From IMG/VR virus record IMGVR_UViG_3300037042_004000, positions 1-64,000 of that record: 64,000 nt of DNA; one strand, written 5' to 3'. The notes below the pieces were generated by a model. The model was not told the DNA's origin, did not search any database, and saw nothing but the letters and a program-made list of their open reading frames with translations. Position numbers and translations under genes: made by a program. The DNA comes from a virus. Shown in pieces: positions 1 through 64,000 of the stretch (positions are counted from its first letter, which is position 1; each line of letters begins with the position of its first letter).

Positions 1-150
1 CAGGTGTACAGTAGCCAGGTGTACAGTAGCCAGGTGTACAGTAGCCAGGTGTACAGTAGCCAGGTGTACAGTAGCCAGGTGTACAGTAGCCAGGTGTACA
101 GTAGCCAGGTGTACAGTAGCCAGGTGTACAGTAGCCAGGTGTGGCCGTAG
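1..150. repeat. 15-bp tandem iterons
   Basis: Nine exact head-to-tail copies of CAGGTGTACAGTAGC fill positions 1-135, and a tenth, diverged copy follows at 136-150. The array starts at the window edge, so the true copy number may be larger. There are no spacers, so this is not CRISPR. Each unit contains the palindrome TGTACA. A pure A/T palindrome lies immediately downstream, an arrangement typical of iteron-type replication origins. The role is inferred from layout only. Confidence 0.95.
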
Positions 151-178
151 GTACAGTCAAAGGTCGTGGATTTGTCAG

Positions 179-236
179 AAAATTAAATATAAAATAAATA
201 ATAATATAAAAATTATTATTATTTATTTTATATTTT
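179..236. repeat. A/T-only block with perfect 21-bp inverted repeat
   Basis: Positions 179-236 contain no G or C. Within them, arms at 185-205 and 215-235 are perfect inverted copies (21 bp each) around a 9-base loop. The block could melt easily or extrude as a cruciform. Beside the iterons it could be a DNA-unwinding element. No T-run follows a GC stem, so an ordinary rho-independent terminator is unlikely. Confidence 0.9.
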
Positions 237-239
237 GTT

Positions 240-261
240 CCACTATACAGGGGTACAGTGG
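240..261. repeat. short inverted repeat carrying a GTACAG iteron core
   Basis: CCACTATAC (240-248) and GTACAGTGG (253-261) are inverted copies with one mismatch around AGGG. The right arm contains GTACAG, also present in the 15-bp iterons, so it may be an extra binding site for the same protein. This is inference from sequence similarity. Confidence 0.5.
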
Positions 262-311
262 AGATCAGACACCCCTTCTTTCTTTTCCAATCCCAACTCT
301 AATTTAATTAT

Positions 312-580
312 TCTCAACCCTTGTTTAATTTTTAATAACAAAGAAATAGGACAATCAATTTTATAGACGTTGGTTCTATCTCAACCCTTGTTTAATTTTT
401 AATAACAAAGAAATAGGACAATCAATTTTATAGACGTTGGTTCTATCCCAACCTTTGTTTAATTTCTAACAACCCAGAAATAGAATTACCAATCCATAAA
501 AGGTGGTTCCCTATTTAATTTCTAACAATTAAGAAATAGAAATAGAAATCTATGGAAGTTGGTTCCATATATAACTAAGA
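312..580. repeat. four ~65-67-bp imperfect tandem repeats
   Basis: Copies 1 (312-378) and 2 (379-445) are essentially identical. Copies 3 (from 446) and 4 (from about 511) are diverged but keep the TTTAATTTnTAACAA core, an AGAAATAG block and a final GTTGGTTC-like block. The array ends about 25 bp before the start codon at 605, so it may be a repeated promoter or operator, or part of the neighbouring origin-like region. No gene was found in 1-604 on either strand. Confidence 0.9.
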
Positions 581-604
581 AGTTGTTCGTTAAGGAAATA
601 AAAG

Positions 605-1060
605 ATGATTACTTTTCATAAATGGTTAGAAACATTAGTTTTAGAGGCATCATTAACTTGTAAAAACGGCCATTCTTTTAACATACCCGATTGGTTAAGA
701 GATAATACTATTTTTTGCCCAAAATGTAAAATAGTCGTACAAAGAAGTCCAAATGAAAAACAGGGAGAAACCCGTGTTGAAATTAAAAAGAGTCCATTGA
801 GTGGAAGACCAGCGACTCTTGAAGTTTCTTTTCTTTATAATGCAAAAACACAGCAAATTATAAAGATAACCCAGATAGTGTTTATTGTTGTAAAACACAA
901 CCAACGTCATAAAGTGGATCAATCTGAGGCAAAACAATATGTGGATGGCTGTCCTGAGATCAAACAACAGGTTGAAAAGTGGATTAAAGATAGAGTAAAA
1001 GCAGATTTATACAATCAAGAATTAAAACAAAGTCCCAAACCTTGGCCACCGACCCCATGA
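605..1060 (+). CDS. zinc-ribbon protein with capsid-targeting-like leader
   Basis: 151 aa, function unknown. It opens with MITFHKWLET, a member of the M-x-F-x-x-W-L leader family seen across this window. Residues about 18-45 carry a C-x2-GH ... C-x2-C pattern (CKNGH, CPKC), which looks like a small zinc ribbon. The remainder is charged and ends in a proline-rich tail (KPWPPTP). TAAGGAAAT before the ATG is a fair ribosome binding site. It is the first gene after the upstream repeats and heads a plus-strand group with 1151 and 1546. Confidence 0.7.
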   Translation: MITFHKWLETLVLEASLTCKNGHSFNIPDWLRDNTIFCPKCKIVVQRSPNEKQGETRVEIKKSPLSGRPATLEVSFLYNAKTQQIIKITQIVFIVVKHNQRHKVDQSEAKQYVDGCPEIKQQVEKWIKDRVKADLYNQELKQSPKPWPPTP

Positions 1061-1150
1061 ACACCCCCTGTAATCGCTCAGGATGCCCCAGGATTAAAAG
1101 TTATATAAAACATGTAAAGAAACACCAAAAGTATAAAAGGAACTAAATCA

Positions 1151-1546
1151 ATGCGATTTAAGCAATGGCTAGAAGAAATTAATAAATTTGACTATGAGGG
1201 AGATCGAGTAGAAAAATACTTTACAATTGGTCATGGAGAGGAGCGTACAGTGATATGGGCATTAATAAACGGTGAGATGCGGGTATATGTAGCGAATTCA
1301 GGGGAAAAGGAGTCACATGGAACGATTTGGGGACATCAGATCACAGACAGGGGATTTAAGGGTCGCTATGAGCCAGATACGGGGAAATTGAGTGTAGTAA
1401 TTCCATCAGCCCTGTATCAGAATCCATATTTAGACGAAAAGAAATTAGGATTAAAGGTAAAGGCTGCAATACAAACAGATATAATCCCTGCATTAGAGAA
1501 GCGATTTAGGAAGCGGATTGAGCCAAAAGATGTGGAGATATTTTGA
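1151..1546 (+). CDS. hypothetical protein with capsid-targeting-like leader
   Basis: 131 aa, not recognised. The N-terminus MRFKQWLEEI matches the leader family and has an L-E-E that fits the (L/I)-x-E prohead-protease consensus at residue 9. The rest alternates beta-like segments (residues 25-90) with a C-terminal charged helix rich in Lys and Arg. AAAAGGAAC lies before the start. Its TGA overlaps the next ATG by one base (TGATG), so the next gene is probably translationally coupled. Confidence 0.7.
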   Translation: MRFKQWLEEINKFDYEGDRVEKYFTIGHGEERTVIWALINGEMRVYVANSGEKESHGTIWGHQITDRGFKGRYEPDTGKLSVVIPSALYQNPYLDEKKLGLKVKAAIQTDIIPALEKRFRKRIEPKDVEIF

Positions 1547-2106
1547 TGAGTTTTCGATTATGGTTAGAGGAAGATTATAGGGGGAATCATGAGGCACCTA
1601 GTTCTGCGCATTCACCTCTTCATGATTTAAGTGGTACTTATCCTGATGACATATATGGACCTGAAGGAGCGAGATTTTATGGGACAAGGGAGCCATATGA
1701 TTACGAGACAATATCAATTATTAAACAAGCTAGAAACAAGCCGAACATGCCCATTAAGATTTATAGGGCTGTTCCTGCTATTATAACGAATCAAGAAAAG
1801 ATTAATGACTTAGAGCAGCAGAAAAAATACATTTTAAAGCATGGCAAGATGCCAGCACATATTAAGAACAATGACAGGTCAACATATTACGGATTTATCA
1901 GTGATGAGTTAGATAAATTAAGATTATTACCTACAGAAAAGAGGGTTGGTATAAATGCGGGTGATTGGGTGACTATTAATAAATCATATGCGGTGGAGCA
2001 TGGTCGGAGTCAGTTTGGCAGATACAGGATAATCAGCAAGACAGTACCAGCGAGGACATTACATACATTTGGTGACAGCATACATGAGTGGGGATATAAT
2101 CCATGA
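1546..2106 (+). CDS. putative ADP-ribosyltransferase-like protein with capsid-targeting-like leader
   Basis: 186 aa. The leader MSFRLWLEED has L-E-E at residues 7-9. The body carries IYRAVP (72-77), GDWVTI (139-144) and SIHEWGY near the C-terminus (178-184). Together these resemble the R-S/T-E layout of ADP-ribosyltransferase folds found in phage and bacterial proteins: Arg in the first strand, a central strand, and Glu late. If this is right, the protein would modify host targets with NAD-derived ADP-ribose, as packaged T4 Alt does. The ATG at 1546 is chosen over an in-frame TTG three bases upstream. The fold assignment is from motif memory and needs a structural comparison. Confidence 0.5.
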   Translation: MSFRLWLEEDYRGNHEAPSSAHSPLHDLSGTYPDDIYGPEGARFYGTREPYDYETISIIKQARNKPNMPIKIYRAVPAIITNQEKINDLEQQKKYILKHGKMPAHIKNNDRSTYYGFISDELDKLRLLPTEKRVGINAGDWVTINKSYAVEHGRSQFGRYRIISKTVPARTLHTFGDSIHEWGYNP

Positions 2107-2121
2107 TTACTATACTATAAC

Positions 2122-2292
2122 ATGATTACCAAAGAACAAAAAAAATTGATATTAACAAAGTTATCGGGAATTGAGGGTCGGACATTGGTATTAGACTATT
2201 TAACCAAGGTGGGGGCAACAGGGCATCGCACATTAGTATTTGAGACTGCTTTACGGGATTTTCTTTTAGAGCTTGCTGAAAAGGTTGAATAA
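2122..2292 (+). CDS. small hypothetical protein (56 aa)
   Basis: Small ORF from ATG 2122 (MITKEQKKLI...) to TAA 2292. It begins 15 bp after the previous stop and ends 3 bp before the convergent gene at 2296. It is mostly helical and Leu/Lys rich, with no recognised domain. There is no Shine-Dalgarno, but ACTATACTATAAC directly precedes the ATG, like the TATATA-type boxes elsewhere in the window. Coding is supported by the tight packing. Confidence 0.5.
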   Translation: MITKEQKKLILTKLSGIEGRTLVLDYLTKVGATGHRTLVFETALRDFLLELAEKVE

Positions 2293-2295
2293 TTA

Positions 2296-2505
2296 CTATT
2301 GATTTAATTTCCTCAAAATTTGTAATAATTCTTGTTTATCTCTATCATTTCCATTTCCACTGTTTACTTTTTTAGAGATATCTTGTACAGAGCGATACAT
2401 TCTATCAATTTCTTGGCTATCTAGGTCGTCAACGATATCGCCATGACCTTCCGTTCTTAATTTTTGTTTAGTAGCATCTAAAGACTGTTTAATTTTTTGT
2501 GTCAT
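2296..2505 (-). CDS. small helical hypothetical protein
   Basis: 69 aa from ATG 2505 (MTQKIKQSLD...), probably all alpha-helical and coiled-coil-like with many Lys, Asp and Gln. An alternative TTG start at 2544 would add 13 residues but overlap the divergent GTG start at 2537. Neither start has a clear ribosome binding site. It ends in LQILRKLNQ, similar to the LQILRKLYK end of the gene at 6059, perhaps by shared ancestry. Function unknown. Confidence 0.5.
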   Translation of the reverse strand: MTQKIKQSLDATKQKLRTEGHGDIVDDLDSQEIDRMYRSVQDISKKVNSGNGNDRDKQELLQILRKLNQ

Positions 2506-2536
2506 TCTTCGTAGTTCATCAGTTTGTGAAGGTCTT

Positions 2537-2831
2537 GTGAGCAAATTTAAGCAACAAATGGGACCGAGTCATTTTTACGGACCTTATAAATTAGAACAAA
2601 TTCCACAATCTCTACAGCAGGCATGTGATATAACGGGTGAAGACACGGAATATAAGATTGAGATAGGGCGATTTGATTTTGGCAGAGAGAATCCACAAGA
2701 CATTGTTATGGGTATTAACTCTTATTTTTGGCAAAGGGTTTAAGTTTGATACAGCCATACCTGGGGCAGCAGAAAGAAACAAACAATTAGAGCTTGATCC
2801 GATGGCCAAGAAAAGAGGATTTATTTCATGA
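2537..2831 (+). pseudogene. hypothetical protein broken by a +1 frameshift
   Basis: Starts at GTG 2537 behind GAAGG. The open frame ends at 2743 (...NSYFWQRV), but the next frame continues with convincing coding sequence (GKGFKFDTAIPGAAE...) to TGA 2831. Removing one T from the T5 run at 2725-2729 joins the halves as ...INSYFGKGFKFD..., giving about 97 aa. This is either a real frameshift or a homopolymer error in the assembly. No known domain. Confidence 0.6.
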
Positions 2832-2883
2832 ATGACATGATTATTTTGACAAAAATGAACAAAATATAGCAAAAAATGAATTA

Positions 2884-2904
2884 GACATACTATATAAGTA
2901 TGTC
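2884..2904. repeat. inverted repeat abutting tnpB start
   Basis: GACATACT (2884-2891) and AGTATGTC (2897-2904) are perfect 8-bp inverted arms around ATATA. The right arm ends one base before the tnpB ATG. It could be the subterminal hairpin of an IS200/IS605-type left end, a promoter or operator (it contains CTATATAAG), or both. Confidence 0.6.
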
Positions 2905-4038
2905 ATGAAACTAATTCGCTCAACTAAACTCACACTCAAATTTGTCAATAAAAGTAAAAAACAACAATTACTACTCATTCTAACTGAATACAGTAAGGTT
3001 GTCAATTTCTTTATTGATTTGTTTTGGGAACAACCAATTTCAAAAAGACAATTATTAAAAACAGTATTGGCAAAAGCAGATACTTGGCTTTGTGCCAGAA
3101 CACGTAAGGTTGCTGCAAGGGAAGCCATTGATATGATTCGCTCTGCAAAGGAAGTTGCCAAAACTCGTAGCGAAGAACAAGAAAAAGAAGTCTTGCCATT
3201 AAAACCAGTGCATCACGGTAATCGTATGTGTTTTTCTTCTATGAATGTAAGATTGGAAACCAGTAAAACAAAACATTTTGATGCTTGGCTTCATTTATCT
3301 TCCATTGGTAATAAAACCATCATTGATTTACCCCTCAAAGGGCATAAACACCTGAATAAAATTAAATCAATGGGTAAGAGATTGGAGTCATACATTATTA
3401 CGCCTAATTATGTTCAAGTTTGTTATGAAATAAACACAGGGACAAAGTTAAATGATGGTGAAATGATTGGAATTGATACAGGGATTAATGCTTTGGCAAC
3501 ATTGGACAATGGACAACAATACGGCAAAGATGTTAAACAAAAGATTGAAAGAGTAAAACGATGCAAACATGGAAGTAAAGGACAACAAAAAGCTCGTAGG
3601 GCCTTGAAGCAATACATTGATGAGACTGCGAAAATAGTCACGAAAGACAAGCGTTTGGTAGTGGTTGAAAAATTACGCCAAATGAATTACAAAACAAAAC
3701 TCAAACGTCGCTTGAGCAAAAATATGCGACGATCTCTTGGTACATGGAATTATCGTTATTGGTTGATGCGGGTAGAAGCAGCTTGTGAGATTGGACGTTC
3801 CAGCTTCAGAAGCGTAGCCCCACAATATACCAGTCAACGATGCCAAGCATGTGGTCATACCGAGAGGGGAAATCGCAACGGAGAGATGTTCAAGTGTCGG
3901 AGTTGTGGTCATACTGACAATGCTGATGTTAATGCAGCCAAGAATATCTTGTTACGATTTACTTGCGGACAATACGGTGCCGCATTCAAACAGAAAAATG
4001 GTAAATTTAGGGAATCTGCTGTTGAGCAAGTTTCATGA
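2905..4038 (+). CDS. tnpB: TnpB-family RNA-guided nuclease (IS200/IS605 OrfB)
   Basis: 377 aa, a usual length for TnpB. RuvC-like motifs are in place: GIDTGINAL (Asp, about residue 188), VVVEKL (Glu, about 254) and NADVNAAKNI (Asp, about 340). The four-Cys zinc finger C-x2-C ... C-x2-C (CQACG, CRSCG) lies before the last motif. TnpB is known to cut DNA guided by an RNA from the element's right end and helps retain the element. No TnpA transposase is beside it, so it is a tnpB-only copy. The ATG follows a hairpin with no Shine-Dalgarno. It is unrelated in sequence to the second TnpB at 4547. Confidence 0.9.
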   Translation: MKLIRSTKLTLKFVNKSKKQQLLLILTEYSKVVNFFIDLFWEQPISKRQLLKTVLAKADTWLCARTRKVAAREAIDMIRSAKEVAKTRSEEQEKEVLPLKPVHHGNRMCFSSMNVRLETSKTKHFDAWLHLSSIGNKTIIDLPLKGHKHLNKIKSMGKRLESYIITPNYVQVCYEINTGTKLNDGEMIGIDTGINALATLDNGQQYGKDVKQKIERVKRCKHGSKGQQKARRALKQYIDETAKIVTKDKRLVVVEKLRQMNYKTKLKRRLSKNMRRSLGTWNYRYWLMRVEAACEIGRSSFRSVAPQYTSQRCQACGHTERGNRNGEMFKCRSCGHTDNADVNAAKNILLRFTCGQYGAAFKQKNGKFRESAVEQVS

Positions 4039-4040
4039 CA

Positions 4041-4060
4041 ACCTAGATTTACCTAGATTT
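4041..4060. repeat. 10-bp direct repeat after tnpB
   Basis: ACCTAGATTT occurs twice in tandem between the tnpB stop and the end of the convergent broken gene. It may mark the right boundary of the first TnpB element, but no matching left-end copy was seen. Confidence 0.4.
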
Positions 4061-4341
4061 TTCTGAACGGTTGGCTATTTTATCCTCTGTGAATTTAAAG
4101 TCTTTAATAAGTCGATGAGTAACACTCACGGCAACAAAGTAGTTGTTAATTATTCGCATTAATACTTTTTTTCTACTTGGATCTTGGTATTGTGGTTTTT
4201 GAGCATAATCTTTTGTAAAGGTTTGTTCTGCCCATTGTTTTGCATTTGCCAAATCTTGTTGGTTTGGTGTTCTTATTTTTAAAAATTTGTTTTTAATTTC
4301 CATGAATCGGCTGTTAGCTTCATCTTCTTGCGATTGGTTAC

Positions 4342-5883
4342 AACGCTTCGGCGAAAGCCACACCATCTACTGATGTTCGCCCTGTGAGCGGTGACGACCG
4401 AGCCGTAGGCGAGGGAGACAATGCGAACTAGGGCGAACCCTTGGGGTGTGGTAAGCCGAAGCATAGTGGAAGTCAGTCCAGAAATTATTTTGGAAATCGG
4501 AGGATTTTGTTGCTGAAATTTGTTCCCGCAGTAACTAGATAAGTGCGTGGACAAAAGACTCAGCCAACGCAAAGCGACACAGAAACGAAGGAAGACCCAG
4601 ACCTGTAAGGTCTATGAGGCGAAGATTGACCGCTCTCACCTCTCCGCTTCTGCTGTCAGTCATTTGTCCAGTTTGTTCAAGGAAGCAAAGTGGTTTTACA
4701 ACTTCTGTCTCTCCCACGACGATGTGGATGAAGTGGACACAAAACTCCGTACTATCCCCGTCAAGGTTGGTGATAAGGATAGTGACGAATATGAAGACCG
4801 AGACTTGTCCGTCCTTCAAGCCCAAATGAAACAGGGGATACAAACCCGACTCTTCGGTTCGTTGATGAGTCTTGCCGCCTTGAAGGAAAAAGGTTTCAAG
4901 GTTGGACGATTGAAGTTCAAGGGAGCAGTCAATTCCATTCCATTGAAGCAATATGACAAGACCTACTTCATTCGCAACGGCAAGGTGCGGATACAAGGAC
5001 TGAAACAATGGTTGAGAGTCAATGGACTTGACCAAATCCCTGCCGATGCGGAGATTGCTAACGCTACGCTGGTTCGGAGGCACGGAGACTTCTACATCCA
5101 TGTGACGACCTACCAAGAGAAGGAAGTGAAGGTTGTTCCCAATGCCGTAATAGGAATTGACTTTGGTTGCGACACTCAACTCACTTTCTCCAACGGCGTG
5201 AAGGTCAAGTTCCAAGTTCCGCCAAGCAAAAGGTTGCGTCGGCTTGACCGCAAGATAATGCGACGAGGGAAGAAGGCACGCTCCAACAACAAGACCAAAG
5301 ACCAAATCAAGAGACAGAAAGAATACGAACGAGTCACCAACAAGAAGAAGGATATTAGGCACAAATTGGTGAGTGCCATCACGAACAACTATCGGTATGT
5401 TGCGTTTCAGGATGATTCCATTCACGCATGGGCGATGGGTGGTCATGGGAAGAAGGTTCAACATTCGGGGATCGGCGGAATACTCTCCGACTTGAAGCAC
5501 AAGTCGGTAACGCCCCTTGAAGTGGACAAGTTCTTTCCTAGCACCAAACTTTGTCCGCAATGTGGAAAGAAGAACTCACCAACGCTTGCCGATAGAACAT
5601 ACGAATGCGATTGTGGTTTCGTCATGGATAGGGACTTGAAATCAAGCATTTGTATTGAGAACGAAGGATTGAAACAAATACCTACGGACTGTAGGGAATT
5701 TACGCTTGGGGAGATTTCGACCTCTACTTTCATGGGTGCATTGGCTAATATCCACGGCATTCATGTAAGCAAGTTGGAGTCGTTGAACCAAGAAGCCGCA
5801 GCACGCAGTGGACATGAGGATGTAGGGAGTGAGCGTAAGCGAACGACCAAAGCCTCATGTCGGCTTGCCCTGCGGTAAGTCAC
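4342..5883 (+). mobile_element. tnpB-only IS200/IS605-family element (1,542 bp)
   Basis: The left end begins right after TTAC (4338-4341) with AACGCTTCGGCG..., and the right end finishes ...CGGTAAGTCAC at 5883. Insertion 3' of a tetranucleotide without target duplication is typical of IS200/IS605 single-strand transposition; IS608 also targets TTAC. Boundaries are fixed by comparison with the 100-bp copy at 9404-9503 and by exact restoration of the interrupted reading frame. By eye it is richer in G+C than its neighbours, suggesting recent arrival. Only tnpB is present, so movement would need TnpA in trans. Confidence 0.9.
4547..5878 (+). CDS. tnpB: TnpB-family protein of the inserted element
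   Basis: 443 aa from a GTG start. RuvC-I is GIDFGCDTQL, the zinc finger is CPQCG ... CDCG, and RuvC-III is DRDLKSS. At the RuvC-II position the sequence is AFQDDSIHAW, where related TnpBs that I recall usually have Glu (FQDE-type). This puts Asp in place of the catalytic Glu and may weaken or remove nuclease activity. It is distinct from the TnpB at 2905. The stop lies 5 bp inside the right end of the element. A guide RNA would be expected from the right end. Confidence 0.88.
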   Translation: MDKRLSQRKATQKRRKTQTCKVYEAKIDRSHLSASAVSHLSSLFKEAKWFYNFCLSHDDVDEVDTKLRTIPVKVGDKDSDEYEDRDLSVLQAQMKQGIQTRLFGSLMSLAALKEKGFKVGRLKFKGAVNSIPLKQYDKTYFIRNGKVRIQGLKQWLRVNGLDQIPADAEIANATLVRRHGDFYIHVTTYQEKEVKVVPNAVIGIDFGCDTQLTFSNGVKVKFQVPPSKRLRRLDRKIMRRGKKARSNNKTKDQIKRQKEYERVTNKKKDIRHKLVSAITNNYRYVAFQDDSIHAWAMGGHGKKVQHSGIGGILSDLKHKSVTPLEVDKFFPSTKLCPQCGKKNSPTLADRTYECDCGFVMDRDLKSSICIENEGLKQIPTDCREFTLGEISTSTFMGALANIHGIHVSKLESLNQEAAARSGHEDVGSERKRTTKASCRLALR

Positions 5884-6058
5884 TTGGATCTGCTTGAGCA
5901 GGTTGATTCATTCCTGCTAATGTAGATGCTCCTAAAGTTGCTGCTAGTACACCTTTTTTAGCCCAATCTTTCCAACCTTCATCAATAAATTCTGGATGTT
6001 GTTCAACGAGCCATATTTCGAAATTTTTCATATATTCCTAACTTATTATAATTTTACC

Positions 6059-6274
6059 TTACTTGTATAATTTCCGCAATATTTGTAAGTATCGAGTGAT
6101 TTCCAAAGCTTGTTTTTCTAGTTCATCAAATTGAGTTGCTACTTGCGGATATCGTTCTGCAACTTCAGAGAGCGAAGATCTAAAATCATTTCCTATTGTT
6201 ATCAAATCAAAAAGGTCGGCATATAAGCTGCCCGAGTTTGCTACCTCACCTAGATATTTTTTCCAAGTTTTCAT
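6059..6274 (-). CDS. small leader-bearing helical protein
   Basis: 71 aa. It starts MKTWKKYLGEVANS, with L-G-E at residues 8-10, very close to the T4 internal-protein leader MKTYQEFIAE. The rest is predicted helical, with many Leu, Glu and Gln residues. It starts 4 bp after the stop of the upstream minus-strand gene (6279), so the two form an operon. No Shine-Dalgarno is evident. Candidate internal head protein; no enzymatic domain recognised. Confidence 0.65.
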   Translation of the reverse strand: MKTWKKYLGEVANSGSLYADLFDLITIGNDFRSSLSEVAERYPQVATQFDELEKQALEITRYLQILRKLYK

Positions 6275-6278
6275 TATT

Positions 6279-6551
6279 TTATTTCAATTGCCATTTATGA
6301 GGTGTAGCTCTTTGTTCGCCAGACATATTATTTCCCAACAAATTAGCAGCTTGTTCTAGGAGTTTAGTGGCTTGTTGAATTTGTTGATTAAATTCTTTAA
6401 AACTTGGATCAATACCGAAGGTTGTACGGATTTGAGTAGCGAGAGATTGTATTTGATGTTCAGCACCAGCAATAGTGGTAGGTTCTAGAGCAGGTCCATC
6501 AATACTTGGTCTGTAGATATCATTTTCAGTAAATTGATAAAATGTTTTCAT
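6279..6551 (-). CDS. leader-bearing hypothetical protein
   Basis: 90 aa from ATG 6551, within a 42-bp palindrome shared with the divergent gene at 6568. The leader is MKTFYQFTEND, a T4-like capsid-targeting-type start with F-T-E at residues 7-9. The rest contains an amphipathic helix rich in Gln and Leu (about residues 40-75). An upstream in-frame start near 6689 is rejected because it would run antisense through the neighbouring gene. Candidate internal protein. Confidence 0.65.
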   Translation of the reverse strand: MKTFYQFTENDIYRPSIDGPALEPTTIAGAEHQIQSLATQIRTTFGIDPSFKEFNQQIQQATKLLEQAANLLGNNMSGEQRATPHKWQLK

Positions 6552-6580
6552 AATAATATATATTATTATGAAAACATTTT
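6539..6580. promoter_or_regulatory. 42-bp perfect palindrome holding two divergent start codons
   Basis: The sequence from 6539 to 6580 equals its own reverse complement. It contains ATG 6568 on plus and ATG 6551 on minus, separated by 16 bp centred on AATATATATT. Both genes therefore begin with the same codons for MKTF. There is no Shine-Dalgarno. The TATATA core is likely a bidirectional promoter that makes leaderless mRNAs. Confidence 0.8.
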
Positions 6581-6996
6581 TAGAATGGATAGAGGCTAAC
6601 AATTTAGAAGAGGGATTAGGGAGAAATCTTTTAACATTAGGTTTAATGGGATTAGGAAGTTTGGGGGCAGCGGGTTGTAGTGACAACAAATGCGTTAAAC
6701 AGAATCAACCAGCAGCGGCGGTTCAACAAGATCAAATAAACATAAATTTAGGTGGTGCTAGAAAAGTTACAGCCATCCTTAATGCTGGGGAGGATAATGG
6801 TAATGGAACGGTGAGATTTTTAGGAAGTAAATTATCTTTTAAAAGCAACAGTGATTTAGCGAGTCAATATGCTAAGACAGCGATTTTAAAGGCAGCGGGG
6901 TTATCTCGTGGTCACATACAAGAATTTGAAATTACTGGGACACAACAGCAGGGGAATTGGATTATTACTAATTTTCAATGGACGGGTGTAAAGTGA
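6568..6996 (+). CDS. leader-bearing protein with lipobox-like segment
   Basis: 142 aa. It starts MKTFLEWIEANNLEEGLG, close to the T4 capsid-targeting sequence; L-E-E at residues 13-15 is a possible cleavage site. A hydrophobic stretch (about residues 20-36) ends in LGAAGC, resembling a lipobox, so cleavage after the leader could expose a membrane or lipid-anchored segment. Residues 50-142 look like a beta-rich domain of unknown function. The start lies in the palindrome shared with 6551. It overlaps the following gene by 4-19 bp. Confidence 0.65.
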   Translation: MKTFLEWIEANNLEEGLGRNLLTLGLMGLGSLGAAGCSDNKCVKQNQPAAAVQQDQININLGGARKVTAILNAGEDNGNGTVRFLGSKLSFKSNSDLASQYAKTAILKAAGLSRGHIQEFEITGTQQQGNWIITNFQWTGVK

Positions 6997-7817
6997 AAGA
7001 GGAGATTTATCCTTTTACGGCGAATATTAAGAATCATGATGGCAAGTCTGTAACTATTTACATTGATCCCAACAAAAAAGAATTAGACAAATTAGATTTT
7101 ATGGACGGTGTACGAGCATTATTAGACGTTAAGAATTGTTATGCATGGGCAAATGCTTTTCATGCAACAATAATGAGGCAACTTAGTTTAAGCAATGCCA
7201 TTCCAGTTCTTCTTTTTTATGATAACCAGACAGAGATATATGTAATGGTTACAGATGCAAGCAGAAGTACGTTATGGCATGAGAATCCCAAAGTTGCTGT
7301 AGCGATAAGAAACCATCCTTATATAAGAAAATGGAAGAAGATAGAGATAGGTTATTACAATGAGGACATTGTAGGAGATTGGGAAAAAGCGAAGACATTT
7401 AAAGAGTGGTTACATACGAATCATGCCGAATTAGGGCGAAGATATCCTAAGATAAGAGGGTCGTCGGATCTTGTGGATGGCCGCAGAGTATCTGGAAACG
7501 TAGACAACACAAGTTCAATAGGTGCAAGTTTAACAAATTGGGTAGCGATGTCGGGTATACGGCGAATACCAGCGAGTGATTTTGAGGATTGGAATTCTGG
7601 ATATTTCCCAGATTGTAGGGCAGATGAACAACAAAAAGTTAAAGAATTGGTAGCCCAGATACAGAAATCTAATAGAATATCCCCATTGATAGTGGTGATA
7701 GATGCCAAAGGGCCATATGTATTAGAGGGAGTGCATCGTTACGACGCCTTAAAGATATTGAAAGCAAATTGGGTTCCAGCATTAATTGTGATAGATCAGG
7801 ATGAGGTTGAAATATGA
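6978..7817 (+). CDS. ParB/sulfiredoxin-like domain protein
   Basis: 279 aa from ATG 6978; GTG 6993 overlapping the upstream TGA is an equally good start. The C-terminal region (about 193-273) resembles a ParB/Srx-type fold: IRRIPASDF, then RISPLIVV, then the LEGVHRYDAL box (G-x-H-R, a nucleotide-contact motif of the family) and VPALIVID. The N-terminal 190 residues are not recognised, but residues 139-146 read KTFKEWLH, resembling the leader family internally. ParB-like domains serve in DNA binding, CTP binding or nuclease and kinase roles, and which applies is unclear. TGA overlaps the next ATG by 4 bp. Confidence 0.6.
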   Translation: MDGCKVKEEIYPFTANIKNHDGKSVTIYIDPNKKELDKLDFMDGVRALLDVKNCYAWANAFHATIMRQLSLSNAIPVLLFYDNQTEIYVMVTDASRSTLWHENPKVAVAIRNHPYIRKWKKIEIGYYNEDIVGDWEKAKTFKEWLHTNHAELGRRYPKIRGSSDLVDGRRVSGNVDNTSSIGASLTNWVAMSGIRRIPASDFEDWNSGYFPDCRADEQQKVKELVAQIQKSNRISPLIVVIDAKGPYVLEGVHRYDALKILKANWVPALIVIDQDEVEI

Positions 7818-8311
7818 ATTTTAAAGAGTGGTTATTTAGATCAGAGAATTATAATAAGAAAATTAGTTATAATATTTATAAAAATCCAGACAAAGCAGAA
7901 TTATTAGAGACATTGGAGAAAGACAAAAAAATTTCAAGGGCTATGTGGGATGAAGATTATGCTGGTAACGTAAGAGGGCTTTTAGTTGGAGAAGACATAT
8001 ATATTTGGCCTGAAAACGCAAGTATGCATTATGATATGGCAAGGGAGTACGACCTAAATTACAGAGTAGCATTTTATATTAATGACTGGTTAAAACTTAA
8101 TGGAAGCCACGGCGATTTAAGTAATGTAGAGAGGAATCCTAATTACATCAGAATGATGGATGGGTCAGAAGCAACATCTTCACCATCTTCTTTTACGACA
8201 AGGACTTGGAAAGACGTAATGAGAAGGCCAACGAAGGTTGAGCCGGGTGGGGCTTTTGCATTACCATATGAATCTAAGATTCCAACAATAGTTTCTCCAA
8301 CTATAAGATAA
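7814..8311 (+). CDS. leader-bearing hypothetical protein
   Basis: 165 aa. It starts MNFKEWLFRSEN behind GAGG, overlapping the previous gene by 4 bp. The middle (about residues 55-75) reads VRGLLVGEDIYIWPENASMH, a compact beta-hairpin pattern with a Trp-Pro and a His that I associate with small phage proteins but cannot name. The C-terminus is low-complexity and Pro/Ser/Thr rich. Together with 6568 and 6978 it forms a plus-strand operon of probable internal proteins. Confidence 0.6.
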   Translation: MNFKEWLFRSENYNKKISYNIYKNPDKAELLETLEKDKKISRAMWDEDYAGNVRGLLVGEDIYIWPENASMHYDMAREYDLNYRVAFYINDWLKLNGSHGDLSNVERNPNYIRMMDGSEATSSPSSFTTRTWKDVMRRPTKVEPGGAFALPYESKIPTIVSPTIR

Positions 8312-8673
8312 GAAAATGCTTTGTCCCCATGCGGCAGAGAGTCCAGGCCACATCAGCGAGATCGTGGTGAAAAGGTGACACTCTGAGCCAGGGGTCCATT
8401 TTTTCATTTCTTTTAATTTTAATAATCTCCACCGAAGGTTTTAGCTCGTCATTAATATAACCTAATCTATATTGTACAATTTCTTTTACGATTTGTCCAC
8501 TTATATTTTTTTCTTCAATTTTACCACTTCGACCAGAAGCATCGTGACCAACGTCTGTTAAAAGCAGAAGAAAGATAAAAATTAAAGTTAAAAATCCCCG
8601 ATCCCCAATTATTATTCCAACAATCAGAATAATTTGTCCAAGCAGGGTATAATGGTTTTTTAATAATTTTCAT
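8301..8673 (-). pseudogene. small membrane protein with single-base frameshift near its start
   Basis: ATG 8673 (MKIIK...) is open for only a few codons in its own sensible frame. Removing one base from the A6 run (T6 at 8656-8661 on plus) joins it to a long open frame: NHYTLLGQIILIVGIIIG, a second hydrophobic segment LIFIFLLLLTDVG, then a charged domain ending MGTKHFLIL at stop 8301. The restored length is 124 codons including the stop, giving a 123-aa protein with two membrane segments. TATATA lies upstream, shared with the divergent gene at 8714. The C-terminal 30 codons lie in the GC-rich island. Confidence 0.55.
8322..8404 (+). terminator. GC-rich multi-stem hairpin with T-run
   Basis: This G+C-rich island in AT-rich DNA can fold into nested stems: CCCC 8325-8328 with GGGG 8391-8394; CAGAGAGTC 8335-8343 with GACACTCTG 8377-8385 (one mismatch); CCACATC 8348-8354 with GATCGTGG 8360-8367. 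TTTTTT follows at 8399-8404. It probably ends transcription from 6568-8311. It also overlaps the minus-strand coding end of 8301-8673, so it could be a structured RNA. Confidence 0.45.
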
Positions 8674-8680
8674 AAATAAG

Positions 8681-8689
8681 CATATATAC
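8681..8689. promoter_or_regulatory. TATATA box between divergent genes
   Basis: CATATATAC lies in the 40-bp gap between the minus-strand start at 8673 and the plus-strand start at 8714, matching the TATATA boxes in other head-to-head gaps. AAGGAGAGG follows before 8714, so that gene has a normal leader. Confidence 0.45.
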
Positions 8690-8713
8690 TTTTAACTTTT
8701 AAGGAGAGGAAAC

Positions 8714-9076
8714 ATGGGAGCTACAAGCGTAACAGGCGTATCTGGAGTAGGTTCTGCTGAAGGTCATACAAAGGGACCGAATAATAGTCGCAATACATAT
8801 GTGCCATTAGTTGGCCCAAGAGTTATAGCTGCTGGTCATGGTCAATTATCTACTGGAACATTGGTAGTTTATATGCCAACACCGATACCTAACGGTGCGA
8901 ATTTAATTTTATCGGTTACAGAGATATTGGTTTCATCAGCAGTCACAAGTGATGCAGCCACTATTGGAGATGTAACATTAAACGTAGGTGGTGACTTAAT
9001 ACAGTTTACCATTAAAGGGACAAATAATAATTATGTTAATTGGCTAGTTGTTAATCCTGGATTTTTCATTGGTTAA
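8714..9076 (+). CDS. structural-type protein, MGA-S/T-SVTGV family
   Basis: 120 aa behind a strong AAGGAGAGG site. The Gly/Ser/Thr-rich N-terminus MGATSVTGVSGVGSAE and the K-GPNNSRNTYVPL block are shared with the tandem pair at 12816 and 13264. The rest is beta-rich with no charged helices, as in small capsid or tail decoration proteins. The strong ribosome site suggests high expression. It ends in a TTAA stop shared with the convergent gene at 9073. Function unproven; a virion surface protein is the best guess. Confidence 0.65.
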   Translation: MGATSVTGVSGVGSAEGHTKGPNNSRNTYVPLVGPRVIAAGHGQLSTGTLVVYMPTPIPNGANLILSVTEILVSSAVTSDAATIGDVTLNVGGDLIQFTIKGTNNNYVNWLVVNPGFFIG

Positions 9077-9532
9077 AAATAGTTTATTAAAATTGTTTCA
9101 TCCAATGGTGTAATATCTTGATCTAATTCAAAGACAGCTTCAACACAAATTTCATAATCTTTTAAAAACTCTTCATAGGTAGGAGGAATAATTAGTTCGC
9201 TTTTTGTTATTGCACATTGTCTGTTTTTGGCAAGTTGTTCATCAATATACTTGTCACTTTGTTCAATATATTTATTGGTATTATTAATTTGGTCAACAAA
9301 CACTTTAAATTCTGTTTTTAATTGTTCGTCGGTAAAAGAGAGTCTAAGTTTGTCACGGGCATTTATTTCATTTTCAGCCTTAACCAAATAGATCTGATCC
9401 GCTGTGACTTACCGCAGGGCAAGCCAGCTCCCTCGCCTGCGGCTCGGTCGCCACCGCTCACGGGTCAAACATCAGTAGATGGTGTGGCTTTCGCCGAAGC
9501 GTAGTAACATCACAAACCACATAAGTTTTCAT
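9073..9532 (-). pseudogene. hypothetical protein split by a 100-bp IS derivative
   Basis: The 5' piece is ATG 9532 to 9504 (MKTYVVCDVT) and the 3' piece is 9403 to 9073. Removing 9404-9503 joins them in frame as ...CDVTADQIYLVKAENE..., a 119-aa protein. As it stands, translation from ATG 9532 stops inside the element after 24 codons; only a TTG at 9387 could restart the 3' part. The body is helical and charged, with no recognised domain. Its start overlaps the stop of the upstream M23 gene by 4 bp, so it was the last gene of that operon. Confidence 0.85.
9404..9503 (-). mobile_element. 100-bp non-autonomous IS200/IS605 derivative
   Basis: On the minus strand it begins after TTAC (9507-9504) with TACGCTTCGGCG... 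and ends ...CGGTAAGTCAC at 9404. About 80 bases match the left end and about 20 the right end of the 1,542-bp element at 4342-5883, with everything between deleted. Such end-only copies are known as PATE or MITE-like derivatives and can be mobilised by TnpA in trans. It is inserted in opposite orientation to the full copy, in a different gene. Confidence 0.9.
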
Positions 9533-10080
9533 TTTAATAGTTCTGTTTTGTTTCTAGAATTTAGAAGGAATGGAGTGGGATCACGCAAAGCATCGCAAAA
9601 ACCTTGTGATGCGGTTGTTATTCCAGGAGCATAAAGTTCGATATGTAACATGTAACAGGAATGTCCTTGAATATCTGGTCTTTCTTTTACTTGTGGCAGG
9701 ACACGGGTAACGGAACCAATTGCTTCACCTTTTCTGACGGAATAACCTACAATCATTTTAGGATTAACCGCAATTTCGCCATATAAAATTACACCAGTGG
9801 CACCTTCAACAAGAATAGCATCAGTGTTGAGCCACCAAGAAGAATTATCTTGGGGTCCAGTAAAATGTTCAATACCAACAACTATTCCAGGTTCAACGGC
9901 GTGAACGACATTACCGTCATATGTATAAAGATCTACACCTGTATGTTTTGAATGTTTTCTTTGGACTCCAAAGGCCCCTGGATGATTTTCAACAGGGATT
10001 TTTGGGTCTAGAACGTCTAAGGGAAACCGCCATTTGGTAGCTTCTTTTAACGTATTAATAATGTCGAGGATGAGTGCCAT
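9529..10080 (-). CDS. M23 (LytM-type) peptidase domain protein
   Basis: 183 aa from ATG 10080 (MALILDIINT...). The M23 signature is HTGVDL (H-x3-D zinc ligands, about residue 63) followed by LVEGATGVILYGEI and MLHIELY near the C-terminus, where the usual H-x-H appears as M-L-H. M23 enzymes cut peptidoglycan cross-links, so roles in lysis or entry are possible. The 5' bases that look like a ribosome site (GGAGAAGGAGC) also encode the G-E-G-A of a CoaC Cys-loop in the same frame, so this may really be the C-terminal domain of a CoaC-M23 fusion broken by a frameshift at 10111-10115. Confidence 0.7.
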   Translation of the reverse strand: MALILDIINTLKEATKWRFPLDVLDPKIPVENHPGAFGVQRKHSKHTGVDLYTYDGNVVHAVEPGIVVGIEHFTGPQDNSSWWLNTDAILVEGATGVILYGEIAVNPKMIVGYSVRKGEAIGSVTRVLPQVKERPDIQGHSCYMLHIELYAPGITTASQGFCDALRDPTPFLLNSRNKTELLK

Positions 10081-10580
10081 TGCTCCTTCTCCATCATCCC
10101 CACAAGCCAATTTTTACTAATTGGTTCAACTAGATAAACATTTCCAAAATCTTTCACTTTGGACAGATGTTCTTTAGTAAGTGGATGCAAATACATATTG
10201 GTATTTGCGGTGGGCGCTAAGATAATTGGTTTATTCCAATCCCATGCTCTAAGGATGCTAGTAAGTAAATTATCACAAATACCATTTGCCATTTTGGCAA
10301 GGGTATTCATGGAGCATGGTGCAATAACAAGGACATGAGCCCATTTTCTTAATTCTATATGCAGGACTGGGTCATCTTTTTGCCATTGATTATCCCATCC
10401 ATTAGGTCTTTCCCATCGCCATTCATCATCATCTGTATACATATCTTCCCAGAAATTCATAAATTTCAAGGCACATGGAGTAGTCACAATTTTCACACTT
10501 CCCAACTCAGAAAGTGCTTGTCTTGTTTTTTCATAAAGGGTGGTAGCGACACTACCCGTTAGACCTAAAATAATGTTCAT
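10047..10580 (-). CDS. coaC: phosphopantothenoylcysteine decarboxylase (CoaC-like flavoprotein), frameshifted at the 3' end
   Basis: 178 aa as it stands. It has the flavoprotein start GLTGSVA, the catalytic-His segment HIELRKWAHVLVIAP, the NTLAKMANGICDNLLT helix and the PTANTNMYLHP loop that corresponds to the family's PAMN motif. CoaC decarboxylates phosphopantothenoylcysteine in coenzyme A synthesis using FMN. The conserved Cys loop is missing in this frame but present in the next one as LACGDDGEGAM, so a one-base loss, probably in the T5 run 10111-10115, has cut the protein. The ATG at 10580 is preferred over a TTG six bases upstream. CoaB lies just upstream. Confidence 0.8.
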   Translation of the reverse strand: MNIILGLTGSVATTLYEKTRQALSELGSVKIVTTPCALKFMNFWEDMYTDDDEWRWERPNGWDNQWQKDDPVLHIELRKWAHVLVIAPCSMNTLAKMANGICDNLLTSILRAWDWNKPIILAPTANTNMYLHPLTKEHLSKVKDFGNVYLVEPISKNWLVGMMEKEQWHSSSTLLIR

Positions 10581-10582
10581 TT

Positions 10583-10665
10583 CCAAGACCTAGACCTAGA
10601 CCAAGACCTAGACCAAGACCAAGACCAAGACCAAGATGAAGACCAAGATAAAGACCAAGGCCAAA
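10583..10665. repeat. hexanucleotide microsatellite (GACCAA/GACCTA)
   Basis: About thirteen copies of a 6-bp unit (AAGACC, TAGACC and variants) lie between coaB and coaC, right up to the coaC start. On the minus strand it reads CTTGGT/CTAGGT. It is outside the coding frame because TAG codons interrupt it. Such a repeat could vary spacing or mRNA structure before coaC. Confidence 0.85.
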
Positions 10666-10710
10666 ATGGGGACTCAGAATTTATTTTTTGAAATAATTTC
10701 ATGTAAGCAA

Positions 10711-11457
10711 CTACTCCTTAAATTCTTTTGCCCATCTTGCGGTGCGGCAGATTTTACTAGCGACGTGATTAGGATTATCAATTACACCTTTTTCCAATCT
10801 CATTGTATAATCTTTGCCTTTTTGCACAAGATGGAGGACATGGTTTCCTTGAACAATGGATAGCCAATCATTAGCGACTACAATATCGCAATCATTATCT
10901 TCGATGCTTTTTCTGGCAGCGGCGATTAATTCTTCTTGGGTAGCACCTACAAGTAATTTAAAGCCGACAAGTAGGGTGGTTGGACACCATTTTTTGACTT
11001 GACTAATTAATTTTGGAAGTGGTTTAAGATGGATAGAGAGAGCGTCATTTGAACGAATTTTACCATCAACTACATTTTCTACCCCATAATCGGAGACAGC
11101 AGCAGCAAGGACTGTAATATCTGGTTTTTGTTCTACTAGAATTTTTTCTAATAAAGCTGCATATTCATCAAAGGTTTTGTAGATATGTTCAGTATATTTA
11201 TCTTTTGCGAAATTCCAAAGACCATGAGCATCCAGTAATTTTCGCATATTAGTTTCATAGTCACTGGATAGGTTTAGATCAATATTTACGGTGAATGGGG
11301 AGTTGGATCGTTTAGCTCTAAGAAAGATAACTTCTTCACCCAATAAGAGTGTTTCATGTGCCAATTGCGCACCAAATGTTCCTTGGCTCATATTGGTGAT
11401 AGATCTAACTTGGTCGATTTTAATCTTTGTTCCGCCAGAAGTGATAAGAACTTTCAT
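10711..11457 (-). CDS. coaB: phosphopantothenate-cysteine ligase (CoaB-like)
   Basis: 248 aa. The family start VLITSGGTKIKID-VRSITNMSQG-FGAQLA forms the nucleotide-binding loop; TVLAAAVSDY (about 135) and GKIRS (about 152) match the substrate region, and LVGFKL (about 185) the conserved core strand. It joins cysteine to 4'-phosphopantothenate using CTP or ATP. Most bacteria fuse CoaC and CoaB in one polypeptide; here they are separate, with coaB first. The start overlaps the upstream gene by 4 bp. With 10047 it forms an auxiliary coenzyme A pathway, rare in phages. Confidence 0.85.
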   Translation of the reverse strand: MKVLITSGGTKIKIDQVRSITNMSQGTFGAQLAHETLLLGEEVIFLRAKRSNSPFTVNIDLNLSSDYETNMRKLLDAHGLWNFAKDKYTEHIYKTFDEYAALLEKILVEQKPDITVLAAAVSDYGVENVVDGKIRSNDALSIHLKPLPKLISQVKKWCPTTLLVGFKLLVGATQEELIAAARKSIEDNDCDIVVANDWLSIVQGNHVLHLVQKGKDYTMRLEKGVIDNPNHVASKICRTARWAKEFKE

Positions 11458-11672
11458 TTTTTAAATCCTATTTTTGTTTTATTTTTTCCATCTGTTGATA
11501 TTTCAACATCATCTAGCCATTCAGATTTTCGGGTTCTGTTGTCCCACCATACAACTTGATATTGAATTCTTCCGCAATATAATGCAATACCTATAATTGT
11601 TGCAGGAAATCTATCGCCACCTAATCCTATCGTTACTTCTTGATTAAGACTCAACACAATTATTTCACTCAT
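11454..11672 (-). CDS. small SH3-like hypothetical protein
   Basis: 72 aa, with beta strands predicted throughout: VTIGLGGDRFPATIIGIAL, then YQVVWWDNRTRKSEWL. The pattern of a small barrel with VVWW and W-L-x-x-x-E is seen in short phage and plasmid proteins, but no function is known to me. It overlaps coaB by 4 bp and follows 11674 by 1 bp, so it belongs to the same operon. Its 3' end (ATATTTCAAC to TTTAAATCC) is partly repeated at 11870-11925. Confidence 0.6.
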   Translation of the reverse strand: MSEIIVLSLNQEVTIGLGGDRFPATIIGIALYCGRIQYQVVWWDNRTRKSEWLDDVEISTDGKNKTKIGFKK

Positions 11673-11673
11673 G

Positions 11674-11865
11674 TTAAAACCTTTTTAAATTCATTGTGAA
11701 AGTTGTTTTTTCTTCACTATCTGACATAGCATTAATTAGAACCTGTGCCTCAAAAACTATGTTCTGCATACGATGACAAACTAATAACGCACTAACAAAA
11801 TCGTTGTTCCACAAAGTTTTGCCATAGTCCCTTAGTTCTTTTAGGTGTTCTAGGTAGGTATTCAT
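11674..11865 (-). CDS. small helical hypothetical protein
   Basis: 63 aa, MNTYLEHLKELRDYGKT..., all-helical by composition, with two Cys/His positions (LVCHRM). It is tightly placed before 11454. No domain is recognised and there is no clear Shine-Dalgarno. Confidence 0.5.
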   Translation of the reverse strand: MNTYLEHLKELRDYGKTLWNNDFVSALLVCHRMQNIVFEAQVLINAMSDSEEKTTFTMNLKRF

Positions 11866-11903
11866 ACTTTTTTAAATCCAATTTTTTATTTTATGCTCGT
11901 CTT

Positions 11904-12179
11904 TTATTGGAAATATTTCAACTTTTTCACAAAGTCTAGGATTTGCTTGGCATGTAACTCATTAAATACGGTTCTATTTTCATCATCAGGATCTTGTGGA
12001 TCTTGTTGAGTATTGGTGTAAACATCTGCAAACGACAATTGCAAGCAATCTAATTGTTGTGTTTTATTTATTTTTGGCCAATCGGTATGAGAGTCAATAG
12101 AAATGCAAATCCACGGTTTATCGAATGTGAATTTTTGTGCTTCAGATTTTGACAAGATTAAAATTTTTCCGAACCGCAT
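11904..12179 (-). CDS. truncated tyrosine/dual-specificity phosphatase-like protein
   Basis: 91 aa. The segment KILILSKSEAQKF ... WICISIDSH ... LQLSFADVY ... HAKQILDFVKKL follows the N-terminal half of small phage and bacterial protein-tyrosine-phosphatase-like proteins that I recognise by pattern, but the catalytic C-x5-R loop that should follow is absent. The sequence after the break resembles the 3' end of the gene at 11454, suggesting a deletion between duplicated sequences. It is probably inactive. It starts one base into the stop of the upstream gene. Confidence 0.5.
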   Translation of the reverse strand: MRFGKILILSKSEAQKFTFDKPWICISIDSHTDWPKINKTQQLDCLQLSFADVYTNTQQDPQDPDDENRTVFNELHAKQILDFVKKLKYFQ

Positions 12180-12715
12180 TAAAGAAGCCCATCTACGAAT
12201 GTGATTATTCCTTGTTTTTCCATTTCTTGAATTTGCATGTCAAGGTCATGTCCTTCTGGTGTAGACCAATTTACTTCTACCCACAGAAGTTTAAATTCGT
12301 CAGCTAATTCTCTTTCAGCACATTTTATTTTCTTTTTTGTGTATGTAATGTTATTGGTGAGCCTGGAAACTTCTTGCCATACTTTAGTGGCGTGTGTGAG
12401 GTATTCTTTTTTCTCTTTTTTGCCTTTATTACCTTTCGAAAATGTTATTGCAGGGTCTAGGTAAGGTTCCATAGCAGGCAGATTACAAATTTTTGCAACG
12501 ATTTCTTCACATTCTTTAATTTCGGTTTCCCACTCAATAATTTTTGTGAATGGGTTATCACAAATTATTGTAGCATATTTGGAGTTTTTTGTGAGGGTGA
12601 GTGGGTCTGGATGACCTCTACCACATGCTTCACAATGTTTTATATCTTCGGGTTTCCAAGCAATTACGAAGCTACTGCTGGAGCTATTTGAGACAAAACC
12701 TAGTCTAAATTTCAT
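12179..12715 (-). CDS. phage protein of the MKFR-x-GFVSNSSSSSF type
   Basis: 178 aa from ATG 12715. The start MKFRLGFVSNSSSSSFV is a widely seen N-terminus in phage and bacterial hypothetical proteins. A C-x2-C-G zinc-like pair (CEACG, about 30) follows, then a long charged helical region (about 60-150). The upstream in-frame extension to 12775 runs through a terminator hairpin and is rejected. It lies between a terminator and the truncated phosphatase, and probably leads the minus-strand operon down to 9073. Function unknown. Confidence 0.7.
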   Translation of the reverse strand: MKFRLGFVSNSSSSSFVIAWKPEDIKHCEACGRGHPDPLTLTKNSKYATIICDNPFTKIIEWETEIKECEEIVAKICNLPAMEPYLDPAITFSKGNKGKKEKKEYLTHATKVWQEVSRLTNNITYTKKKIKCAERELADEFKLLWVEVNWSTPEGHDLDMQIQEMEKQGIITFVDGLL

Positions 12716-12757
12716 AATACCCCCATTAGTGTGGCAATTCGCCACATGAAAACAAAA

Positions 12758-12779
12758 AGGAATGGCCGAAACCATTCCT
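12758..12779 (-). terminator. rho-independent terminator
   Basis: AGGAATGG (12758-12765) pairs with CCATTCCT (12772-12779) around a 6-base loop. On the minus strand the stem is followed by TTTTTGTTTT. It ends transcripts of the two structural-type genes at 13264 and 12816. Confidence 0.85.
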
Positions 12780-12815
12780 CATTATACCACATTTATCACA
12801 ACTTGTAAAGCTAAA

Positions 12816-13247
12816 TTACGGAGTGTTTGGGTTGTCTTTTACGATATCCAGACCAAAACCAACAGTCAACACTTCGTACATAAATCTACCAACTTGGCCA
12901 GTAGAGCCAGATATGGTTGAATAAATGTCAAAGTGGTCAAATTGGTCATTTGTGTCATCATTTTTTACAACATACCAAGCAGTTGCTCGAATGTCGAGTT
13001 CATCTCTAGTAAATGGTGTGAGCATGACGACATATTCTGTTTCGCTTTTTGGAAGTGGACCTTCTGGAAAGTAGACAGTTGCTTGTCCCGCATATTGGTC
13101 TGTAGCATGTGCTGTTACAACTTCCCCAGCCATTACTACGTGTGGACAGAGTTGTGGAACGAAGAAATTTCGTCCATTGCTTGGTCCCTTGAGACCTGAG
13201 TTTGTAGCCGATCCTAATCCTACGCCTGTTACTGAACTTGCTCCCAT
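12816..13247 (-). CDS. structural-type protein, MGA-S/T-SVTGV family (copy B)
   Basis: 143 aa from ATG 13247 with AAGGAGA upstream; a longer start at 13310 would run into the neighbouring gene. The N-terminus MGASSVTGVGLGSA, the GPSNGRNFFVPQLC block and the C-terminal VGFGLDIVKDNPNTP are nearly identical to the adjacent gene 13264; the middle is more diverged. This is a recent tandem duplication with divergence in the central, probably exposed, part. It is beta-rich, and a virion surface role is inferred. A terminator follows at 12758. Confidence 0.75.
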   Translation of the reverse strand: MGASSVTGVGLGSATNSGLKGPSNGRNFFVPQLCPHVVMAGEVVTAHATDQYAGQATVYFPEGPLPKSETEYVVMLTPFTRDELDIRATAWYVVKNDDTNDQFDHFDIYSTISGSTGQVGRFMYEVLTVGFGLDIVKDNPNTP

Positions 13248-13263
13248 GATATATTTTCTCCTT

Positions 13264-13692
13264 TTATGGTGTGTTTGGGTTATCTTTAACAATATCGAGA
13301 CCGAAACCAATTGTTGTTACTTCAAACATGAATCTACCAATATCTTCGGTTTGTCCGCTAATTGTTGAATAAATGTCAAAATGGTCAAATTGGTTATTTA
13401 AGTCATCGGTTTTAACAACATAGTAATTTGTGGCAACAATATCGCCATCTTCTCTCACTAATGATGTTAGCATTACAACATAATGCACTTCACTTTTAGG
13501 AAGTGGTCCTTCTGGGAAATACACAGTGGCTCTTCCGCCAGCTTCTCCCCAAGGAGTTGTTTCAACTTCGCCAGCCATAACAATGTGTGAACAAAGTTGT
13601 GGGACAAAGAAATTTCGTCCATTACTTGGACCCTTGAGACCAGACTTTTCAGCCGATCCTAACCCTACGCCTGTTACTGAACTTGCTCCCAT
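13264..13692 (-). CDS. structural-type protein, MGA-S/T-SVTGV family (copy A)
   Basis: 142 aa, with AGGGAAA before the ATG. It shares both ends with 12816 (MGASSVTGVGLGSAE, KGPSNGRNFFVPQLC, DIVKDNPNTP), and its first part resembles 8714. No helices or catalytic motifs are evident; the sequence looks like a small beta-sandwich. Three copies in one window suggest an abundant structural component such as a head decoration or tail-surface protein. It is separated from 12816 by 16 bp, so they are co-transcribed. Confidence 0.75.
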   Translation of the reverse strand: MGASSVTGVGLGSAEKSGLKGPSNGRNFFVPQLCSHIVMAGEVETTPWGEAGGRATVYFPEGPLPKSEVHYVVMLTSLVREDGDIVATNYYVVKTDDLNNQFDHFDIYSTISGQTEDIGRFMFEVTTIGFGLDIVKDNPNTP

Positions 13693-13766
13693 AATATTTC
13701 CCTATGTTAAAGTCTAAATTTATATATGAACACAAAATTAATTTAAAAGTAAAATTTTTCCAAATG

Positions 13767-13979
13767 TCATTTAGTCGTCCTTACATCACATTCTGTATCG
13801 TGTTCGCAGATATATTCACAATACATATCACGCATCAGCCAGGCGTATTTTTCAATAAAATCCGCCACAGCATCTTCCTTATTTTCTATATGATTAAACC
13901 ATTTGTGCTTATCAATGTGTCTATTAACAACATTGATTTGAGTATTAAGGAAGTCGATAAAATGGGGGCAAATACTCAT
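13767..13979 (-). CDS. small conserved His/Cys-containing protein
   Basis: 70 aa from ATG 13979, chosen because AGGAGG lies 4-5 bases upstream. Conserved-looking positions include CPHFIDFLN, HIDKHKW, EDAVADFIEKYAWLMR and C-x3-C ... C near the C-terminus. I recognise the pattern D-F-I-x-x-Y-x-W-L-M-R from short proteins in bacteria and phages but know no function. Possible metal binder. Confidence 0.6.
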   Translation of the reverse strand: MSICPHFIDFLNTQINVVNRHIDKHKWFNHIENKEDAVADFIEKYAWLMRDMYCEYICEHDTECDVRTTK

Positions 13980-14060
13980 ATTCCCTCCTACTAAATGAGA
14001 AGACACCATTTATATATTACCTCAGTGAAAACAAAAAGCAAGAAAAATTTTTTGGATTAC

Positions 14061-14142
14061 TATAATAGTATCGACCCTAGACTTATAAAAGCTGGGGTAC
14101 TGACCGTAATAGTTCGGCAGTAGAAAACAAAAGGAGATTTTT
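14061..14142 (+). promoter_or_regulatory. promoter and two-hairpin leader of hsp20
   Basis: A TATAAT box lies at 14061-14066; no clear -35 is seen. Transcription would start near 14073, where two hairpins follow: ACCCTAG/CTGGGGT (14074-14080 with 14092-14098, one G-T pair) and CTGACCG/CGGCAG (14100-14106 with 14115-14120, one bulge). AAGGAG follows. The stacked leader hairpins upstream of a heat-shock gene could be a stability or temperature element. This is inference. Confidence 0.5.
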
Positions 14143-14595
14143 ATGAACCGTAATTTGATGTTGAGAGACCAGTTATTTTCGCCGCTTGAGTTAGTGTTTG
14201 ATGACTTCTTTAGTAATTTTTGGAAAAATGGATCTTTAGATAAGATCAAGGCTACTGCTGGCTATCCAAAAATGGACATTGGTAACGAAGGTAGAAATTT
14301 TGTAATTCGTGCTGCTGTTCCAGGAGTTAATGCGGAAGATTTGAAAATAGAATTAGAAAATTCCACAGTTAGAATTAGTGGAAGAATGGCAGAAGAATAT
14401 TGCACTCCTGAAAATCACCCTTACTATGTTAAAGAATTGTGCAAACGAACATTTTCTAGAACAATTACACTTCCAGAAAATGTAAGTGGTGATCCAGAAG
14501 CGACAATTAAAGATGGCATCTTAGTTTTGAAATGGGAGATACCGGAGGAGGTGAATCCTAATGCTCCCCGAATTATTCAAATTAAGAAAGAATAA
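14143..14595 (+). CDS. small heat-shock protein, Hsp20/alpha-crystallin
   Basis: 150 aa, a typical length. The alpha-crystallin domain spans about 42-150: YPKMDIGNEGRNFVIRAAVPG, DLKIELENSTVRISG, then the conserved KRTFSRTITLPENV and GILVLKWEIP (the G-x-L-x-[LW] motif), with an I-x-I-like end (IIQIKK). It is an ATP-independent holdase that binds unfolding proteins, possibly to protect virion assembly or aid the host under stress. Related sHsps occur in some T4-like cyanophages. It has its own promoter and a strong terminator. Confidence 0.92.
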   Translation: MNRNLMLRDQLFSPLELVFDDFFSNFWKNGSLDKIKATAGYPKMDIGNEGRNFVIRAAVPGVNAEDLKIELENSTVRISGRMAEEYCTPENHPYYVKELCKRTFSRTITLPENVSGDPEATIKDGILVLKWEIPEEVNPNAPRIIQIKKE

Positions 14596-14605
14596 TTCTG
14601 TAACT

Positions 14606-14641
14606 AAACACAGGGGACTAATTTTAGTCCCCTGTGTTTTT
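14606..14641. terminator. bidirectional rho-independent terminator
   Basis: CACAGGGGACTA (14609-14620) and TAGTCCCCTGTG (14625-14636) form a perfect 12-bp stem around ATTT, with A-rich sequence on the left and TTTTT on the right. It serves hsp20 on plus and the SprT-like gene on minus, whose stop lies inside the hairpin. Confidence 0.93.
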
Positions 14642-14971
14642 GTTGAACCATTGTAAAAAAAGACGATAAACCTTTGCATAAGCTCGTCCAAAAGCAGGTC
14701 CATGATCGTCTTTATCTGAACTATGCCAGGAGAGACAATGACTTGCCTCATGACACACAACTTCCATAGCAAAAATTTCTGGAAGATTTTTATCCACACG
14801 AACTAAATATTTTTTTCCATAATAACAACAATCTCCCAAAGTGTTTTTTGGACACTTGACTCGTCTTACAGAAAAACTTACAGATAATTTATTTTTTAAA
14901 AATCGAACTAGCGAGTAAAATCTATTTTTTTCAACATATGCTGGCAATTGAGAATATCTGTTATTTCGCAT
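14624..14971 (-). CDS. SprT-like zinc metallopeptidase
   Basis: 115 aa. HEASH at residues 74-78 is an HExxH zinc-binding and catalytic motif, followed by HGPAFGRAYA, which supplies the third His as in SprT and wss1-type peptidases. Cysteines at 40, 48 and 49 could bind another metal. There is no signal peptide, so action is in the host cytoplasm or in the virion. Substrate unknown. It converges on hsp20 and shares its terminator. Confidence 0.7.
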   Translation of the reverse strand: MRNNRYSQLPAYVEKNRFYSLVRFLKNKLSVSFSVRRVKCPKNTLGDCCYYGKKYLVRVDKNLPEIFAMEVVCHEASHCLSWHSSDKDDHGPAFGRAYAKVYRLFLQWFNKNTGD

Positions 14972-15008
14972 TATGCCTCCTTACAAGTTCATAATGTATT
15001 TAGAATTA

Positions 15009-15053
15009 AAAAAGCACAGATTATTCGCATTTGGAAATAATTTGTGCTTTTAA
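15009..15053 (-). terminator. rho-independent terminator
   Basis: AAAAGCACA-G-ATTATT pairs with AATAAT-T-TGTGCTTTT (about 15010-15052, one mismatch). On the minus strand it is followed by a T-run. It ends the transcript of 15090-17161. Confidence 0.8.
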
Positions 15054-15089
15054 ATTGTCGCAAGTCGTTTTGTAGTAATGACTTACATC

Positions 15090-16529
15090 TCATTCGTCTT
15101 CATTGTTTACTGGCAACATTTTCATAAATTTTTCAATTTCCATGTCATCTAGGGCCTTTGGTTTTAATAAATCAGGAAATTGTGCAACATCGTCAAAACT
15201 AGCCAAGGGGTTATCATGATCGGCAAAAGTTTTAACATGGACAGCCCATAAGGGTCGTTTATTTCTGACACGACCTTTAGAATCGGTTATGTTAAACATT
15301 TCTACCCAATCTTTAAGTTGGTCTTTTGATAAACCAGTTCCTTTAAGTGCTTTCAGGAATCTTGGTCGATCTTGTGGAGTAAATTCTTTTAAAAACAACA
15401 GGAACAAGACGGCTCTTCTTTCTTGATCGGACCAACCAGTTTGTTTTTCCGCTCTTGAAGATGCCAAAGTATCAGCTACTTTTTCAATTGGGTTATTTTG
15501 TAGTAACCATGCTAATGCCAAAGACTTATCTCTTTGTTGAGAAAATTGTGGAGGAATATCCATATTAATTTCTATATCAGGAAACAATTTTTTCATAAGC
15601 CCTTGATTTTGATATAATTTAACATAACGTTTAATATCGGTATCTGGATGTAGCAAACCTTTTAAGAATTCATCTCTTATTTTGGTCATTTCAACACCAT
15701 CTAAACCTTTATGACGTTCCATTGCTTTTTTGATATCTGGATCTAAATCAGCATATTTGCTAAATCTAGAGTGGAATCTAACTGTTCTTAAAACCCTAGA
15801 AGGATCTTCTTTAAATCTATCTTCTGCTTTTCCAACGGCTCTTACCAATTCATTATTAACATCGTGCCATCCTTGTTTAGTTGGATCAAATAGTTTACTA
15901 TTTTCGCCATCTGATTTACTCAATTCTATATAAAGAGCATTGATGGTGAGATCTCTTGTAGCCGCATCGTCAATTGGGTTGTCTACAAAATCATTAGCAT
16001 CAGCAGTTTCAGTTTTTGGATCTTTTCTTAATGTTTCTATTACAAATTCTTCTCCATTGACAACAGCACCGATGGAGTAAGGTTTATTTTTACTATTTTT
16101 CCCTTTAACCAACCACAATCTCTTGCTAGATTCTTCGGCTTCTTTTGGGGTAAAAGTTAATTTTAAGTTTGGTTTTTGGCCATCTAATTTGAAGCCAGCC
16201 GAATGTAGAATTAAGGCGATTTGGGCAGGGGTTGCGTTGGTAGCAAGGTGGAAGTCTTGTGGAGACTTTCCTTTTAAAAAGTCTCTCACAGATCCGCCGC
16301 ACAGAAATAGTGTTTTCTTTGGCATAGTAACTTCTTTGGAGGTATCATCCATGATTTGAATTTCTGCACTATTTAGAAAAGCATCTATTAATGGTCTCAT
16401 TTTTGGAGGAGGAATGAACCCTTTCTCTAATTGGATAAATTCTTTTCTCCAATCTTTGTTGTTATCAGTTTCACTAAACATTTCGTTTTTGGTTTTTACG
16501 AAATCTTTAAACGATTTATTTATAATCAT
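15090..16529 (-). CDS. CCA-adding enzyme/poly(A) polymerase-like nucleotidyltransferase
   Basis: 479 aa from ATG 16529, overlapping the upstream stop by 4 bp behind AAGGAAA. The class II tRNA nucleotidyltransferase pattern is clear: LFLCGGSVRDFLKG, then RDLTINALYIE, then DP-x3-G, RFKEDPSRVLRTVRF and helical neck-body regions. At the metal site, where D-x-D is expected, the sequence is QDFHLATNATP, so the second Asp is His. That change probably removes or alters polymerisation. The N-terminus MIINKSFKDFVKTKN resembles the leader family. It may be a repurposed or virion-packaged enzyme acting on host tRNA. Confidence 0.8.
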   Translation of the reverse strand: MIINKSFKDFVKTKNEMFSETDNNKDWRKEFIQLEKGFIPPPKMRPLIDAFLNSAEIQIMDDTSKEVTMPKKTLFLCGGSVRDFLKGKSPQDFHLATNATPAQIALILHSAGFKLDGQKPNLKLTFTPKEAEESSKRLWLVKGKNSKNKPYSIGAVVNGEEFVIETLRKDPKTETADANDFVDNPIDDAATRDLTINALYIELSKSDGENSKLFDPTKQGWHDVNNELVRAVGKAEDRFKEDPSRVLRTVRFHSRFSKYADLDPDIKKAMERHKGLDGVEMTKIRDEFLKGLLHPDTDIKRYVKLYQNQGLMKKLFPDIEINMDIPPQFSQQRDKSLALAWLLQNNPIEKVADTLASSRAEKQTGWSDQERRAVLFLLFLKEFTPQDRPRFLKALKGTGLSKDQLKDWVEMFNITDSKGRVRNKRPLWAVHVKTFADHDNPLASFDDVAQFPDLLKPKALDDMEIEKFMKMLPVNNEDE

Positions 16530-17161
16530 GTGCGTTTCCTTTTTCTTCTTAATACTTTGACTGGCGTTTCTTCTGGAGTTTTTTCTGCTGTTCTCCAAGG
16601 CTCTATTTGTTTATCGCTATAAGAAGGATTTTTATAAACTCTTACAACGATTTGAAGAGGTGGTAATCCATCTGTTCCTGGTTTTACACTAAGTAGTTCT
16701 GGTTTGGGTGCATATACAGGATTTAAGTTAAAATCTTTTATTTGGTTTCTAATTTCGGGAGAAGCAGACCACTTTTGTTTAATTTCTTTCAAAATACCTC
16801 TTAATAGAGTTCCGTCATTCATTTTAATTTTATTCAATTCCAACCAATCTTGTTCTGCTGTGAATTCAAAAGTTTTGAAATCTTCACCTTCTTTTTTATT
16901 AACGTCTCCGTAATATCTCTTCCAATCAATGCCTTGTGCATAAGCAGGTTGTGAAGATTGTGGAGTGGCAGCATTCATGGCATCTACAGGGCCTTTAAAA
17001 ATAGCCCCTAATGCTCGGCCAGCTAAATCTTCTCCTTGATATCCCTTTTCAGCCATGTCTTTTTGCGAAGATTGAGCTTTCCATAATGGTGATTTTGCAT
17101 AATGAGATCTTGTACCCAAACGAATAGGAGTTTCACTTAGTATCCAATGTTTAAAATCCAT
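16526..17161 (-). CDS. leader-bearing hypothetical protein
   Basis: 211 aa from ATG 17161. Its leader MDFKHWILSETP has L-S-E at residues 8-10, matching the T4 cleavage position. The body has Gly/Ala- and Pro-rich stretches, a central charged segment and a strongly basic C-terminus (KVLRRKRKRT), suggesting nucleic-acid contact. It is coupled to the nucleotidyltransferase by a 4-bp overlap. The longer upstream start is rejected because it runs antisense through 17208. Confidence 0.65.
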   Translation of the reverse strand: MDFKHWILSETPIRLGTRSHYAKSPLWKAQSSQKDMAEKGYQGEDLAGRALGAIFKGPVDAMNAATPQSSQPAYAQGIDWKRYYGDVNKKEGEDFKTFEFTAEQDWLELNKIKMNDGTLLRGILKEIKQKWSASPEIRNQIKDFNLNPVYAPKPELLSVKPGTDGLPPLQIVVRVYKNPSYSDKQIEPWRTAEKTPEETPVKVLRRKRKRT

Positions 17162-17207
17162 GTTTAGTTGTTCCAATATATTTAAGCTGCTATTCATATA
17201 TATTATC
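17162..17207. promoter_or_regulatory. TATATA promoter region between divergent genes
   Basis: This 46-bp gap between starts at 17161 (minus) and 17208 (plus) contains CATATATATTATC immediately before the plus ATG and AATATATT toward the minus gene. The plus gene has no Shine-Dalgarno, so it fits the leaderless pattern. Confidence 0.5.
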
Positions 17208-17672
17208 ATGGACGAAAAAGTAATTGAAACAATAGAAGAAGATATTGGAAATCTTATTCCACAAATGAATATCTCGGCACCAGCAATTGTTGAAGAAAAG
17301 CAATTAATTGAGGATGAGGCATTATTAGGCATTTATAACGAAATTATGGAAGACCTGAGAAAAGATACTGTGCAAATTGATTATTTTATTAATAATTTTG
17401 CTGATGGTCTTGCTAATGGTGGCGATGCATCTACATCAAGTAAAGAAGCGTTGGTAAATCTTTTAAAGATAAAATCCGACATGCCAGATAAAAAAGCAAA
17501 GATAGCCGATTTAATGACGAGGATTAAATTAAAGCAACCTGATACATATAAGCCATATTTGACAGCTAAACAAGAAAATAAGACAACGATTAATATATCT
17601 TCTAGTAAGAAGACTCTTTTAAAGAAGATACAAAATGCCGCTTTAAAAAACAAAGAGGGAACCGATGAATAA
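17208..17672 (+). CDS. hypothetical protein, start of the virion operon
   Basis: 154 aa from ATG 17208 (MDEKVIETIEE...). It is acidic at the N-terminus and basic at the C-terminus (KKTLLKKIQNAALKNK), mostly helical. It is the first of a long plus-strand run into the tail genes and overlaps 17665 by 8 bp. A small assembly or neck role is possible from position alone. An upstream in-frame ATG at 17160 is rejected because it overlaps the divergent gene's start. Confidence 0.6.
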   Translation: MDEKVIETIEEDIGNLIPQMNISAPAIVEEKQLIEDEALLGIYNEIMEDLRKDTVQIDYFINNFADGLANGGDASTSSKEALVNLLKIKSDMPDKKAKIADLMTRIKLKQPDTYKPYLTAKQENKTTINISSSKKTLLKKIQNAALKNKEGTDE

Positions 17673-18975
17673 TTTAGTATTTACAGATTGGTTACTAGAA
17701 CAAGACATGCCAGCAATGGGAGGTCAACCTGATCCAATGGCTGGACAAGCTCCAGGAGTTGATCCTACAAATGCTGCTGAACCACCTCCTCAAAGTAGTC
17801 CACCATCTGGAATGCAGCCTAATCAAAATGATCCAAATATTACTCAGCAAGCAGGACAGCCAGAAGATGTTACTCAAGACCCTCAATCGCCTGATATGCC
17901 AGAGGAAAATGAAGAAGAAGATTTTGAAACATGGAAAATCAAATATTTTAAAGCATCCGTTAAAGGTGATTCCAATGAACTAATTGATATCTTGAATGAA
18001 AAAAGAGATTCAATGGATCTTACACCTGTTCAACATAAATTTATAGAAGATAATTTCAACATTCAATTGTTACGACAAAACTCTAACATTGAAAAGGCAT
18101 CTAAAGAGATTAGAAAACTTATAAAGGATCAAATAGATAAAAACAATCCAGCAACTACTGTTGTGAATCACATGTTTTCTGTTTTAGAGACAATCCCTCA
18201 ACTTAATCAAATATACATTAAGTGCAATGGTTATGGTGGAATGAAACAAGATTTACATCGTAAATTTATTGCTGCGTTGTTAGGGGCTGTGCAAGTTGGA
18301 ACTGGCGCAAATGCTGAAGATGTTATTTTTAATGAACGAGAATATTCAATTATGATTTCTACCCGATTCAATGCTCGTTGGGGTGATGTGAATTTGGGAG
18401 ATTGGAGTTTGAGAGAGGATGATGCAGAAAGATATTTATCGGAACCAGAACAAAAAAGGATGACGGGTAATGGCTCGCCAGAAGAAAAAGACGTGCTGCG
18501 AAGAAGAGTGGTATTGGAATCCATTGCAGATCAGTTTAAACAAAGGGCTTTTATCATTAATGTAATGGGAGAGAATGGAACTGTTTATACTCTTGGTTGG
18601 GATATTAGCAATGCTTTGAAACAAGCTTATCAAGAGGGAAGATTGGTAGTTAGAACCAGACGGTCTGATAATAGTCAGGCAATGATAACTGACGAAGGCA
18701 AAATTGTTCCATTTATTGATTTGGCTATTAATTATGTAAAAGAAACTGGTGAACAAGATGAGGATGGACAACCAGCAACGGAAGAATTGGAATTTATGAG
18801 AAGGCAGAATGGGCGTTTATATTTAGTGGCAGCACTAGGAACCATTAAAGAAGCCGCACAGGGACTTGCTGGCACAACATTCCAAGAGACACCTTATTCT
18901 GGTAATCCAAGCGACCTTCGCACGATCCAAAGATGCGTGTATTCTACGAGTGACATGGTCCTAAGAAGCTGTTAA
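17665..18975 (+). CDS. leader-bearing virion-associated protein
   Basis: 436 aa. The start MNNLVFTDWLLEQDMP shows the leader with L-L-E at residues 10-12. Residues about 14-90 are low-complexity Pro/Gln/Gly/Asp followed by an acidic patch, then a folded region (about 95-436) with mixed helices and strands and no recognised domain. GAGGGAACCG precedes the ATG. Its position before the tape measure suggests a structural or assembly role, and the leader suggests packaging in the head. Confidence 0.6.
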   Translation: MNNLVFTDWLLEQDMPAMGGQPDPMAGQAPGVDPTNAAEPPPQSSPPSGMQPNQNDPNITQQAGQPEDVTQDPQSPDMPEENEEEDFETWKIKYFKASVKGDSNELIDILNEKRDSMDLTPVQHKFIEDNFNIQLLRQNSNIEKASKEIRKLIKDQIDKNNPATTVVNHMFSVLETIPQLNQIYIKCNGYGGMKQDLHRKFIAALLGAVQVGTGANAEDVIFNEREYSIMISTRFNARWGDVNLGDWSLREDDAERYLSEPEQKRMTGNGSPEEKDVLRRRVVLESIADQFKQRAFIINVMGENGTVYTLGWDISNALKQAYQEGRLVVRTRRSDNSQAMITDEGKIVPFIDLAINYVKETGEQDEDGQPATEELEFMRRQNGRLYLVAALGTIKEAAQGLAGTTFQETPYSGNPSDLRTIQRCVYSTSDMVLRSC

Positions 18976-18991
18976 AAACAAGAGGAAAATC

Positions 18992-19483
18992 ATGGGAAGT
19001 TTTGGACAATTTGTAGACAAAAAAACAAGAGCCGCTCGTAAAAATTTAGGGGTGGTAGAACGAGTATTAAAGACAGGTGGGTTTGATATTAAGAACCACT
19101 TGGAAGAAGAAGAACCATATTTATTTTTACCAAGTCCTACCAAGAGAACATCTTTTGGTGGCATACGCATTTATAAAATTGGAGAAAGCATTGCATACAG
19201 AGTTCAAAAAGAAGAGAAGACACATCCTTATGGTAAAGCTTATCGCTTAGACATTAAAGAGATGTATGATGATTTGCTATCTGATGATGAAATGACAGAA
19301 AAGAAAGCAGCGAAAGAAGTAATTGAATCCGTATTAAAAGAGTTTAATAAGTTTTTTGAAAAGAGTTGTGAAGCTGACCGAGAAATGAGAGATCAAGATT
19401 TTGACCAACAGGGAGACCCATTGGGCAGAGTAATGGTTAGAAGCACTGGAACAGATTACAGCAACACTTTGAGAAACAGTTGA
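18992..19483 (+). CDS. hypothetical virion/assembly protein
   Basis: 163 aa behind AGAGGAAAATC. Basic N-terminus (KKTRAARKNLG), central beta segment (FGGIRIYKIGESIAYRVQ) and a charged helical C-terminal half. Not recognised. It sits in the tail operon between 17665 and 19506. Confidence 0.6.
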   Translation: MGSFGQFVDKKTRAARKNLGVVERVLKTGGFDIKNHLEEEEPYLFLPSPTKRTSFGGIRIYKIGESIAYRVQKEEKTHPYGKAYRLDIKEMYDDLLSDDEMTEKKAAKEVIESVLKEFNKFFEKSCEADREMRDQDFDQQGDPLGRVMVRSTGTDYSNTLRNS

Positions 19484-19505
19484 CATAAAGCATAAATAAT
19501 ATGCA

Positions 19506-20105
19506 ATGCCTTTTAATCCACAAGCAAGAAAAATATATCAATCTCTCTCAAACATATTAAGAGATATAAGTCAGAATTCGGAATATGTGAAGGGATTTAA
19601 TCTTCCGAGAGGTTCGATTGTAACTTTTCATTATGCTTTGTGGAAGCATGATCCATATCCTACCTTAATAGTAACCGATGCAGTTCCTCCACAATATGGC
19701 AAGGATGGCATGTTGAGAGGAATAAATATTAACTATATTACATTTAACATGTTTAGACAAAAAATATTAAATAATTGTGGTAATCCCAGTTTTTCTTATA
19801 GAACGTCGATTATAGGAGATATGTATTTAAGGCGGGCATTTAGAAGATATAAGTGGAACGCCAATAACGTAAGATTATTACAAATGTTTGATGTAAAAGA
19901 AATAATAGAGAAAGCAGGAATTGTTAGGGCTTATGATCCATCACAGGCTCAAACGATTAAAGAGTCGATTAAGAGGCAGTTAGCATTGCCATTTGGGCAA
20001 CAGAGTGCCACTGAGATGGCTCAACCACAACAACAGCAACAATTTGTTAGTAAACCAATTCCAGGACAAGGGACTGTTCCAGGAATACCAACAGGACAAC
20101 AATAA
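19506..20105 (+). CDS. conserved myovirus-type structural protein (unnamed)
   Basis: 199 aa. The segments GSIVTFHYALWKHDPYPTL, GININYITFNMFRQKIL and RRAFRRYKWN resemble a family of hypothetical proteins in T4-like and jumbo phages (F-x-Y ... YP-x-x-L ... G-x-N-x-x-Y ... Y-R-R-Y), sometimes labelled DNA end protector or tail protein; the assignment is weak. The C-terminus is a Gln/Pro-rich tail. It is located 4 bp before the tape measure gene, so a tail-completion or head-tail role fits. Confidence 0.55.
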   Translation: MPFNPQARKIYQSLSNILRDISQNSEYVKGFNLPRGSIVTFHYALWKHDPYPTLIVTDAVPPQYGKDGMLRGININYITFNMFRQKILNNCGNPSFSYRTSIIGDMYLRRAFRRYKWNANNVRLLQMFDVKEIIEKAGIVRAYDPSQAQTIKESIKRQLALPFGQQSATEMAQPQQQQQFVSKPIPGQGTVPGIPTGQQ

Positions 20106-20108
20106 ACG

Positions 20109-23108
20109 ATGGCACCGATTACACCAATTACACCAGAAGCCTTTGATAAAATAGAAGAATCTTTAGACAAACAATCCAAATTGTCTGCAAAGGGTGCTAC
20201 ATTACTTAAACAGATAAAAGATTTGTTAACGGCATTGGGAAGAGGAACAGTTAAAGATTTTGATAAACTTATAAACGAGATGAAGGCTGTTTCAAAGGCA
20301 ACTGCTGCAAGTAAAGCTGCTGCTGGAACTGTTGGAAAGAAGGGCGGAATAGATTTAGACAAGGCAGCAATTGCAAAATCTGGTAGTGATGCTGGTTCAT
20401 TGTTTGCAAAAATGTTTGGTAAATCTGGGAAAATGGGGAAGGGAAACGCCATATTGACAGGCACCGTTGGATTAATAGGCGAAGCTTCTAAAGAAATGGA
20501 TGTATGGGGAAGGTTGTTTAAAGGAGTCATTAAAGACGAGTGGGAGTACATGAGTAACATGCGACAAATAGGATTTGTCACACAAGGTATAACATCGGAA
20601 ACCAATGATTTGCAGGAAGCCTTTCAAGATATGGGCAGTGGACTTAGGGCTGTTCAAGAGACTGGACAAGATTTAACTACCAATCAAAGAGCATATGCTG
20701 CTTTAGTAAGACAAGGATCAAAGGCTAACAAAGAGACCTTGAGAATATCTAAAACTAGTTTAGCTCTTGGAACATTGATTGGAGGAAATGCCGAAGATAC
20801 GGCAGCGGTGTCTCAAGAAATGACGGAAATCATGGGCAAGTGGAACAGAGAGTTAAGTTTAGGGTCTAATCAAATTTCTGATATTTCAAGAGGTATTCAA
20901 GCAACAGCTAGAGGCACTGGACTTATGGGTAAAGAACTAACGGCTGTTGTTAAGTCTATGGATGTGCTGATGAAAGACATGAGAAACGCTAACACCCTAA
21001 CAGCAAGTGCGGCAAAGGCTATGATAGCACTTGCTGCAAGTGCTCATAAATTGGGTGTAGGGGAGTCAATGGAGAAATTACAAGCCGCAATGGTCAATCC
21101 TTGGAAACTTCTTAATGAGACTAGTGCGGAAGATAGAAACTACATGATGATGATTGCGTCTAGGATGGGAAAAACTAATCAATTACTTGCAGGCACAATG
21201 GGGACAACAAAAGGATTTAAAGAAATGGCTGGTAGTGCCAAAACTATGGCAGAAAATATAGCCGGAATGTCATTTGACCAACTTGAAAAACTCAGCAAGT
21301 CTAACCGACAAGCAGATAAAGAAAGGATGATGCAAATTAACCAAGCTTTAATGAAAGCGACTGGAAGGCAATTTGGGCAAATGCAGCAAGAGATTAAGGC
21401 ATGGGAAGAAGCTGGTAAAACTTTTGCTCAAAAATCAGCAGAAATGAAAAAAGCATTAAAAGAGCCTCTTTCAACCTCGAAAAAGAAAAAACTGACAGAC
21501 GATTTAAACCAGGCTGGGATCGTTGCTGCATTTGATCTTATGACACAAATAGAAGAGGCAACTGCTAGCACTAAAGATCTTGGTAAGGCTACTAAAGAAG
21601 TGTTAGGTGATAAAAAATTTGCAGAAGATTTGAAAGCCTTAGAAATAGATGTGACTAAATTAACTACTGCTCCGATGGAAGCTTTTATGGAGACAGCAAT
21701 GAGGGCCAATAAAGGAATGAAAGGCATGGATGCTAGTGCAAGAGATTTTTCAAAAGATATAGCTAAAGTAGCTGCTTCAGGCGATCTTATTGCAATGAAA
21801 GATTTGTTAGAAAATATGAGTGTTGAAAATGATGAAATAATGAAACGTAAAAGGAAAGGAGTAACGCCAGAAGAAAAAGCCTTAGATGCTTTAAATCAAA
21901 TTAACGGTTACTTGAGAGAAGAAATTGGTCCTTGGGTAAGATATCTTTCTGGCGCAATGATAGCTTTGGAATTAATTGGTGGATTATTGGGTGGGGCGTG
22001 GGGGCTAAAAACACTTTATACATTAATTGCTGGCAAGGGCGCTCTGGGAGGCGTGGTAAGTCTTGCAGGAGGTGCTGGTGGTCTTATATCTAAAATTGCT
22101 TCTCCTATTACCAAGTTAATTCCATTTTTAGGCCCGGCTGGGCCTTTGATAGTTGGATTGGCTGCTTTGGGAGCGATAATTTATGGAGCGTCTAAAATTT
22201 GGGAAGCTTGGAAAGATAGTGAATTAGCAGCTAAGAAAAACGAGGAAACAAAAAAACTTTCCGATAAAACTGTTGCAAAAGTTGCGTCTAATATGGCGCA
22301 TGGAAAAAGTATAGTTGAAAAGGCTGGTAGTCCTGAAGAAAAGTTAAAAGAATTAAATTTTCAAGAAAAACTGGTTTCTGGAAGCTTAAAAGATCGAACT
22401 AAAAAGGCTACAGAGGCTAAAAAAGACGTAGAATCTTATAGTTGGTATCAACAATGGGGTAGTGATTACGAAACTTCCGTAAAACTTTCTGCGAATTTAG
22501 ACAAAGAAATTACTACTAGAAAATCACAGTTAGAAGATATTAGAAAACAAAAAAAAGCACTTGAAGAGGCCGGTGTTAAAGCATTGCCGCCTGATTCGCC
22601 TGACAAATTTAAGAAAGTGGTTGCAACGGCAACTGATAAAGTGGCTGCTAAAGATGCAGGTAAAAACTTGGATAAAATTGGTGATGCGGCAGATGCAGCA
22701 ACTACCGAGGGAAGTATTTATGTTCATGATATTGCTCTTGAGAAAATTTTATCTAGTTTTTTAATGGGACCAAATGAATCTGCTGCGTCTGTCAGTTCCA
22801 TGCCAATGTTAACTGAGGGTGAGCGAGCGGAAAAAATGCAACAAGGGTTTAAGTTGGAAGGAGAGGGAGATAATTCATTAACTTCCATTGCCAAATTTAA
22901 TGAAGAACAAGTAGTATTATTAAGTTCAATTAATGAAGGTATACAATTGTTGGCTAATTTGTGGAAACCATCATCTGCTAAAGCTAGTCAAACAGATGCG
23001 GGGGGATCAAACAATACAGGATCGCCTGGAAGAGTTGCTGCCGATTATGGTAGGTGGCCAGTATTGCAAAGTCATGGTGCTAGTACAGGAGTTATTGCAA
23101 ATGCCTAA
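20109..23108 (+). CDS. tail tape measure protein
   Basis: 999 aa, the second longest plus-strand gene. It has extended helical, Lys/Ala/Glu-rich regions flanking a hydrophobic block (about residues 604-700) with several membrane-like helices (ALELIGGLLGGAWG, GPLIVGLAALGAIIYGASK). That layout is typical of tape measures, which set tail length and enter the host membrane during DNA ejection. It is followed immediately by baseplate genes. It overlaps the next gene by 8 bp. By family norms its length would correspond to a tail of about 150 nm. Confidence 0.8.
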   Translation: MAPITPITPEAFDKIEESLDKQSKLSAKGATLLKQIKDLLTALGRGTVKDFDKLINEMKAVSKATAASKAAAGTVGKKGGIDLDKAAIAKSGSDAGSLFAKMFGKSGKMGKGNAILTGTVGLIGEASKEMDVWGRLFKGVIKDEWEYMSNMRQIGFVTQGITSETNDLQEAFQDMGSGLRAVQETGQDLTTNQRAYAALVRQGSKANKETLRISKTSLALGTLIGGNAEDTAAVSQEMTEIMGKWNRELSLGSNQISDISRGIQATARGTGLMGKELTAVVKSMDVLMKDMRNANTLTASAAKAMIALAASAHKLGVGESMEKLQAAMVNPWKLLNETSAEDRNYMMMIASRMGKTNQLLAGTMGTTKGFKEMAGSAKTMAENIAGMSFDQLEKLSKSNRQADKERMMQINQALMKATGRQFGQMQQEIKAWEEAGKTFAQKSAEMKKALKEPLSTSKKKKLTDDLNQAGIVAAFDLMTQIEEATASTKDLGKATKEVLGDKKFAEDLKALEIDVTKLTTAPMEAFMETAMRANKGMKGMDASARDFSKDIAKVAASGDLIAMKDLLENMSVENDEIMKRKRKGVTPEEKALDALNQINGYLREEIGPWVRYLSGAMIALELIGGLLGGAWGLKTLYTLIAGKGALGGVVSLAGGAGGLISKIASPITKLIPFLGPAGPLIVGLAALGAIIYGASKIWEAWKDSELAAKKNEETKKLSDKTVAKVASNMAHGKSIVEKAGSPEEKLKELNFQEKLVSGSLKDRTKKATEAKKDVESYSWYQQWGSDYETSVKLSANLDKEITTRKSQLEDIRKQKKALEEAGVKALPPDSPDKFKKVVATATDKVAAKDAGKNLDKIGDAADAATTEGSIYVHDIALEKILSSFLMGPNESAASVSSMPMLTEGERAEKMQQGFKLEGEGDNSLTSIAKFNEEQVVLLSSINEGIQLLANLWKPSSAKASQTDAGGSNNTGSPGRVAADYGRWPVLQSHGASTGVIANA

Positions 23109-23649
23109 AGCTACAAATAATGGTAAATTAAACAAATTAGATGATAATAAATTTTATATTCTCATACCAAAAAATGGGGGTTTACCAGAGCGTAAAATTT
23201 CGTTTTATGTATTGCCAGAAATTTCAGATTCTAAGTCAGCGGTATATGCAGATGAATCAATTATGGGAAGATCAATGCCACTAAAAACCTATTCTTATTC
23301 TGACAATAGAAGCATTGGTGTTAATATACATTTTTTGGTAACTAGTCAAAAGGATATTAGTGAAAACATTACGGCTATGCGATCTTTACAAAGTTGTGTA
23401 TATCCAGGTGAAGAAGGTAATTTCCCATTTACTCCTCCACCTGTATGTAAGATAAAATTTGGAGATATATTGGGCAGCAAGCCGTTGTGTTGTGTGCTTA
23501 AGTCCTATTCTGTAAAATTTCCAACTGAAGTAGCATGGGATGCGACTTATTTTATACCATACAAATTTGATATGGATACAAATTGGGATGTTGTTTACAA
23601 CAGTATGGATCTTCCAAGCTCTACTAGAATTTTACAGTTCGGAGTATAA
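23101..23649 (+). CDS. baseplate/tail-tube-initiator-type protein
   Basis: 182 aa from ATG 23101, which overlaps the tape measure end; a longer in-frame start would lie deep in that gene. It is beta-rich: FYILIPKNGGLPERKISFY, SIGVNIHFLVTSQKD, PPPVCKIKFGDILG, then LCCVLKSYSVKFPTEVAWD. The order tape measure, small beta protein, gp53-like, hub matches T4/P2-type clusters in which this slot holds a tube initiator or LysM-type hub-associated protein. Assignment is by position. Confidence 0.55.
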   Translation: MPKATNNGKLNKLDDNKFYILIPKNGGLPERKISFYVLPEISDSKSAVYADESIMGRSMPLKTYSYSDNRSIGVNIHFLVTSQKDISENITAMRSLQSCVYPGEEGNFPFTPPPVCKIKFGDILGSKPLCCVLKSYSVKFPTEVAWDATYFIPYKFDMDTNWDVVYNSMDLPSSTRILQFGV

Positions 23650-23651
23650 AG

Positions 23652-23978
23652 ATGGCAAACAAAATAGAAATTACAACAATAGATCCCCAAAAAAATGGTT
23701 TGGCAGCTCCAATGAGTCGATACACTACTAGCCAAGTAATTTATTATGGCGATGCTAAAAAAATGACTTATGCAACATATGTGAAAAATGTTGCAAATAT
23801 AAATAAATCAGATAGATATGCCGTTATTCCGCCTGGATATGAGTATCGTCCTGATCGAGCTTCTATTGAAGCTTACGGTATACCGGATTTGTGGTGGAAA
23901 ATTATGGAAGCCAATAATATAAAAGACATATTTGATTTTAAAGCCGGGAGAACAATCAGATTACCGGAGAACATTTAA
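23652..23978 (+). CDS. gp53-like baseplate wedge protein
   Basis: 108 aa. The C-terminal half PPGYEYRPDRASIEAYG-IPDLWWKIMEANNI...IRLP matches the pattern of T4 gp53 and related LysM-like wedge proteins (Y-x-x-P-D-x-x-A ... WW-x-I-x-x-x-N-x-I ... G-x-x-I-x-x-P). In T4, gp53 helps join wedges around the hub. It sits between tail genes with a 1-bp overlap to the hub gene. Confidence 0.7.
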   Translation: MANKIEITTIDPQKNGLAAPMSRYTTSQVIYYGDAKKMTYATYVKNVANINKSDRYAVIPPGYEYRPDRASIEAYGIPDLWWKIMEANNIKDIFDFKAGRTIRLPENI

Positions 23979-25387
23979 TGGCGCAAGATACATATGAATG
24001 TCTGAGAGATTGCATAGCCGACTACGGTAGTATTAAGCCATTATTTCTGCCTGGAGTGGGAAGTAATGGTGATTATTCTAGGAGGAATAATGTGATGTCT
24101 CCATTTGTCACTGTGGATTTTATGGGAGGTGGAGGCAATCTTACCGTAGGCAACAAATCTTCTCCCGACGTAGATAACCACGCTATTATTAAAAGTTTTG
24201 AGTGTGGTACGTCTGATGGAATGGCATGTTCAATAGAAATTTTTGATGAAGAGGGAGGGAAATTTCAGCAAGTTTTTCGCCGTCTCACAAAAAAGATGAC
24301 AAATATTGACGATTATAAAATGAAAATAGACTTCGGATGGTTGATGACAGATTGTAATGGACAGACATCAAAGTGGGGAACTTCACAATCAATTTACATG
24401 CTTCCATTCCAAATTGAAGTAAATTATATTCAAGGTAAAATCAAATATTTGGTAACTGGAAATGATGTTATGAACGGCAGTTTTAATACAAGATACACGA
24501 AACCTCTAGGAGATGATAAATACAGCAAACTTTCTCTTAAAGATGCCATTAGAAAGCTTTGTAAAGATGAAGATCCTAAAATTAATGTGGAATTTAAAAA
24601 AAAGGGGGCTGAAGAAGAATGGGACTTTAAAGGTGATCCCAAGGATAGTTGGAAAACAAATAATGAAGATAAATTATCTATTATAAGACGTTGGATTAGA
24701 CCTTACCGAACTATAGATGATAAGGGAATTATAATTACTTGGAATAACACAGAAGAGAAACCCACATTAATTCTTTGGGAAGATCCTGGTGAAGAGTGGG
24801 GAAAACCTATTGGAACCTTTATTGTTAATGGGGGCAAATGCAGTAATGTTCTAGAATTTAGCCCTAAGTATAATTTTACGATAGGAATGGCGACCAAATC
24901 TGTTGGTGGTTATAGTGGTGGCGCAACATCTGGCGGACCAGTAGATATTAAAAAAGATATTACAAAAGAAAAAACCACAGAAGGTATTTTAAAAGCAATA
25001 ACTGTCCCTTCTCATGTTATAAACACTGAAGGTACAAAAGATGCTGGAAAACAAGTTGCCACATCTGAAGAGGCGAACAGCAAAGCAAATGCCGCAAGTG
25101 AACAATTGAATCAAGTAGATGCTGAAATGCGAATACATGGCAATCCGTCTTTGAAATTGTGTAGTATTATAGAAATGTTAAACGCAAGGGTCGCCATTGT
25201 AGTCATTAATCCTTTTCATTTATTTGGTGGAGAAGGAGAATGTGGGAAATGGTTGGCCAAACCTATGTGTAATGATATTTTATCAAGTAAAGATTGGATG
25301 ATAATGGGAGTATCTCACTCTATTAGAGAAGGTAGTTTCACAACTACTTTAAAGCTTTATTTGCCTGCTAGGAGCATACCAATTTAA
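23978..25387 (+). CDS. baseplate hub protein (gp27/gpD-like)
   Basis: 469 aa. The early region (FVTVDFMGGGGNLTVG, KSFECGTSDGMACSIEIFDEEGG) and a later domain with ALRD-like pockets are consistent with the late-control-D/gp27 hub fold, which trimerises beneath the tube and carries the spike. A central Gly/Thr- and Lys-rich linker (about 310-385) precedes the last beta domain. It is encoded directly before the OB-fold spike, as in other contractile tails. Sequence similarity is weak; synteny carries the call. Confidence 0.65.
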   Translation: MAQDTYECLRDCIADYGSIKPLFLPGVGSNGDYSRRNNVMSPFVTVDFMGGGGNLTVGNKSSPDVDNHAIIKSFECGTSDGMACSIEIFDEEGGKFQQVFRRLTKKMTNIDDYKMKIDFGWLMTDCNGQTSKWGTSQSIYMLPFQIEVNYIQGKIKYLVTGNDVMNGSFNTRYTKPLGDDKYSKLSLKDAIRKLCKDEDPKINVEFKKKGAEEEWDFKGDPKDSWKTNNEDKLSIIRRWIRPYRTIDDKGIIITWNNTEEKPTLILWEDPGEEWGKPIGTFIVNGGKCSNVLEFSPKYNFTIGMATKSVGGYSGGATSGGPVDIKKDITKEKTTEGILKAITVPSHVINTEGTKDAGKQVATSEEANSKANAASEQLNQVDAEMRIHGNPSLKLCSIIEMLNARVAIVVINPFHLFGGEGECGKWLAKPMCNDILSSKDWMIMGVSHSIREGSFTTTLKLYLPARSIPI

Positions 25388-27229
25388 ATGTATAAAATTG
25401 ATGACATAGAATATCGTTTGACTGCAATTGAAAATCGTTTTGGCGACTTAGGCTATGATTTTAAGAAAATAGTAACTAGCGAACTTAAAAGACGTTGGAG
25501 ACATATTTCGCAAAATGAATCATATTTTGGATTGTATACAGCACTGTGTATAGACACTCAAGATCCGTATCAACAAGGTAGAGTTAGGTTCTTCTCCCCG
25601 GTATTTAATGAAGTTGATGCACCTATTGAAAGCTTAGATTGGGCTTACCCTATTACACCTATGGGAGGATTAGATGATTCGGGATTAGTTTGGGTTCCAC
25701 CTGTAGGAACAACTCTTTGTATTATATTTGAAAGAGGGTCAAGAGATGCACCTTATTATATAGGAACCACTTGGCATAGAGATAGAGGCCCTGATGGTGA
25801 GCATATTTGGGATTTTAATATCAAAGAATATTATGACTTGTATGAAGGACATAGGAAAGGATATTTAATACCGCCTAATGATGGCTCTCAAGTCATGCCT
25901 CCCTGGAATACAGATAATTATGAAGAAATAGATCAACCAAAATTAGTCGGTCCTCCCAAAACAAATAAATTTGCCTCTCCTAATCAATATGGATATAAAA
26001 CACCACAAAAAGCGATGGTCAAACATGTAGATGGCAATAAAGAGAAGGATTACAAATTCAAAAGAACTGAAATTCTTTCATCTTGTGGCAATGGAATGCT
26101 TTTCAAAGATGATCCAATGAACAAAAGTATTGATTGCATTCATCCAGATAAAGGAGGAAGCAACGAATATTTTAAACATGAAAATGAGTGCCGTCCATTT
26201 AAAGGCCCAGATACTCCTCAGAATAACAAGTATTCCCTTAATAATACAGGCGTTCAAATAATTTCTTGTTCGGGACATACAATTATTTTAGACGATAAGA
26301 TTAGTGGTGAAGGAGAGATCCCAGAATGGGAGAAAAGCATTGAGCCTTTTAATTTTGGAGATTTATATCAAGGTAAATTAAAGATAATTTCTACTACTGG
26401 ACATAGAATAGAATTAAGTGATGAAGAAGATGTGCCTGAAAACAGAGGGAAAAATAATTATATTAGATTATTATCTGCTTGTGGTAATTGTATTGAATTG
26501 AACGATCATACCGTGGATAGTACCTCTGCTGGTTCCGAAAGAGGTATTCATATCATCAGCACAAGCAAACATACTTTTGAGATGATAGATGAAGAGAATA
26601 CTCAAGCTAGTCCAGCAAGGGAAGAGATAGATAAACCAGATGATGAAGCAGAAGCTAATATTGACAGGGAAGATAGACCAGTAAGTCAAGCGAAAAAAGC
26701 ATTTGTTAGAATAAGAACTGGATATGGTTTAGAGTTAATGATGTCGGATGACAATAGTCAAGAGGAGACGAAACAACAATATATTCAAATTTATTGTCCT
26801 TTTACCACTTCTCAAGAAGATGGACCACACATAATGAGGTTCCAAGAGGGCAGTGGAGGCAATGGTTATGTGTTTTTAATGGTTGGTGGTTATTATCTTT
26901 GTTATACTAAAAAAGACAACATATCAATTGTTGGGGAAGAAAAAGATCCATCTGATTGGATTGTGGTTGTAAGTAAAAATAGTTTTATAATATCGAAGGA
27001 AAGTTATATAAACGTGTCTAAATCACATTTGTTTTTGGCAGATGAAGCTATATATTTATTAGCGGGGCATGATAATTTTGAATACAATCCAAAAGGTGAT
27101 CCATACATGTACCCCGTAATGTGTTTGGGTAAAAACGGAATCGTTTTCAGTGACAGAGTATATGTTTCTGCTTCCGATGCCGCCCAATTAGCACCTGTAT
27201 TTTTAATGTCGCCATTCGCCAAAGGATAA
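25388..27229 (+). CDS. baseplate spike protein with gp5/VgrG-type OB-fold
   Basis: 613 aa. Residues about 45-140 carry the gp5 N-terminal OB-fold pattern: LYTALCIDTQDPYQQGRV, AYPITPMGG, DDSGLVWVPPVGTTLCIIFE and PYYIGTTW. No lysozyme domain is seen. The rest repeats IISCSGHTIIL/KIISTTGHRIEL/RLLSACGNCIEL/HIISTSKHTFEM strands, the periodic pattern of a VgrG/gp5-type beta-helix needle. The protein probably forms the membrane-piercing tip. The stop overlaps the region before gp25. Confidence 0.8.
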   Translation: MYKIDDIEYRLTAIENRFGDLGYDFKKIVTSELKRRWRHISQNESYFGLYTALCIDTQDPYQQGRVRFFSPVFNEVDAPIESLDWAYPITPMGGLDDSGLVWVPPVGTTLCIIFERGSRDAPYYIGTTWHRDRGPDGEHIWDFNIKEYYDLYEGHRKGYLIPPNDGSQVMPPWNTDNYEEIDQPKLVGPPKTNKFASPNQYGYKTPQKAMVKHVDGNKEKDYKFKRTEILSSCGNGMLFKDDPMNKSIDCIHPDKGGSNEYFKHENECRPFKGPDTPQNNKYSLNNTGVQIISCSGHTIILDDKISGEGEIPEWEKSIEPFNFGDLYQGKLKIISTTGHRIELSDEEDVPENRGKNNYIRLLSACGNCIELNDHTVDSTSAGSERGIHIISTSKHTFEMIDEENTQASPAREEIDKPDDEAEANIDREDRPVSQAKKAFVRIRTGYGLELMMSDDNSQEETKQQYIQIYCPFTTSQEDGPHIMRFQEGSGGNGYVFLMVGGYYLCYTKKDNISIVGEEKDPSDWIVVVSKNSFIISKESYINVSKSHLFLADEAIYLLAGHDNFEYNPKGDPYMYPVMCLGKNGIVFSDRVYVSASDAAQLAPVFLMSPFAKG

Positions 27230-27231
27230 AA

Positions 27232-27624
27232 ATGGAAATATTTGGAGCACCATATCCGATAGAACAACACCCATTAGGGTTTTTTCATGTTCAAACTGGG
27301 TTGGATCAAACCAAATCAGATTTGTTAGCATTACTTTTAACTAATCCAAATGAAAGAATAATGCTTAACGATTTCGGCGTTCCATTAAGAAGGCTTATGT
27401 TTGAACAAAGTAGTGATATTTTAATAGAAGAAGCAAAAAGACTTATAACAATAGCTATAAGAACTTGGGAGCCTAGAGTAGAAATTGAAAATATTGATGT
27501 TTCTTTTGGAGAAGAAGAAGATGACCAAGTTCTATATATTAAAATTAAATTTTTTGATCCAAATAATATTACAGAATTACAAGAACTAGTGTTAGAACTA
27601 CCACTTAGTTCATCAGGAGCTTAA
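27232..27624 (+). CDS. gp25-like baseplate wedge protein
   Basis: 130 aa, the usual size for the GPW/gp25 family. It contains LLLTNPNERIMLNDFGVPLRRLMFEQ, the core with the conserved Glu-Arg and F-G-x-x-L pattern, then RTWEPRVEIENIDVSF. The protein is related to lysozymes in fold but structural, and it starts sheath assembly in contractile tails. It is followed by baseplate J, the canonical order. Confidence 0.9.
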   Translation: MEIFGAPYPIEQHPLGFFHVQTGLDQTKSDLLALLLTNPNERIMLNDFGVPLRRLMFEQSSDILIEEAKRLITIAIRTWEPRVEIENIDVSFGEEEDDQVLYIKIKFFDPNNITELQELVLELPLSSSGA

Positions 27625-27625
27625 G

Positions 27626-29200
27626 ATGCCAGAAAATTGTCCAATTGATATTACGCCATACGAACAATCGGGAGTAATTAAAACCCCTAATATAGTCAAT
27701 CTTAATTATACTAATCAAGATTTTTGGTCTATGAAAAGTAGATTGGTTCAATTTATCAATGAGAGATTTGGTCCTAATGGCACAGTCATACCAAATACAT
27801 TTAATGATTTAGTAGAATCTAGTATTGCTATCATGCTTATTGAAAATTGGGCATTTTTAGCTGATACTTTATCTTTTAAAATGGATCAGATTGTTAATGA
27901 GTTATTTATTGACACTGTAACAGAGATAGATAATGCTTTTCGTTTGTCTAAATTGGTTGGGTTTACACCTCAGCCGCCAATAGGCGCATCTTCTAAATGG
28001 TCTGCTACTATTAATATGGTTACCGTAACTGATGTGATTGTTGATACTCCACTAGAAATTTCATTAGTGGCAAATAATGAATCAATAACAATTGAACTTT
28101 TCCAAGCAGATGCTAATGGAGATCCTATTTTCGACATACCAATTACTATACCAGCAGGACAAGTAATTAATTCTAGCATAGTTGGTCTTGAAGGAAAAAC
28201 ATACACAGAAGAATTTGCTGGAACTGGAGAAAGTTCTCAAGTAGTCACATTGTCCAATTCTCCAGTAATTTATGATTCGGCGCAAGTAGAGGTAGATGGA
28301 ACTATTTGGACACAAGTAGATTATTTTACAGATTCTCAACCAAGAAAAGAATATAGATTTGAACAAGATTCTACTTATGTTGGATATGTTGTATTTGGTA
28401 ATAATAGAGCAGGATTAATACCTTCTCAGGGATCTAGAATTAGTGTTAGATATAGAGTAGGTGGTGGAAGTAGAGGCAATATTATTACTGGGTATGCCGA
28501 TGTAACTAAACAAGCAATTGTATCAGGTGTGGACTATAGAGTTCCTATTGTTTTCTCCAATTATACAAAAGGACAATATGGTTATGATGGGGATACAATT
28601 GAAGATATTAGGAGAAAATTACCTGCTTGGATTAGAACACAAGACAGGGCTGTTTCTGGAAGTGATTATAAAACCTTGGCAGATCAGTTTTCGACAGCGT
28701 ATCATGGACAAATTGGAAAATCAAATGCCATTTTGAGAAACCACGGATGTGCAGGCAATATAATTGATTTGTTTATTTTGGCTAAAGATGGCACAGATGG
28801 ATTAGATATCGCATCGAATGGATTGAAGGTAGCTTTAATGGAGGAATTAACTGATAAGAAAATGTTAACAGATTTTATGTGCATCAGAGATGGTAGCATA
28901 ATCTATGTTGATGTTACTATTGAGGCTACTTTGGATAAGTTTAACAGAAAGTTTCAAGAAGAAATAAAGGCGTGGATTCAAGATAGGGCTACCATATTTT
29001 TCTCAATCAATAATTGGGAGTATGGACAATCATTAAAGATTGCTGATCTAGTAAGAGATTTGTCTGATATAAAACAAGTTTCTAGTTTTTTGGCTAATTT
29101 TATAACTGCTGATCCAGATAATTCAGGAGAATTAGTTACTGCCAAGTATTATGAAATAATTAGACCGGACGAAATTACCATTTCGTTTTTGTACACTTAA
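27626..29200 (+). CDS. baseplate J/gp6-like protein
   Basis: 524 aa behind AGGAGC. It has the baseplate J layout: an N-terminal helical domain with FIDTVTEIDNAFRLSKLVG, a central beta domain with GYVVFGNNRAGLIPSQGSRI and VRYRVGGGSRGNI, and a C-terminal part with the AVSGSDYKTLADQF motif. gp6/J proteins form the inner ring of the baseplate and hold the wedges together. Length is close to that of family members with an inserted domain. Confidence 0.9.
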   Translation: MPENCPIDITPYEQSGVIKTPNIVNLNYTNQDFWSMKSRLVQFINERFGPNGTVIPNTFNDLVESSIAIMLIENWAFLADTLSFKMDQIVNELFIDTVTEIDNAFRLSKLVGFTPQPPIGASSKWSATINMVTVTDVIVDTPLEISLVANNESITIELFQADANGDPIFDIPITIPAGQVINSSIVGLEGKTYTEEFAGTGESSQVVTLSNSPVIYDSAQVEVDGTIWTQVDYFTDSQPRKEYRFEQDSTYVGYVVFGNNRAGLIPSQGSRISVRYRVGGGSRGNIITGYADVTKQAIVSGVDYRVPIVFSNYTKGQYGYDGDTIEDIRRKLPAWIRTQDRAVSGSDYKTLADQFSTAYHGQIGKSNAILRNHGCAGNIIDLFILAKDGTDGLDIASNGLKVALMEELTDKKMLTDFMCIRDGSIIYVDVTIEATLDKFNRKFQEEIKAWIQDRATIFFSINNWEYGQSLKIADLVRDLSDIKQVSSFLANFITADPDNSGELVTAKYYEIIRPDEITISFLYT

Positions 29201-29210
29201 AGGAGCAATT

Positions 29211-32200
29211 GTGGCTACAAAGAGGATAACTCAATCACCAACCATATCAGATCAAATAATCTTTGACATTTTATGTCCAGGGTCCGATGGTTGTTTTGCA
29301 AGTGATCCGTATATGGTAAGCACCGTTACTGTTTATTATGTGGAAAGAAATTTTACTAGTGATAATTTTGGTGAATATAATGGAGTAGATGAAACATTAC
29401 AGGCAGAATACGATGCAGCCAGAGAAGCTGCTTGTGCCGATCCTAGTGAAATCAATCTTGCTATTCTAAATCAGCTTGAAACAAGAATGTCACTAGAAAG
29501 TAGTTTTACACAATTTTATTATAAAGATGCCAAAACGGTATTAGTGGTTGGTTCTTCAAGTATGCCAGCGTGGATAGGGACAGATATTGAAAATTCAAGA
29601 CTTATTCACATTGATGAAGATGTTGATGAGAATGTTCAGTATGGAAACTTTGAATTAGAATGGTCGCCTTTGGGTATGAGAGAAGGGGATTATTTTATTT
29701 GTTGGACATGGTATCCCAATATTGGTGGCAGTTCTTTAACATCTCATTTATATTTTAGTTTGGGTGGCAGCACACAACTTACTACTAGCATCCCTACACA
29801 TTTTACACAACCTAAAAAATATGAGACTTTATTAGACCGATACCTTCCTGAAATGTTTAAAACCACTCTTTGTAATGGAGATTTAACTCCTAAAGTATTG
29901 AGTGAGTTTGACATGGCTATTGCTAAAGGGTTTACATTTTTAGAAGATATGGCAAACCAAATGGTGGATTTATTAGATGCCAATGCTACTCACGAATCGT
30001 TTCTTCCAGCTTTAGCAAGCATGTTTAATTTAAAATTACGGTCTCAAGACCCGACTAGATGGCGAAGACAAATAAAAAATTCAGTTCCACTCTTCAAAAA
30101 GAAAGGGACTTTAATAGGATTAACAGAAGCTTTAGCAGAAACAGGCATAATTCTTAATAGTTTTGTTAGGTTGTGGCAAGTTATTTCTTCATATACTTGG
30201 CAAGAATTGTTAGATATTACAGAAAATGGACAAGATACATTTGACTTAAGTCAGCTAGCATTGTTACCAATTGATACAAGTAATTTTGAATTATATTATC
30301 GAGGTGTAAATGATACAGAATGGACAACGATGGCTTCTACAAATGTTTCTATTTCAGAAGTAGATGGAGTTACAGTAGTGACATGGTTGGGAAGTCCTTT
30401 GGTTGTAGGAGACTCTTTAAGAATTGTTTACCAAACAAATATAATTACAACACCACAAGAGCAACTTATAGAGATTTATATTCGAAGTCTTCCGATAGCA
30501 GATCAAAGAGATGAAAGAGATCAAATATATCCATTGAAAAATTGGAATGTTAGAGTAATAGAAGAAAATGACCCATATTTTGATGTTGTAATTCCAACAA
30601 GACATCCATATTACGATCCTTTAGTTTTTGGTTGGGTTCGAACAGAGTTTCCTTATAGTGAAAATATCTATAATATGGATGAATATAATGGTAGTGTAAG
30701 AGATTCATTAAATCCTTGTGATATTGATAGAGAGTTCATAGATTATTGTCACGGTGGCCAAAGTAGTTTATTTAACATTGATTTAGAGATAGAAGAACTT
30801 TGTGAAGATAGGATTTCAGAAGCTAGAGAGATTGTAGAAGAATATGTTCCTTTCCATGCAATACCGCACACTATATCAATTAGTGGCGCTGTAAATGACT
30901 TTGTATCTTCTGGGCAGGAAGAAATTCAAGGATTAATAACAGTTCACGGAGAAGAAACAACAATATCGGGCAATGGGCAAATGATATTCAACAGAGTTAT
31001 GGCTGAAGGTTGTCAAATATTGAGAGATGAATTGGCAACGGCAACGGTAGAAGTTACTACAACTGATATGGCTTATAATGATGAGGTTGTATTGTTTTCT
31101 CCAGACAATAAATTAGATGAGATCGGATTATCTGTCAGTAATGTTTTAGAGATTTTATCTCCTGGCCCACCTTGGGTTACTCAACCGGAAATAAATGTTG
31201 GAATATATTCTTTGTCAGACGTGCAAGGGAATTATGGGGTTGTTTCTGGAAGCATTCCTTTGCCTGTAGACAATCGTTCTTTTGCTTATCGTTTGTCTAA
31301 TGATTTTTATAGTAACAGTGATACTACAATTTTTCAAGAATTTGTATTTAATGATGATAATATTAGTTTTGTAGATTTGTGGAACGATGAAACTCCAGAA
31401 AATGCTTATGACGGAAGTTGGACTTTGGTTTTAGCAGGTTATCCATATACAGGAGATAATGTCTATGAAGTCATTTCTATGGATATAGATGGCAATTTAC
31501 GGTTGGATAATTTTCTTAAGATTGGTTGTACTTTGCCATCCACAGACACCACGGGCATTAATTATATTTTAAAAGATGATTCTGGAAACACAATCGCTTC
31601 TGGCGCTACTGGTGAATGGACAGAAACTACAAGGGGATTAGTTGATATAAGTAGTGAAGTATCTTTAGACGATGTCATGAACATAATTAAAATTGGCAAC
31701 TATGTTTTATATAATGGACTTCAATATCGAGTAGATGCCTTTTTAGATATGCATAGATTCTATATTAGTAAATATACAGATGGAACAGCCAGTAGCATTT
31801 TAATTCATGTTTATGACAGATTAATAGATACAGCTATTGGGTATTTTAATTATCGTGGAATGACTTTAGAAACAATTGTTAATTATGAAACAGCGTTGAG
31901 CATCTCTAACGGCAAAAATTCTACAATTCCAGAAGATTTATTGAAAGATGATAATAATTTTAAAGAGAATTTTTTAATTATGATTACAATTTCTGGAACT
32001 GATTATTATTATGCTATATCTGATATTGATAATACTATAATAACATTGAATGGTCCTTACCAAACTTGGGGTTTATCTTCTGAGATTCTGGCTCCAAATG
32101 TCTCATTCCAAATCATTAAATATGCGAAAAATGGTCCGGTTGATATAGCCCCAAGAATTGCGCCTGTTTGGCCAGGACATGAATTTAGATTTTTAGATCG

Positions 32201-32360
32201 TAGAGGAAATGAAGTCATACAAGTACATAATTCAGAGACCGACGAGATTACTGGATTGGCGATGGCGACAGCATTGAATCAAGATCAATCTAAAGATGTG
32301 GTGTCTCAAAAAGAAAATATTAGCTTAAAGATAACATGGTTCGATCAGGAGAAAAAATGA
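29211..32360 (+). CDS. tail protein I/gp7-like large baseplate protein
   Basis: 1049 aa from GTG 29211 behind AAGGAGC. Residues about 205-330 have the P2 gpI-type core: LLDRYLPEMFKTT, FEDMANQ-like helices, WRRQIKNSVPLFKKKGT and LIGLTEALAETG. Long beta-rich extensions on both sides make it much larger than gpI, as expected of a wedge protein that also bears fibres. It may replace T4 gp7. ATGA overlap with the next gene. Confidence 0.75.
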   Translation: MATKRITQSPTISDQIIFDILCPGSDGCFASDPYMVSTVTVYYVERNFTSDNFGEYNGVDETLQAEYDAAREAACADPSEINLAILNQLETRMSLESSFTQFYYKDAKTVLVVGSSSMPAWIGTDIENSRLIHIDEDVDENVQYGNFELEWSPLGMREGDYFICWTWYPNIGGSSLTSHLYFSLGGSTQLTTSIPTHFTQPKKYETLLDRYLPEMFKTTLCNGDLTPKVLSEFDMAIAKGFTFLEDMANQMVDLLDANATHESFLPALASMFNLKLRSQDPTRWRRQIKNSVPLFKKKGTLIGLTEALAETGIILNSFVRLWQVISSYTWQELLDITENGQDTFDLSQLALLPIDTSNFELYYRGVNDTEWTTMASTNVSISEVDGVTVVTWLGSPLVVGDSLRIVYQTNIITTPQEQLIEIYIRSLPIADQRDERDQIYPLKNWNVRVIEENDPYFDVVIPTRHPYYDPLVFGWVRTEFPYSENIYNMDEYNGSVRDSLNPCDIDREFIDYCHGGQSSLFNIDLEIEELCEDRISEAREIVEEYVPFHAIPHTISISGAVNDFVSSGQEEIQGLITVHGEETTISGNGQMIFNRVMAEGCQILRDELATATVEVTTTDMAYNDEVVLFSPDNKLDEIGLSVSNVLEILSPGPPWVTQPEINVGIYSLSDVQGNYGVVSGSIPLPVDNRSFAYRLSNDFYSNSDTTIFQEFVFNDDNISFVDLWNDETPENAYDGSWTLVLAGYPYTGDNVYEVISMDIDGNLRLDNFLKIGCTLPSTDTTGINYILKDDSGNTIASGATGEWTETTRGLVDISSEVSLDDVMNIIKIGNYVLYNGLQYRVDAFLDMHRFYISKYTDGTASSILIHVYDRLIDTAIGYFNYRGMTLETIVNYETALSISNGKNSTIPEDLLKDDNNFKENFLIMITISGTDYYYAISDIDNTIITLNGPYQTWGLSSEILAPNVSFQIIKYAKNGPVDIAPRIAPVWPGHEFRFLDRRGNEVIQVHNSETDEITGLAMATALNQDQSKDVVSQKENISLKITWFDQEKK

Positions 32361-32827
32361 ACGATAATATAAAATCAGAAGGTTTTGTTGATATTATAAT
32401 TGATTATGTCGATGGCCGACAAGAAATAATCAGTTTTAAAAATACGGTATTAAGAACTGGTCGTATAGCGTTGGCCAAAAGCTTGGCTAATGAGTTTGGC
32501 TCCGACTATGATTACTACATTACATCTATGTTGTTTGGCAATGGTGGAACAGTTGGTGGTGTTCCAAAAGTAGTATCAACTACCAGAAGTGGTTTATTTG
32601 GGACTACTCTTAAAACTAAGAATGTTTCCGTTACTTTAGATCCTGTTCAACCTACTCAAGTAACATTTACATCCGTTCTCACCACAAGTGATTGTAATGG
32701 AGAGGTCTTGAATGAAATGGCATTGCGAATGAATGATGGTGATTTATATAGTATGGCTACATTCCCTGATTTAAATAAGACATCTGCAATGGCGCTTACA
32801 TGGGTGTGGTCTGTTAATTTTATTTAA
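32357..32827 (+). CDS. small tail/baseplate appendage protein
   Basis: 156 aa from ATG 32357 (AGGAGAAAAA upstream), overlapping the previous stop by 4 bp. It contains NTVLRTGRIALAKSLANEFG, then ITSMLFGNGG, then GEVLNEMALRMNDGDLYSM. This pattern (N-x-V-x-x-x-G-R ... LFGNG ... NEMAL) recurs in phage tail-associated proteins and weakly resembles 57463 in the same window. Probably a virion surface protein. Confidence 0.55.
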   Translation: MNDNIKSEGFVDIIIDYVDGRQEIISFKNTVLRTGRIALAKSLANEFGSDYDYYITSMLFGNGGTVGGVPKVVSTTRSGLFGTTLKTKNVSVTLDPVQPTQVTFTSVLTTSDCNGEVLNEMALRMNDGDLYSMATFPDLNKTSAMALTWVWSVNFI

Positions 32828-32839
32828 TAAGGAGAAACT

Positions 32840-33598
32840 ATGCCAAACATAAATTTAATTCCAGCGGTGCTTTTTGAGGCAATGCAGCCTTATCACTTTC
32901 AATATGATAATCTTCCATTACAAGCCATTTTAGATCGCTTGGGAGTTGTTAATAGCGCAGTAGACAATGATTCTCAGCAAATAAGAGAATCTGTTGGTAC
33001 GCAGGGAACTTTAGCAAATCGTTTAACACAATCAATCAATGATGACGGCTCTTTAAAAACTGATGCTGTTGATGCTACTCTTCATAGCATTGAGGAACAT
33101 ACAGATGGTGCTACTTATGTTCGCATGACGGATATAGAGAGAGATAAACTTGTTCTTATTTCTGAAAACGCAACAGCTTTAGCAATGCAATTTGATACTG
33201 GTTCAACTATAGTTTTATTTGAGGATGAAGTGGTAGAGTTTTTGGATTCTGCTACTGTTACTTGGACTGTAACTGCGCCAAATAAGGTCAAGGCTAATAT
33301 GGCATGGCCTGAAGATGCAGCGCATTTACATTTTTATGGAATGACTCCGGTAGCTGTTGGTGGTTATCAAAATTATAAAACCACATCTATAAGCACTCCT
33401 TTTATGGAAGACACTTTGCGTGTCTTTATCAATGGTATAGCAATATTCTCTGATGATGACATATATGTTCCAGATTCTACACATACAACATGGACACTCA
33501 CATCGTTTACGCCTAATTATACTGCTGGGACTTTTGCTCTTAGCAGGGCAATAGACGCTTCTGACATAATAAGAATAGATTTTGACACGGATTTTTGA
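32840..33598 (+). CDS. tail fibre-like protein
   Basis: 252 aa behind AAGGAGAAAC. N-terminal helical part (about 1-95, including RMTDIERDKLVLIS, a coiled-coil-type segment seen in fibres), followed by beta repeats ending in FINGIAIFSDDDIYVPDST and SRAIDASDIIRIDF. The FINGI ... D-x-I-x-I-D pattern is common in trimeric fibre tip or attachment domains. It shares its TGATG junction with the next gene. Confidence 0.6.
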   Translation: MPNINLIPAVLFEAMQPYHFQYDNLPLQAILDRLGVVNSAVDNDSQQIRESVGTQGTLANRLTQSINDDGSLKTDAVDATLHSIEEHTDGATYVRMTDIERDKLVLISENATALAMQFDTGSTIVLFEDEVVEFLDSATVTWTVTAPNKVKANMAWPEDAAHLHFYGMTPVAVGGYQNYKTTSISTPFMEDTLRVFINGIAIFSDDDIYVPDSTHTTWTLTSFTPNYTAGTFALSRAIDASDIIRIDFDTDF

Positions 33599-34158
33599 TG
33601 CTACATAAATTTAAAGATTTAAATTTTGGGTTTGTAATTATTGCGCCAGAACACAACATTGGAAACATTATGTGTACAGTTCGCACTATTAAAAATAATT
33701 ACCAAGGTATACAACACATATGCGTAGTCGGCAATAACACTTCTACAGATGAAATTAAGGAATTAAACGGGGTTTGTTTAACAATTAAAGGTAAAAACAC
33801 TATAACATCGTTAATAAATTGTGGAATTAAAAAGGGTTGTAAAGAGTGGAATGTAATTGTAATGGAGGGAACCCCTGTTAAAAAAGGAATTGATAAAAAA
33901 TATTCTTTATTTGTAGAAAATGAAAAAGATGTCTTATTTCCAATAATTATGGATTATAACAGGGATGGAATGCCCAGCAAAATAAGAAGTTCTTTTGAAG
34001 AAGCAAGTCTTAACGGCATGATGATTCACCAAAAGACTTTTAAAACGGTAGGTGATTTTGTAGATGCGCCCATTCCTACATCCAAATTTATGTGGGCTTT
34101 AGGGGCTGCTGAAATCGGATGCAAGTTTAAGGGCGTTTTAGGAACGGCATTAATGTAA
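33598..34158 (+). CDS. small glycosyltransferase-like protein
   Basis: 186 aa from ATG 33598, overlapping the fibre gene stop. The N-terminus GFVIIAPEHNIGNIMCTVRTIKNNYQ and the middle WNVIVMEGTPVKKGIDKKY are reminiscent of a GT-A-like Rossmann half (a strand, then a D/E-x-x position), and it lies in a region with three other glycosyltransferase-type genes. No clear DxD. It could be an inactive or partial glycosyltransferase. The call is low-certainty. Confidence 0.4.
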   Translation: MLHKFKDLNFGFVIIAPEHNIGNIMCTVRTIKNNYQGIQHICVVGNNTSTDEIKELNGVCLTIKGKNTITSLINCGIKKGCKEWNVIVMEGTPVKKGIDKKYSLFVENEKDVLFPIIMDYNRDGMPSKIRSSFEEASLNGMMIHQKTFKTVGDFVDAPIPTSKFMWALGAAEIGCKFKGVLGTALM

Positions 34159-34695
34159 TTCCACAGCCTCTATCAATACCCAATCATTGTTCAATTGTAT
34201 TGTATTGTTATCAATTAAAGTTAATTGTTTCACTACTTCTTCTATTGATGTGTAAACATCTTTAATTTGAATTACTCCAAAAAGCCATCTTGGCAATTTG
34301 TACAAACCACCTTCGCAAACAAAAAACATAGGTTTGTGTTGATTCTCTGCCACATAAATTTCATTGGCTGTTCCCCATTGTGGAATTGTTGGATGAATCA
34401 TGACCACCATAAAATCACAATAATCTACAAACCTTAAATCATGGTGGCGATAAGATTGAACATATTGTTGAAGTTCTTCAAAACGACCAGTGGATTGTAG
34501 ATTTGTTTGAAGTTCTTGGTCTTCTCTAGATTGAATAGTTCCTTCAATTGGTTTATTTGTGGGGTCGATATGGGCAATTTTTAATCCATTTGTTTTGGTT
34601 AAATTAATAAATTGTTTTCTCCAACCTACACCATGATCCGCAGCACATTCAATTGCGCCACTTAAATACGTGATTGCACCGTCTAATTGTCCCAT
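34150..34695 (-). CDS. nucleoside 2-deoxyribosyltransferase-like protein
   Basis: 181 aa. The family pattern is present: TYLSGAIECAADHGVGWRKQF (substrate loop), a central DLRFVDYCDFMVVMIHP (Asp strand) and WGTANEIYVAENQHKPMFFV (the G-T-x-x-E catalytic Glu). Such enzymes transfer deoxyribose between bases or hydrolyse nucleotides, and phages use them in nucleotide salvage or in making modified bases. It is the only minus-strand gene in the tail operon and overlaps the end of 33598. Confidence 0.7.
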   Translation of the reverse strand: MGQLDGAITYLSGAIECAADHGVGWRKQFINLTKTNGLKIAHIDPTNKPIEGTIQSREDQELQTNLQSTGRFEELQQYVQSYRHHDLRFVDYCDFMVVMIHPTIPQWGTANEIYVAENQHKPMFFVCEGGLYKLPRWLFGVIQIKDVYTSIEEVVKQLTLIDNNTIQLNNDWVLIEAVELH

Positions 34696-34736
34696 ATTAT
34701 TACTCTTATATAATATCTTATTTTAAGGAGAGCCAA
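34696..34736. promoter_or_regulatory. TATATAA box between divergent genes
   Basis: CTTATATAATATC lies between the minus start at 34695 and the plus start at 34737. On minus it reads TATATAAGAG upstream of the deoxyribosyltransferase-like gene. AAGGAGAGCC before 34737 indicates a normal leader on that side. It probably restarts transcription inside the tail operon. Confidence 0.5.
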
Positions 34737-35411
34737 ATGTCAAGCCAAATACATGAACAAATTTCAGAAACACTCAAAAACAAAGAAATAATAAATAGAC
34801 ATAGTTTCTTTCAATTACGATATTTTTTGATTGGTAAAGAACCAACTCATCAGTCCAGAATGTGGCGATGCATACGGGAACTGGAAGTTAGAAAACAATC
34901 AATAGAGGGGGCCAATATAGAATTAGAGGATATTAGTGATAAAAAGGAATTAATGGAGATTGAAACAGAGAAATTATTAAAACAAAAAACAGAAGCAGAA
35001 ATGGAGGGTAAAGAACTAAATATTAGAGAGCTTGATGTTAAGCTTCGTCGTATGGCCCGTAGAAAGGCTGCCCACAGCAAATCAGTTGAAACTTTACAAA
35101 AGAAATTAAAGGAGATTGAAGAAGAAGCTGTTTTTCTTTTAACTGCTTTCGAAAAATTAGAGGAACTAGAGCCATTAAAGCCTTATGATGATATGAAATC
35201 TCAAATGGAATTTTGGAATCAGAAAATATCTCAAGAAATACAACTTAGGAGTTTGCAAGGATTGCCATTAGACTTAGAAGTTATGAAAACAGCATTGGCG
35301 TTAGATGACAAAATGCCAGTAAAACAACAATTACTTGGTTCTTTGGCTAGTGCCAAAAAATTAATGACCGAAAAGATGATAGATAAGACAGAGGTAAAAG
35401 ATGGCAAATGA
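34737..35411 (+). CDS. coiled-coil hypothetical protein
   Basis: 224 aa from ATG 34737 with AAGGAGAGCC upstream. Residues about 55-150 are a long heptad-rich coiled coil (many Glu, Lys and Leu), flanked by helical ends. No enzymatic motif. It may act as an assembly chaperone or scaffold for the following fibre and PKD proteins, which it overlaps by 11 bp. Confidence 0.6.
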   Translation: MSSQIHEQISETLKNKEIINRHSFFQLRYFLIGKEPTHQSRMWRCIRELEVRKQSIEGANIELEDISDKKELMEIETEKLLKQKTEAEMEGKELNIRELDVKLRRMARRKAAHSKSVETLQKKLKEIEEEAVFLLTAFEKLEELEPLKPYDDMKSQMEFWNQKISQEIQLRSLQGLPLDLEVMKTALALDDKMPVKQQLLGSLASAKKLMTEKMIDKTEVKDGK

Positions 35412-36480
35412 TAGAGTTTCAAGTTTAGATACAGGGTATGTAACAGGGGATCTCTCTGTATATCCACAAGCGTTAGATACTAAAGATATACTTTATGAAG
35501 CAAAAAACAATGCAGAAACTACCTTGTACCAAACTTTGCCATACTCTGGAAAATATATTGTTGTAGATGATGCTTCAGGTTTCCCCGATAAAGGGTTGTT
35601 AAGAATCGGTCCTTTAAGTACCGTTATTTCTTTACAAAAAGGGGATGTTTTTCCTAGAAGGGTTCCTGGAACTCCAGGAGACTCTGAATTTGTTTATTAT
35701 GGCTTAAAAACGGGCAATGTTTTTAAAGACTTAATACGGGGGTATGCTAAAACTATACAGTCACAATGGCCAATTGGAACACCTGTTTCTAACTCTGTTT
35801 TTGCTGAACACCACAATGCAATTAAAGACACTATTATTAATATTGAAAATTATCTAGGTGTTGAAAATACTCCAGCCAGCGGTTCTTTAAATAAAATATT
35901 GTCTAATTTAGAAGTTAAATTTTTGGCTCCTAAGCCACAATTTAGGGCTTTTCCTAAAAGTGGCAAACCATCATTATCTGTAACTTTTCAAAACTTTTCT
36001 AGCGGCGATGTTGTTAGATATTTGTGGGATTTTGGAGATAATACTACTTCTTTTGAGAAGAGTCCTTCACACACTTATAGTGCAGAAGGAATATACACTG
36101 TATCTTTGAATGTTATTACATCAACTGGCGCACAAGGAATTACAACAAAAAATAATTACATATCTATTTCAAATGAATATACTGTGCCATTTTTCTATGT
36201 TGAATTAGTTGATCCTAATTTGCCAGCTTATTCTCAAGGGACAGCAGATGAACTAGCAGTAGATGTTGCCATTATTAGATTTATAGATCAAACAACAGGA
36301 GATGTTGCCCAAAGAATTTGGATTTTTGGTGATGGAGAAACGTTAACTGTAGATGATCCAGATGTACATATAGCAGAACACATATATGCTATTCCTGGTG
36401 ATTATCAAGCAAGTGCTTTAATAATTTTTGGGGACGAGTCTTACAAAAGAACCTTCACAGAGAACATTGAAATTTTATGA
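35401..36480 (+). CDS. PKD-domain virion decoration protein (paralog 1)
   Basis: 359 aa. The N-terminal domain ends in VFAEHHNAIKDTIINIENYLG (about 139-159), a module shared by the next two genes. Two PKD domains follow: one at about 177-258 with YLWDFGDNT and HTYSAEGIYTVSL, the other at about 263-345 with IWIFGDGE and HIYAIPGDYQ. PKD domains are Ig-like folds that often bind sugars or mediate adhesion, so these proteins probably coat the tail or fibres and touch the host surface. Confidence 0.8.
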   Translation: MANDRVSSLDTGYVTGDLSVYPQALDTKDILYEAKNNAETTLYQTLPYSGKYIVVDDASGFPDKGLLRIGPLSTVISLQKGDVFPRRVPGTPGDSEFVYYGLKTGNVFKDLIRGYAKTIQSQWPIGTPVSNSVFAEHHNAIKDTIINIENYLGVENTPASGSLNKILSNLEVKFLAPKPQFRAFPKSGKPSLSVTFQNFSSGDVVRYLWDFGDNTTSFEKSPSHTYSAEGIYTVSLNVITSTGAQGITTKNNYISISNEYTVPFFYVELVDPNLPAYSQGTADELAVDVAIIRFIDQTTGDVAQRIWIFGDGETLTVDDPDVHIAEHIYAIPGDYQASALIIFGDESYKRTFTENIEIL

Positions 36481-38804
36481 GTTTAAGTAATTTTCCAATA
36501 GCCATTGACACAGAATTTAATTTATATGAAGTACATGATGGACTTAGAGTTAAATTAGCCGAAGATTATTCGCTTGGGGACACAAGTATTACAATTTATG
36601 ACGAAAATAATGTAATGTCTACTTTTCCAGATACAGGGATTATTACATTAACAGAACAATGTAGCGATGTTGATTTGCGAGCGTTAAGTTTTACATATTG
36701 CTCCAAAACTGATACTAGTTTTGATGGTTTGATAATTTTAGATGGGTTTATTGATAATGCAAAACCCAAGACATTGACCAATGTTACATTAAATGTTATG
36801 GCAGCACATCATAATGCGATTAAAGATGCTATAATTGCTGTTGAAGATTTTGTTGGAATAAAAGGTATAATAGACACGGTTCCATTTGGGCCAAAAATCG
36901 AAGGGCGATTAAACTTTTTAAGGAAAATGGTGTTTACTCCTAGAGCATGGTTTAGCGTTAATAATACAATTGGATTAGTTCCTTTAACTGTGACTTTTAC
37001 TGATGAAAGTTTCAGATTGGGGGATGGAGATGTTACATTCTTATGGGACTTTGGGGACCATTCTGTTTCTAATATATCAATTATATCTGTGTTAGACACA
37101 GTTCCTACAAATGAAACAAATGTCATAGTGTACGATTTAAATGGCGGAAGTATTGCGAAAACATATACGTCCCCTGGGAAATATGATGTAACATTAACGG
37201 TAACTAATGAATTTGGACAAGATATTGTCATATTTAATGAATTAATAATAGCTAGAATAGCGGCACCTGATGAGGCTGTTATAGATATAGTTCCTAAATC
37301 TACTCAAACAATTACTCAAGCAGGAAGTCCATCTGGTGGTCCTTATACAACCACGCCAATAATTAGATCGTCTACTAATAATTCTGTTATCATAGAAATT
37401 CAGAGTGGAAGAAATCCTGCTACTGGAAGATCTTATGCTGGAGAAGAACTTGTTTGGGAAGGTGGTGCATGGATAGCCAGAGATCCGATTGAAGAATTTA
37501 CTTGGAAATTTGGTGATGATTTAACGCATTCCAATTATCAAGACGCTGAAGCTTTGTTTTCAATTGGGGGAAATTATGATCTAATCCTTAGAGTAGATAC
37601 TAATCTTGGAGCCTATAGAATTACTAAATATACTGGTGCATTTGATATATTGGAATCACAAAATATTTGGTTGTGGACTTTTTCTGGTCCCAATCATGAC
37701 CCTGGAGATTATTCTGTTTTATCTTATTTGAAATTAGAAGGCGATATAAATGTTAATGAGTTTGGACTATTAAGTGAGACTTTTAAATCGTTGGGAACAA
37801 CGTATACAATTCAACGAAGTGATTCTTTTCTTGATGGTACTGCAAATGAGGATCAAGCAAAACAAGAGTTTAGAAGAAATGTAGCAGTAAATCCTAAATC
37901 AACAGTAACATCTGGCAATCATGGGACAGCATTTCTTTATTATGCAACACAAGATAATGCTTTACCTGTGACCTTGTGTACTTATGGGGACCACATCGTT
38001 AATATTTTGGCATATAATGGATTTGAAGACACTTATGTGCAACAAGATCAAATTACTAGACCCTGGAATTGGATTGCTTTATCTTCACCAACAAAAACTT
38101 ATTTCCTATATGGTGCTCCTTGTACAAGAGATCCTTTCGAAAATCCTTCATATGACATAAGAACCGATTATGATTTGCTTACATCAGTTGCTACTGATTC
38201 TACGATGACAATAGCAGATTATCAAAATGGCGCAGAAGAATTAATGTCATTTCCTTCTACTTATGACGGTGGAGGAGACCCTGAAAACGGTGAGTTTGCT
38301 GTTTATAAAACAGCTTGGAAAGACAGTGCGGGATATATTTTGAGAAATAATGGAGTGGGAGCATACTTTAGGATTGCTAGTTTTTACAAAACAACTGGAA
38401 CAGTAGGTGAAGAATTTCAATATATCACTAAATTAACAGACATGGCAGGCCCAATTAAACAAGAAGGTCAGTTGGTAGCGTTGTCTGATGGTTTATTTTT
38501 CTTTAATAATACTGGAAACATATCTGCTTATAATGCTACTTCTCAAGTTTGGGAAACTGGTGGCGCTAGTGCAGAGTCTTTATCTTTTAGATCTTTGCAA
38601 GATACAAGCATACAAGGATTTGATCTTGTCACTAATACTTTGTTGGCAACATCTAATGGAGATAGAAGTGCTTATTTATCATTTGATTATTCCCCAAATG
38701 CTTTTATAAAATTTAATAGTCTTGAGCTTACCTTTAGTAATGTTGGTCCAAGACCTGGTTGGGAAGATAATACAAAACCACAATTTGCAATGGGGATGTA
38801 CTGA
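36477..38804 (+). CDS. PKD-domain virion protein (paralog 2)
   Basis: 775 aa, overlapping the previous gene by 4 bp. The N-terminal module includes MAAHHNAIKDAIIAVEDFVG. A PKD domain lies at about 155-262 (FLWDFGDHS; YTSPGKYDVTLTV), and a second degenerate one at about 340-395 (FTWKFGDDL; FSIGGNYDLIL). The C-terminal half is beta-rich and unrecognised and could be the receptor-contact region. It belongs to the same adhesin-like set as 35401 and 38804. Confidence 0.8.
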   Translation: MSLSNFPIAIDTEFNLYEVHDGLRVKLAEDYSLGDTSITIYDENNVMSTFPDTGIITLTEQCSDVDLRALSFTYCSKTDTSFDGLIILDGFIDNAKPKTLTNVTLNVMAAHHNAIKDAIIAVEDFVGIKGIIDTVPFGPKIEGRLNFLRKMVFTPRAWFSVNNTIGLVPLTVTFTDESFRLGDGDVTFLWDFGDHSVSNISIISVLDTVPTNETNVIVYDLNGGSIAKTYTSPGKYDVTLTVTNEFGQDIVIFNELIIARIAAPDEAVIDIVPKSTQTITQAGSPSGGPYTTTPIIRSSTNNSVIIEIQSGRNPATGRSYAGEELVWEGGAWIARDPIEEFTWKFGDDLTHSNYQDAEALFSIGGNYDLILRVDTNLGAYRITKYTGAFDILESQNIWLWTFSGPNHDPGDYSVLSYLKLEGDINVNEFGLLSETFKSLGTTYTIQRSDSFLDGTANEDQAKQEFRRNVAVNPKSTVTSGNHGTAFLYYATQDNALPVTLCTYGDHIVNILAYNGFEDTYVQQDQITRPWNWIALSSPTKTYFLYGAPCTRDPFENPSYDIRTDYDLLTSVATDSTMTIADYQNGAEELMSFPSTYDGGGDPENGEFAVYKTAWKDSAGYILRNNGVGAYFRIASFYKTTGTVGEEFQYITKLTDMAGPIKQEGQLVALSDGLFFFNNTGNISAYNATSQVWETGGASAESLSFRSLQDTSIQGFDLVTNTLLATSNGDRSAYLSFDYSPNAFIKFNSLELTFSNVGPRPGWEDNTKPQFAMGMY

Positions 38805-40735
38805 TGGCAAGAACAGGTTTTCCACCAATTCCAGCATATCCTATAGGATTAGACACCGATAGGACTTTGTATCTGGTATACAATACAACAGAAAGCCAAT
38901 TATCTGTTGATAATCAGGCTTGGTCTGAAAGTGTTGATATTACTCCTGTGGGTGCTGATGCATCTGAAATATGGGCTGAAAATGGATATGCCAATATTGA
39001 TGGAGAACTTTTTTATTATGATGCTGTAGATACAGATGTAAACGATAAAGTAAACAAACTTCTTAGATGTGCTAGAAATTTAGGTGGCACTCATACAAAA
39101 TTTAATAAAGCTGGAATTTGGGTTAGAGGATTTGTGGTGGCAGAGCATCACAACCAATTAGTAGATACTTTGTTGTCTATTGAAGAATTTGTAGGAAAGA
39201 TAAGTTCGGAAGATCCAGAAACAATTGATTATCGCATTAGAAGATTAGAGAGGGAGCCAGAGTGTCTTGATGATTTTAAATGTGTAGACGTAGACTTCAA
39301 ATTCGATGTTGTTTCTGAAATAACTTTAACAAATCCTTGTGAATTGAATGTTGTTCCAATCTTATCTCCTTGTAAAGGAACAGAAGTAAATTATTCAATT
39401 GGTTTAAATGGTTCTTTTACAAGTTTTAGATTAGATTTTGGAGATGGAGATTGGACAACTGCTTTAAGCGGAACGCACACTTATCCGCCTAATACCACAT
39501 TAGACCCAGTGATTACTGTTGTAAATGAACATTGTCAAGTAGTTCAAACTGCTAATTCTAGAGAAGCGAATACAATACCTAGTGCAGTACAACAAGTTAC
39601 TCCTACTATACCATTAATTGATATACTTATTCCAGATATCATAATACCGTCGTTTACGTTACCAAGTGTTACACTTACTTTTCCACCAATTGTAACACAA
39701 TGTATTAGCATACCAGATTTTGCTTCAGCTATTATTATTGATATAATTGGAGCCTTGCCAAGTATTATTGTTTTTGATAATTTACCAGATATTCCTAGTA
39801 TTATTACATTTGGTGGAATAACAGTGCCTAGCATTATTTCATTCGGGGCAGTTTACATTCCTGATACTATTACTTTTGGGGCGGTTGACATTCCTGATAC
39901 TATTACTTTTGGGGCGGTTGACATTCCTGATACTATTACTTTTGGGGCGGTTGACATTCCTGATACGATTGAGTTTGTTGGTTATAGTCATATTCCTTCT
40001 CGTATTGAGTTCTATGGGACTGAATCTTTTAGTTTGATTCCGTCTAGAATTGTATTTAGCACTGCATGGTATGTGGCACCCGGCGGGAATCCTTGGTTTC
40101 CGTCTCTTGTTACCATTAGCGGATTACAGGTTCCGTCTATAATTACTATGAGTTGGCTCGAACCGCCAACCATGTCAGTAGTAGTTACTTGTAGTGCTCC
40201 TGGTTCTATGTTAGGTCCAAATCCTTCGCAAGATGGTTTTGAAGGAAATAACGTGGAAGTAGAAGTAGGAATACCATCAGAAATTAATCTAAGACATGAT
40301 CTTCCAAGAGAATTGTTAGTTAAATCAGTAGGGATACCAGAAGATATAGAAATTGTTGGATTGGAGATACCAAAAGAAATTAGTATTGTTGGCAATATTC
40401 CTAAATCTATTTTCTTAGAACCAGTTAATATTCCATCTTCAATTAAGTTAGATGCATCTGATTTGCCAACAACAATTAAACTTGAAATGATTATGCCAAT
40501 CATTAGTTTAGATGCATCTGGTCTACCTAGTACAATAAAAGTAGAAGGAATACCTGATACCATTGAAATAAAGGGATTTATTCCTAGTGTAATTGAATTA
40601 AGAGTGCCTGAAAATATGGAAGTTCCACTAGTTTATAAGGGCGGTCCCATACCAGTTCAGTTTGATATGAAAAATTTGACTGGTGAAGGACAAGATTTGC
40701 CGTGTTTCGCCATAATTCCATGTGCTAAAAAATAA
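38804..40735 (+). CDS. PKD-like protein with I-P-x-x-I strand repeats (paralog 3)
   Basis: 643 aa. The shared module reads VAEHHNQLVDTLLSIEEFVG (about 110-129), followed by a degenerate PKD (RLDFGDGD, about 210). From about 265 the protein is a long series of short strands with a recurring I-P-[DS]-x-I-x-[FLIV] pattern. It includes four copies of an 11-residue unit (FGAVDIPDTIT) encoded by a 33-bp tandem repeat, and a Gly/Pro-rich break near 430-480. It resembles a fibrous beta-structure; function unknown. Confidence 0.7.
   Translation: MARTGFPPIPAYPIGLDTDRTLYLVYNTTESQLSVDNQAWSESVDITPVGADASEIWAENGYANIDGELFYYDAVDTDVNDKVNKLLRCARNLGGTHTKFNKAGIWVRGFVVAEHHNQLVDTLLSIEEFVGKISSEDPETIDYRIRRLEREPECLDDFKCVDVDFKFDVVSEITLTNPCELNVVPILSPCKGTEVNYSIGLNGSFTSFRLDFGDGDWTTALSGTHTYPPNTTLDPVITVVNEHCQVVQTANSREANTIPSAVQQVTPTIPLIDILIPDIIIPSFTLPSVTLTFPPIVTQCISIPDFASAIIIDIIGALPSIIVFDNLPDIPSIITFGGITVPSIISFGAVYIPDTITFGAVDIPDTITFGAVDIPDTITFGAVDIPDTIEFVGYSHIPSRIEFYGTESFSLIPSRIVFSTAWYVAPGGNPWFPSLVTISGLQVPSIITMSWLEPPTMSVVVTCSAPGSMLGPNPSQDGFEGNNVEVEVGIPSEINLRHDLPRELLVKSVGIPEDIEIVGLEIPKEISIVGNIPKSIFLEPVNIPSSIKLDASDLPTTIKLEMIMPIISLDASGLPSTIKVEGIPDTIEIKGFIPSVIELRVPENMEVPLVYKGGPIPVQFDMKNLTGEGQDLPCFAIIPCAKK
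39845..39976 (+). repeat. 33-bp tandem repeat in coding sequence
   Basis: Four copies of a 33-bp unit beginning GGGGCGGTTGACATTCC, in frame and encoding 11 residues. Copies 2 and 3 are identical, while copies 1 and 4 differ by a few bases. Unit number could change by slippage and alter fibre length. Confidence 0.95.
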
Positions 40736-41592
40736 TGCGTATCAAAATACACAAGACTAGAAATCAATACATTTTAACAAATTCTAACATCTGGGTAAGA
40801 AATTTTTGTTTACCTGATGTGCCACCATTAGATATTAATCATTTAGTTAGTGAAAATGATTGTTCTCTTTTTCTTGAGAACGAAGTTTGTCATAGGAAGA
40901 AAGGAATCAATGAATTAGACTGGGGTAATTATAAACATGAAAATGTAATAATCGTATCTGATGGATATGAATTTGATTCAAAACAATTGATATTGGAAAA
41001 ATTTAAGGAAAAAATTGCAGTTTTTGGAACGAATGGATCATTGTGTAAATGGGGTTATGCTGCCAAAGATAAAAGATACAAAAGGGCCATGACTTGGTAT
41101 GTGGTAAATAATCCATATGCTGAAGCTAAACGATTTTTACCTAAACATGATTATTTTCCAAGATGTTTAGCAGCAGCAAGAGCAAATGCAGACTTTCTTA
41201 AATCTTATAAAGGACATAAGCATCTTTATTTTCCTATAAAAGATAGGTTATATTCTGGACTTTCTCATGATTCTGGTGTTTATGTTGATGATTATAGAAA
41301 TCCAATATGCGCTTCTATCTCTCTAGCATTTCGGGCTGGAGCTAAAAAGATACTATTGTTTTGTTGTGATAATTCTTTTGATAAAGAGCGTCCTGGAGCA
41401 GAAAGTTTAGAAAATGGTTTGTGGCAATATCCTCAACAAAACATATCCAATGAAATAATGGATGCTATGGGATATTGGTTAAAAAATGTGGGAATTATGA
41501 TTGCAAATCATTCTTCTGGACCAAATTTTAAAAACATACAATATATAACAGCAGAAGAATGCATAGACTTTTTCAAGGACAATAATGGATGA
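40735..41592 (+). CDS. DUF115/MAF-like glycosyltransferase-type protein
   Basis: 285 aa. VIIVSDGYEFDSKQLI, AVFGTNGSLCKWGYA, then CASISLAFRAGAKKILLFCCDN suggest a Rossmann-like domain of the DUF115/motility-accessory-factor type (sialyl- or pseudaminyl-transferase relatives). It could decorate tail or fibre proteins with sugar, since three other glycosyltransferase-type genes lie nearby. It overlaps the next gene by 8 bp. Family call is tentative. Confidence 0.45.
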   Translation: MRIKIHKTRNQYILTNSNIWVRNFCLPDVPPLDINHLVSENDCSLFLENEVCHRKKGINELDWGNYKHENVIIVSDGYEFDSKQLILEKFKEKIAVFGTNGSLCKWGYAAKDKRYKRAMTWYVVNNPYAEAKRFLPKHDYFPRCLAAARANADFLKSYKGHKHLYFPIKDRLYSGLSHDSGVYVDDYRNPICASISLAFRAGAKKILLFCCDNSFDKERPGAESLENGLWQYPQQNISNEIMDAMGYWLKNVGIMIANHSSGPNFKNIQYITAEECIDFFKDNNG

Positions 41593-41878
41593 ACCAAAAT
41601 TTTCATTAGATGATTTTAAACATTGGATGAAAAATCAAAATGAATATGTTTATAAAATGTCAAAAAGCAATGTTTTAATTGGCATAATGGTAGAATCTAA
41701 ATTCGCTTCTATGAGATTAAAAAACAAAATATTTCCAGAAGATGGCGATCTTTGTGAATTAGCCAAAGATTTTAAAGATGGTGGTGGCAAAATAATACAT
41801 GTCGATGGAAAAAGTTTCTTGATAGAAGTGAATTCTGGCACATTCTACATACCTAGACAATACGTCCGGAAGATTTAG
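41585..41878 (+). CDS. small hypothetical protein
   Basis: 97 aa, starting MDEPKFSLDDFKHWMKNQN. The F-K-H-W-M element echoes the window's leader family but begins ten residues in. The rest is a small alpha/beta domain ending FYIPRQYVRKI. Its 3' end overlaps the convergent gene 41853 by 26 bp. Not recognised. Confidence 0.55.
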   Translation: MDEPKFSLDDFKHWMKNQNEYVYKMSKSNVLIGIMVESKFASMRLKNKIFPEDGDLCELAKDFKDGGGKIIHVDGKSFLIEVNSGTFYIPRQYVRKI

Positions 41879-42233
41879 TTCCTCTTTTTATCATAGTTTT
41901 CAAAGGTTTTAATGGTAGGTTAGCTACAATTGTTTGTGTTGGTTTTGTGAAATTTTTTGGTTGATGTATTAAATTTGCTTTTATTGGTAGATTTGAATAT
42001 CCTTTTTTTATCAATTTTTCTCTTAGTTTATTAAAATTATCAGCACTTTCCAACCAAACTTCCCATAACATCCTATTTTCATGAACTGTACTGGAAATAG
42101 ATTGAGCTAAATCTTCAGGTAATCCTAATTTTTTTATATCGCTTACTGAGGTTCTGCCTATTTTATCCCCTTTAAAAGCCGTAAGAATTTTGATCCCTTT
42201 TTTGTCTCGTCTCGCTAAGTATAGATAAATCAT
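41853..42233 (-). CDS. hypothetical protein
   Basis: 126 aa from ATG 42233, chosen because GAGG lies 8 bases upstream (a start at 42257 lacks this). It opens MIYLYLARRDKKGIKILTAF, then has charged helices and a Lys/Arg-rich C-terminus (KTMIKRGTKSSGRIV). Unknown function; it could bind nucleic acid. It overlaps the upstream gene by 62 bp in another frame. Confidence 0.55.
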   Translation of the reverse strand: MIYLYLARRDKKGIKILTAFKGDKIGRTSVSDIKKLGLPEDLAQSISSTVHENRMLWEVWLESADNFNKLREKLIKKGYSNLPIKANLIHQPKNFTKPTQTIVANLPLKPLKTMIKRGTKSSGRIV

Positions 42234-42369
42234 TTTTATCCTCATAATATGTTTCAAAAATTGTTTCTAAAACTAACTTAGTATATGAATCCATTGTTCC
42301 AAATTGTTGAAACATGGATTTTATAGTATCTTCCATTAGTTTAGCATCTTCTAAATCGGAGGTTTTCAT
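42172..42369 (-). CDS. small hypothetical protein
   Basis: 65 aa from ATG 42369 (MKTSDLEDAKLM...). Acidic, helical, with no recognised domain. Its start abuts the TTG start of the divergent gene at 42370. It is followed by 41853 with a 62-bp overlap, an unusually long overlap for this window. Confidence 0.5.
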   Translation of the reverse strand: MKTSDLEDAKLMEDTIKSMFQQFGTMDSYTKLVLETIFETYYEDKNDLSILSETRQKRDQNSYGF

Positions 42370-42990
42370 TTGCTGCCATATCCTCAATATGTTGAAATTA
42401 AAGATAAATATTGTTTAGCCTATTCAGGTAATTGTAATGAGTACATAGTCCAACTATTGTATTTATTAAACGCAATTGAAAAAGAGTTGCCAGGAATTAA
42501 AATTTATGTTGCTTGTAAAAAAGAATTGTTGTATTTAGCTGGTAAATTTAATACAGATAGATTGGTGTCATTAGATTTAATTAATGATTTTGGTAAAATT
42601 TTTGCTTATACTAGAATTTTAAATTGCGATTTAAAAAGTCATCCTATTTTACAATTATTAGAAGAATCTAATTTAACACTATCTTTTTTAGAATCTGTTG
42701 TTCCTATATCAGAAACTAGAAAATGTGTCATTTCTCCAAAGGGACTTTTGCCTACAAAATCTTTGGAATACAATGTAATAAATCAATTAAAGGAAATGGC
42801 TAGTTCTGAGGGGTATGATGTTGAAATTGGTGATGATATAAGTGGTGCTGGTTGGGTTATTGGTGTAGAAAATATGGCATTATTTCTAGCCGCAATTAAT
42901 GGAATAAGAACGACTTTGGTGCCAACAGGAGTTGGGACAGAATTTTATAAGAAATTATTTCCAAAAAATGAAGTTTTGATGCATATATAA
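42370..42990 (+). CDS. glycosyltransferase-9-like protein
   Basis: 206 aa from a TTG start 8 bases after GGAGG, which settles the start. NCNEYIVQLLYLLNAIEKELPGIKIYVACKKELLYLAGKF resembles the N-terminal domain of GT9 heptosyltransferase relatives, and GVENMALFLAAINGIRTTLVPTG resembles the C-terminal sugar-nucleotide domain. It is shorter than typical GT9 enzymes (about 300 aa). It probably acts with 43713 and 40735 on virion or host glycans. Confidence 0.5.
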   Translation: MLPYPQYVEIKDKYCLAYSGNCNEYIVQLLYLLNAIEKELPGIKIYVACKKELLYLAGKFNTDRLVSLDLINDFGKIFAYTRILNCDLKSHPILQLLEESNLTLSFLESVVPISETRKCVISPKGLLPTKSLEYNVINQLKEMASSEGYDVEIGDDISGAGWVIGVENMALFLAAINGIRTTLVPTGVGTEFYKKLFPKNEVLMHI

Positions 42991-43038
42991 TTTTGAGATT
43001 GATTGTTAAAACAATTTTATATAATTGAGGAGATAAAA

Positions 43039-43629
43039 ATGAGCGTATTTAGAGTAGCCCTTAACAACACAGCCCAGGGTTTAATGGACAATACTTATGA
43101 GACAGGTCATGGTGTCCAGGCTGTTCCTAGTATTCAGAGAACCGTTTATATCATGGGACCAAATAAGATTAATCGAGAATTGGCCGATGGTGAAACGTTT
43201 ACCGATTGCAACTACTATAAGAGATTTTGCTATCCACAAGTAGCCTTGAGTGAGGCAATTTTGACGTTGGTAACGGATGATGGTAGCGTATGGTCGGATG
43301 TTGAATCTGAAAACACTTATCCATTAGTTTACACTTTGACATGTCTTAGTGGCACCACTTACACTGACGCTGCTAATATAGCTGATATTGCTGGTGACAC
43401 TGGTGGGTATGCGGTATTCTGTCAGATTACTAATACTGGTGCTAACGATGTTCAAGTTAGGCTCAACGGCGCTGCAACTGCTATCTTCACATTGGAAGAT
43501 GGTACAAGCCAAGCGTTTAATGCTGGTGACTTGTCGGTAACTAAAGTTGAAGTAAGCAATAGTGCTTCTGGCGCTGCTACATGTGTTGTTGAAGTTTTGT
43601 GCTCGGTTAAGTCCGTAGCCAATAGTTAA
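43039..43629 (+). CDS. abundant virion-type structural protein
   Basis: 196 aa from ATG 43039 behind GAGGAGATAAAA, a strong site. Composition is Thr/Ala/Ser/Val rich with few Lys residues; the C-terminal half (about 110-196) is beta-sandwich-like (YAVFCQITNTGANDVQVRLNG). It has its own TATATAAT box upstream and a strong terminator downstream, so it is a single-gene unit. These traits suggest a highly expressed decoration or fibre protein. Confidence 0.6.
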   Translation: MSVFRVALNNTAQGLMDNTYETGHGVQAVPSIQRTVYIMGPNKINRELADGETFTDCNYYKRFCYPQVALSEAILTLVTDDGSVWSDVESENTYPLVYTLTCLSGTTYTDAANIADIAGDTGGYAVFCQITNTGANDVQVRLNGAATAIFTLEDGTSQAFNAGDLSVTKVEVSNSASGAATCVVEVLCSVKSVANS

Positions 43630-43648
43630 TAACTATTTAAGTTGATGT

Positions 43649-43689
43649 AAAAAAAGGCTTGTTAATTCATTTAACAAGCCTTTTTTTTT
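43649..43689 (+). terminator. strong rho-independent terminator
   Basis: GGCTTGTTAA (43656-43665) and TTAACAAGCC (43671-43680) form a perfect 10-bp stem around TTCAT, flanked by A-run 43649-43655 and T9 at 43681-43689. Confidence 0.95.
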
Positions 43690-43712
43690 GTTGTTTCACA
43701 CTAAATTAGGAT

Positions 43713-44717
43713 ATGTTTCTTAAGGGCATAAAAACAAAACGCACTAAATTTAAAACACCAAGTACATTGACTTTAAGACAATTTTACGAAAGAAGAAACA
43801 AAGTATTAATTTTGCGAGAAACAGGGGGATTGGGTGACCTTTTAATGCATCGTATGATGTTTGAGGATTTTAAAAAATTGTGTCCAGAGATTGAAATGCA
43901 TTTTGCTTGTTTGCCACAATACCACACCGCTCTTAAAGATCATCCATTTATTGATAAGGTTTTAAATTCTAAAGAAGTTGAACCAAAAGATTATATTAAC
44001 TATCATATTACAACATGTGCCTGTACAAGATATGAAATGTCAAGAATCCCTTTTTCTGGTCTTAACAGAAGTGATATTTGGGCTAATCATTGCGGTGTTA
44101 AATTAACAGAACACGATGCTCATATCAATGTTTCTAAAGATTGTGTTCAATTTAGTAAAGAAAGCATAGAAAAGATTAGGAATGGCCACACTGGTCCAGG
44201 TGTTTTATTGTGTCCAATTTCTGCTATGGTTGTAAAAAATTTAACAAAGTTACAATTAGAGGGGGTTGTTAAAGGTTTGCGAAAAAGAGGTTGTTTTGTA
44301 TATGCTTGTCATACTACACCAATTCAAGATTTAGCAGGATTGGATGTTCCTATATTTACACAAATGACTTATCCAAAAATGTTTGGATTAATACAAGAGA
44401 GCGATTATGTTGTTTCTGTTGATACAGGACAATTTCATTTAGCCGGGATGTTAAAACGGCCATTAACTGGTATTTTTACTTTTTGTGACGGGAAAGTTTA
44501 CTCAAGACACTATGAAGCAGAGTTGGTTCAAAAACACAGAGATAATGGGGATTGGGATTGTGGTCCTTGTTATAATTGGGCAAATTGTGAAATATCTAAA
44601 ATTGTTCCAAAACCTTGTTTGACGGAAATAACGGTGGATATGATATTAGATGGTATTGATAGAATGTTTAAAAGATGGCCGCATCCACACTATTATATAG
44701 ATAATGGGCAGTCGTAG
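43713..44717 (+). CDS. GT9 heptosyltransferase-like glycosyltransferase
   Basis: 334 aa, full GT9 length. The GT9 N-terminal signature is RETGGLGDLLMHRMMF, then EIEMHFACLPQYHTALKDHPFIDKVL. The C-terminal nucleotide-sugar domain has DYVVSVDTGQFHLAGMLKRPL, the usual D-T/S-G-x-x-H-x-A motif. In bacteria GT9 enzymes add heptose to LPS cores. Here it could modify a phage protein, lipid or host surface. Several Cys residues near the C-terminus (CGPCYNWANC) are a distinctive addition. Confidence 0.8.
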   Translation: MFLKGIKTKRTKFKTPSTLTLRQFYERRNKVLILRETGGLGDLLMHRMMFEDFKKLCPEIEMHFACLPQYHTALKDHPFIDKVLNSKEVEPKDYINYHITTCACTRYEMSRIPFSGLNRSDIWANHCGVKLTEHDAHINVSKDCVQFSKESIEKIRNGHTGPGVLLCPISAMVVKNLTKLQLEGVVKGLRKRGCFVYACHTTPIQDLAGLDVPIFTQMTYPKMFGLIQESDYVVSVDTGQFHLAGMLKRPLTGIFTFCDGKVYSRHYEAELVQKHRDNGDWDCGPCYNWANCEISKIVPKPCLTEITVDMILDGIDRMFKRWPHPHYYIDNGQS

Positions 44718-44928
44718 TAGCAAAAATCAGGTTCAAATAATTACTCGTGATGGAGAAGTCAAAATTAAACTGGAAATTGACATCAATATCAATGGTGGCG
44801 ATATTACTGTGAAAGCTGCCCAAGGAGGAGGAGACCGATTGGAAGAGAAAGAAGAAAATATCTGGGCTATTCCAGACTTTACAAGCTTAGAAAAAATTAA
44901 TTTTGGTAAAGAAGTGAAAGGAGAATAA
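44704..44928 (+). CDS. small hypothetical protein
   Basis: 74 aa, overlapping the previous gene by 14 bp. A beta segment (VQIITRDGEVKIKLEIDININGGDI) is followed by a charged linker and KINFGKEVKGE. It directly precedes the actin-fold gene, spaced 1 bp. It could be an adaptor or DNA-binding partner of that filament, but only position supports this. Confidence 0.5.
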   Translation: MGSRSSKNQVQIITRDGEVKIKLEIDININGGDITVKAAQGGGDRLEEKEENIWAIPDFTSLEKINFGKEVKGE

Positions 44929-44929
44929 G

Positions 44930-45940
44930 ATGGGATATTTGGGTGTCGATTGTGGAACATATAATTTAGTAACATGTCGTAGAGATAAAGAAGATAACTT
45001 TGTATACAAAAAAGAGATTAATGCCTTTATTGAAGTGCCATTGGAAACAGATTTTGTATTCAACATGATGAAAAAAGCAGGAGTTCCATTAATTGAAAGA
45101 CGTGAGGCTAAAATAGCATATGCGTTGGGTGAAGCTGCTATAAATATGGCATATACCATGAACCTGGATTTAAAACGTCCTATGAGTCATGGGTGTTTGA
45201 ATCCCAAAGAAAAACATGCACAACAGATAATGAGTATTATGATTCATAGTTTGATTGGTGATTTGTCAGATCAAAATGAAACAGTTTACTATTCTACTCC
45301 TGCCAATGCAATTAATGAAGAAACTGATGCTGATTATCATACTAAAGTTCTAGAAGCTATTTTTAAAGGATATGAGGATTCTAAAGGAAACAAAATTAAA
45401 CCATTCCCAATTAATGAGGGATTGGCCGTGATTTATGCAGAGTTGCAAGATAAGAATTTTACGGGCGTTGGAATTTCATTCGGGTCCGGGATGATAAATA
45501 TTTGTTTCTCCATTTTTGCAAATCCTGCATTCAAATTCTCTCTCGTCAACTCCGGGGATTGGATAGATCGACAAGCAGCCAAGGCTACTGGAGAATCTCC
45601 TACTTTTATCAACAAAGAAAAAACCAAAATTGATTTTACCCAACAAAGTGATAGTTTGGTCGATAGAGCAATTAAAACACAATACGAAATTATGATGCAA
45701 AAAACTGTTACTGGCATCAAACAAGGTTTAGAGCAAACTGGTAGTAAAGCAAGAACAGACCATCCTATTGATATCGTTATTGCTGGCGGAACTAGTTTAC
45801 CTAATGGATTTGACACCATGTTTGCAGATGTTCTAAAGAAAGCTAATTTACCTATTAAATTAGGAAATGTTATTAGACCAAAAGATCCGTTATTTAGTGT
45901 GGCCAAAGGCACGCTAATAGCGGCAGAAAATTCAATATAG
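44930..45940 (+). CDS. actin/ParM-fold ATPase
   Basis: 336 aa behind AAAGGAGAATAAG. The actin-family motifs are present: phosphate-1 GVDCGTYNLV (residues 5-14), phosphate-2 GVGISFGSGMINI (about 179-191) and adenosine IVIAGGTSLP (about 282-291). This suggests a nucleotide-dependent filament like ParM/Alp proteins, used for DNA or virion positioning, although an Hsp70-like role cannot be excluded. No ParR or parC was found beside it; the small genes 44704 and 45950 are candidate partners. Confidence 0.75.
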   Translation: MGYLGVDCGTYNLVTCRRDKEDNFVYKKEINAFIEVPLETDFVFNMMKKAGVPLIERREAKIAYALGEAAINMAYTMNLDLKRPMSHGCLNPKEKHAQQIMSIMIHSLIGDLSDQNETVYYSTPANAINEETDADYHTKVLEAIFKGYEDSKGNKIKPFPINEGLAVIYAELQDKNFTGVGISFGSGMINICFSIFANPAFKFSLVNSGDWIDRQAAKATGESPTFINKEKTKIDFTQQSDSLVDRAIKTQYEIMMQKTVTGIKQGLEQTGSKARTDHPIDIVIAGGTSLPNGFDTMFADVLKKANLPIKLGNVIRPKDPLFSVAKGTLIAAENSI

Positions 45941-45949
45941 GAGAAAGAA

Positions 45950-46540
45950 ATGGACGATCATGAATTAAAGCAAGTTTTAAGGAAAGAGAAATATTATCCT
46001 TTTTTAGCAGCGTTGAGAAAAAATGAGCAAATATCTTTGCCGTCATTGCCACATTTTACTGTTGATAAAGAATATGAAATCTATGAAGAGCGATTAACAG
46101 GGCTTGGTGTGCCAGGCGAATGGCCTAGTAGGATGTCCTACGTTGTTAAAAATAATATAGGAAAAACTACTATTGTTCCTATTGGCTATTTTACACCTAT
46201 TGTAAATTTGAGTCATGAAGTGGAAGATTGTACAGAAAATATTCGTGAAATACATAAAACCAAAGGATGCAATCCTTCTGGAATTCCTGATATTATTTGG
46301 GATTACAAGAAGTGTTTAAGAGAGGCAAAAAATTATTTAATTTTAGCAGGAGTTGAATCTGATTATTTAATTTTAGCAGAAGTTGAAGCTGATAATAATT
46401 TTGAGGATTTAAAGTCTAGTTCCAGCAGTAGTTCAAAGTCTAGTTCTAGTAGTAGTTCAAAGTCTAGTTCTAGTAGTAGTTCAAAACTTCAATTGGACAA
46501 TTTGGCTACTGCTATTGCTGATTTACGGGAAAGAATTTAA
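45950..46540 (+). CDS. hypothetical protein with poly-Ser repeats
   Basis: 196 aa behind TAGGAGAAAG. Residues 1-150 form an unrecognised domain including a direct repeat (YLILAGVES/YLILAEVEA). They are followed by three 8-residue S-rich units (SSSSSSSK) encoded by a 24-bp tandem repeat, then a short C-terminal helix. The Ser linker may be a flexible tether. It is downstream of the actin-fold gene by 9 bp and possibly part of that system. Confidence 0.6.
   Translation: MDDHELKQVLRKEKYYPFLAALRKNEQISLPSLPHFTVDKEYEIYEERLTGLGVPGEWPSRMSYVVKNNIGKTTIVPIGYFTPIVNLSHEVEDCTENIREIHKTKGCNPSGIPDIIWDYKKCLREAKNYLILAGVESDYLILAEVEADNNFEDLKSSSSSSSKSSSSSSSKSSSSSSSKLQLDNLATAIADLRERI
46412..46483 (+). repeat. 24-bp tandem repeat (poly-Ser coding)
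   Basis: Three in-frame copies of a 24-bp unit starting AAGTCTAGTT encode K-S7 units. Copies 2 and 3 are identical, indicating recent slippage. Confidence 0.95.
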
Positions 46541-46557
46541 TGAAAGAAGGAGAAAAA

Positions 46558-46812
46558 ATGGAAAAGAAAAAAGAAAGTATGCAACCAATGGTTCAAAAAG
46601 ATGTATCAGATTTGGGAGCGGGTGCTTACCTTTTGATGCTAGGATATAAGGTAATAGGCAGAAAGGGCAAATCTATTATATTTGAGGTAGAAGAGACTGG
46701 TAGTAGGGAATTTGAACAAAATACCCTAGAATATCTTTCTAGTGATTTTCATAGATTTGATTCATGCCTCATGTCCCTTAAGAAAATTAATGAATATATG
46801 CCTGATAGATAG
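46558..46812 (+). CDS. DUF5659-like small protein
   Basis: 84 aa from ATG 46558 with GAAGGAGAAAA upstream. DLGAGAYLLMLGYKVIG, then KSIIFEVEE and a C-terminal helix match the pattern of DUF5659 proteins (D-L-x-x-A-x-x-L-x-x-x-G-Y ... F-x-F), common in phages and of unknown function. An alternative start at 46540 is less likely. Confidence 0.6.
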   Translation: MEKKKESMQPMVQKDVSDLGAGAYLLMLGYKVIGRKGKSIIFEVEETGSREFEQNTLEYLSSDFHRFDSCLMSLKKINEYMPDR

Positions 46813-46824
46813 TGAAGTAATTCA

Positions 46825-46834
46825 TATATAAGTT
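46825..46834 (+). promoter_or_regulatory. TATATAAG box directly before ATG 46835
   Basis: TATATAAGTT ends at the base before the start codon, and no Shine-Dalgarno is present. It matches the boxes in other leaderless starts. Confidence 0.5.
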
Positions 46835-48109
46835 ATGGATACAAAAGATATTAAAGTTGCAATGGACAAAATAGAGGCTGATTTTGCTTCTGAGATTTCG
46901 CAACTTTTCGACGCTTTAAAAATTAAACTTAATAATATTCAATCGCCGGTTCAACCTACACCTCCTACACAAACACAGGTTGAACCGGCGTCTCCTATTG
47001 AACAACCACAAGTAAATCCTAATTGGAAAATGCCAACTTGGTGGGACACATTCAGACAACATGGTGCCATTGGTGTAGGTAAAAGAATTTGGAGAGGAAC
47101 TAATCCTCATGATGACAATGTTTGGTCACGTATAAATAAAGAATCATTTTTGCCATCTTTAGAAGATTATCTTATGATTGAAAGAGAATCAATTAATTTG
47201 GTTAATGAGTTCTTCCAATTAAATGAGGCAATAAGCCCAGAAATAGCTAGAATATTAGATGCTTTTAAAGCACAAGTTATTAAGGTTGTAAAAAGAACTG
47301 GTTTTAAGATATTTAAATTGGGTCGTTTGGTTAAACCAGTTGAACAATCGCCAGTTGAACAACCGCCAGTTGAACAACCAACTACAAACATGCCTTCAGA
47401 ACCAATTGTGGCCATGCCTGGCAGAAGTCCTTTTGTAACAGCATCTACCGAAGACCCAGAAGAACCAAAACCTGAACCCGAAGAACCTAATATACCACTA
47501 TCAAATGAGCCAGAACAAATTCTTAAAAATTACGGGCTTAAGGCAATGCAAATTCGGGCTATAAAAAGCAGGGGAGAAGATGCCTTGTCTAAAGCAGCAG
47601 ATTTTGTTACAAAAGCTAAATCAGCACAAAATGAAGCAGAATTTGCTGAAGCAGTTTTAGGAGAAACTTACAAGACATTACTTAAAAAAGGATATAGTCC
47701 ACAAAAATGGTTTAAGAAAGACCAATTGCCGCATATTGAATTTGTAGATCATCAAGACCCTGATGCAGAAGAAGCTTTAGCGGATATCTGTGTCGCTTTA
47801 AAAAGAGGAGATCTATTTAAAATTATTGTAGAACCGAAAGAAAAGGGAGAGGTTCAAAAGAATATGATGTCATTAATGCCTGGCCCAGGGGTCTTTTATA
47901 AGGATAAGGCACGGGTATTTGATGAATTGAAAAAAGCTCTTGGTAGCGAAAAAGATGCTGAAGTAGAACAGTATTTAGATAATAAAATATCGCAAAGATT
48001 TCCTGCTAATAGTGTTGTAGATAAGGCTCAAAAAGAATCTGGAAGACGATCTAATTATGCAAATAGATCAAAAAGTCTATTTGATAAATTTGGCGAACCA
48101 AATTATTAA
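46835..48109 (+). CDS. hypothetical protein with Pro/Gln linkers
   Basis: 424 aa. Helical N-terminus (1-35), a Pro/Gln linker (about 37-65), a middle helical domain (WWDTFRQHGAIGVGKRIWRG and SLEDYLMIERESINLVNEFFQLNE), a second linker with repeats of PVEQ (about 165-240), and a C-terminal helical domain. It resembles modular head or scaffolding proteins but is not assigned. The stop TTAA is shared with the convergent 1,335-aa gene, which also has long helical regions. Confidence 0.6.
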   Translation: MDTKDIKVAMDKIEADFASEISQLFDALKIKLNNIQSPVQPTPPTQTQVEPASPIEQPQVNPNWKMPTWWDTFRQHGAIGVGKRIWRGTNPHDDNVWSRINKESFLPSLEDYLMIERESINLVNEFFQLNEAISPEIARILDAFKAQVIKVVKRTGFKIFKLGRLVKPVEQSPVEQPPVEQPTTNMPSEPIVAMPGRSPFVTASTEDPEEPKPEPEEPNIPLSNEPEQILKNYGLKAMQIRAIKSRGEDALSKAADFVTKAKSAQNEAEFAEAVLGETYKTLLKKGYSPQKWFKKDQLPHIEFVDHQDPDAEEALADICVALKRGDLFKIIVEPKEKGEVQKNMMSLMPGPGVFYKDKARVFDELKKALGSEKDAEVEQYLDNKISQRFPANSVVDKAQKESGRRSNYANRSKSLFDKFGEPNY

Positions 48110-51100
48110 AACATAGTTTTCTGAACAGGTTGACTCTGACTAATTTGCGGTTTCACAATTGGTTGTTGCACCTGTGGCTTCACAATAGGTTGTATTGGTA
48201 TTACCTTTTCTTTTTCTGTCTTCCAACGAGTTGCCAAATTCGGTAATTGTGGATCTTTATTAACTGCTGCCGTTATTGCATTTCTAATAGGCCCTTTGAA
48301 GCGTCTTTGGAATTCTGAACCATTGGAATTAAATAAGTCTGATCCTATTCTTATCTTATTGTTTGAGACGATTTCTTCGGCTCTTGCATAATTTCCAAGT
48401 CTGTCTTTATTATTAGTATCGTAAGCGTCTGGATGTGTTAATCCGTCTAATAGTGTTTTTATTTTTTCATACATTGGCATTGCCCGTGTCACTTCTGTTC
48501 GGTAATGCTGTACTATAAAATTGGTTTTCTTTTCCACCTCATCTCTTTCTTCTGCGCTCATTGCTTGTAATTCTCTGGCAGTTCCTAACAAAAGCATGTC
48601 TAATTGAATCATTTTCTCAAGACGATTTTCGCTGGTTCTTTTACTGATAATTTCAAGCATTTCTTGACAATGAACAACCAAATTTTTAAGTTGATTGTCG
48701 GCACCAACTGGTTTAACATTTGTTAACAATTGATGGACAATGTTGCTTTGGTCAATATTTTCCACACCATCTGTCCTACCGCTTAATTGATTGGCGATTT
48801 GTTGTTTTTGAGAAGTAAGTGCTTGGGATATGGCTTGTCCATGTTTTGCAGAATGAGACTTCATATGTTCTTCAATTTCGGCCTCTGTTGGCTTTCTTCC
48901 ATTGTCTCTTTCAAAAGTAACGATATATCCTAATTGCATAAGATTAAAAGCTCTGTGTGCTTTTTTGACCAATTGAACAAGAGCATAGTCTTCTATATCA
49001 AAGTGTTTCGTAATGTCTAATACATCAGCATCTAAGTTGCCTTTTTGCACATCTGCTTGTGTGTCTTCCACATCGCTTTGAATTGTTTTGCCACCAGCTA
49101 ACCAATTACGAATAGAACTGATATCACGACTTGTCACAACACCCTCTTGTTCGCTTCTGCCCTCAAAGCCCTTTAATATAAATCCAGTAAATGCGTCTGG
49201 ATTCATATTTGGATTTTTCATTAGCTGTAACAATCTTTGTTTATCTTCTTGTGTCAAGTTTTTGCTTAGAGGTTCTGACGCTTGGATATCTGGCGTTGCT
49301 GCCCGTGTTCCCATTTTTCTGCGGGCTTCTCGTTGACGGCGAGTACCGTTCTCGGCAATATCTAATTGCCACATAGATTTTGCATAATCATAACCCATTC
49401 TCATTATCTTATTTCTTAAAACTATGACTTTTTTGGATAGATTCTTTTTCAAGTTGCTAGCGATTTTTCCATATTCTGTAATTTTTCGTGTATCATTGTC
49501 GGCTTTTGCTTTGTCTAATTTTTCTTGAGCATCTTTATATTCATCTTCTACTTCAATAAAATCTTGATACTGGGCTTTTCCCAGATTGCGTTTTACATAG
49601 TATTGTGCGTTTTTATAAAGTAATTGAAGTCCTGATTTTAGAGCCAAATACTCTGGACTTCCTTCTGGTAATTTAGATAGGAAAGAATTGATTCCTATAC
49701 CAATTGGTCCCAACCTTACCTTTTCTTCTCCAATTTGATCTTGAATAAATCTAACATTTGTTCTTGCTTTATCTCGTTGTCCACGAATTTGAAAAAGTCT
49801 TCTCATAATATCGTAAGCGCCTTCTTCTGTTTGCGAATAATGAGATATCCAATTTTGCGCAGTTTTAAAACTGTTTTCTCCTTTCTTGCCTTTTTTAGCA
49901 ACTAGGCGATTTTTCAATTCTTCAGATAGTTTTCTGTCTCCCCAATGAAATGCTTGTCCACTTGCATCTTCATCAGGCATATCATGTAGCTTAAATTGAT
50001 TTCTTAATTTATTCCATTTCTCTGCCAAAGACAATCTTGGGTGTCCTTGGGTAGTTGGAGATCTTCGTTGTTTTACAAAATTTTCTAAAAGATTAACTTC
50101 GTTGTCCAATCTAGTCAAAGCGTTTTGTTGGGATATTAACTCCGCATTTAATTGCTCATCATCTAAAAATGGATATTTATCAACAACAGGAGTTTCGTCG
50201 TCACTTATGCCAGAATAACCAAAGTATTTTTCATGTTCTTGTTCATAACGATCTGTTTTCTCTTGACTGGTTTGATGATATCTTTTAGTCCCTTTATTTG
50301 GATCACTGCCACCAGCACGAATGTAATGATACATGCTGTGTTGTCGATTGTTAACGTAAAAATTATAATCGTGTTCGTCAGCTAAACCTTTTTTGTTTTC
50401 TAATGTGTTGCTATATTTACTTAATGTGTCATTTTCACCAGGGACATGGCTACATGTGTCCAACACAATGGCTTTTGCCTGTTCTGTCAATGTGTTGATG
50501 TAACTTGCTGGTCCTTCTGATATGAGTTGGAGAATTTCTTGTTGATTTTTTTGTCGCCATCCAAAAAAGTATCTATTCAAATGATCGACAACCTTTTTTA
50601 AGCCCATCCAATAAGTAATTTCTTCTGTCAATCTAGTTTCGTCAGAAGGGTCTAAAGTCCCTCTTAGAACCTTTTCATCATATTCTTGTTGTAATCTTTG
50701 TATGCTGTTTTCTGGATGTCCATTTTTTAAATCGTCTGCTATTTTACCACTTTTAGTTGTGTCTTTTAAATCTCTAGCAGCCCGATCTCGCATAGCCGTT
50801 GTACTTTCATACATTCTATACATTGTATTGTTGATTAGTTTTCCTCTCTGCAATATGGGTAGAGGCTCAGAAATAGATTCTACTTTACCATCACTTGTGA
50901 TATACTTCCAAACTCGAACGGCAACGTTTTTATCTTGAGCCACACCATAATCGAGACCTTTAATTGCCATTGTGTATTTTTGGCTTTGATTTTGTCTTCT
51001 ATCTGAAGAAAGATCCAATCTCCAATGTCTTCCTTCTTGAGAAGGTTCTTCCGAAAGTTTAGGATCTAGATAAGTAATATCATATGTTTGCAATATGGAT

Positions 51101-52113
51101 TCTCTGTCACTATTGTCCTCTTTATTTATGGCTTCTATGAAAGTACCATCCCTTACAGGAGCCTTTAAATTAGACTCGTCTTTTTTAGGACGGCTAGGAT
51201 TAATGGTAAATTGGTCATCTTCCTTCTTTCCACTCCAATTAACTCTAGGTGCAGTATCAAGCATTTTTCGTCTGGGGTCATTAATTGGGCCTGATAACCA
51301 TCCATCAGAAATCATTTTTAACCAAGCACTTAGGCGTATGCCTGCCATCTGTTGACTCATACCAGTATAACCTTTGAAAACCCATGCGTAATCTGGATCG
51401 TTAGCTCTATCTACACGTTTTCCTTCTTCTTGACCAGCTTGCTTCTTTTCTCTAGCTTTTATTTTTGCAGGAGAATCAATTTTTTGGATAGGATTTACAT
51501 TAACATTAGATGCTGTTTTTCCTTTGCTAATTTGACCACCAGGAACATAATCTCCTAAAACATAACCGTAATCTCCATATCCCTTCTCATAATATTTTTC
51601 TCGCTTTTCTTTTCCTGATAATCCTTCCATTTCGGCAGGATCTACATCTTCCATAGTCTTTTTTCTAAAATAAGGGTCATGGACATCAGCGGTTAGTCTG
51701 TCATAAATTTGTCCAGCCATTTTACTTACAAAATAGGTGAAATATTTACCTTGTATTTTTAATGTTACAAATCCATAATCATTGGAAACATCATGAGGAT
51801 CATATTGGGTGCCATTTTGTTTGGCTAATTGTACTTTTTTATGGGTTTCTTGAATCAAAGTATTGTAACGATAGGAAAGAGCTTGTTTCCAATGACGTGG
51901 TGGGAATTGATATAAAAAAGCAATATCGTTATTATCAAATAAAACTGGTGCTTTTCTAATGTCTTCTTCTTCTTTTCCACCAATTAAAGTGGCGGGAGCA
52001 GCCATTTCAAGATAGGCTTCCCACTCTTCTTCTGTGTCTATTTTCCCAGTTAGACAGATTTTTTCAAAAAGCCGACAATGTTCTCGTTCTACTAGATAAT
52101 TAAAGAAATCCAT
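48106..52113 (-). CDS. giant leader-bearing protein (1,335 aa)
   Basis: The largest gene in the window. It starts MDFFNYLVEREH, with L-V-E at residues 7-9, matching the capsid-targeting pattern. The rest is mostly helical and highly charged, with basic stretches (KKGKKGENSF), coiled-coil-like segments near 880-960 and a Pro/Gln-rich C-terminus (QPIVKPQISQSQPVQK) resembling the linker of 46835. No catalytic motif was recognised. It may be an injected internal virion protein, as in phages that eject large proteins with their DNA. A TATATATT box precedes the ATG without Shine-Dalgarno. Confidence 0.7.
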   Translation of the reverse strand: MDFFNYLVEREHCRLFEKICLTGKIDTEEEWEAYLEMAAPATLIGGKEEEDIRKAPVLFDNNDIAFLYQFPPRHWKQALSYRYNTLIQETHKKVQLAKQNGTQYDPHDVSNDYGFVTLKIQGKYFTYFVSKMAGQIYDRLTADVHDPYFRKKTMEDVDPAEMEGLSGKEKREKYYEKGYGDYGYVLGDYVPGGQISKGKTASNVNVNPIQKIDSPAKIKAREKKQAGQEEGKRVDRANDPDYAWVFKGYTGMSQQMAGIRLSAWLKMISDGWLSGPINDPRRKMLDTAPRVNWSGKKEDDQFTINPSRPKKDESNLKAPVRDGTFIEAINKEDNSDRESILQTYDITYLDPKLSEEPSQEGRHWRLDLSSDRRQNQSQKYTMAIKGLDYGVAQDKNVAVRVWKYITSDGKVESISEPLPILQRGKLINNTMYRMYESTTAMRDRAARDLKDTTKSGKIADDLKNGHPENSIQRLQQEYDEKVLRGTLDPSDETRLTEEITYWMGLKKVVDHLNRYFFGWRQKNQQEILQLISEGPASYINTLTEQAKAIVLDTCSHVPGENDTLSKYSNTLENKKGLADEHDYNFYVNNRQHSMYHYIRAGGSDPNKGTKRYHQTSQEKTDRYEQEHEKYFGYSGISDDETPVVDKYPFLDDEQLNAELISQQNALTRLDNEVNLLENFVKQRRSPTTQGHPRLSLAEKWNKLRNQFKLHDMPDEDASGQAFHWGDRKLSEELKNRLVAKKGKKGENSFKTAQNWISHYSQTEEGAYDIMRRLFQIRGQRDKARTNVRFIQDQIGEEKVRLGPIGIGINSFLSKLPEGSPEYLALKSGLQLLYKNAQYYVKRNLGKAQYQDFIEVEDEYKDAQEKLDKAKADNDTRKITEYGKIASNLKKNLSKKVIVLRNKIMRMGYDYAKSMWQLDIAENGTRRQREARRKMGTRAATPDIQASEPLSKNLTQEDKQRLLQLMKNPNMNPDAFTGFILKGFEGRSEQEGVVTSRDISSIRNWLAGGKTIQSDVEDTQADVQKGNLDADVLDITKHFDIEDYALVQLVKKAHRAFNLMQLGYIVTFERDNGRKPTEAEIEEHMKSHSAKHGQAISQALTSQKQQIANQLSGRTDGVENIDQSNIVHQLLTNVKPVGADNQLKNLVVHCQEMLEIISKRTSENRLEKMIQLDMLLLGTARELQAMSAEERDEVEKKTNFIVQHYRTEVTRAMPMYEKIKTLLDGLTHPDAYDTNNKDRLGNYARAEEIVSNNKIRIGSDLFNSNGSEFQRRFKGPIRNAITAAVNKDPQLPNLATRWKTEKEKVIPIQPIVKPQVQQPIVKPQISQSQPVQKTMF

Positions 52114-52126
52114 GCAATATATAGGA
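52114..52126 (-). promoter_or_regulatory. TATATATT box before the 1,335-aa gene
   Basis: On the minus strand CCTATATATTGC immediately precedes ATG 52113. No Shine-Dalgarno. The upstream gene ends only 15 bp away, so this is an internal restart. Confidence 0.5.
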
Positions 52127-52128
52127 TG

Positions 52129-52527
52129 CTATTGTCCAAATTTATCTTTTAGATCGCCAGCTAATTTAGATAATCCCTCTGGATTCAAATATTGCCCTTG
52201 TAGAGCATTAGGTGGTGGATTTTCTACCTTTTTGGCTCTATCTAGACATTCTTGGATATATTTGGCATCTTTAGGATTGTCTGGGTCTAATACTTCTTCT
52301 TCGGCAATTGCCACAACATGGGGCAAAGCAACCCATGTTCTGAGTTGTTTTGGCAATTGTTTAATAATAACTCCGCTTTCTGAGATGGATTCTATTTCTC
52401 CCATAAAATAACGAAATAGGATTTGAACATATCCTTTGGGATCTTCTTTAAATAAATCCCTGGCTGTCTGACTGGTAAAAACACTACAAATTTTACCTTC
52501 AAAATATTTTAAATTTGGGTGTATCAT
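52129..52527 (-). CDS. hypothetical protein
   Basis: 132 aa. N-terminal beta region (GKICSVFTSQTARDLF), a middle with WVALPHVVAIAEEEVLDP, and a helical C-terminus ending in PEGLSKLAGDLKDKFGQ. Not recognised. It overlaps the thioredoxin-like gene by 4 bp, so it is co-transcribed with the replication genes upstream. Confidence 0.55.
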   Translation of the reverse strand: MIHPNLKYFEGKICSVFTSQTARDLFKEDPKGYVQILFRYFMGEIESISESGVIIKQLPKQLRTWVALPHVVAIAEEEVLDPDNPKDAKYIQECLDRAKKVENPPPNALQGQYLNPEGLSKLAGDLKDKFGQ

Positions 52528-52811
52528 TTACAATCACATCCACAGGAACAAGATCCGCTACTCTCTTCACAGGAACTAGGCTCCATTAGTATTCGTTTTA
52601 ATTCGTCTATTGGTGGGACTCTTCCAGCAGTTTTAACTTTGCCATCTATGATAAGTGCAGGAAGTATCAATACGCCATAATGACTAATTTCATTAATGTT
52701 TGTTACTTTTTGAATAGACGCTTTAATGTTGAGTTGGGTCACCATCTGTTCTGTTTGCTCGGCTAATCTTTTACATTTTTCACAACCAGAACCTAATATT
52801 TTAATTTCCAC
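52524..52811 (-). CDS. small thioredoxin-like redox protein with Cys-rich tail
   Basis: 95 aa. The start MEIKILGSGCEKCKRLAEQ carries a C-x2-C redox site, and ALIIDGKVKTAGRVP supplies the cis-Pro-like strand region of the thioredoxin_3/TIGR00412 family. The end ESSGSCSCGCDCK adds clustered cysteines that could bind metal or act as a second redox site. It probably reduces ribonucleotide reductase or other host or phage disulfides. It follows primase by 32 bp. Confidence 0.75.
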   Translation of the reverse strand: MEIKILGSGCEKCKRLAEQTEQMVTQLNIKASIQKVTNINEISHYGVLILPALIIDGKVKTAGRVPPIDELKRILMEPSSCEESSGSCSCGCDCK

Positions 52812-52843
52812 AGTATGCTCCTTTGTATAAAATAGAATAGTAA

Positions 52844-53908
52844 CTACATTGCTAATTGCAACAGATATTCATCGGTAACAGGTTTTTCTGAAACTTCTAA
52901 ATAATGAATTAATAATTTGGGTCCAACATTCACAAGCATTGCGTTCCAATCTTTGTAAATTTGTGGAGGTCTGACGAAAGATATTTTCATTCCTCTTGCC
53001 TGCATTTTTTCTATCATGTTTTTAATGCCTTCTTTGCCTGCCGAGTCGGAATCGAGACATAACACAATTTGGTATGGTTGTAAGAATTCCAGTTGTTTAT
53101 CAGAAATATTTTTGCCACCAAAAGCAGCAGAATATGTTTTAAATTCTCCAGCATAATAGATAGAGATGGCATCGAATTCGCCTTCCGTCAAAAAAAGCTT
53201 AGCTCCTTCTTTAGGCCAAGTTCCTTCTTCTATCATAGCGCTAGGAAAAAACAGAACATCACCTTTACCTAATCCGACTGTTATTTGTGGCCCAAGATAT
53301 TTTGGAACCTTATCATTGTCCCCAATATATCGACCATTGTAATAAATTAGTCTTCCATCATTGTTGTAATATGGGATTACAATTCTTTGACGATATCGCC
53401 CATTAGTAGAAATTAGTAGACCGTCTGTAGATAATTTTCTTTTGTTTAAGTATGTTTCTGCTTCTATGCGATAACGACTGCTTGTAGGTATTTCATTTAT
53501 TGGATAAGTAAATGGTGGTAGGTTTAAAAATTCAGGTTTTTTTTCTTCAACAATTACTGGTTCTGGTGGTTTGATAAATAATTTTTCTATTTCTTTTTCT
53601 AGGTCTCTAATATCATTGTTTTCACTGCCCAAAATAAAACAAGCTTCTTCAAATGAACATTTTTCTATCTCCATTAGGAGCCCTATGATTGTTCCCGTTT
53701 TGCCCGAGGACCAACAATGATAGCAACCGTTCGATATTTGTTTTTTTCCACCTTTAGTATCGCAATGAAGAGAATGTTCACGATCACGCCGACCACTCGA
53801 TGTTTGAAAACAGGTATTTATTCTTATGATCGAATCCCCAACTGTGACAACATCACCAGGGAACTTGCTTTCACACCATTCAACAAATTTTTCAAAATTT
53901 ATTGACAT
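52844..53908 (-). CDS. DNA primase (DnaG-type zinc-binding and TOPRIM domains)
   Basis: 354 aa. The zinc-binding module (about 38-69) is HSLHC ... CYHCWSSGKTG, close to phage primase zinc domains. The TOPRIM region has LTEGEFDAIS (catalytic Glu, about 243) and LCLDSDSAGKEG (D-x-D, about 283). It makes RNA primers for lagging-strand synthesis. The helicase must be elsewhere, since no P-loop is seen here. It overlaps the HNH gene by 10 bp. ATG 53908 has only a weak ribosome site. Confidence 0.85.
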   Translation of the reverse strand: MSINFEKFVEWCESKFPGDVVTVGDSIIRINTCFQTSSGRRDREHSLHCDTKGGKKQISNGCYHCWSSGKTGTIIGLLMEIEKCSFEEACFILGSENNDIRDLEKEIEKLFIKPPEPVIVEEKKPEFLNLPPFTYPINEIPTSSRYRIEAETYLNKRKLSTDGLLISTNGRYRQRIVIPYYNNDGRLIYYNGRYIGDNDKVPKYLGPQITVGLGKGDVLFFPSAMIEEGTWPKEGAKLFLTEGEFDAISIYYAGEFKTYSAAFGGKNISDKQLEFLQPYQIVLCLDSDSAGKEGIKNMIEKMQARGMKISFVRPPQIYKDWNAMLVNVGPKLLIHYLEVSEKPVTDEYLLQLAM

Positions 53909-54897
53909 TTTATCTCAACACCCCTTTGTTCCAACCATTTTAAAAAATCTTTCTCTGAATATTTACAACCTTTTGAAATATTGTTTAACAACAGCATGGG
54001 CTGTAAATTATCAAGACAGTTTATTAATTTTACATTTGTTATATTGTGATCCACGAATGCTTTGATGGGGAAAATGTGGTCAACAGACCATTTTCCATCT
54101 TTTATTTTATGCCAATTTGGATGATTTGTCAAATGTTTTTCGAGGTCAATTCTTGTATAGCCAAGCAAGTCTGCACTTTTACATTTTTTTGTTTGTCCAA
54201 TTGCCAATAATGTGTGTTTAACTAATTTTTGACAACGATTTTGCATCACTTTATTAAATTTAACTCTTTCTCTGTCGGGGTTCCATGCTGGATTATTAGG
54301 GCCTTTACGACGGTCAAGATAGGCACTGCCAGTAGTTGTTTCTATTATCTTTTTAATTCCACATTTTCGACATCTTTGTCCCATTTTGAATTTACAAAAT
54401 CTTATTATGTTTTCTTCGCCACATTCACATATGTACTTCATTGGTGTATTTGCGTCTGTATATTTATCTAATAGTTTACATTTGTTGTCTAAGAAATATT
54501 GATTAACATCTTCTTGTTTCCATTTTCTTTTTTCAAGACTACACTTTTTGCAACAACCGCTTTTTATAAATCTATGAAAGATAGTAACTGCTTCTTCGCC
54601 ACAGAAGCAAATATATCGTAATTTTTGTAGGCTATTAATGTATTTATTTTCTAATAAAACACATCCATGTTCTTCAAAACATTTTTTGATATAATCATAT
54701 TCCAATTGCTTGCTGCCACCACAAACTATACATCTATTACCCGATTTAAAATTGGCCCAAGAAATAAATCCTTCGTGCCCATTTTTACAAACATATTTCA
54801 TTTTAGTGGTATTGTTGATGTATTCTTTTTCCAATAATTGGCAGCCATTGTCCGTAAAATATTTTTTAACATACTCATAATTTAATTTTTTTCCCAT
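53899..54897 (-). CDS. HNH endonuclease with three zinc-ribbon repeats
   Basis: 332 aa from ATG 54897. Three repeats of about 50-60 residues follow the pattern Y-x-x-K-Y-F ... C-x-LL-x-K-Y-I-N ... Y-x-C-x-C/H-G-x ... F-x-x-G-x-x-C-x-x-C, each with a C-x2-C-type zinc site. The C-terminal part carries the HNH core SVDHIFPIKAF and INCLDNLQPMLLLNNISKG. HNH nucleases next to replication genes often act as homing or restriction-type enzymes. ATG follows TATATAAGAGT without Shine-Dalgarno. Confidence 0.8.
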   Translation of the reverse strand: MGKKLNYEYVKKYFTDNGCQLLEKEYINNTTKMKYVCKNGHEGFISWANFKSGNRCIVCGGSKQLEYDYIKKCFEEHGCVLLENKYINSLQKLRYICFCGEEAVTIFHRFIKSGCCKKCSLEKRKWKQEDVNQYFLDNKCKLLDKYTDANTPMKYICECGEENIIRFCKFKMGQRCRKCGIKKIIETTTGSAYLDRRKGPNNPAWNPDRERVKFNKVMQNRCQKLVKHTLLAIGQTKKCKSADLLGYTRIDLEKHLTNHPNWHKIKDGKWSVDHIFPIKAFVDHNITNVKLINCLDNLQPMLLLNNISKGCKYSEKDFLKWLEQRGVEIKCQ

Positions 54898-54934
54898 ACT
54901 CTTATATAGTATATTTGTTTCAGAAAAAAGCGAT
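54898..54934. promoter_or_regulatory. TATATA region between divergent starts
   Basis: The 37-bp gap between HNH (minus) and MerR-like (plus) contains CTTATATAGTATAT. On minus it reads CTATATAAGAGT directly before ATG 54897. Confidence 0.5.
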
Positions 54935-55111
54935 ATGAGCGATTTAATTACTCCAAAAAAAGCAGCGGAAATTTTAGGTGTGTTGCCGAATACTATAAGA
55001 AATTGGGAACGGGACAATAAAATCTCCGCCATTAAAACTTTAGGTGGTCATCGACGTTACCATTTAGATGAAATTAAAAAATTGCTTGAAAATAATAACA
55101 AAAAGGATTAA
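54935..55111 (+). CDS. MerR/excisionase-type HTH protein (58 aa)
   Basis: 58 aa from ATG 54935 to TAA 55111. It has the MerR-type winged HTH pattern: LITPKKAAEILGVLPNTIR (helix-turn-helix), then NWERDNKI and KTLGGHRRYHLDEIKKL (the R-R-Y wing). It has no effector domain, like phage Xis or small regulators. It may regulate the divergent HNH-primase operon and the following nuclease gene. Confidence 0.85.
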   Translation: MSDLITPKKAAEILGVLPNTIRNWERDNKISAIKTLGGHRRYHLDEIKKLLENNNKKD

Positions 55112-55120
55112 AATAAAATA

Positions 55121-55897
55121 ATGAATTGTAATCATATTAGTGTGAGTCGGCACGATTGTTGGAAGTTATGCCAAAAATCTTATTATTACCGTTACCATGT
55201 AAAAGTGCCTTCGCAGTTTTCCCCGTTTTATTTTACTTATGGAACAATTTTTCACAAATGTGCCGAGGAATTCGTCCGTCATGAAGGTAAAAAGAGCCTT
55301 GGAATTATATCGAAAGAGATTTTAGAGGGCAAAATTCCGATTGAAGAACATAATGGAATTATTAAATATGCTCCTAAATTACCTGCTGAATATAAAGAAA
55401 AGTTCCCAAATCATTTAAAAGCACTCCAAAAATTAACCGATCAGATAGGTTTTGAAGGTAAAAATGAGATAGAATGGTCATTTGAATATGATTTAGAGCC
55501 ACCAAATAATAAATGTGTAGTGGGGTTTATTGACCGTCTTATTATTAAAAATGATAAATACTTCATTATTGATTATAAAACTAGCAAAAATAATGGTTGG
55601 CGTAAGACCCCTAAAACTATTATAAACGACCTTCAACTTCAAGTTTATGCCAGAGTAGTTCAAAAAACCTTTAATGTTGACGCTAAAGCGGTCCAGGCAG
55701 CATTATATTATGTAGATGGTGGAAACCTAGTTGGAGCCCGTTTTACAAACGAAACGCTGCTACGAGCCGAGCAGGAGCTTTTAAGGGCATACTGTGACAT
55801 CATCTCTACCGAACCTAATAAAGCCTATGCTAATGTAGGGGAACATTGTCGGAGATGTGAATTTAATAGTCTCTGCCCGCATTATAAAAAGAAGTGA
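55121..55897 (+). CDS. PD-(D/E)XK nuclease, Cas4/RecB-like
   Basis: 258 aa. The nuclease core is VVGFIDRLIIKNDKYFIIDYKTSK (D-x-n-D-Y-K) with QLQVYA downstream (about 190). Cysteines C3 and C13/C17 at the N-terminus and C-x2-C-x5-C at the C-terminus (CRRCEFNSLC) can bind an Fe-S cluster, as in Cas4 and AddB-type proteins. It probably processes DNA ends in phage replication or recombination. A 10-bp gap to the HTH gene suggests co-transcription. Confidence 0.8.
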   Translation: MNCNHISVSRHDCWKLCQKSYYYRYHVKVPSQFSPFYFTYGTIFHKCAEEFVRHEGKKSLGIISKEILEGKIPIEEHNGIIKYAPKLPAEYKEKFPNHLKALQKLTDQIGFEGKNEIEWSFEYDLEPPNNKCVVGFIDRLIIKNDKYFIIDYKTSKNNGWRKTPKTIINDLQLQVYARVVQKTFNVDAKAVQAALYYVDGGNLVGARFTNETLLRAEQELLRAYCDIISTEPNKAYANVGEHCRRCEFNSLCPHYKKK

Positions 55898-55949
55898 TTT
55901 TAATAAATAGATTATAGAATTAAAACAAAGGAAATTTATTACACTACAA

Positions 55950-56207
55950 ATGTATGAAACGGCACAAAAAATGAATAAATTTATTGTTCATATAATTTGT
56001 GAAGGCCGAGAAGATGCCTTTGATGGAGTGACCTTTATTTCTTTAGTTGATGCATTTCCGAGAATTGGGGAAAAGATCGCCATTGAAGATGGTAATGTAT
56101 GTGAGGTCGTAGGCATAATACACAAACAATCTGTAATTCGTGAAAATGGAGAAATTACTTCTATTATTTTAGTTCCTAATGTAATGGCGAAATTACAAAA
56201 CAAATAA
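55950..56207 (+). CDS. small hypothetical protein
   Basis: 85 aa from ATG 55950; ATG 55971 (MNKFIVHIIC...) is an equally possible start. Beta-rich (HIICEGREDAFDGVTFIS, IAIEDGNVCEVVGII), ending AKLQNK. No domain recognised; no Shine-Dalgarno before either start. It ends one base before the stop of the convergent protease gene. Confidence 0.5.
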   Translation: MYETAQKMNKFIVHIICEGREDAFDGVTFISLVDAFPRIGEKIAIEDGNVCEVVGIIHKQSVIRENGEITSIILVPNVMAKLQNK

Positions 56208-56972
56208 TCAAGGCAAAATGATATAACTCTTAGGATATCGTCTACCAGGATTAATATAATCAATAATTGGTATTTCTTGGGCGAAACTATAGGAATTTAC
56301 CAACCATCCATATCCATTTCTTTTATAAACGGCTCTAATATTTTCTAAATTAGTAAACCAACCTTTCCCCATACCGTGTTTTATGTCGTTACTGGCAAAA
56401 CAAGTGCCAACATAATATTCTTTATCCAATAGTCCACCACCAGACCGTCCCGATCTTGGACTATTTAGACGAGTAGAAATAATACCCCCTACTTGCTCAA
56501 TAAATTCTACAGAATAAACAGCTACTTCATCTCCAAAATCACATCCAGTTGATATAAGTTCTTTTCCAGGGTTCATTTTATAATTATTTGGGGCTATCGA
56601 AAAATACTTAGGCTTCCAATCAGGCTTAAAAACTACACAACTACTATCTTGTCCAGGTTTCAGGCTCCAAAATAAAACTTTTGCTTTATAGGTTCTAGGG
56701 ATTAGTAATTTAATTTTATTGTGATACCAAACAACAATTTTACAATCAGCAGAACTGTTCTCATCCCACAAATGTCCGCAGGATGCAACATAGGCGTTAT
56801 TATTTTTAGCATCATAATAAATAATTGTTCCACTACCATAATTATCACCCGCTTTAATAAGAACGCTAGCGCTTAAGTAATTGATATATTTTAAGCCTCT
56901 TTGTGGAAGTGGATCACCAAATACCTTGTTGACAAAACATGCCAAAAAAAGTAAAATTATAAAGCGTTTCAT
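56208..56972 (-). CDS. secreted trypsin-like serine protease
   Basis: 254 aa. A signal peptide is clear: MKRFIILLFLACFVNKVFG (1-19). The S1-type catalytic triad is visible in order: His67 in VASCGHLWD, Asp109 in GQDSSCVVF and Ser177 in GRSGGGLLD. It is likely exported to the host envelope or medium. Phage-encoded, signal-bearing S1 proteases are uncommon; roles could be in lysis, processing of envelope proteins or exclusion of rivals. The start is divergent from 56984. Confidence 0.8.
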   Translation of the reverse strand: MKRFIILLFLACFVNKVFGDPLPQRGLKYINYLSASVLIKAGDNYGSGTIIYYDAKNNNAYVASCGHLWDENSSADCKIVVWYHNKIKLLIPRTYKAKVLFWSLKPGQDSSCVVFKPDWKPKYFSIAPNNYKMNPGKELISTGCDFGDEVAVYSVEFIEQVGGIISTRLNSPRSGRSGGGLLDKEYYVGTCFASNDIKHGMGKGWFTNLENIRAVYKRNGYGWLVNSYSFAQEIPIIDYINPGRRYPKSYIILP

Positions 56973-56983
56973 ATAAATTATAT
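56973..56983. promoter_or_regulatory. AT-only 11-bp gap between divergent starts
   Basis: ATAAATTATAT separates ATG 56972 (minus) from ATG 56984 (plus). No Shine-Dalgarno on either side. TATATAATT-like sequence on minus and TTATAT on plus fit the box pattern, partly overlapping the start codons. Confidence 0.4.
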
Positions 56984-57466
56984 ATGTCTATATTAATTGT
57001 GTCTCATAATATTTATCTAACTAGAGAAGAAAGATATTCTCTGGTCTCTAAAATCCCAATAGAGGTAGTTGGAGTAAGTATTCCTGTATGGGCCAAAGAA
57101 GGGGTTACTACAGAACCAGCAAAAGAGGTTTTTTGCAAATATGAAATATCAGACAATGGATCGAAAAAATTAGTTAGTTTTTCGAATAATAAATATCAAA
57201 TTGTTTTGCCAAGTTCTAATGGTCATATTGTATCAAGACCAACAAACGAAGAATGGCGACAGATAAGTAAAGAAAACCAAGAACTTTGGTATGAACACCA
57301 TCAACCTATTCCGACTTCTAAAAATCTTTTAGATATGAAAGACGGTGGTGCAGCTTATTTGAAGTTTAGGTATAGAACTATAATTGTTAAAGAAGAACAA
57401 AAAACCCCAGTTTTCCATTTTGTAGAGATTAAACCAATAGAAATTTTATTAGAATCACTTACTTAA
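56984..57466 (+). CDS. hypothetical protein
   Basis: 160 aa, MSILIVSHNIYLTREE... A beta-rich N-terminal half (IPIEVVGVSIPVW), then EEWRQISKENQELWYEHHQP and a C-terminal strand region. Not recognised. It ends in a TTAA stop shared with the convergent gene 57463. Confidence 0.55.
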   Translation: MSILIVSHNIYLTREERYSLVSKIPIEVVGVSIPVWAKEGVTTEPAKEVFCKYEISDNGSKKLVSFSNNKYQIVLPSSNGHIVSRPTNEEWRQISKENQELWYEHHQPIPTSKNLLDMKDGGAAYLKFRYRTIIVKEEQKTPVFHFVEIKPIEILLESLT

Positions 57467-57969
57467 GGCGGGCAATCTCTCAAAGATATGCCCATTCTTA
57501 CATATATGCTTTGTCCACTAGTAACAGTCACACTATCTGTTAAAGCTACCGAGGAAATCAAATAACCAGTTGCATCTCCTTCATCAGTTAGGAAAAGATT
57601 TTGAACTGGTCCCCAACTACCACCAGTAGCCGAGAAAATTAAAATTGGACTTCTTGCGACTGTAATTCCACCTACTTCTGTCATGACAAACGTAGTAGAA
57701 GTAACCTGTTGTCTAGAATAGCCATTAATAGCTGGTTCGGCTATCAAAGACCCCATAGTTTGGGCAGCGGTTAGCGAGGATCTATTATCCAGGCCAAAAA
57801 AATACTTCTCTGGTATGCTTACACCATTGAAAAGAACCCCTAAGAAGAATTCTTCTCCAGTTGTGTGGATCATGTTTTTGAGATTTCTTTTTTCCCAAAT
57901 AACCTCGTTTTCTTTAGAAACAAGTTTAATTTCTTCAATGGTAATAATACCGTGCCAATTCTTATTCAT
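57463..57969 (-). CDS. tail-appendage-like protein
   Basis: 168 aa. The pattern LKNMIHTTGEEFFLGVLFNGVSIPEKYFFGLDNRS ... GISLRD resembles phage appendage proteins (N-x-I/V-x-x-x-G ... FFG), and the fold seems shared with 32357. It lies outside the tail operon in the accessory region, so it may be a moron-type surface protein or a duplicated fibre part. ATG 57969 follows CACTATATATTACT without Shine-Dalgarno. Confidence 0.5.
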   Translation of the reverse strand: MNKNWHGIITIEEIKLVSKENEVIWEKRNLKNMIHTTGEEFFLGVLFNGVSIPEKYFFGLDNRSSLTAAQTMGSLIAEPAINGYSRQQVTSTTFVMTEVGGITVARSPILIFSATGGSWGPVQNLFLTDEGDATGYLISSVALTDSVTVTSGQSIYVRMGISLRDCPP

Positions 57970-57984
57970 AGTAATATATAGTGT
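57970..57984. promoter_or_regulatory. 15-bp bidirectional TATATA promoter
   Basis: AGTAATATATAGTGT lies between ATG 57969 (minus) and ATG 57985 (plus). It is nearly identical to the 14-bp gap at 63052-63065 (ACAATATATAGTGT). Neither side has a Shine-Dalgarno. Confidence 0.65.
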
Positions 57985-58191
57985 ATGCGATTATCTTTTC
58001 GAAACTGGTTAGAGGGTCAAACATTGGGTGGTGGTATAAGTCCACCACCCCAATCTCCAGTAGATCCAGAACCAGCACCCGGACAAAGTACGGGAGCCTT
58101 TTGGGATTGGAGCAAGAAAAAATTACCTCCAACTAAAAGGACTCCAGAAAATGCGTGGGAAAAAATGAAAACTAAAAAATCAAAGGTCTGA
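57985..58191 (+). CDS. small leader-bearing Pro-rich protein
   Basis: 68 aa. It starts MRLSFRNWLEGQTLGGG, a clear member of the leader family, followed by a Pro/Gly/Ser-rich segment and a Lys-rich C-terminus (KMKTKKSKV). This small, basic, linker-like body resembles T4 internal proteins that bind DNA in the head. Candidate internal protein. It overlaps the convergent acidic gene by 12 bp. Confidence 0.6.
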   Translation: MRLSFRNWLEGQTLGGGISPPPQSPVDPEPAPGQSTGAFWDWSKKKLPPTKRTPENAWEKMKTKKSKV

Positions 58192-58368
58192 ATCGCCATC
58201 TTCCCATTCGTCTTCCTCTTCATCCCACTCTTCATCTTCTTCTTCGTCATCTTCATCTAAATCATCATCCCATTCGTCTTCATCATCTTCTGTTTCATAA
58301 GGATCAAATTCTTCTTCTTCATCTTCGTCATAATCATCTTGATACAAATTGTTTTCTCTGCTTTTCAT
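58180..58368 (-). CDS. extremely acidic small protein (possible DNA mimic)
   Basis: 62 aa, about two thirds Asp and Glu, with regular W, Y and F residues. AGGAGATAG upstream of ATG 58368 supports translation. Such composition is typical of DNA mimics (for example Ocr- or ArdA-type inhibitors) and of histone-like chaperones; no family match is claimed. Its antisense shadow (58017-58256) is not a gene. Confidence 0.65.
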   Translation of the reverse strand: MKSRENNLYQDDYDEDEEEEFDPYETEDDEDEWDDDLDEDDEEEDEEWDEEEDEWEDGDSDL

Positions 58369-58402
58369 GAACTATCTCCTATATAATATAAAGGTGTCGC
58401 AT
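58369..58402. promoter_or_regulatory. divergent promoter region with TATATAAT
   Basis: CCTATATAATATAAAGGTGTCGC lies between ATG 58368 (minus) and ATG 58403 (plus). AAGGTG serves the plus gene and AGGAGA (on minus) the acidic gene, so here mRNAs may have short leaders. Confidence 0.5.
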
Positions 58403-58888
58403 ATGAACAATGTAGTTAAGTTATTATCAGTTTTCTTTGTAGTTTTTATTATTGGTTGTGGGGCAAATCTTTTTATTGGCGGTCTTGTTAATGGTGCTAT
58501 AGATTTTTATCTTGTATGGAAAGATGGCGAGGCCCATAAATGCTATGATTATGATGTTTTTATCATTCGTAATTCTGTCATAATGGCTCTTGAAGAAATG
58601 AAAATACCTATCACAGAATTAGGCGATAATAAAATTATAGCTGGTGAAAAAGAACGATTCAAGATAAAAATAGAAAAAATTCAGTCAAATATAACAAAAT
58701 TAAGTGTTAGAATTAACTTCATGGGTGATAAACCATATGCAGAATTATTATATCAACTTGTAGATGACCATTTAAATACAATTGATTTTCAAAAACCAAT
58801 TCCTCAATTATCTCCAGTTCCTAAACAAATAATTCCCAAACAAACAATGCCAATTAGAAGGCGATTGTTTAGGAGAAACATGGTATGA
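58403..58888 (+). CDS. DUF3568-type lipoprotein
   Basis: 161 aa from ATG 58403. Signal and lipobox: VVKLLSVFFVVFIIGC with Cys19 as lipidation site. The body (MALEEMKIPITELGDN-like, then VRINFMGDKPYAELLYQLVDDHL) fits DUF3568 lipoproteins of unknown function. It would be exported and anchored in the host membrane, possibly blocking entry of other phages, a common role for phage lipoproteins. It overlaps the next gene by 4 bp. Confidence 0.6.
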   Translation: MNNVVKLLSVFFVVFIIGCGANLFIGGLVNGAIDFYLVWKDGEAHKCYDYDVFIIRNSVIMALEEMKIPITELGDNKIIAGEKERFKIKIEKIQSNITKLSVRINFMGDKPYAELLYQLVDDHLNTIDFQKPIPQLSPVPKQIIPKQTMPIRRRLFRRNMV

Positions 58889-59517
58889 CATTTAAATTAT
58901 GGTTAGAAGCCCAATTGGCTTATGATATGCGTAATTTGGATAATCCAGATGCTGGTGATCCAAATTGGCTTACAAATGATAAAAAAAACAAATTGCGAGG
59001 ATTATATGCTGGACCGACTCCCAAAAAAGGTATGCACGAATTAAAAGTTTGGTGGAATCAAGCCGTAGATAGAAATTTTATTCAATCGGTCACAACTATT
59101 CATTTTGGTCATGCTGATAGAATTGATAAAGAAATACAAGGCAATAAAAATGATGATCTCTCATGCATAGGCTACATTAATCCACCGTATAAAAACAATT
59201 GGGTGGGCAATTGCGGAATAATAGTAAAAGGTCATATTACTCTAGCAGGTAATTCTGACCTTCAGAGTAATCAATGGGTGATAAGAACTCGTACAGGTCG
59301 TCGCAAATATTCAGAATATTATAGAGATTTTATTATTGATAAAAATACTTTTGTGCCACCATCGGGAAGAAAATACAATGAATTTTTAGTGGCAAATTGG
59401 TCACCTATTGCCGTAGTGGTAAGTGGTGACAATCTTGATTCTTCTATGACGCCACAACAATTGTCCCAAAAATATAAATTACCATTATTAGATGAGAGTG
59501 GGCAGCGTTTAGCTTAA
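58885..59517 (+). CDS. leader-bearing hypothetical protein
   Basis: 210 aa. It starts MTFKLWLEAQLAYDMRN. The body has HFGHADRIDKEIQGN, a central beta region (NCGIIVKGHITLAGNSDLQSNQW) and YNEFLVANWSPIAVVVS. I do not recognise the fold with confidence. GGAGAAACATGGT upstream and a 4-bp overlap with the lipoprotein gene support the start. The TTAA stop is shared with the convergent metalloprotease. Confidence 0.55.
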   Translation: MTFKLWLEAQLAYDMRNLDNPDAGDPNWLTNDKKNKLRGLYAGPTPKKGMHELKVWWNQAVDRNFIQSVTTIHFGHADRIDKEIQGNKNDDLSCIGYINPPYKNNWVGNCGIIVKGHITLAGNSDLQSNQWVIRTRTGRRKYSEYYRDFIIDKNTFVPPSGRKYNEFLVANWSPIAVVVSGDNLDSSMTPQQLSQKYKLPLLDESGQRLA

Positions 59518-60881
59518 ATTACAAATTTTCTAACCAATTTGTTGTTTTGGACATCCCACATTTCATTAGATCCAATATTTTCAATAGTTGATACGCTAGT
59601 AATCGCAGCTTCTGCCATCTCTTCTTCACTTGAAGAAATTTCTTCTGTTATATTGCCACGTTTGTCTAATGTAAAATATTTATCTGCTGGGACTTCAACC
59701 TCTATATTGGTAATATCTAGCCCATTAGCTAACATGCTTACTCCTTTATAAAATTTAGACAATTTAATCATTTTTGTTTGTGGAACAAGTATACCATTAT
59801 CAAAGTTTATAACATCATGTGCGCCTTCAATATCATCTTTACAGATATTCCTCATCATTTTAACATCTGGGCTTTTAATGCCTTTATTGAGAAATTCGGC
59901 TATCATTACATCCTGATAAGGTCGTCCAGCGGTCATGTCTAACTGCAACATCATATCTGCAATTGCCTGGGTATACTTTACAACTCTAGGCGTTTTAATA
60001 ACAGCTTGTGCCAAATAAGCATACGCAGCATCCCTAGCTGTCTTTAAAGCCGTCATTTGGTCTTTACCGTTCGATTTTTCTTTTTCATAAATCCCAACCA
60101 TAATATTCCACCATGCACCTAAAAAGACTCTGCCAAAACTATGGCATTCACTACTTAATTGATTATCTGACGATTCCTTTGGCAAACCTTCTGGCGGAAC
60201 ATATCTAAAATTATTATTTGCATCTCGTAAAGCATAAGATAGTGTAGCTCCTAAATCATGTAAAATTTGACCAGCTTGTTCCGCCAAGGAAGACAAAGAA
60301 TTTGTCTTCCTTAAATCACCACCACAATCTGCTAAGGCTCTATTCAACAATTCATCAAATTGCATTGATGTTATAATGGCAGAAATATCGGAAAACGCTT
60401 CGTGAAAAGCCCAAATTTCCAATGCTTGTACACTCCAGAAATCAGGTCTAACAGCATCTAAAATTGCGTGACCTTGTTCATGTGCCACAACATTGGCAGA
60501 TTCTACCATAAAAATTTGTCTTTTAGATTTATCAATAAAAGAGAAAAATTTTATATTAGCTCTGTCATAATAAGCATTAAGTTCGTTGCCTGCTCTAGGA
60601 AAAACTTTAAGGGTATTGGTTGCAGCCCATTTTTTTAAAGGTAGATATTTGCTAGCATAATCTAACCCAGCAACCATTGTAATAACAGCGCCATTTGCTT
60701 GTCCTTCTAATGTGCCGAGATTGGCTGCTTGGCCTTTAAATCCTGCTACTGACAATTTCATTGTTTCTGGCAAATTTGGTAATGTTGCTTTTTTAACAAG
60801 TTGAATGGCGGGATCATCTAGAAAATAATCTGTAATAACTGGTGTGGCAAAGAACCGTTTGATGTTGTTAATAATTTGCAT
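59514..60881 (-). CDS. gluzincin-type metalloprotease
   Basis: 455 aa behind AGAAAGGAGAG. VVAHEQGHAILD (HExxH at 134-138) plus HEAFSDISAII (third-ligand Glu at 161) match the thermolysin-like M4/M36-type arrangement. The N-terminal 130 residues are beta-rich, and a C-terminal extension (about 370-455) of acidic and Ser-rich sequence is unrecognised. No signal peptide is seen, so export is unlikely unless it is virion-borne. Substrate unknown. Confidence 0.75.
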   Translation of the reverse strand: MQIINNIKRFFATPVITDYFLDDPAIQLVKKATLPNLPETMKLSVAGFKGQAANLGTLEGQANGAVITMVAGLDYASKYLPLKKWAATNTLKVFPRAGNELNAYYDRANIKFFSFIDKSKRQIFMVESANVVAHEQGHAILDAVRPDFWSVQALEIWAFHEAFSDISAIITSMQFDELLNRALADCGGDLRKTNSLSSLAEQAGQILHDLGATLSYALRDANNNFRYVPPEGLPKESSDNQLSSECHSFGRVFLGAWWNIMVGIYEKEKSNGKDQMTALKTARDAAYAYLAQAVIKTPRVVKYTQAIADMMLQLDMTAGRPYQDVMIAEFLNKGIKSPDVKMMRNICKDDIEGAHDVINFDNGILVPQTKMIKLSKFYKGVSMLANGLDITNIEVEVPADKYFTLDKRGNITEEISSSEEEMAEAAITSVSTIENIGSNEMWDVQNNKLVRKFVI

Positions 60882-60909
60882 TTTGTCTCTCCTTTCTATT
60901 ATATATTAT
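60882..60909. promoter_or_regulatory. divergent promoter with TATATA
   Basis: CTATTATATATTAT directly precedes ATG 60910 (plus, no Shine-Dalgarno). On minus the same sequence precedes AGAAAGGAGAG and ATG 60881. One side looks leaderless, the other has a ribosome site. Confidence 0.55.
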
Positions 60910-61506
60910 ATGAACGAAAAAGAACAAAAGATAAAAGAACTAAGAGCCATTGAGGCTAATAAGAAGAATTATATGGGATTAAGTGGCAAATTTGGGTTAA
61001 TTGTCAAAACGCTAGGACAACCCATTATAGAACAACATGAGGGCGGGAGTTGGTATGAGTCAAGTTATTTGGACGAAGTAGATAATTTTGAAAATGACGG
61101 CGATATTGTAGATGAATTGCCTAAAATGGATGTTGAAGAAAGAAATGAACCTGTTGGTGATGAATGGAGAAACGAAAGAATTGATGGAACTATTTATTCT
61201 CCTGTTTCCATTGGATGGTATTTTGAAGGATTAAATATTGGAATGCATATTGAGATTCTGTATAAAGAAAACGATAAGTTGTTAAGAGTATCGTTTAAAG
61301 GACATGTTGTTTATAAGGAAACAATGGGAGAATTAGAGGCATTTGTTCCTGGTGTTGAATGGGAATCATTAATTGATAAATTGTATATTTCAGCAAAAGA
61401 AAAACATGCTGTTTTGAAACGTGATAATAAACAAAAAGATGAACAAAAAAATGTTCGTCTTAAAAAGAATTGGCTTAAAAAAATTAATGAAATTTGGGGC
61501 GTGTGA
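60910..61506 (+). CDS. hypothetical protein
   Basis: 198 aa from ATG 60910 (MNEKEQKIKELRA...). A charged helix precedes an alpha/beta domain with SIGWYFEGLNIGMHIEILY and LLRVSFKGHVVYKE, then a Lys-rich C-terminus (KKNWLKKINEIWGV). Not recognised. The longer in-frame start at 60844 would overlap the divergent gene and add a false hydrophobic leader. Confidence 0.5.
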   Translation: MNEKEQKIKELRAIEANKKNYMGLSGKFGLIVKTLGQPIIEQHEGGSWYESSYLDEVDNFENDGDIVDELPKMDVEERNEPVGDEWRNERIDGTIYSPVSIGWYFEGLNIGMHIEILYKENDKLLRVSFKGHVVYKETMGELEAFVPGVEWESLIDKLYISAKEKHAVLKRDNKQKDEQKNVRLKKNWLKKINEIWGV

Positions 61507-61537
61507 AATTTGTAATAATTTGCCTATATATTTGGAC

Positions 61538-62305
61538 ATGGAAAGCTACAGTAAATGGGTGAAAATTCGTGAAGGAATAGCTACAGGAAGAGGTGTTATT
61601 GAACCTCCTACAAAAGATGATAACGACGAAGGCCCCTACGATCCACAGTGGCCAAATTACTGGAAACGAATTGAACAGTGGATCGGTTCTCATTACGATG
61701 AATTTTTACCACTTTTTGAAATGATGGTAGAACAGTCGATTGCGTTAAACCCCGATACTAATGCCAAATATAAAGGCGGAATAGGGAAAGATGAACCGCT
61801 TTTTAGAGTTGAATTGGTGTGGGTTGTAAATCAACTTGAAAACAAACTGTTGTTCGATCAAATCGACAACAAATTAGAAGCCGTCCTCTCCCGATCTTCA
61901 ATAAAAGAGATCATGCCTGATGCTGATATGGAGAGAGAATTGGCATCTGGATTGACAGATATGTGTTATCGGTCTGTCCTTATGAGTTTCTCGAAGTTCT
62001 GCAATCCGTATTCTGAAAACAAGGCTTTTTACAAAAAAGCGATAGATTTTTTGATTGAGGCATCACAACGAAGGGATTTGTTTGTTTTAGCTGGGAAGTT
62101 AGCCTTGATGACTATGGAAAGGATTTGTTCATCTGCTTTTAGAGACACATCTATTTGTAGTCATTTAGATAAGGCTAAATTAGTACCTATAGATAATGAG
62201 GATGGAAAATTAACACTATTCTACAATAACGTTAATTTTAGAGATGGCAACAAAGCATTCACATTCACAGTTGATAGAATGTGTGTGCTTAAATTAATGG
62301 TTTAG
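61538..62305 (+). CDS. leader-like hypothetical protein
   Basis: 255 aa from ATG 61538. The start MESYSKWVKIREGIA matches the leader motif with Y-x-x-W-V. A longer frame from 61421 would overlap the previous gene by 86 bp and lacks a ribosome site. The body is mixed alpha/beta with DEPLFRVELVWVVNQLENKLLFDQ and long helices; no domain is named. GCCTATATATTTGGAC precedes the ATG. It ends in a 4-bp shared stop with 62302. Confidence 0.55.
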   Translation: MESYSKWVKIREGIATGRGVIEPPTKDDNDEGPYDPQWPNYWKRIEQWIGSHYDEFLPLFEMMVEQSIALNPDTNAKYKGGIGKDEPLFRVELVWVVNQLENKLLFDQIDNKLEAVLSRSSIKEIMPDADMERELASGLTDMCYRSVLMSFSKFCNPYSENKAFYKKAIDFLIEASQRRDLFVLAGKLALMTMERICSSAFRDTSICSHLDKAKLVPIDNEDGKLTLFYNNVNFRDGNKAFTFTVDRMCVLKLMV

Positions 62306-62757
62306 AAGAAGAATAGAAAATAAACTATTGCTCCAACTTGTGCTACTATAACTCCAATTCCAGTCCAATCCCACGCATTTAATTTCTTTTCATCTTCAGC
62401 CTTTAGTAAGGCTCTTCTTGTTGGGATTTTTAATGCGGCTACTTGTTCTTTAAGAGAAGTGAGTTCTGCTTCGTAATTAGATGATGGTTGTTCTTTTACA
62501 ACCGTTCTCTCTACTTCAGTTAAATTTAATGTATATTCTGGCTTAAAAGTTTCTTTCTTAATAACGGTCTGACCATCTTCGTCATAGGTGTGAATTTCTC
62601 TTTCAACAATCACAGGCGCTCTTCGTTCAATTATTTTTTCACTTAAAAATTTTGGGACTGGTTTTTCCACCCAAATTTCCTGAACAGTTTCTTCATAAAT
62701 TCTTTTTTCGGCTTTTCGGCCATCTTCTAATACAATTTGTTTTACGGTTTCACTCAT
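62302..62757 (-). CDS. C-terminally membrane-anchored coiled-coil protein
   Basis: 151 aa. Charged beta-type repeats at the N-terminus (IWVEKPVPKFL, VIVEREIHTYD), a short coiled-coil segment (YEAELTSLKEQVAAL) and a C-terminal membrane helix (WTGIGVIVAQVGAIVYFLFFF). This tail-anchored layout suggests an inner-membrane phage protein. TATATAATAATCAG lies upstream on minus. Function unknown. Confidence 0.6.
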   Translation of the reverse strand: MSETVKQIVLEDGRKAEKRIYEETVQEIWVEKPVPKFLSEKIIERRAPVIVEREIHTYDEDGQTVIKKETFKPEYTLNLTEVERTVVKEQPSSNYEAELTSLKEQVAALKIPTRRALLKAEDEKKLNAWDWTGIGVIVAQVGAIVYFLFFF

Positions 62758-62847
62758 ACAATGCCCTCATTCTGATTATTATATAGTAGTAAACGTAGAA
62801 AATTTTCATGATTAATAATCGCCAAAAAGAAGGCTAATTTTGGGCAC

Positions 62848-63051
62848 TTATTTGTTTATTTTTTGCTTTATTTCTTTAAGGTCTTGGTGGATGTTATCAA
62901 CTATCTCTTTATTATGTGTAATTATCTCTTGATTTTGTGTAACTATTGTGTGGTTGTGCAAAGTTAATATGGCATTACTAATGACAAAAATCACTATTAC
63001 TACATTAAAAATAAATTGCACAACATATAAAGACACTGAAATATTTTTCAT
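62848..63051 (-). CDS. small membrane protein with coiled coil
   Basis: 67 aa. N-terminal membrane helix (VVQFIFNVVIVIFVISNAIL) followed by an N/Q/I-rich heptad segment (TQNQEIITHNKEIVDNIHQDLKEI). It could be a spanin-like or holin-partner protein, but no lysis cassette is visible. ATG 63051 directly follows CACTATATATTGT. Confidence 0.55.
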   Translation of the reverse strand: MKNISVSLYVVQFIFNVVIVIFVISNAILTLHNHTIVTQNQEIITHNKEIVDNIHQDLKEIKQKINK

Positions 63052-63065
63052 ACAATATATAGTGT
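63052..63065. promoter_or_regulatory. 14-bp bidirectional TATATA promoter
   Basis: ACAATATATAGTGT separates ATG 63051 (minus) and ATG 63066 (plus). With the flanking codons, CATAC-N-GTATG is palindromic. It matches the gap at 57970-57984 almost base for base. Confidence 0.65.
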
Positions 63066-63821
63066 ATGATTACTTTTTTGGAGTATGTTAAAAAGAAAAA
63101 ATTCTCAAAAAAATTCATACAACAATACGGACACTTTAAAGTCTGTGTTGTGAATGGCAAGGCAGTTAGGGATTTTTCTAAAGAGGCAGAGGAATTCGGG
63201 GAAATTTCTATACACCCTTATTTTCCTACTCTAATTCCAAAAAACGAAATTTGGATAGAGGATAATATTAAACCGAAAGAACAAGGAGTGTTAATTGCGT
63301 CCGCTTTACATCAATTGAAAAAAATAGAAAGTGGCATGTCTTTGGAAAAGGCATATGAAGATGGTATGAAAAAACAAAATAAATATAGAGAAGCTATATT
63401 GTTATCCAAAAAGAAAATTTATTCAACAAATAAGTCGGCACCAGATTATGTTTATATTAAAAAATATGGGCATGTAGAAAACGAAGATGTAGATGTTTGG
63501 CTGGTGGATGGTGAAACAGTAAGAAACCATTTTAAGGTTGATTATTTGGAAGGGGGACATGGATATGTTTATGGATGGATTCCCAATGGTGAAATTTGGA
63601 TAGAAAAAAGCCCACATCCAAATGAGTGGTCATATATTTTACTTCATGAATATGTTGAATTGGTGTTAATGAAATATAAGAAGATGGGGTACGATAAAGC
63701 TCATGCAATAGCATCTAAATGCGAATGGTATATGCGAAAATATAAATCAAATTATTCTAAAAAACAAGCTCTTTCTCTTACCAAAGAAAAAGCACTTGAA
63801 TTAGTTAGGAGAAACAAATGA
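63066..63821 (+). CDS. leader-bearing putative metallopeptidase with internal duplication
   Basis: 251 aa. It starts MITFLEYVKKKK. Two related halves follow: V-N/D-G-x-x-V-R ... P-x-x-E-I-W-I-E ... The second half contains ILLHEYVELVLM (HExxE at 194-198) and a downstream Y-x-x-AH-x-x-A-x-x-x-E (about 209-220), like a zinc peptidase core. The first half lacks these residues (ASALHQLKK), so it is a degenerate copy. It may be a packaged protease. ATGA overlap with the next gene. Confidence 0.6.
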   Translation: MITFLEYVKKKKFSKKFIQQYGHFKVCVVNGKAVRDFSKEAEEFGEISIHPYFPTLIPKNEIWIEDNIKPKEQGVLIASALHQLKKIESGMSLEKAYEDGMKKQNKYREAILLSKKKIYSTNKSAPDYVYIKKYGHVENEDVDVWLVDGETVRNHFKVDYLEGGHGYVYGWIPNGEIWIEKSPHPNEWSYILLHEYVELVLMKYKKMGYDKAHAIASKCEWYMRKYKSNYSKKQALSLTKEKALELVRRNK

Positions 63822-64000
63822 TAGCAACTGGTGGAATTTTAATATCTGGAACTAGTTTATATAGAAAAACAAGAGTGCCACCTCTTTTAATACCTAATGC
63901 CATTGTGCTTATTGGTAATTCTATGCTGTATGGACGAAGAAGATCGCTATCTCGATTAACGGGAGTGGATGCCTATGACAATCGTTGTAGAGAACCATCT
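63818..64000 (+). CDS. partial hypothetical protein, open at window end
   Basis: ATG 63818 (MIATGGILISGTSLYRKTR...) overlaps the previous stop by 4 bp and stays open for 61 codons to the edge. The start has a short hydrophobic segment; the rest is basic. Too short to name. Confidence 0.5.
   Translation, partial: MIATGGILISGTSLYRKTRVPPLLIPNAIVLIGNSMLYGRRRSLSRLTGVDAYDNRCREPS

Follow-up and report, generated by a model that had tools for sequence, protein, structure and literature searches.

The window analysed here (bases 1-64,000 of a 74,322-bp IMG/VR record, whose remaining 10.3 kb are referred to as L002) contains a perfect 42-bp palindrome in which the starts of two divergent genes mirror each other, and which we regard as probably being a bidirectional late promoter, in the sense that two divergent promoters are superposed on one TATATA box, with leaderless mRNAs for capsid-targeted products and with arms homogenised by template switching. 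RNA polymerase carrying a gp55-like late σ factor would bind the self-complementary box in either orientation, and transcription would begin at, or 1-2 bases from, the A of the ATG on each side, giving two leaderless mRNAs, each of which would begin directly with the conserved first codons of a capsid-targeting leader of the T4 type (MKTF...). Both products, together with those of their downstream operon mates, would be packed into the prohead, trimmed by a gp21-like head protease and co-injected with the DNA. The symmetry itself would stem from the identical leader start on both sides and from a box that equals its own complement, the last differences between the arms having probably been erased by template switching between them (quasipalindrome correction) and not by the insertion of a ready-made cassette.

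The palindrome (AAAATGTTTTCATAATAATAT/ATATTATTATGAAAACATTTT) is identical to its own reverse complement and is centred on AATATATATT, which agrees with the original prediction, and it is maximal, since it cannot be extended. It is the sole perfect palindrome of at least 16 bp in the 64-kb window, where arms of at least 21 bp would be expected by chance about 1e-7 times (8e-8, by arithmetic from the base composition, GC 0.354). ATG AAA ACA TTT is read on both strands, from 6568 (+) and from 6551 (-), so that the first four codons (MKTF) of both genes do lie inside the palindrome, as had been claimed, and the coding stretch common to both arms amounts to 13 nt, ATGAAAACATTTT (ATG plus AAA ACA TTT T per side). 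The 74,322-bp record contains a single copy of the palindrome, and no exact match to a 30-bp core of it was found in any other IMG/VR contig. Foldback reads can generate palindromes, yet here the flanks diverge immediately outside the palindrome, the match between the arms ending sharply past 21 nt, open leader genes and operons lie on both sides, and analogous pairs exist in independent assemblies; an artefact is thus extremely improbable and was rejected. The features of the region are the following:

6539-6580, both strands: 42-bp perfect palindrome containing both starts (from the sequence)
6557-6562, both strands: TATATA, single self-complementary late-promoter-like box for both strands, 5 nt from each ATG (putative function)
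6568, plus strand: predicted transcription start at the A of the ATG, leaderless mRNA (from T4 geometry)
6551, minus strand: predicted transcription start of the minus-strand gene at the A of the ATG (from T4 geometry)
6568-6996, plus strand: 142-aa protein, MKTFLEWIEANNLEE/GLGRNLLTLGLMGLGSLGAAGC..., with a capsid-targeting-like leader, an LxE site and a hydrophobic stretch that ends in C; no known family for the body
6978-7817, plus strand: second gene, with a weak ParB_N-like C-terminal domain (under the Pfam cut-off), overlapping the end of 6568-6996
7814-8311, plus strand: third gene, leader MNFKEWLFRSE
6279-6551, minus strand: 90-aa protein MKTFYQFTEND... (compare T4 ipI, MKTFKEFTSTT); body without known family
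6059-6274, minus strand: second gene, leader MKTWKKYLGEV
5855-6031, minus strand: third gene, MKNFEIWLVEQHPEFIDE/GWKDWAKKGVLAATLGAS..., MKNF start; its leader region resembles genes of LR756511 and of contig G001

The 90-aa minus-strand frame is likely a real gene, because two further leader-starting frames follow it head-to-tail, and the three consecutive genes start with MKTF, MKTW and MKNF; of the plus-strand genes, the first has an MKTF start and the third an MNFKEW start. A search of viral contigs and phage records found no direct relatives of either palindrome gene, nor was a Pfam or PHROG family found for them, and the AlphaFold model of the 142-aa protein has a mean pLDDT of 38.8, which is too low for use. 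In some leader proteins, a signal- or lipoprotein-like basic and hydrophobic stretch comes directly after the possible protease site (GLGRNLLTLGLMGLGSLGAAGC; GWKDWAKKGVLAATLGASTLAGMNQPAQA), namely in 6568-6680 (+), 5920-6031 (-), L005:24780-25157 and G001:262865-263080; head-protease trimming might unmask an export signal for use after injection. As a separate observation, the C-terminus encoded at 5855-6031 (-) extends into the terminal sequence of a TnpB element, with 5862-5883 lying inside the 3' end of the gene. Three TnpB-like (IS200/IS605-type) genes were recognised by eye, at 2905-4038 and 4547-5878 of the window and at L002:8567-9538, and the end sequences of these elements match each other (4345-4417 with 9428-9500, and 5862-5883 with 9404-9425).

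The record as a whole most probably represents part of a T4-related huge phage genome, as argued by its terminase (L002:1566-3446), which shows 50% identity to that of the unannotated 595-kb phage LR756511.1 and 61% to that of a 10.9-kb contig, by the collinearity of window positions 14.6-61 kb with the structural region of LR756511.1, by the T4-type baseplate wedge and hub families that were recognised, and by the head protease, head protein and late σ factor of its kin. Next to its portal, LR756511.1 encodes a head protease of the gp21 type and a major head protein of the gp23 type, and gp55-like late σ factors (E 1e-6 to 1e-8) were identified there and in the contigs G001 (527 kb) and G004 (508 kb). 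Both the late σ factor and the head protease are thus present in the kin, and neither was found in this 74-kb fragment. Some other features of the record can be mentioned. The portal gene (L002:4385-8200, record 68385-72200; 1271 aa) seemingly contains two inteins, as insertions beginning CLAGHTIIHT and CLVGDTRVRT. One small protein family has three copies in the window (8714-9076, 12816-13310 and 13264-13692); G001 has two matches to it and LR756511 has one, which is weaker. Finally, a flavoprotein-like pair resembling the halves of CoaBC lies at 9529-11457, with a DFP domain at 10711-11457, and 10047-10586 and 9529-10110 have neighbours of 50-54% identity in G001.

Gene starts of the type M-x-x-F-x-x-W-L are frequent in this phage. 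For the comparisons that follow, leaders were defined by the motif M-x(1-3)-[FYW]-x-x-[WFY]-[LIVM], which gave 89 genes from four of the five compared records, chance matches included. According to blastp, the MKT(F/Y)xx(F/W)-type tag sits on otherwise unrelated bodies. T4 ipI starts MKTFKEFT and encodes this start with ATGAAAACATTT, the same 12 bases as in each palindrome arm, while T4 ipII and ipIII start MKTYQEFIAEA, and on these grounds the leaders look like the capsid-targeting sequences of internal head proteins. The motif [LI]xE is the one recognised by the T4 head protease; within residues 7-25 it is present in 24 of the 43 leaders that have a promoter box (shuffled mean 14.6, p=0.001). 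The plus-strand product carries NLEE, and the minus-strand product has no clean site in its first 25 residues. In T4, a conserved capsid-targeting tag is likewise combined with diverse bodies, which are anti-defence proteins (PMC3012670, PMC9391042).

What lies between the two ATGs is AATAA-TATATA-TTATT, and this 5+6+5 layout is exactly what two superposed promoters of this class require. Across the leader class, exact TATATA is found upstream of 25 of the 89 genes, against a shuffled mean of 3.6, and exact CTAAATA upstream of 10 (0.5 when shuffled). The more general TANATA box ends 4-6 nt before the ATG of leader genes, with a peak at 4-5 nt (31 leaders), and both window genes have a gap of 5. 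The same 4-5 nt peak appears in 69 of 1179 other ORFs of LR756511.1 and G001 (about 6%), which points to a general late-type promoter of these phages and suggests that late mRNAs lacking a leader are widespread among them. A Shine-Dalgarno-like sequence precedes only 1 of 34 boxed leaders, versus 23 of 55 unboxed ones. In T4 late promoters, an 8-bp TATA box precedes the start by about one helical turn, its first T being at -13 (PMC2988020); measured in this way, a gap of 5 nt would make the A of the ATG the first transcribed base. The box consensus is different from the T4 sequence TATAAATA, which is matched at 7/8 positions or better in 14 of the 89 leaders (7.3 when shuffled); its late-promoter identity is deduced from its position and by analogy, and TATATA could instead be read by a host-type σ factor. 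With the ATGs at 6551 and 6568, the predicted starts would be 17 nt apart, which fits the spacing of 7-25 nt (mode 18) of symmetric bacterial bidirectional promoters (PMC10268837). The mirror-image promoter and start that the original prediction had assigned to the two divergent leader genes are therefore supported at the level of sequence, by the class-wide TANATA spacing of 4-6 nt from the ATG and by the one TATATA lying midway.

This arrangement has counterparts, as six further divergent leader-leader pairs with starts 10-30 nt apart were found in related phages (three in LR756511 and one each in G001, G002 and L094). Those with recorded starts are:

LR756511.1, first divergent leader pair: 269324/269344
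LR756511.1, second divergent leader pair: 398764/398794
LR756511.1, third divergent leader pair: 473532/473554
G001, divergent leader pair: 370707/370737
G002, divergent leader pair: 10434/10445

All six have TATATA or TANATA between the starts, and a perfect mirror exists in none of the five measured in the kin (LR756511, G001 and G002). In these five, 17-21/33 of the initial coding bases agree and the half-spacers match at 2/9, 6/14, 3/10, 7/14 and 4/5 positions, against 21/33, with the first 13 unbroken, and 8/8 in the window. Searching for pairs of MKTF starts in mirror arrangement, at a distance of 6-36 nt, gave two contigs only, G001 and L017/G002, and says nothing on the frequency of mirroring, since it selects MKTF on both sides. 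Another scan, for a box between TTCAT and ATGAARAC, returned 39 matches, the sole true leader-leader pair among them being that of L094 and the others being short or non-leader frames. The 79% self-match over 76 nt of the G001 pair was considered as a decayed inverted duplication and rejected, because a palindrome counts its positions twice and unrelated leaders reach similar identity.

Could the palindrome have another main role? Operators for dimeric DNA-binding regulators typically take this form, with a perfect dyad spanning a divergent promoter, so a binding site of that kind has to be weighed; against it, the dyad exists as a single copy in the record and is not conserved at the other divergent leader pairs, and the conserved leader codons and the spacer fully account for most of each arm, which makes this reading very unlikely. 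Regarding RNA, a transcript across the palindrome would fold into a hairpin of -17.2 kcal/mol (z -7.7) with both start codons buried and a UUUU end on both strands, as a terminator or attenuator would. Yet the stem is nearly all A-U, no gene ends at the palindrome, which sits between two divergent starts, and neither predicted leaderless mRNA includes the hairpin, their isolated 5' ends being unstructured in computed folding; this reading has hardly any probability left and was rejected as well. The contrast between these open 5' ends and the buried start codons of a crossing transcript counts in favour of the bidirectional promoter.

How the two arms became identical is a different question, which concerns only the homogenisation step and not the bidirectional promoter. 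Convergence without any copying would merely need the same leader start on both sides and an AT-rich symmetric box, and some data go in that direction: exact ATGAAAACATTT is used by 7 of the 89 leaders, stretches of about 35 nt are 85-89% identical between leaders of phages that are not related, and the box is symmetric by nature. However, every one of 3915 other leader pairs has at least two mismatches among the 18 positions between -5 and +13, an independent-site estimate puts a match like that of the window at 4e-4 (about 1e-4 to 1e-3) even if both genes start with MKTF, and at about 1e-6 to 1e-7 otherwise, and the measured divergent pairs of the kin are without mirror symmetry. Protein selection, codon usage and the symmetric box thus explain most, but not all, of the match, and convergence alone appears possible but rather doubtful. 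The argument for a homogenisation step is accordingly one of probability, and its candidate mechanism has been described: quasipalindrome template switching, first seen in T4 rIIB and yeast CYC1, perfects imperfect inverted repeats (PMC7202029), and it also acts in coding DNA (PMC8604942).

The original prediction had proposed that promoter-plus-leader units spread like interchangeable cassettes, by duplication or inversion, so that one unit would have been duplicated in inverted orientation and units would move between bodies. The second part finds some support. G001 370737 and LR756511 473554 are orthologous from residues 12 and 24 on, respectively (63% over 145 aa), and have different leaders and unrelated divergent partners, with only the MKTF start in common, which implies that leader junctions change over long times, as in T4, where one leader is common to ipII and ipIII and their bodies differ. 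Mobile regulatory cassettes have reportedly been put forward for T4-type phages already (by Arbiol in 2010). The first part fares worse. The identity of leaders at synonymous codons is 0.483 within a genome, which is no higher than the 0.472 seen across genomes or the 0.43-0.52 expected from codon usage, so this comparison gives no sign of recent leader spread within one genome; the arms stop at 21 nt, beyond which the minus-strand gene goes on with its own type of leader (YQFTE); and no second copy has turned up, in the record or as a core in other contigs. Inverted cassette duplication is therefore unlikely, and template switching is preferred due to the abrupt arm ends, the own-type leader of the minus-strand gene and the lack of a within-genome synonymous excess.

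The individual parts of the proposed device are already known from T4, and it is their compact superposition that is unusual. The genes for IPI, IPII and IPIII share with those of the window the short N-terminal MKT(F/Y)xxF/W tag on unrelated bodies, the first 12 bases of ipI and a gp21-type protease (here in the kin); unlike them, the T4 genes share a single strand over the stretch read, without divergent pairs, and ipII and ipIII have AAAGGA-type ribosome sites. The T4 proteins are packaged and cleaved, and those of the window are likened to them from sequence alone. T4 late promoters (gp55/gp33/gp45), which the predicted promoter of the window resembles, lack a -35 element and have their TATA-type box some ten bases ahead of the start. 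The gap between T4 genes 4 and 53 is divergent too, with two opposed TATAAATA boxes in 47 bp, but there the boxes are separate and Shine-Dalgarno sites are present, whereas in the window one box would serve both strands and abuts the ATGs. In T4 (NC_000866, 77338-77384), the two opposed boxes are exact and form an inverted repeat. Bacterial symmetric -10 promoters (PMC10268837, PMC12825309) are read both ways from a near-symmetric -10, with starts about 18 nt apart, as is proposed for the window; these are host promoters, often for an mRNA and a non-coding antisense RNA, in contrast to the two coding, apparently leaderless late mRNAs and the perfect 42-bp symmetry of the window. Compared with quasipalindrome template switching, in which imperfect inverted repeats are made perfect, coding DNA included, the window is known from its end state alone.

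As a tentative extension, to which we give well short of an even chance, superposed leaderless bidirectional late promoters would be a recurring device of T4-related huge phages, coupling two capsid-targeted genes and producing paired co-injected proteins from a single box, with arms kept symmetrical by recurrent template switching. The palindrome would be a naturally occurring example of a single box for two coding mRNAs and, if the homogenisation is true, of a template-switch palindrome within coding sequence. A further prediction of the reading is that these phages make many of their late mRNAs without a leader. In practical terms, the signature TANATA, 4-6 nt, ATG, MxxFxxWL may serve as a finder for candidate head-packaged, injected proteins in uncultured huge phages, and would be useful where the protein bodies match no family.
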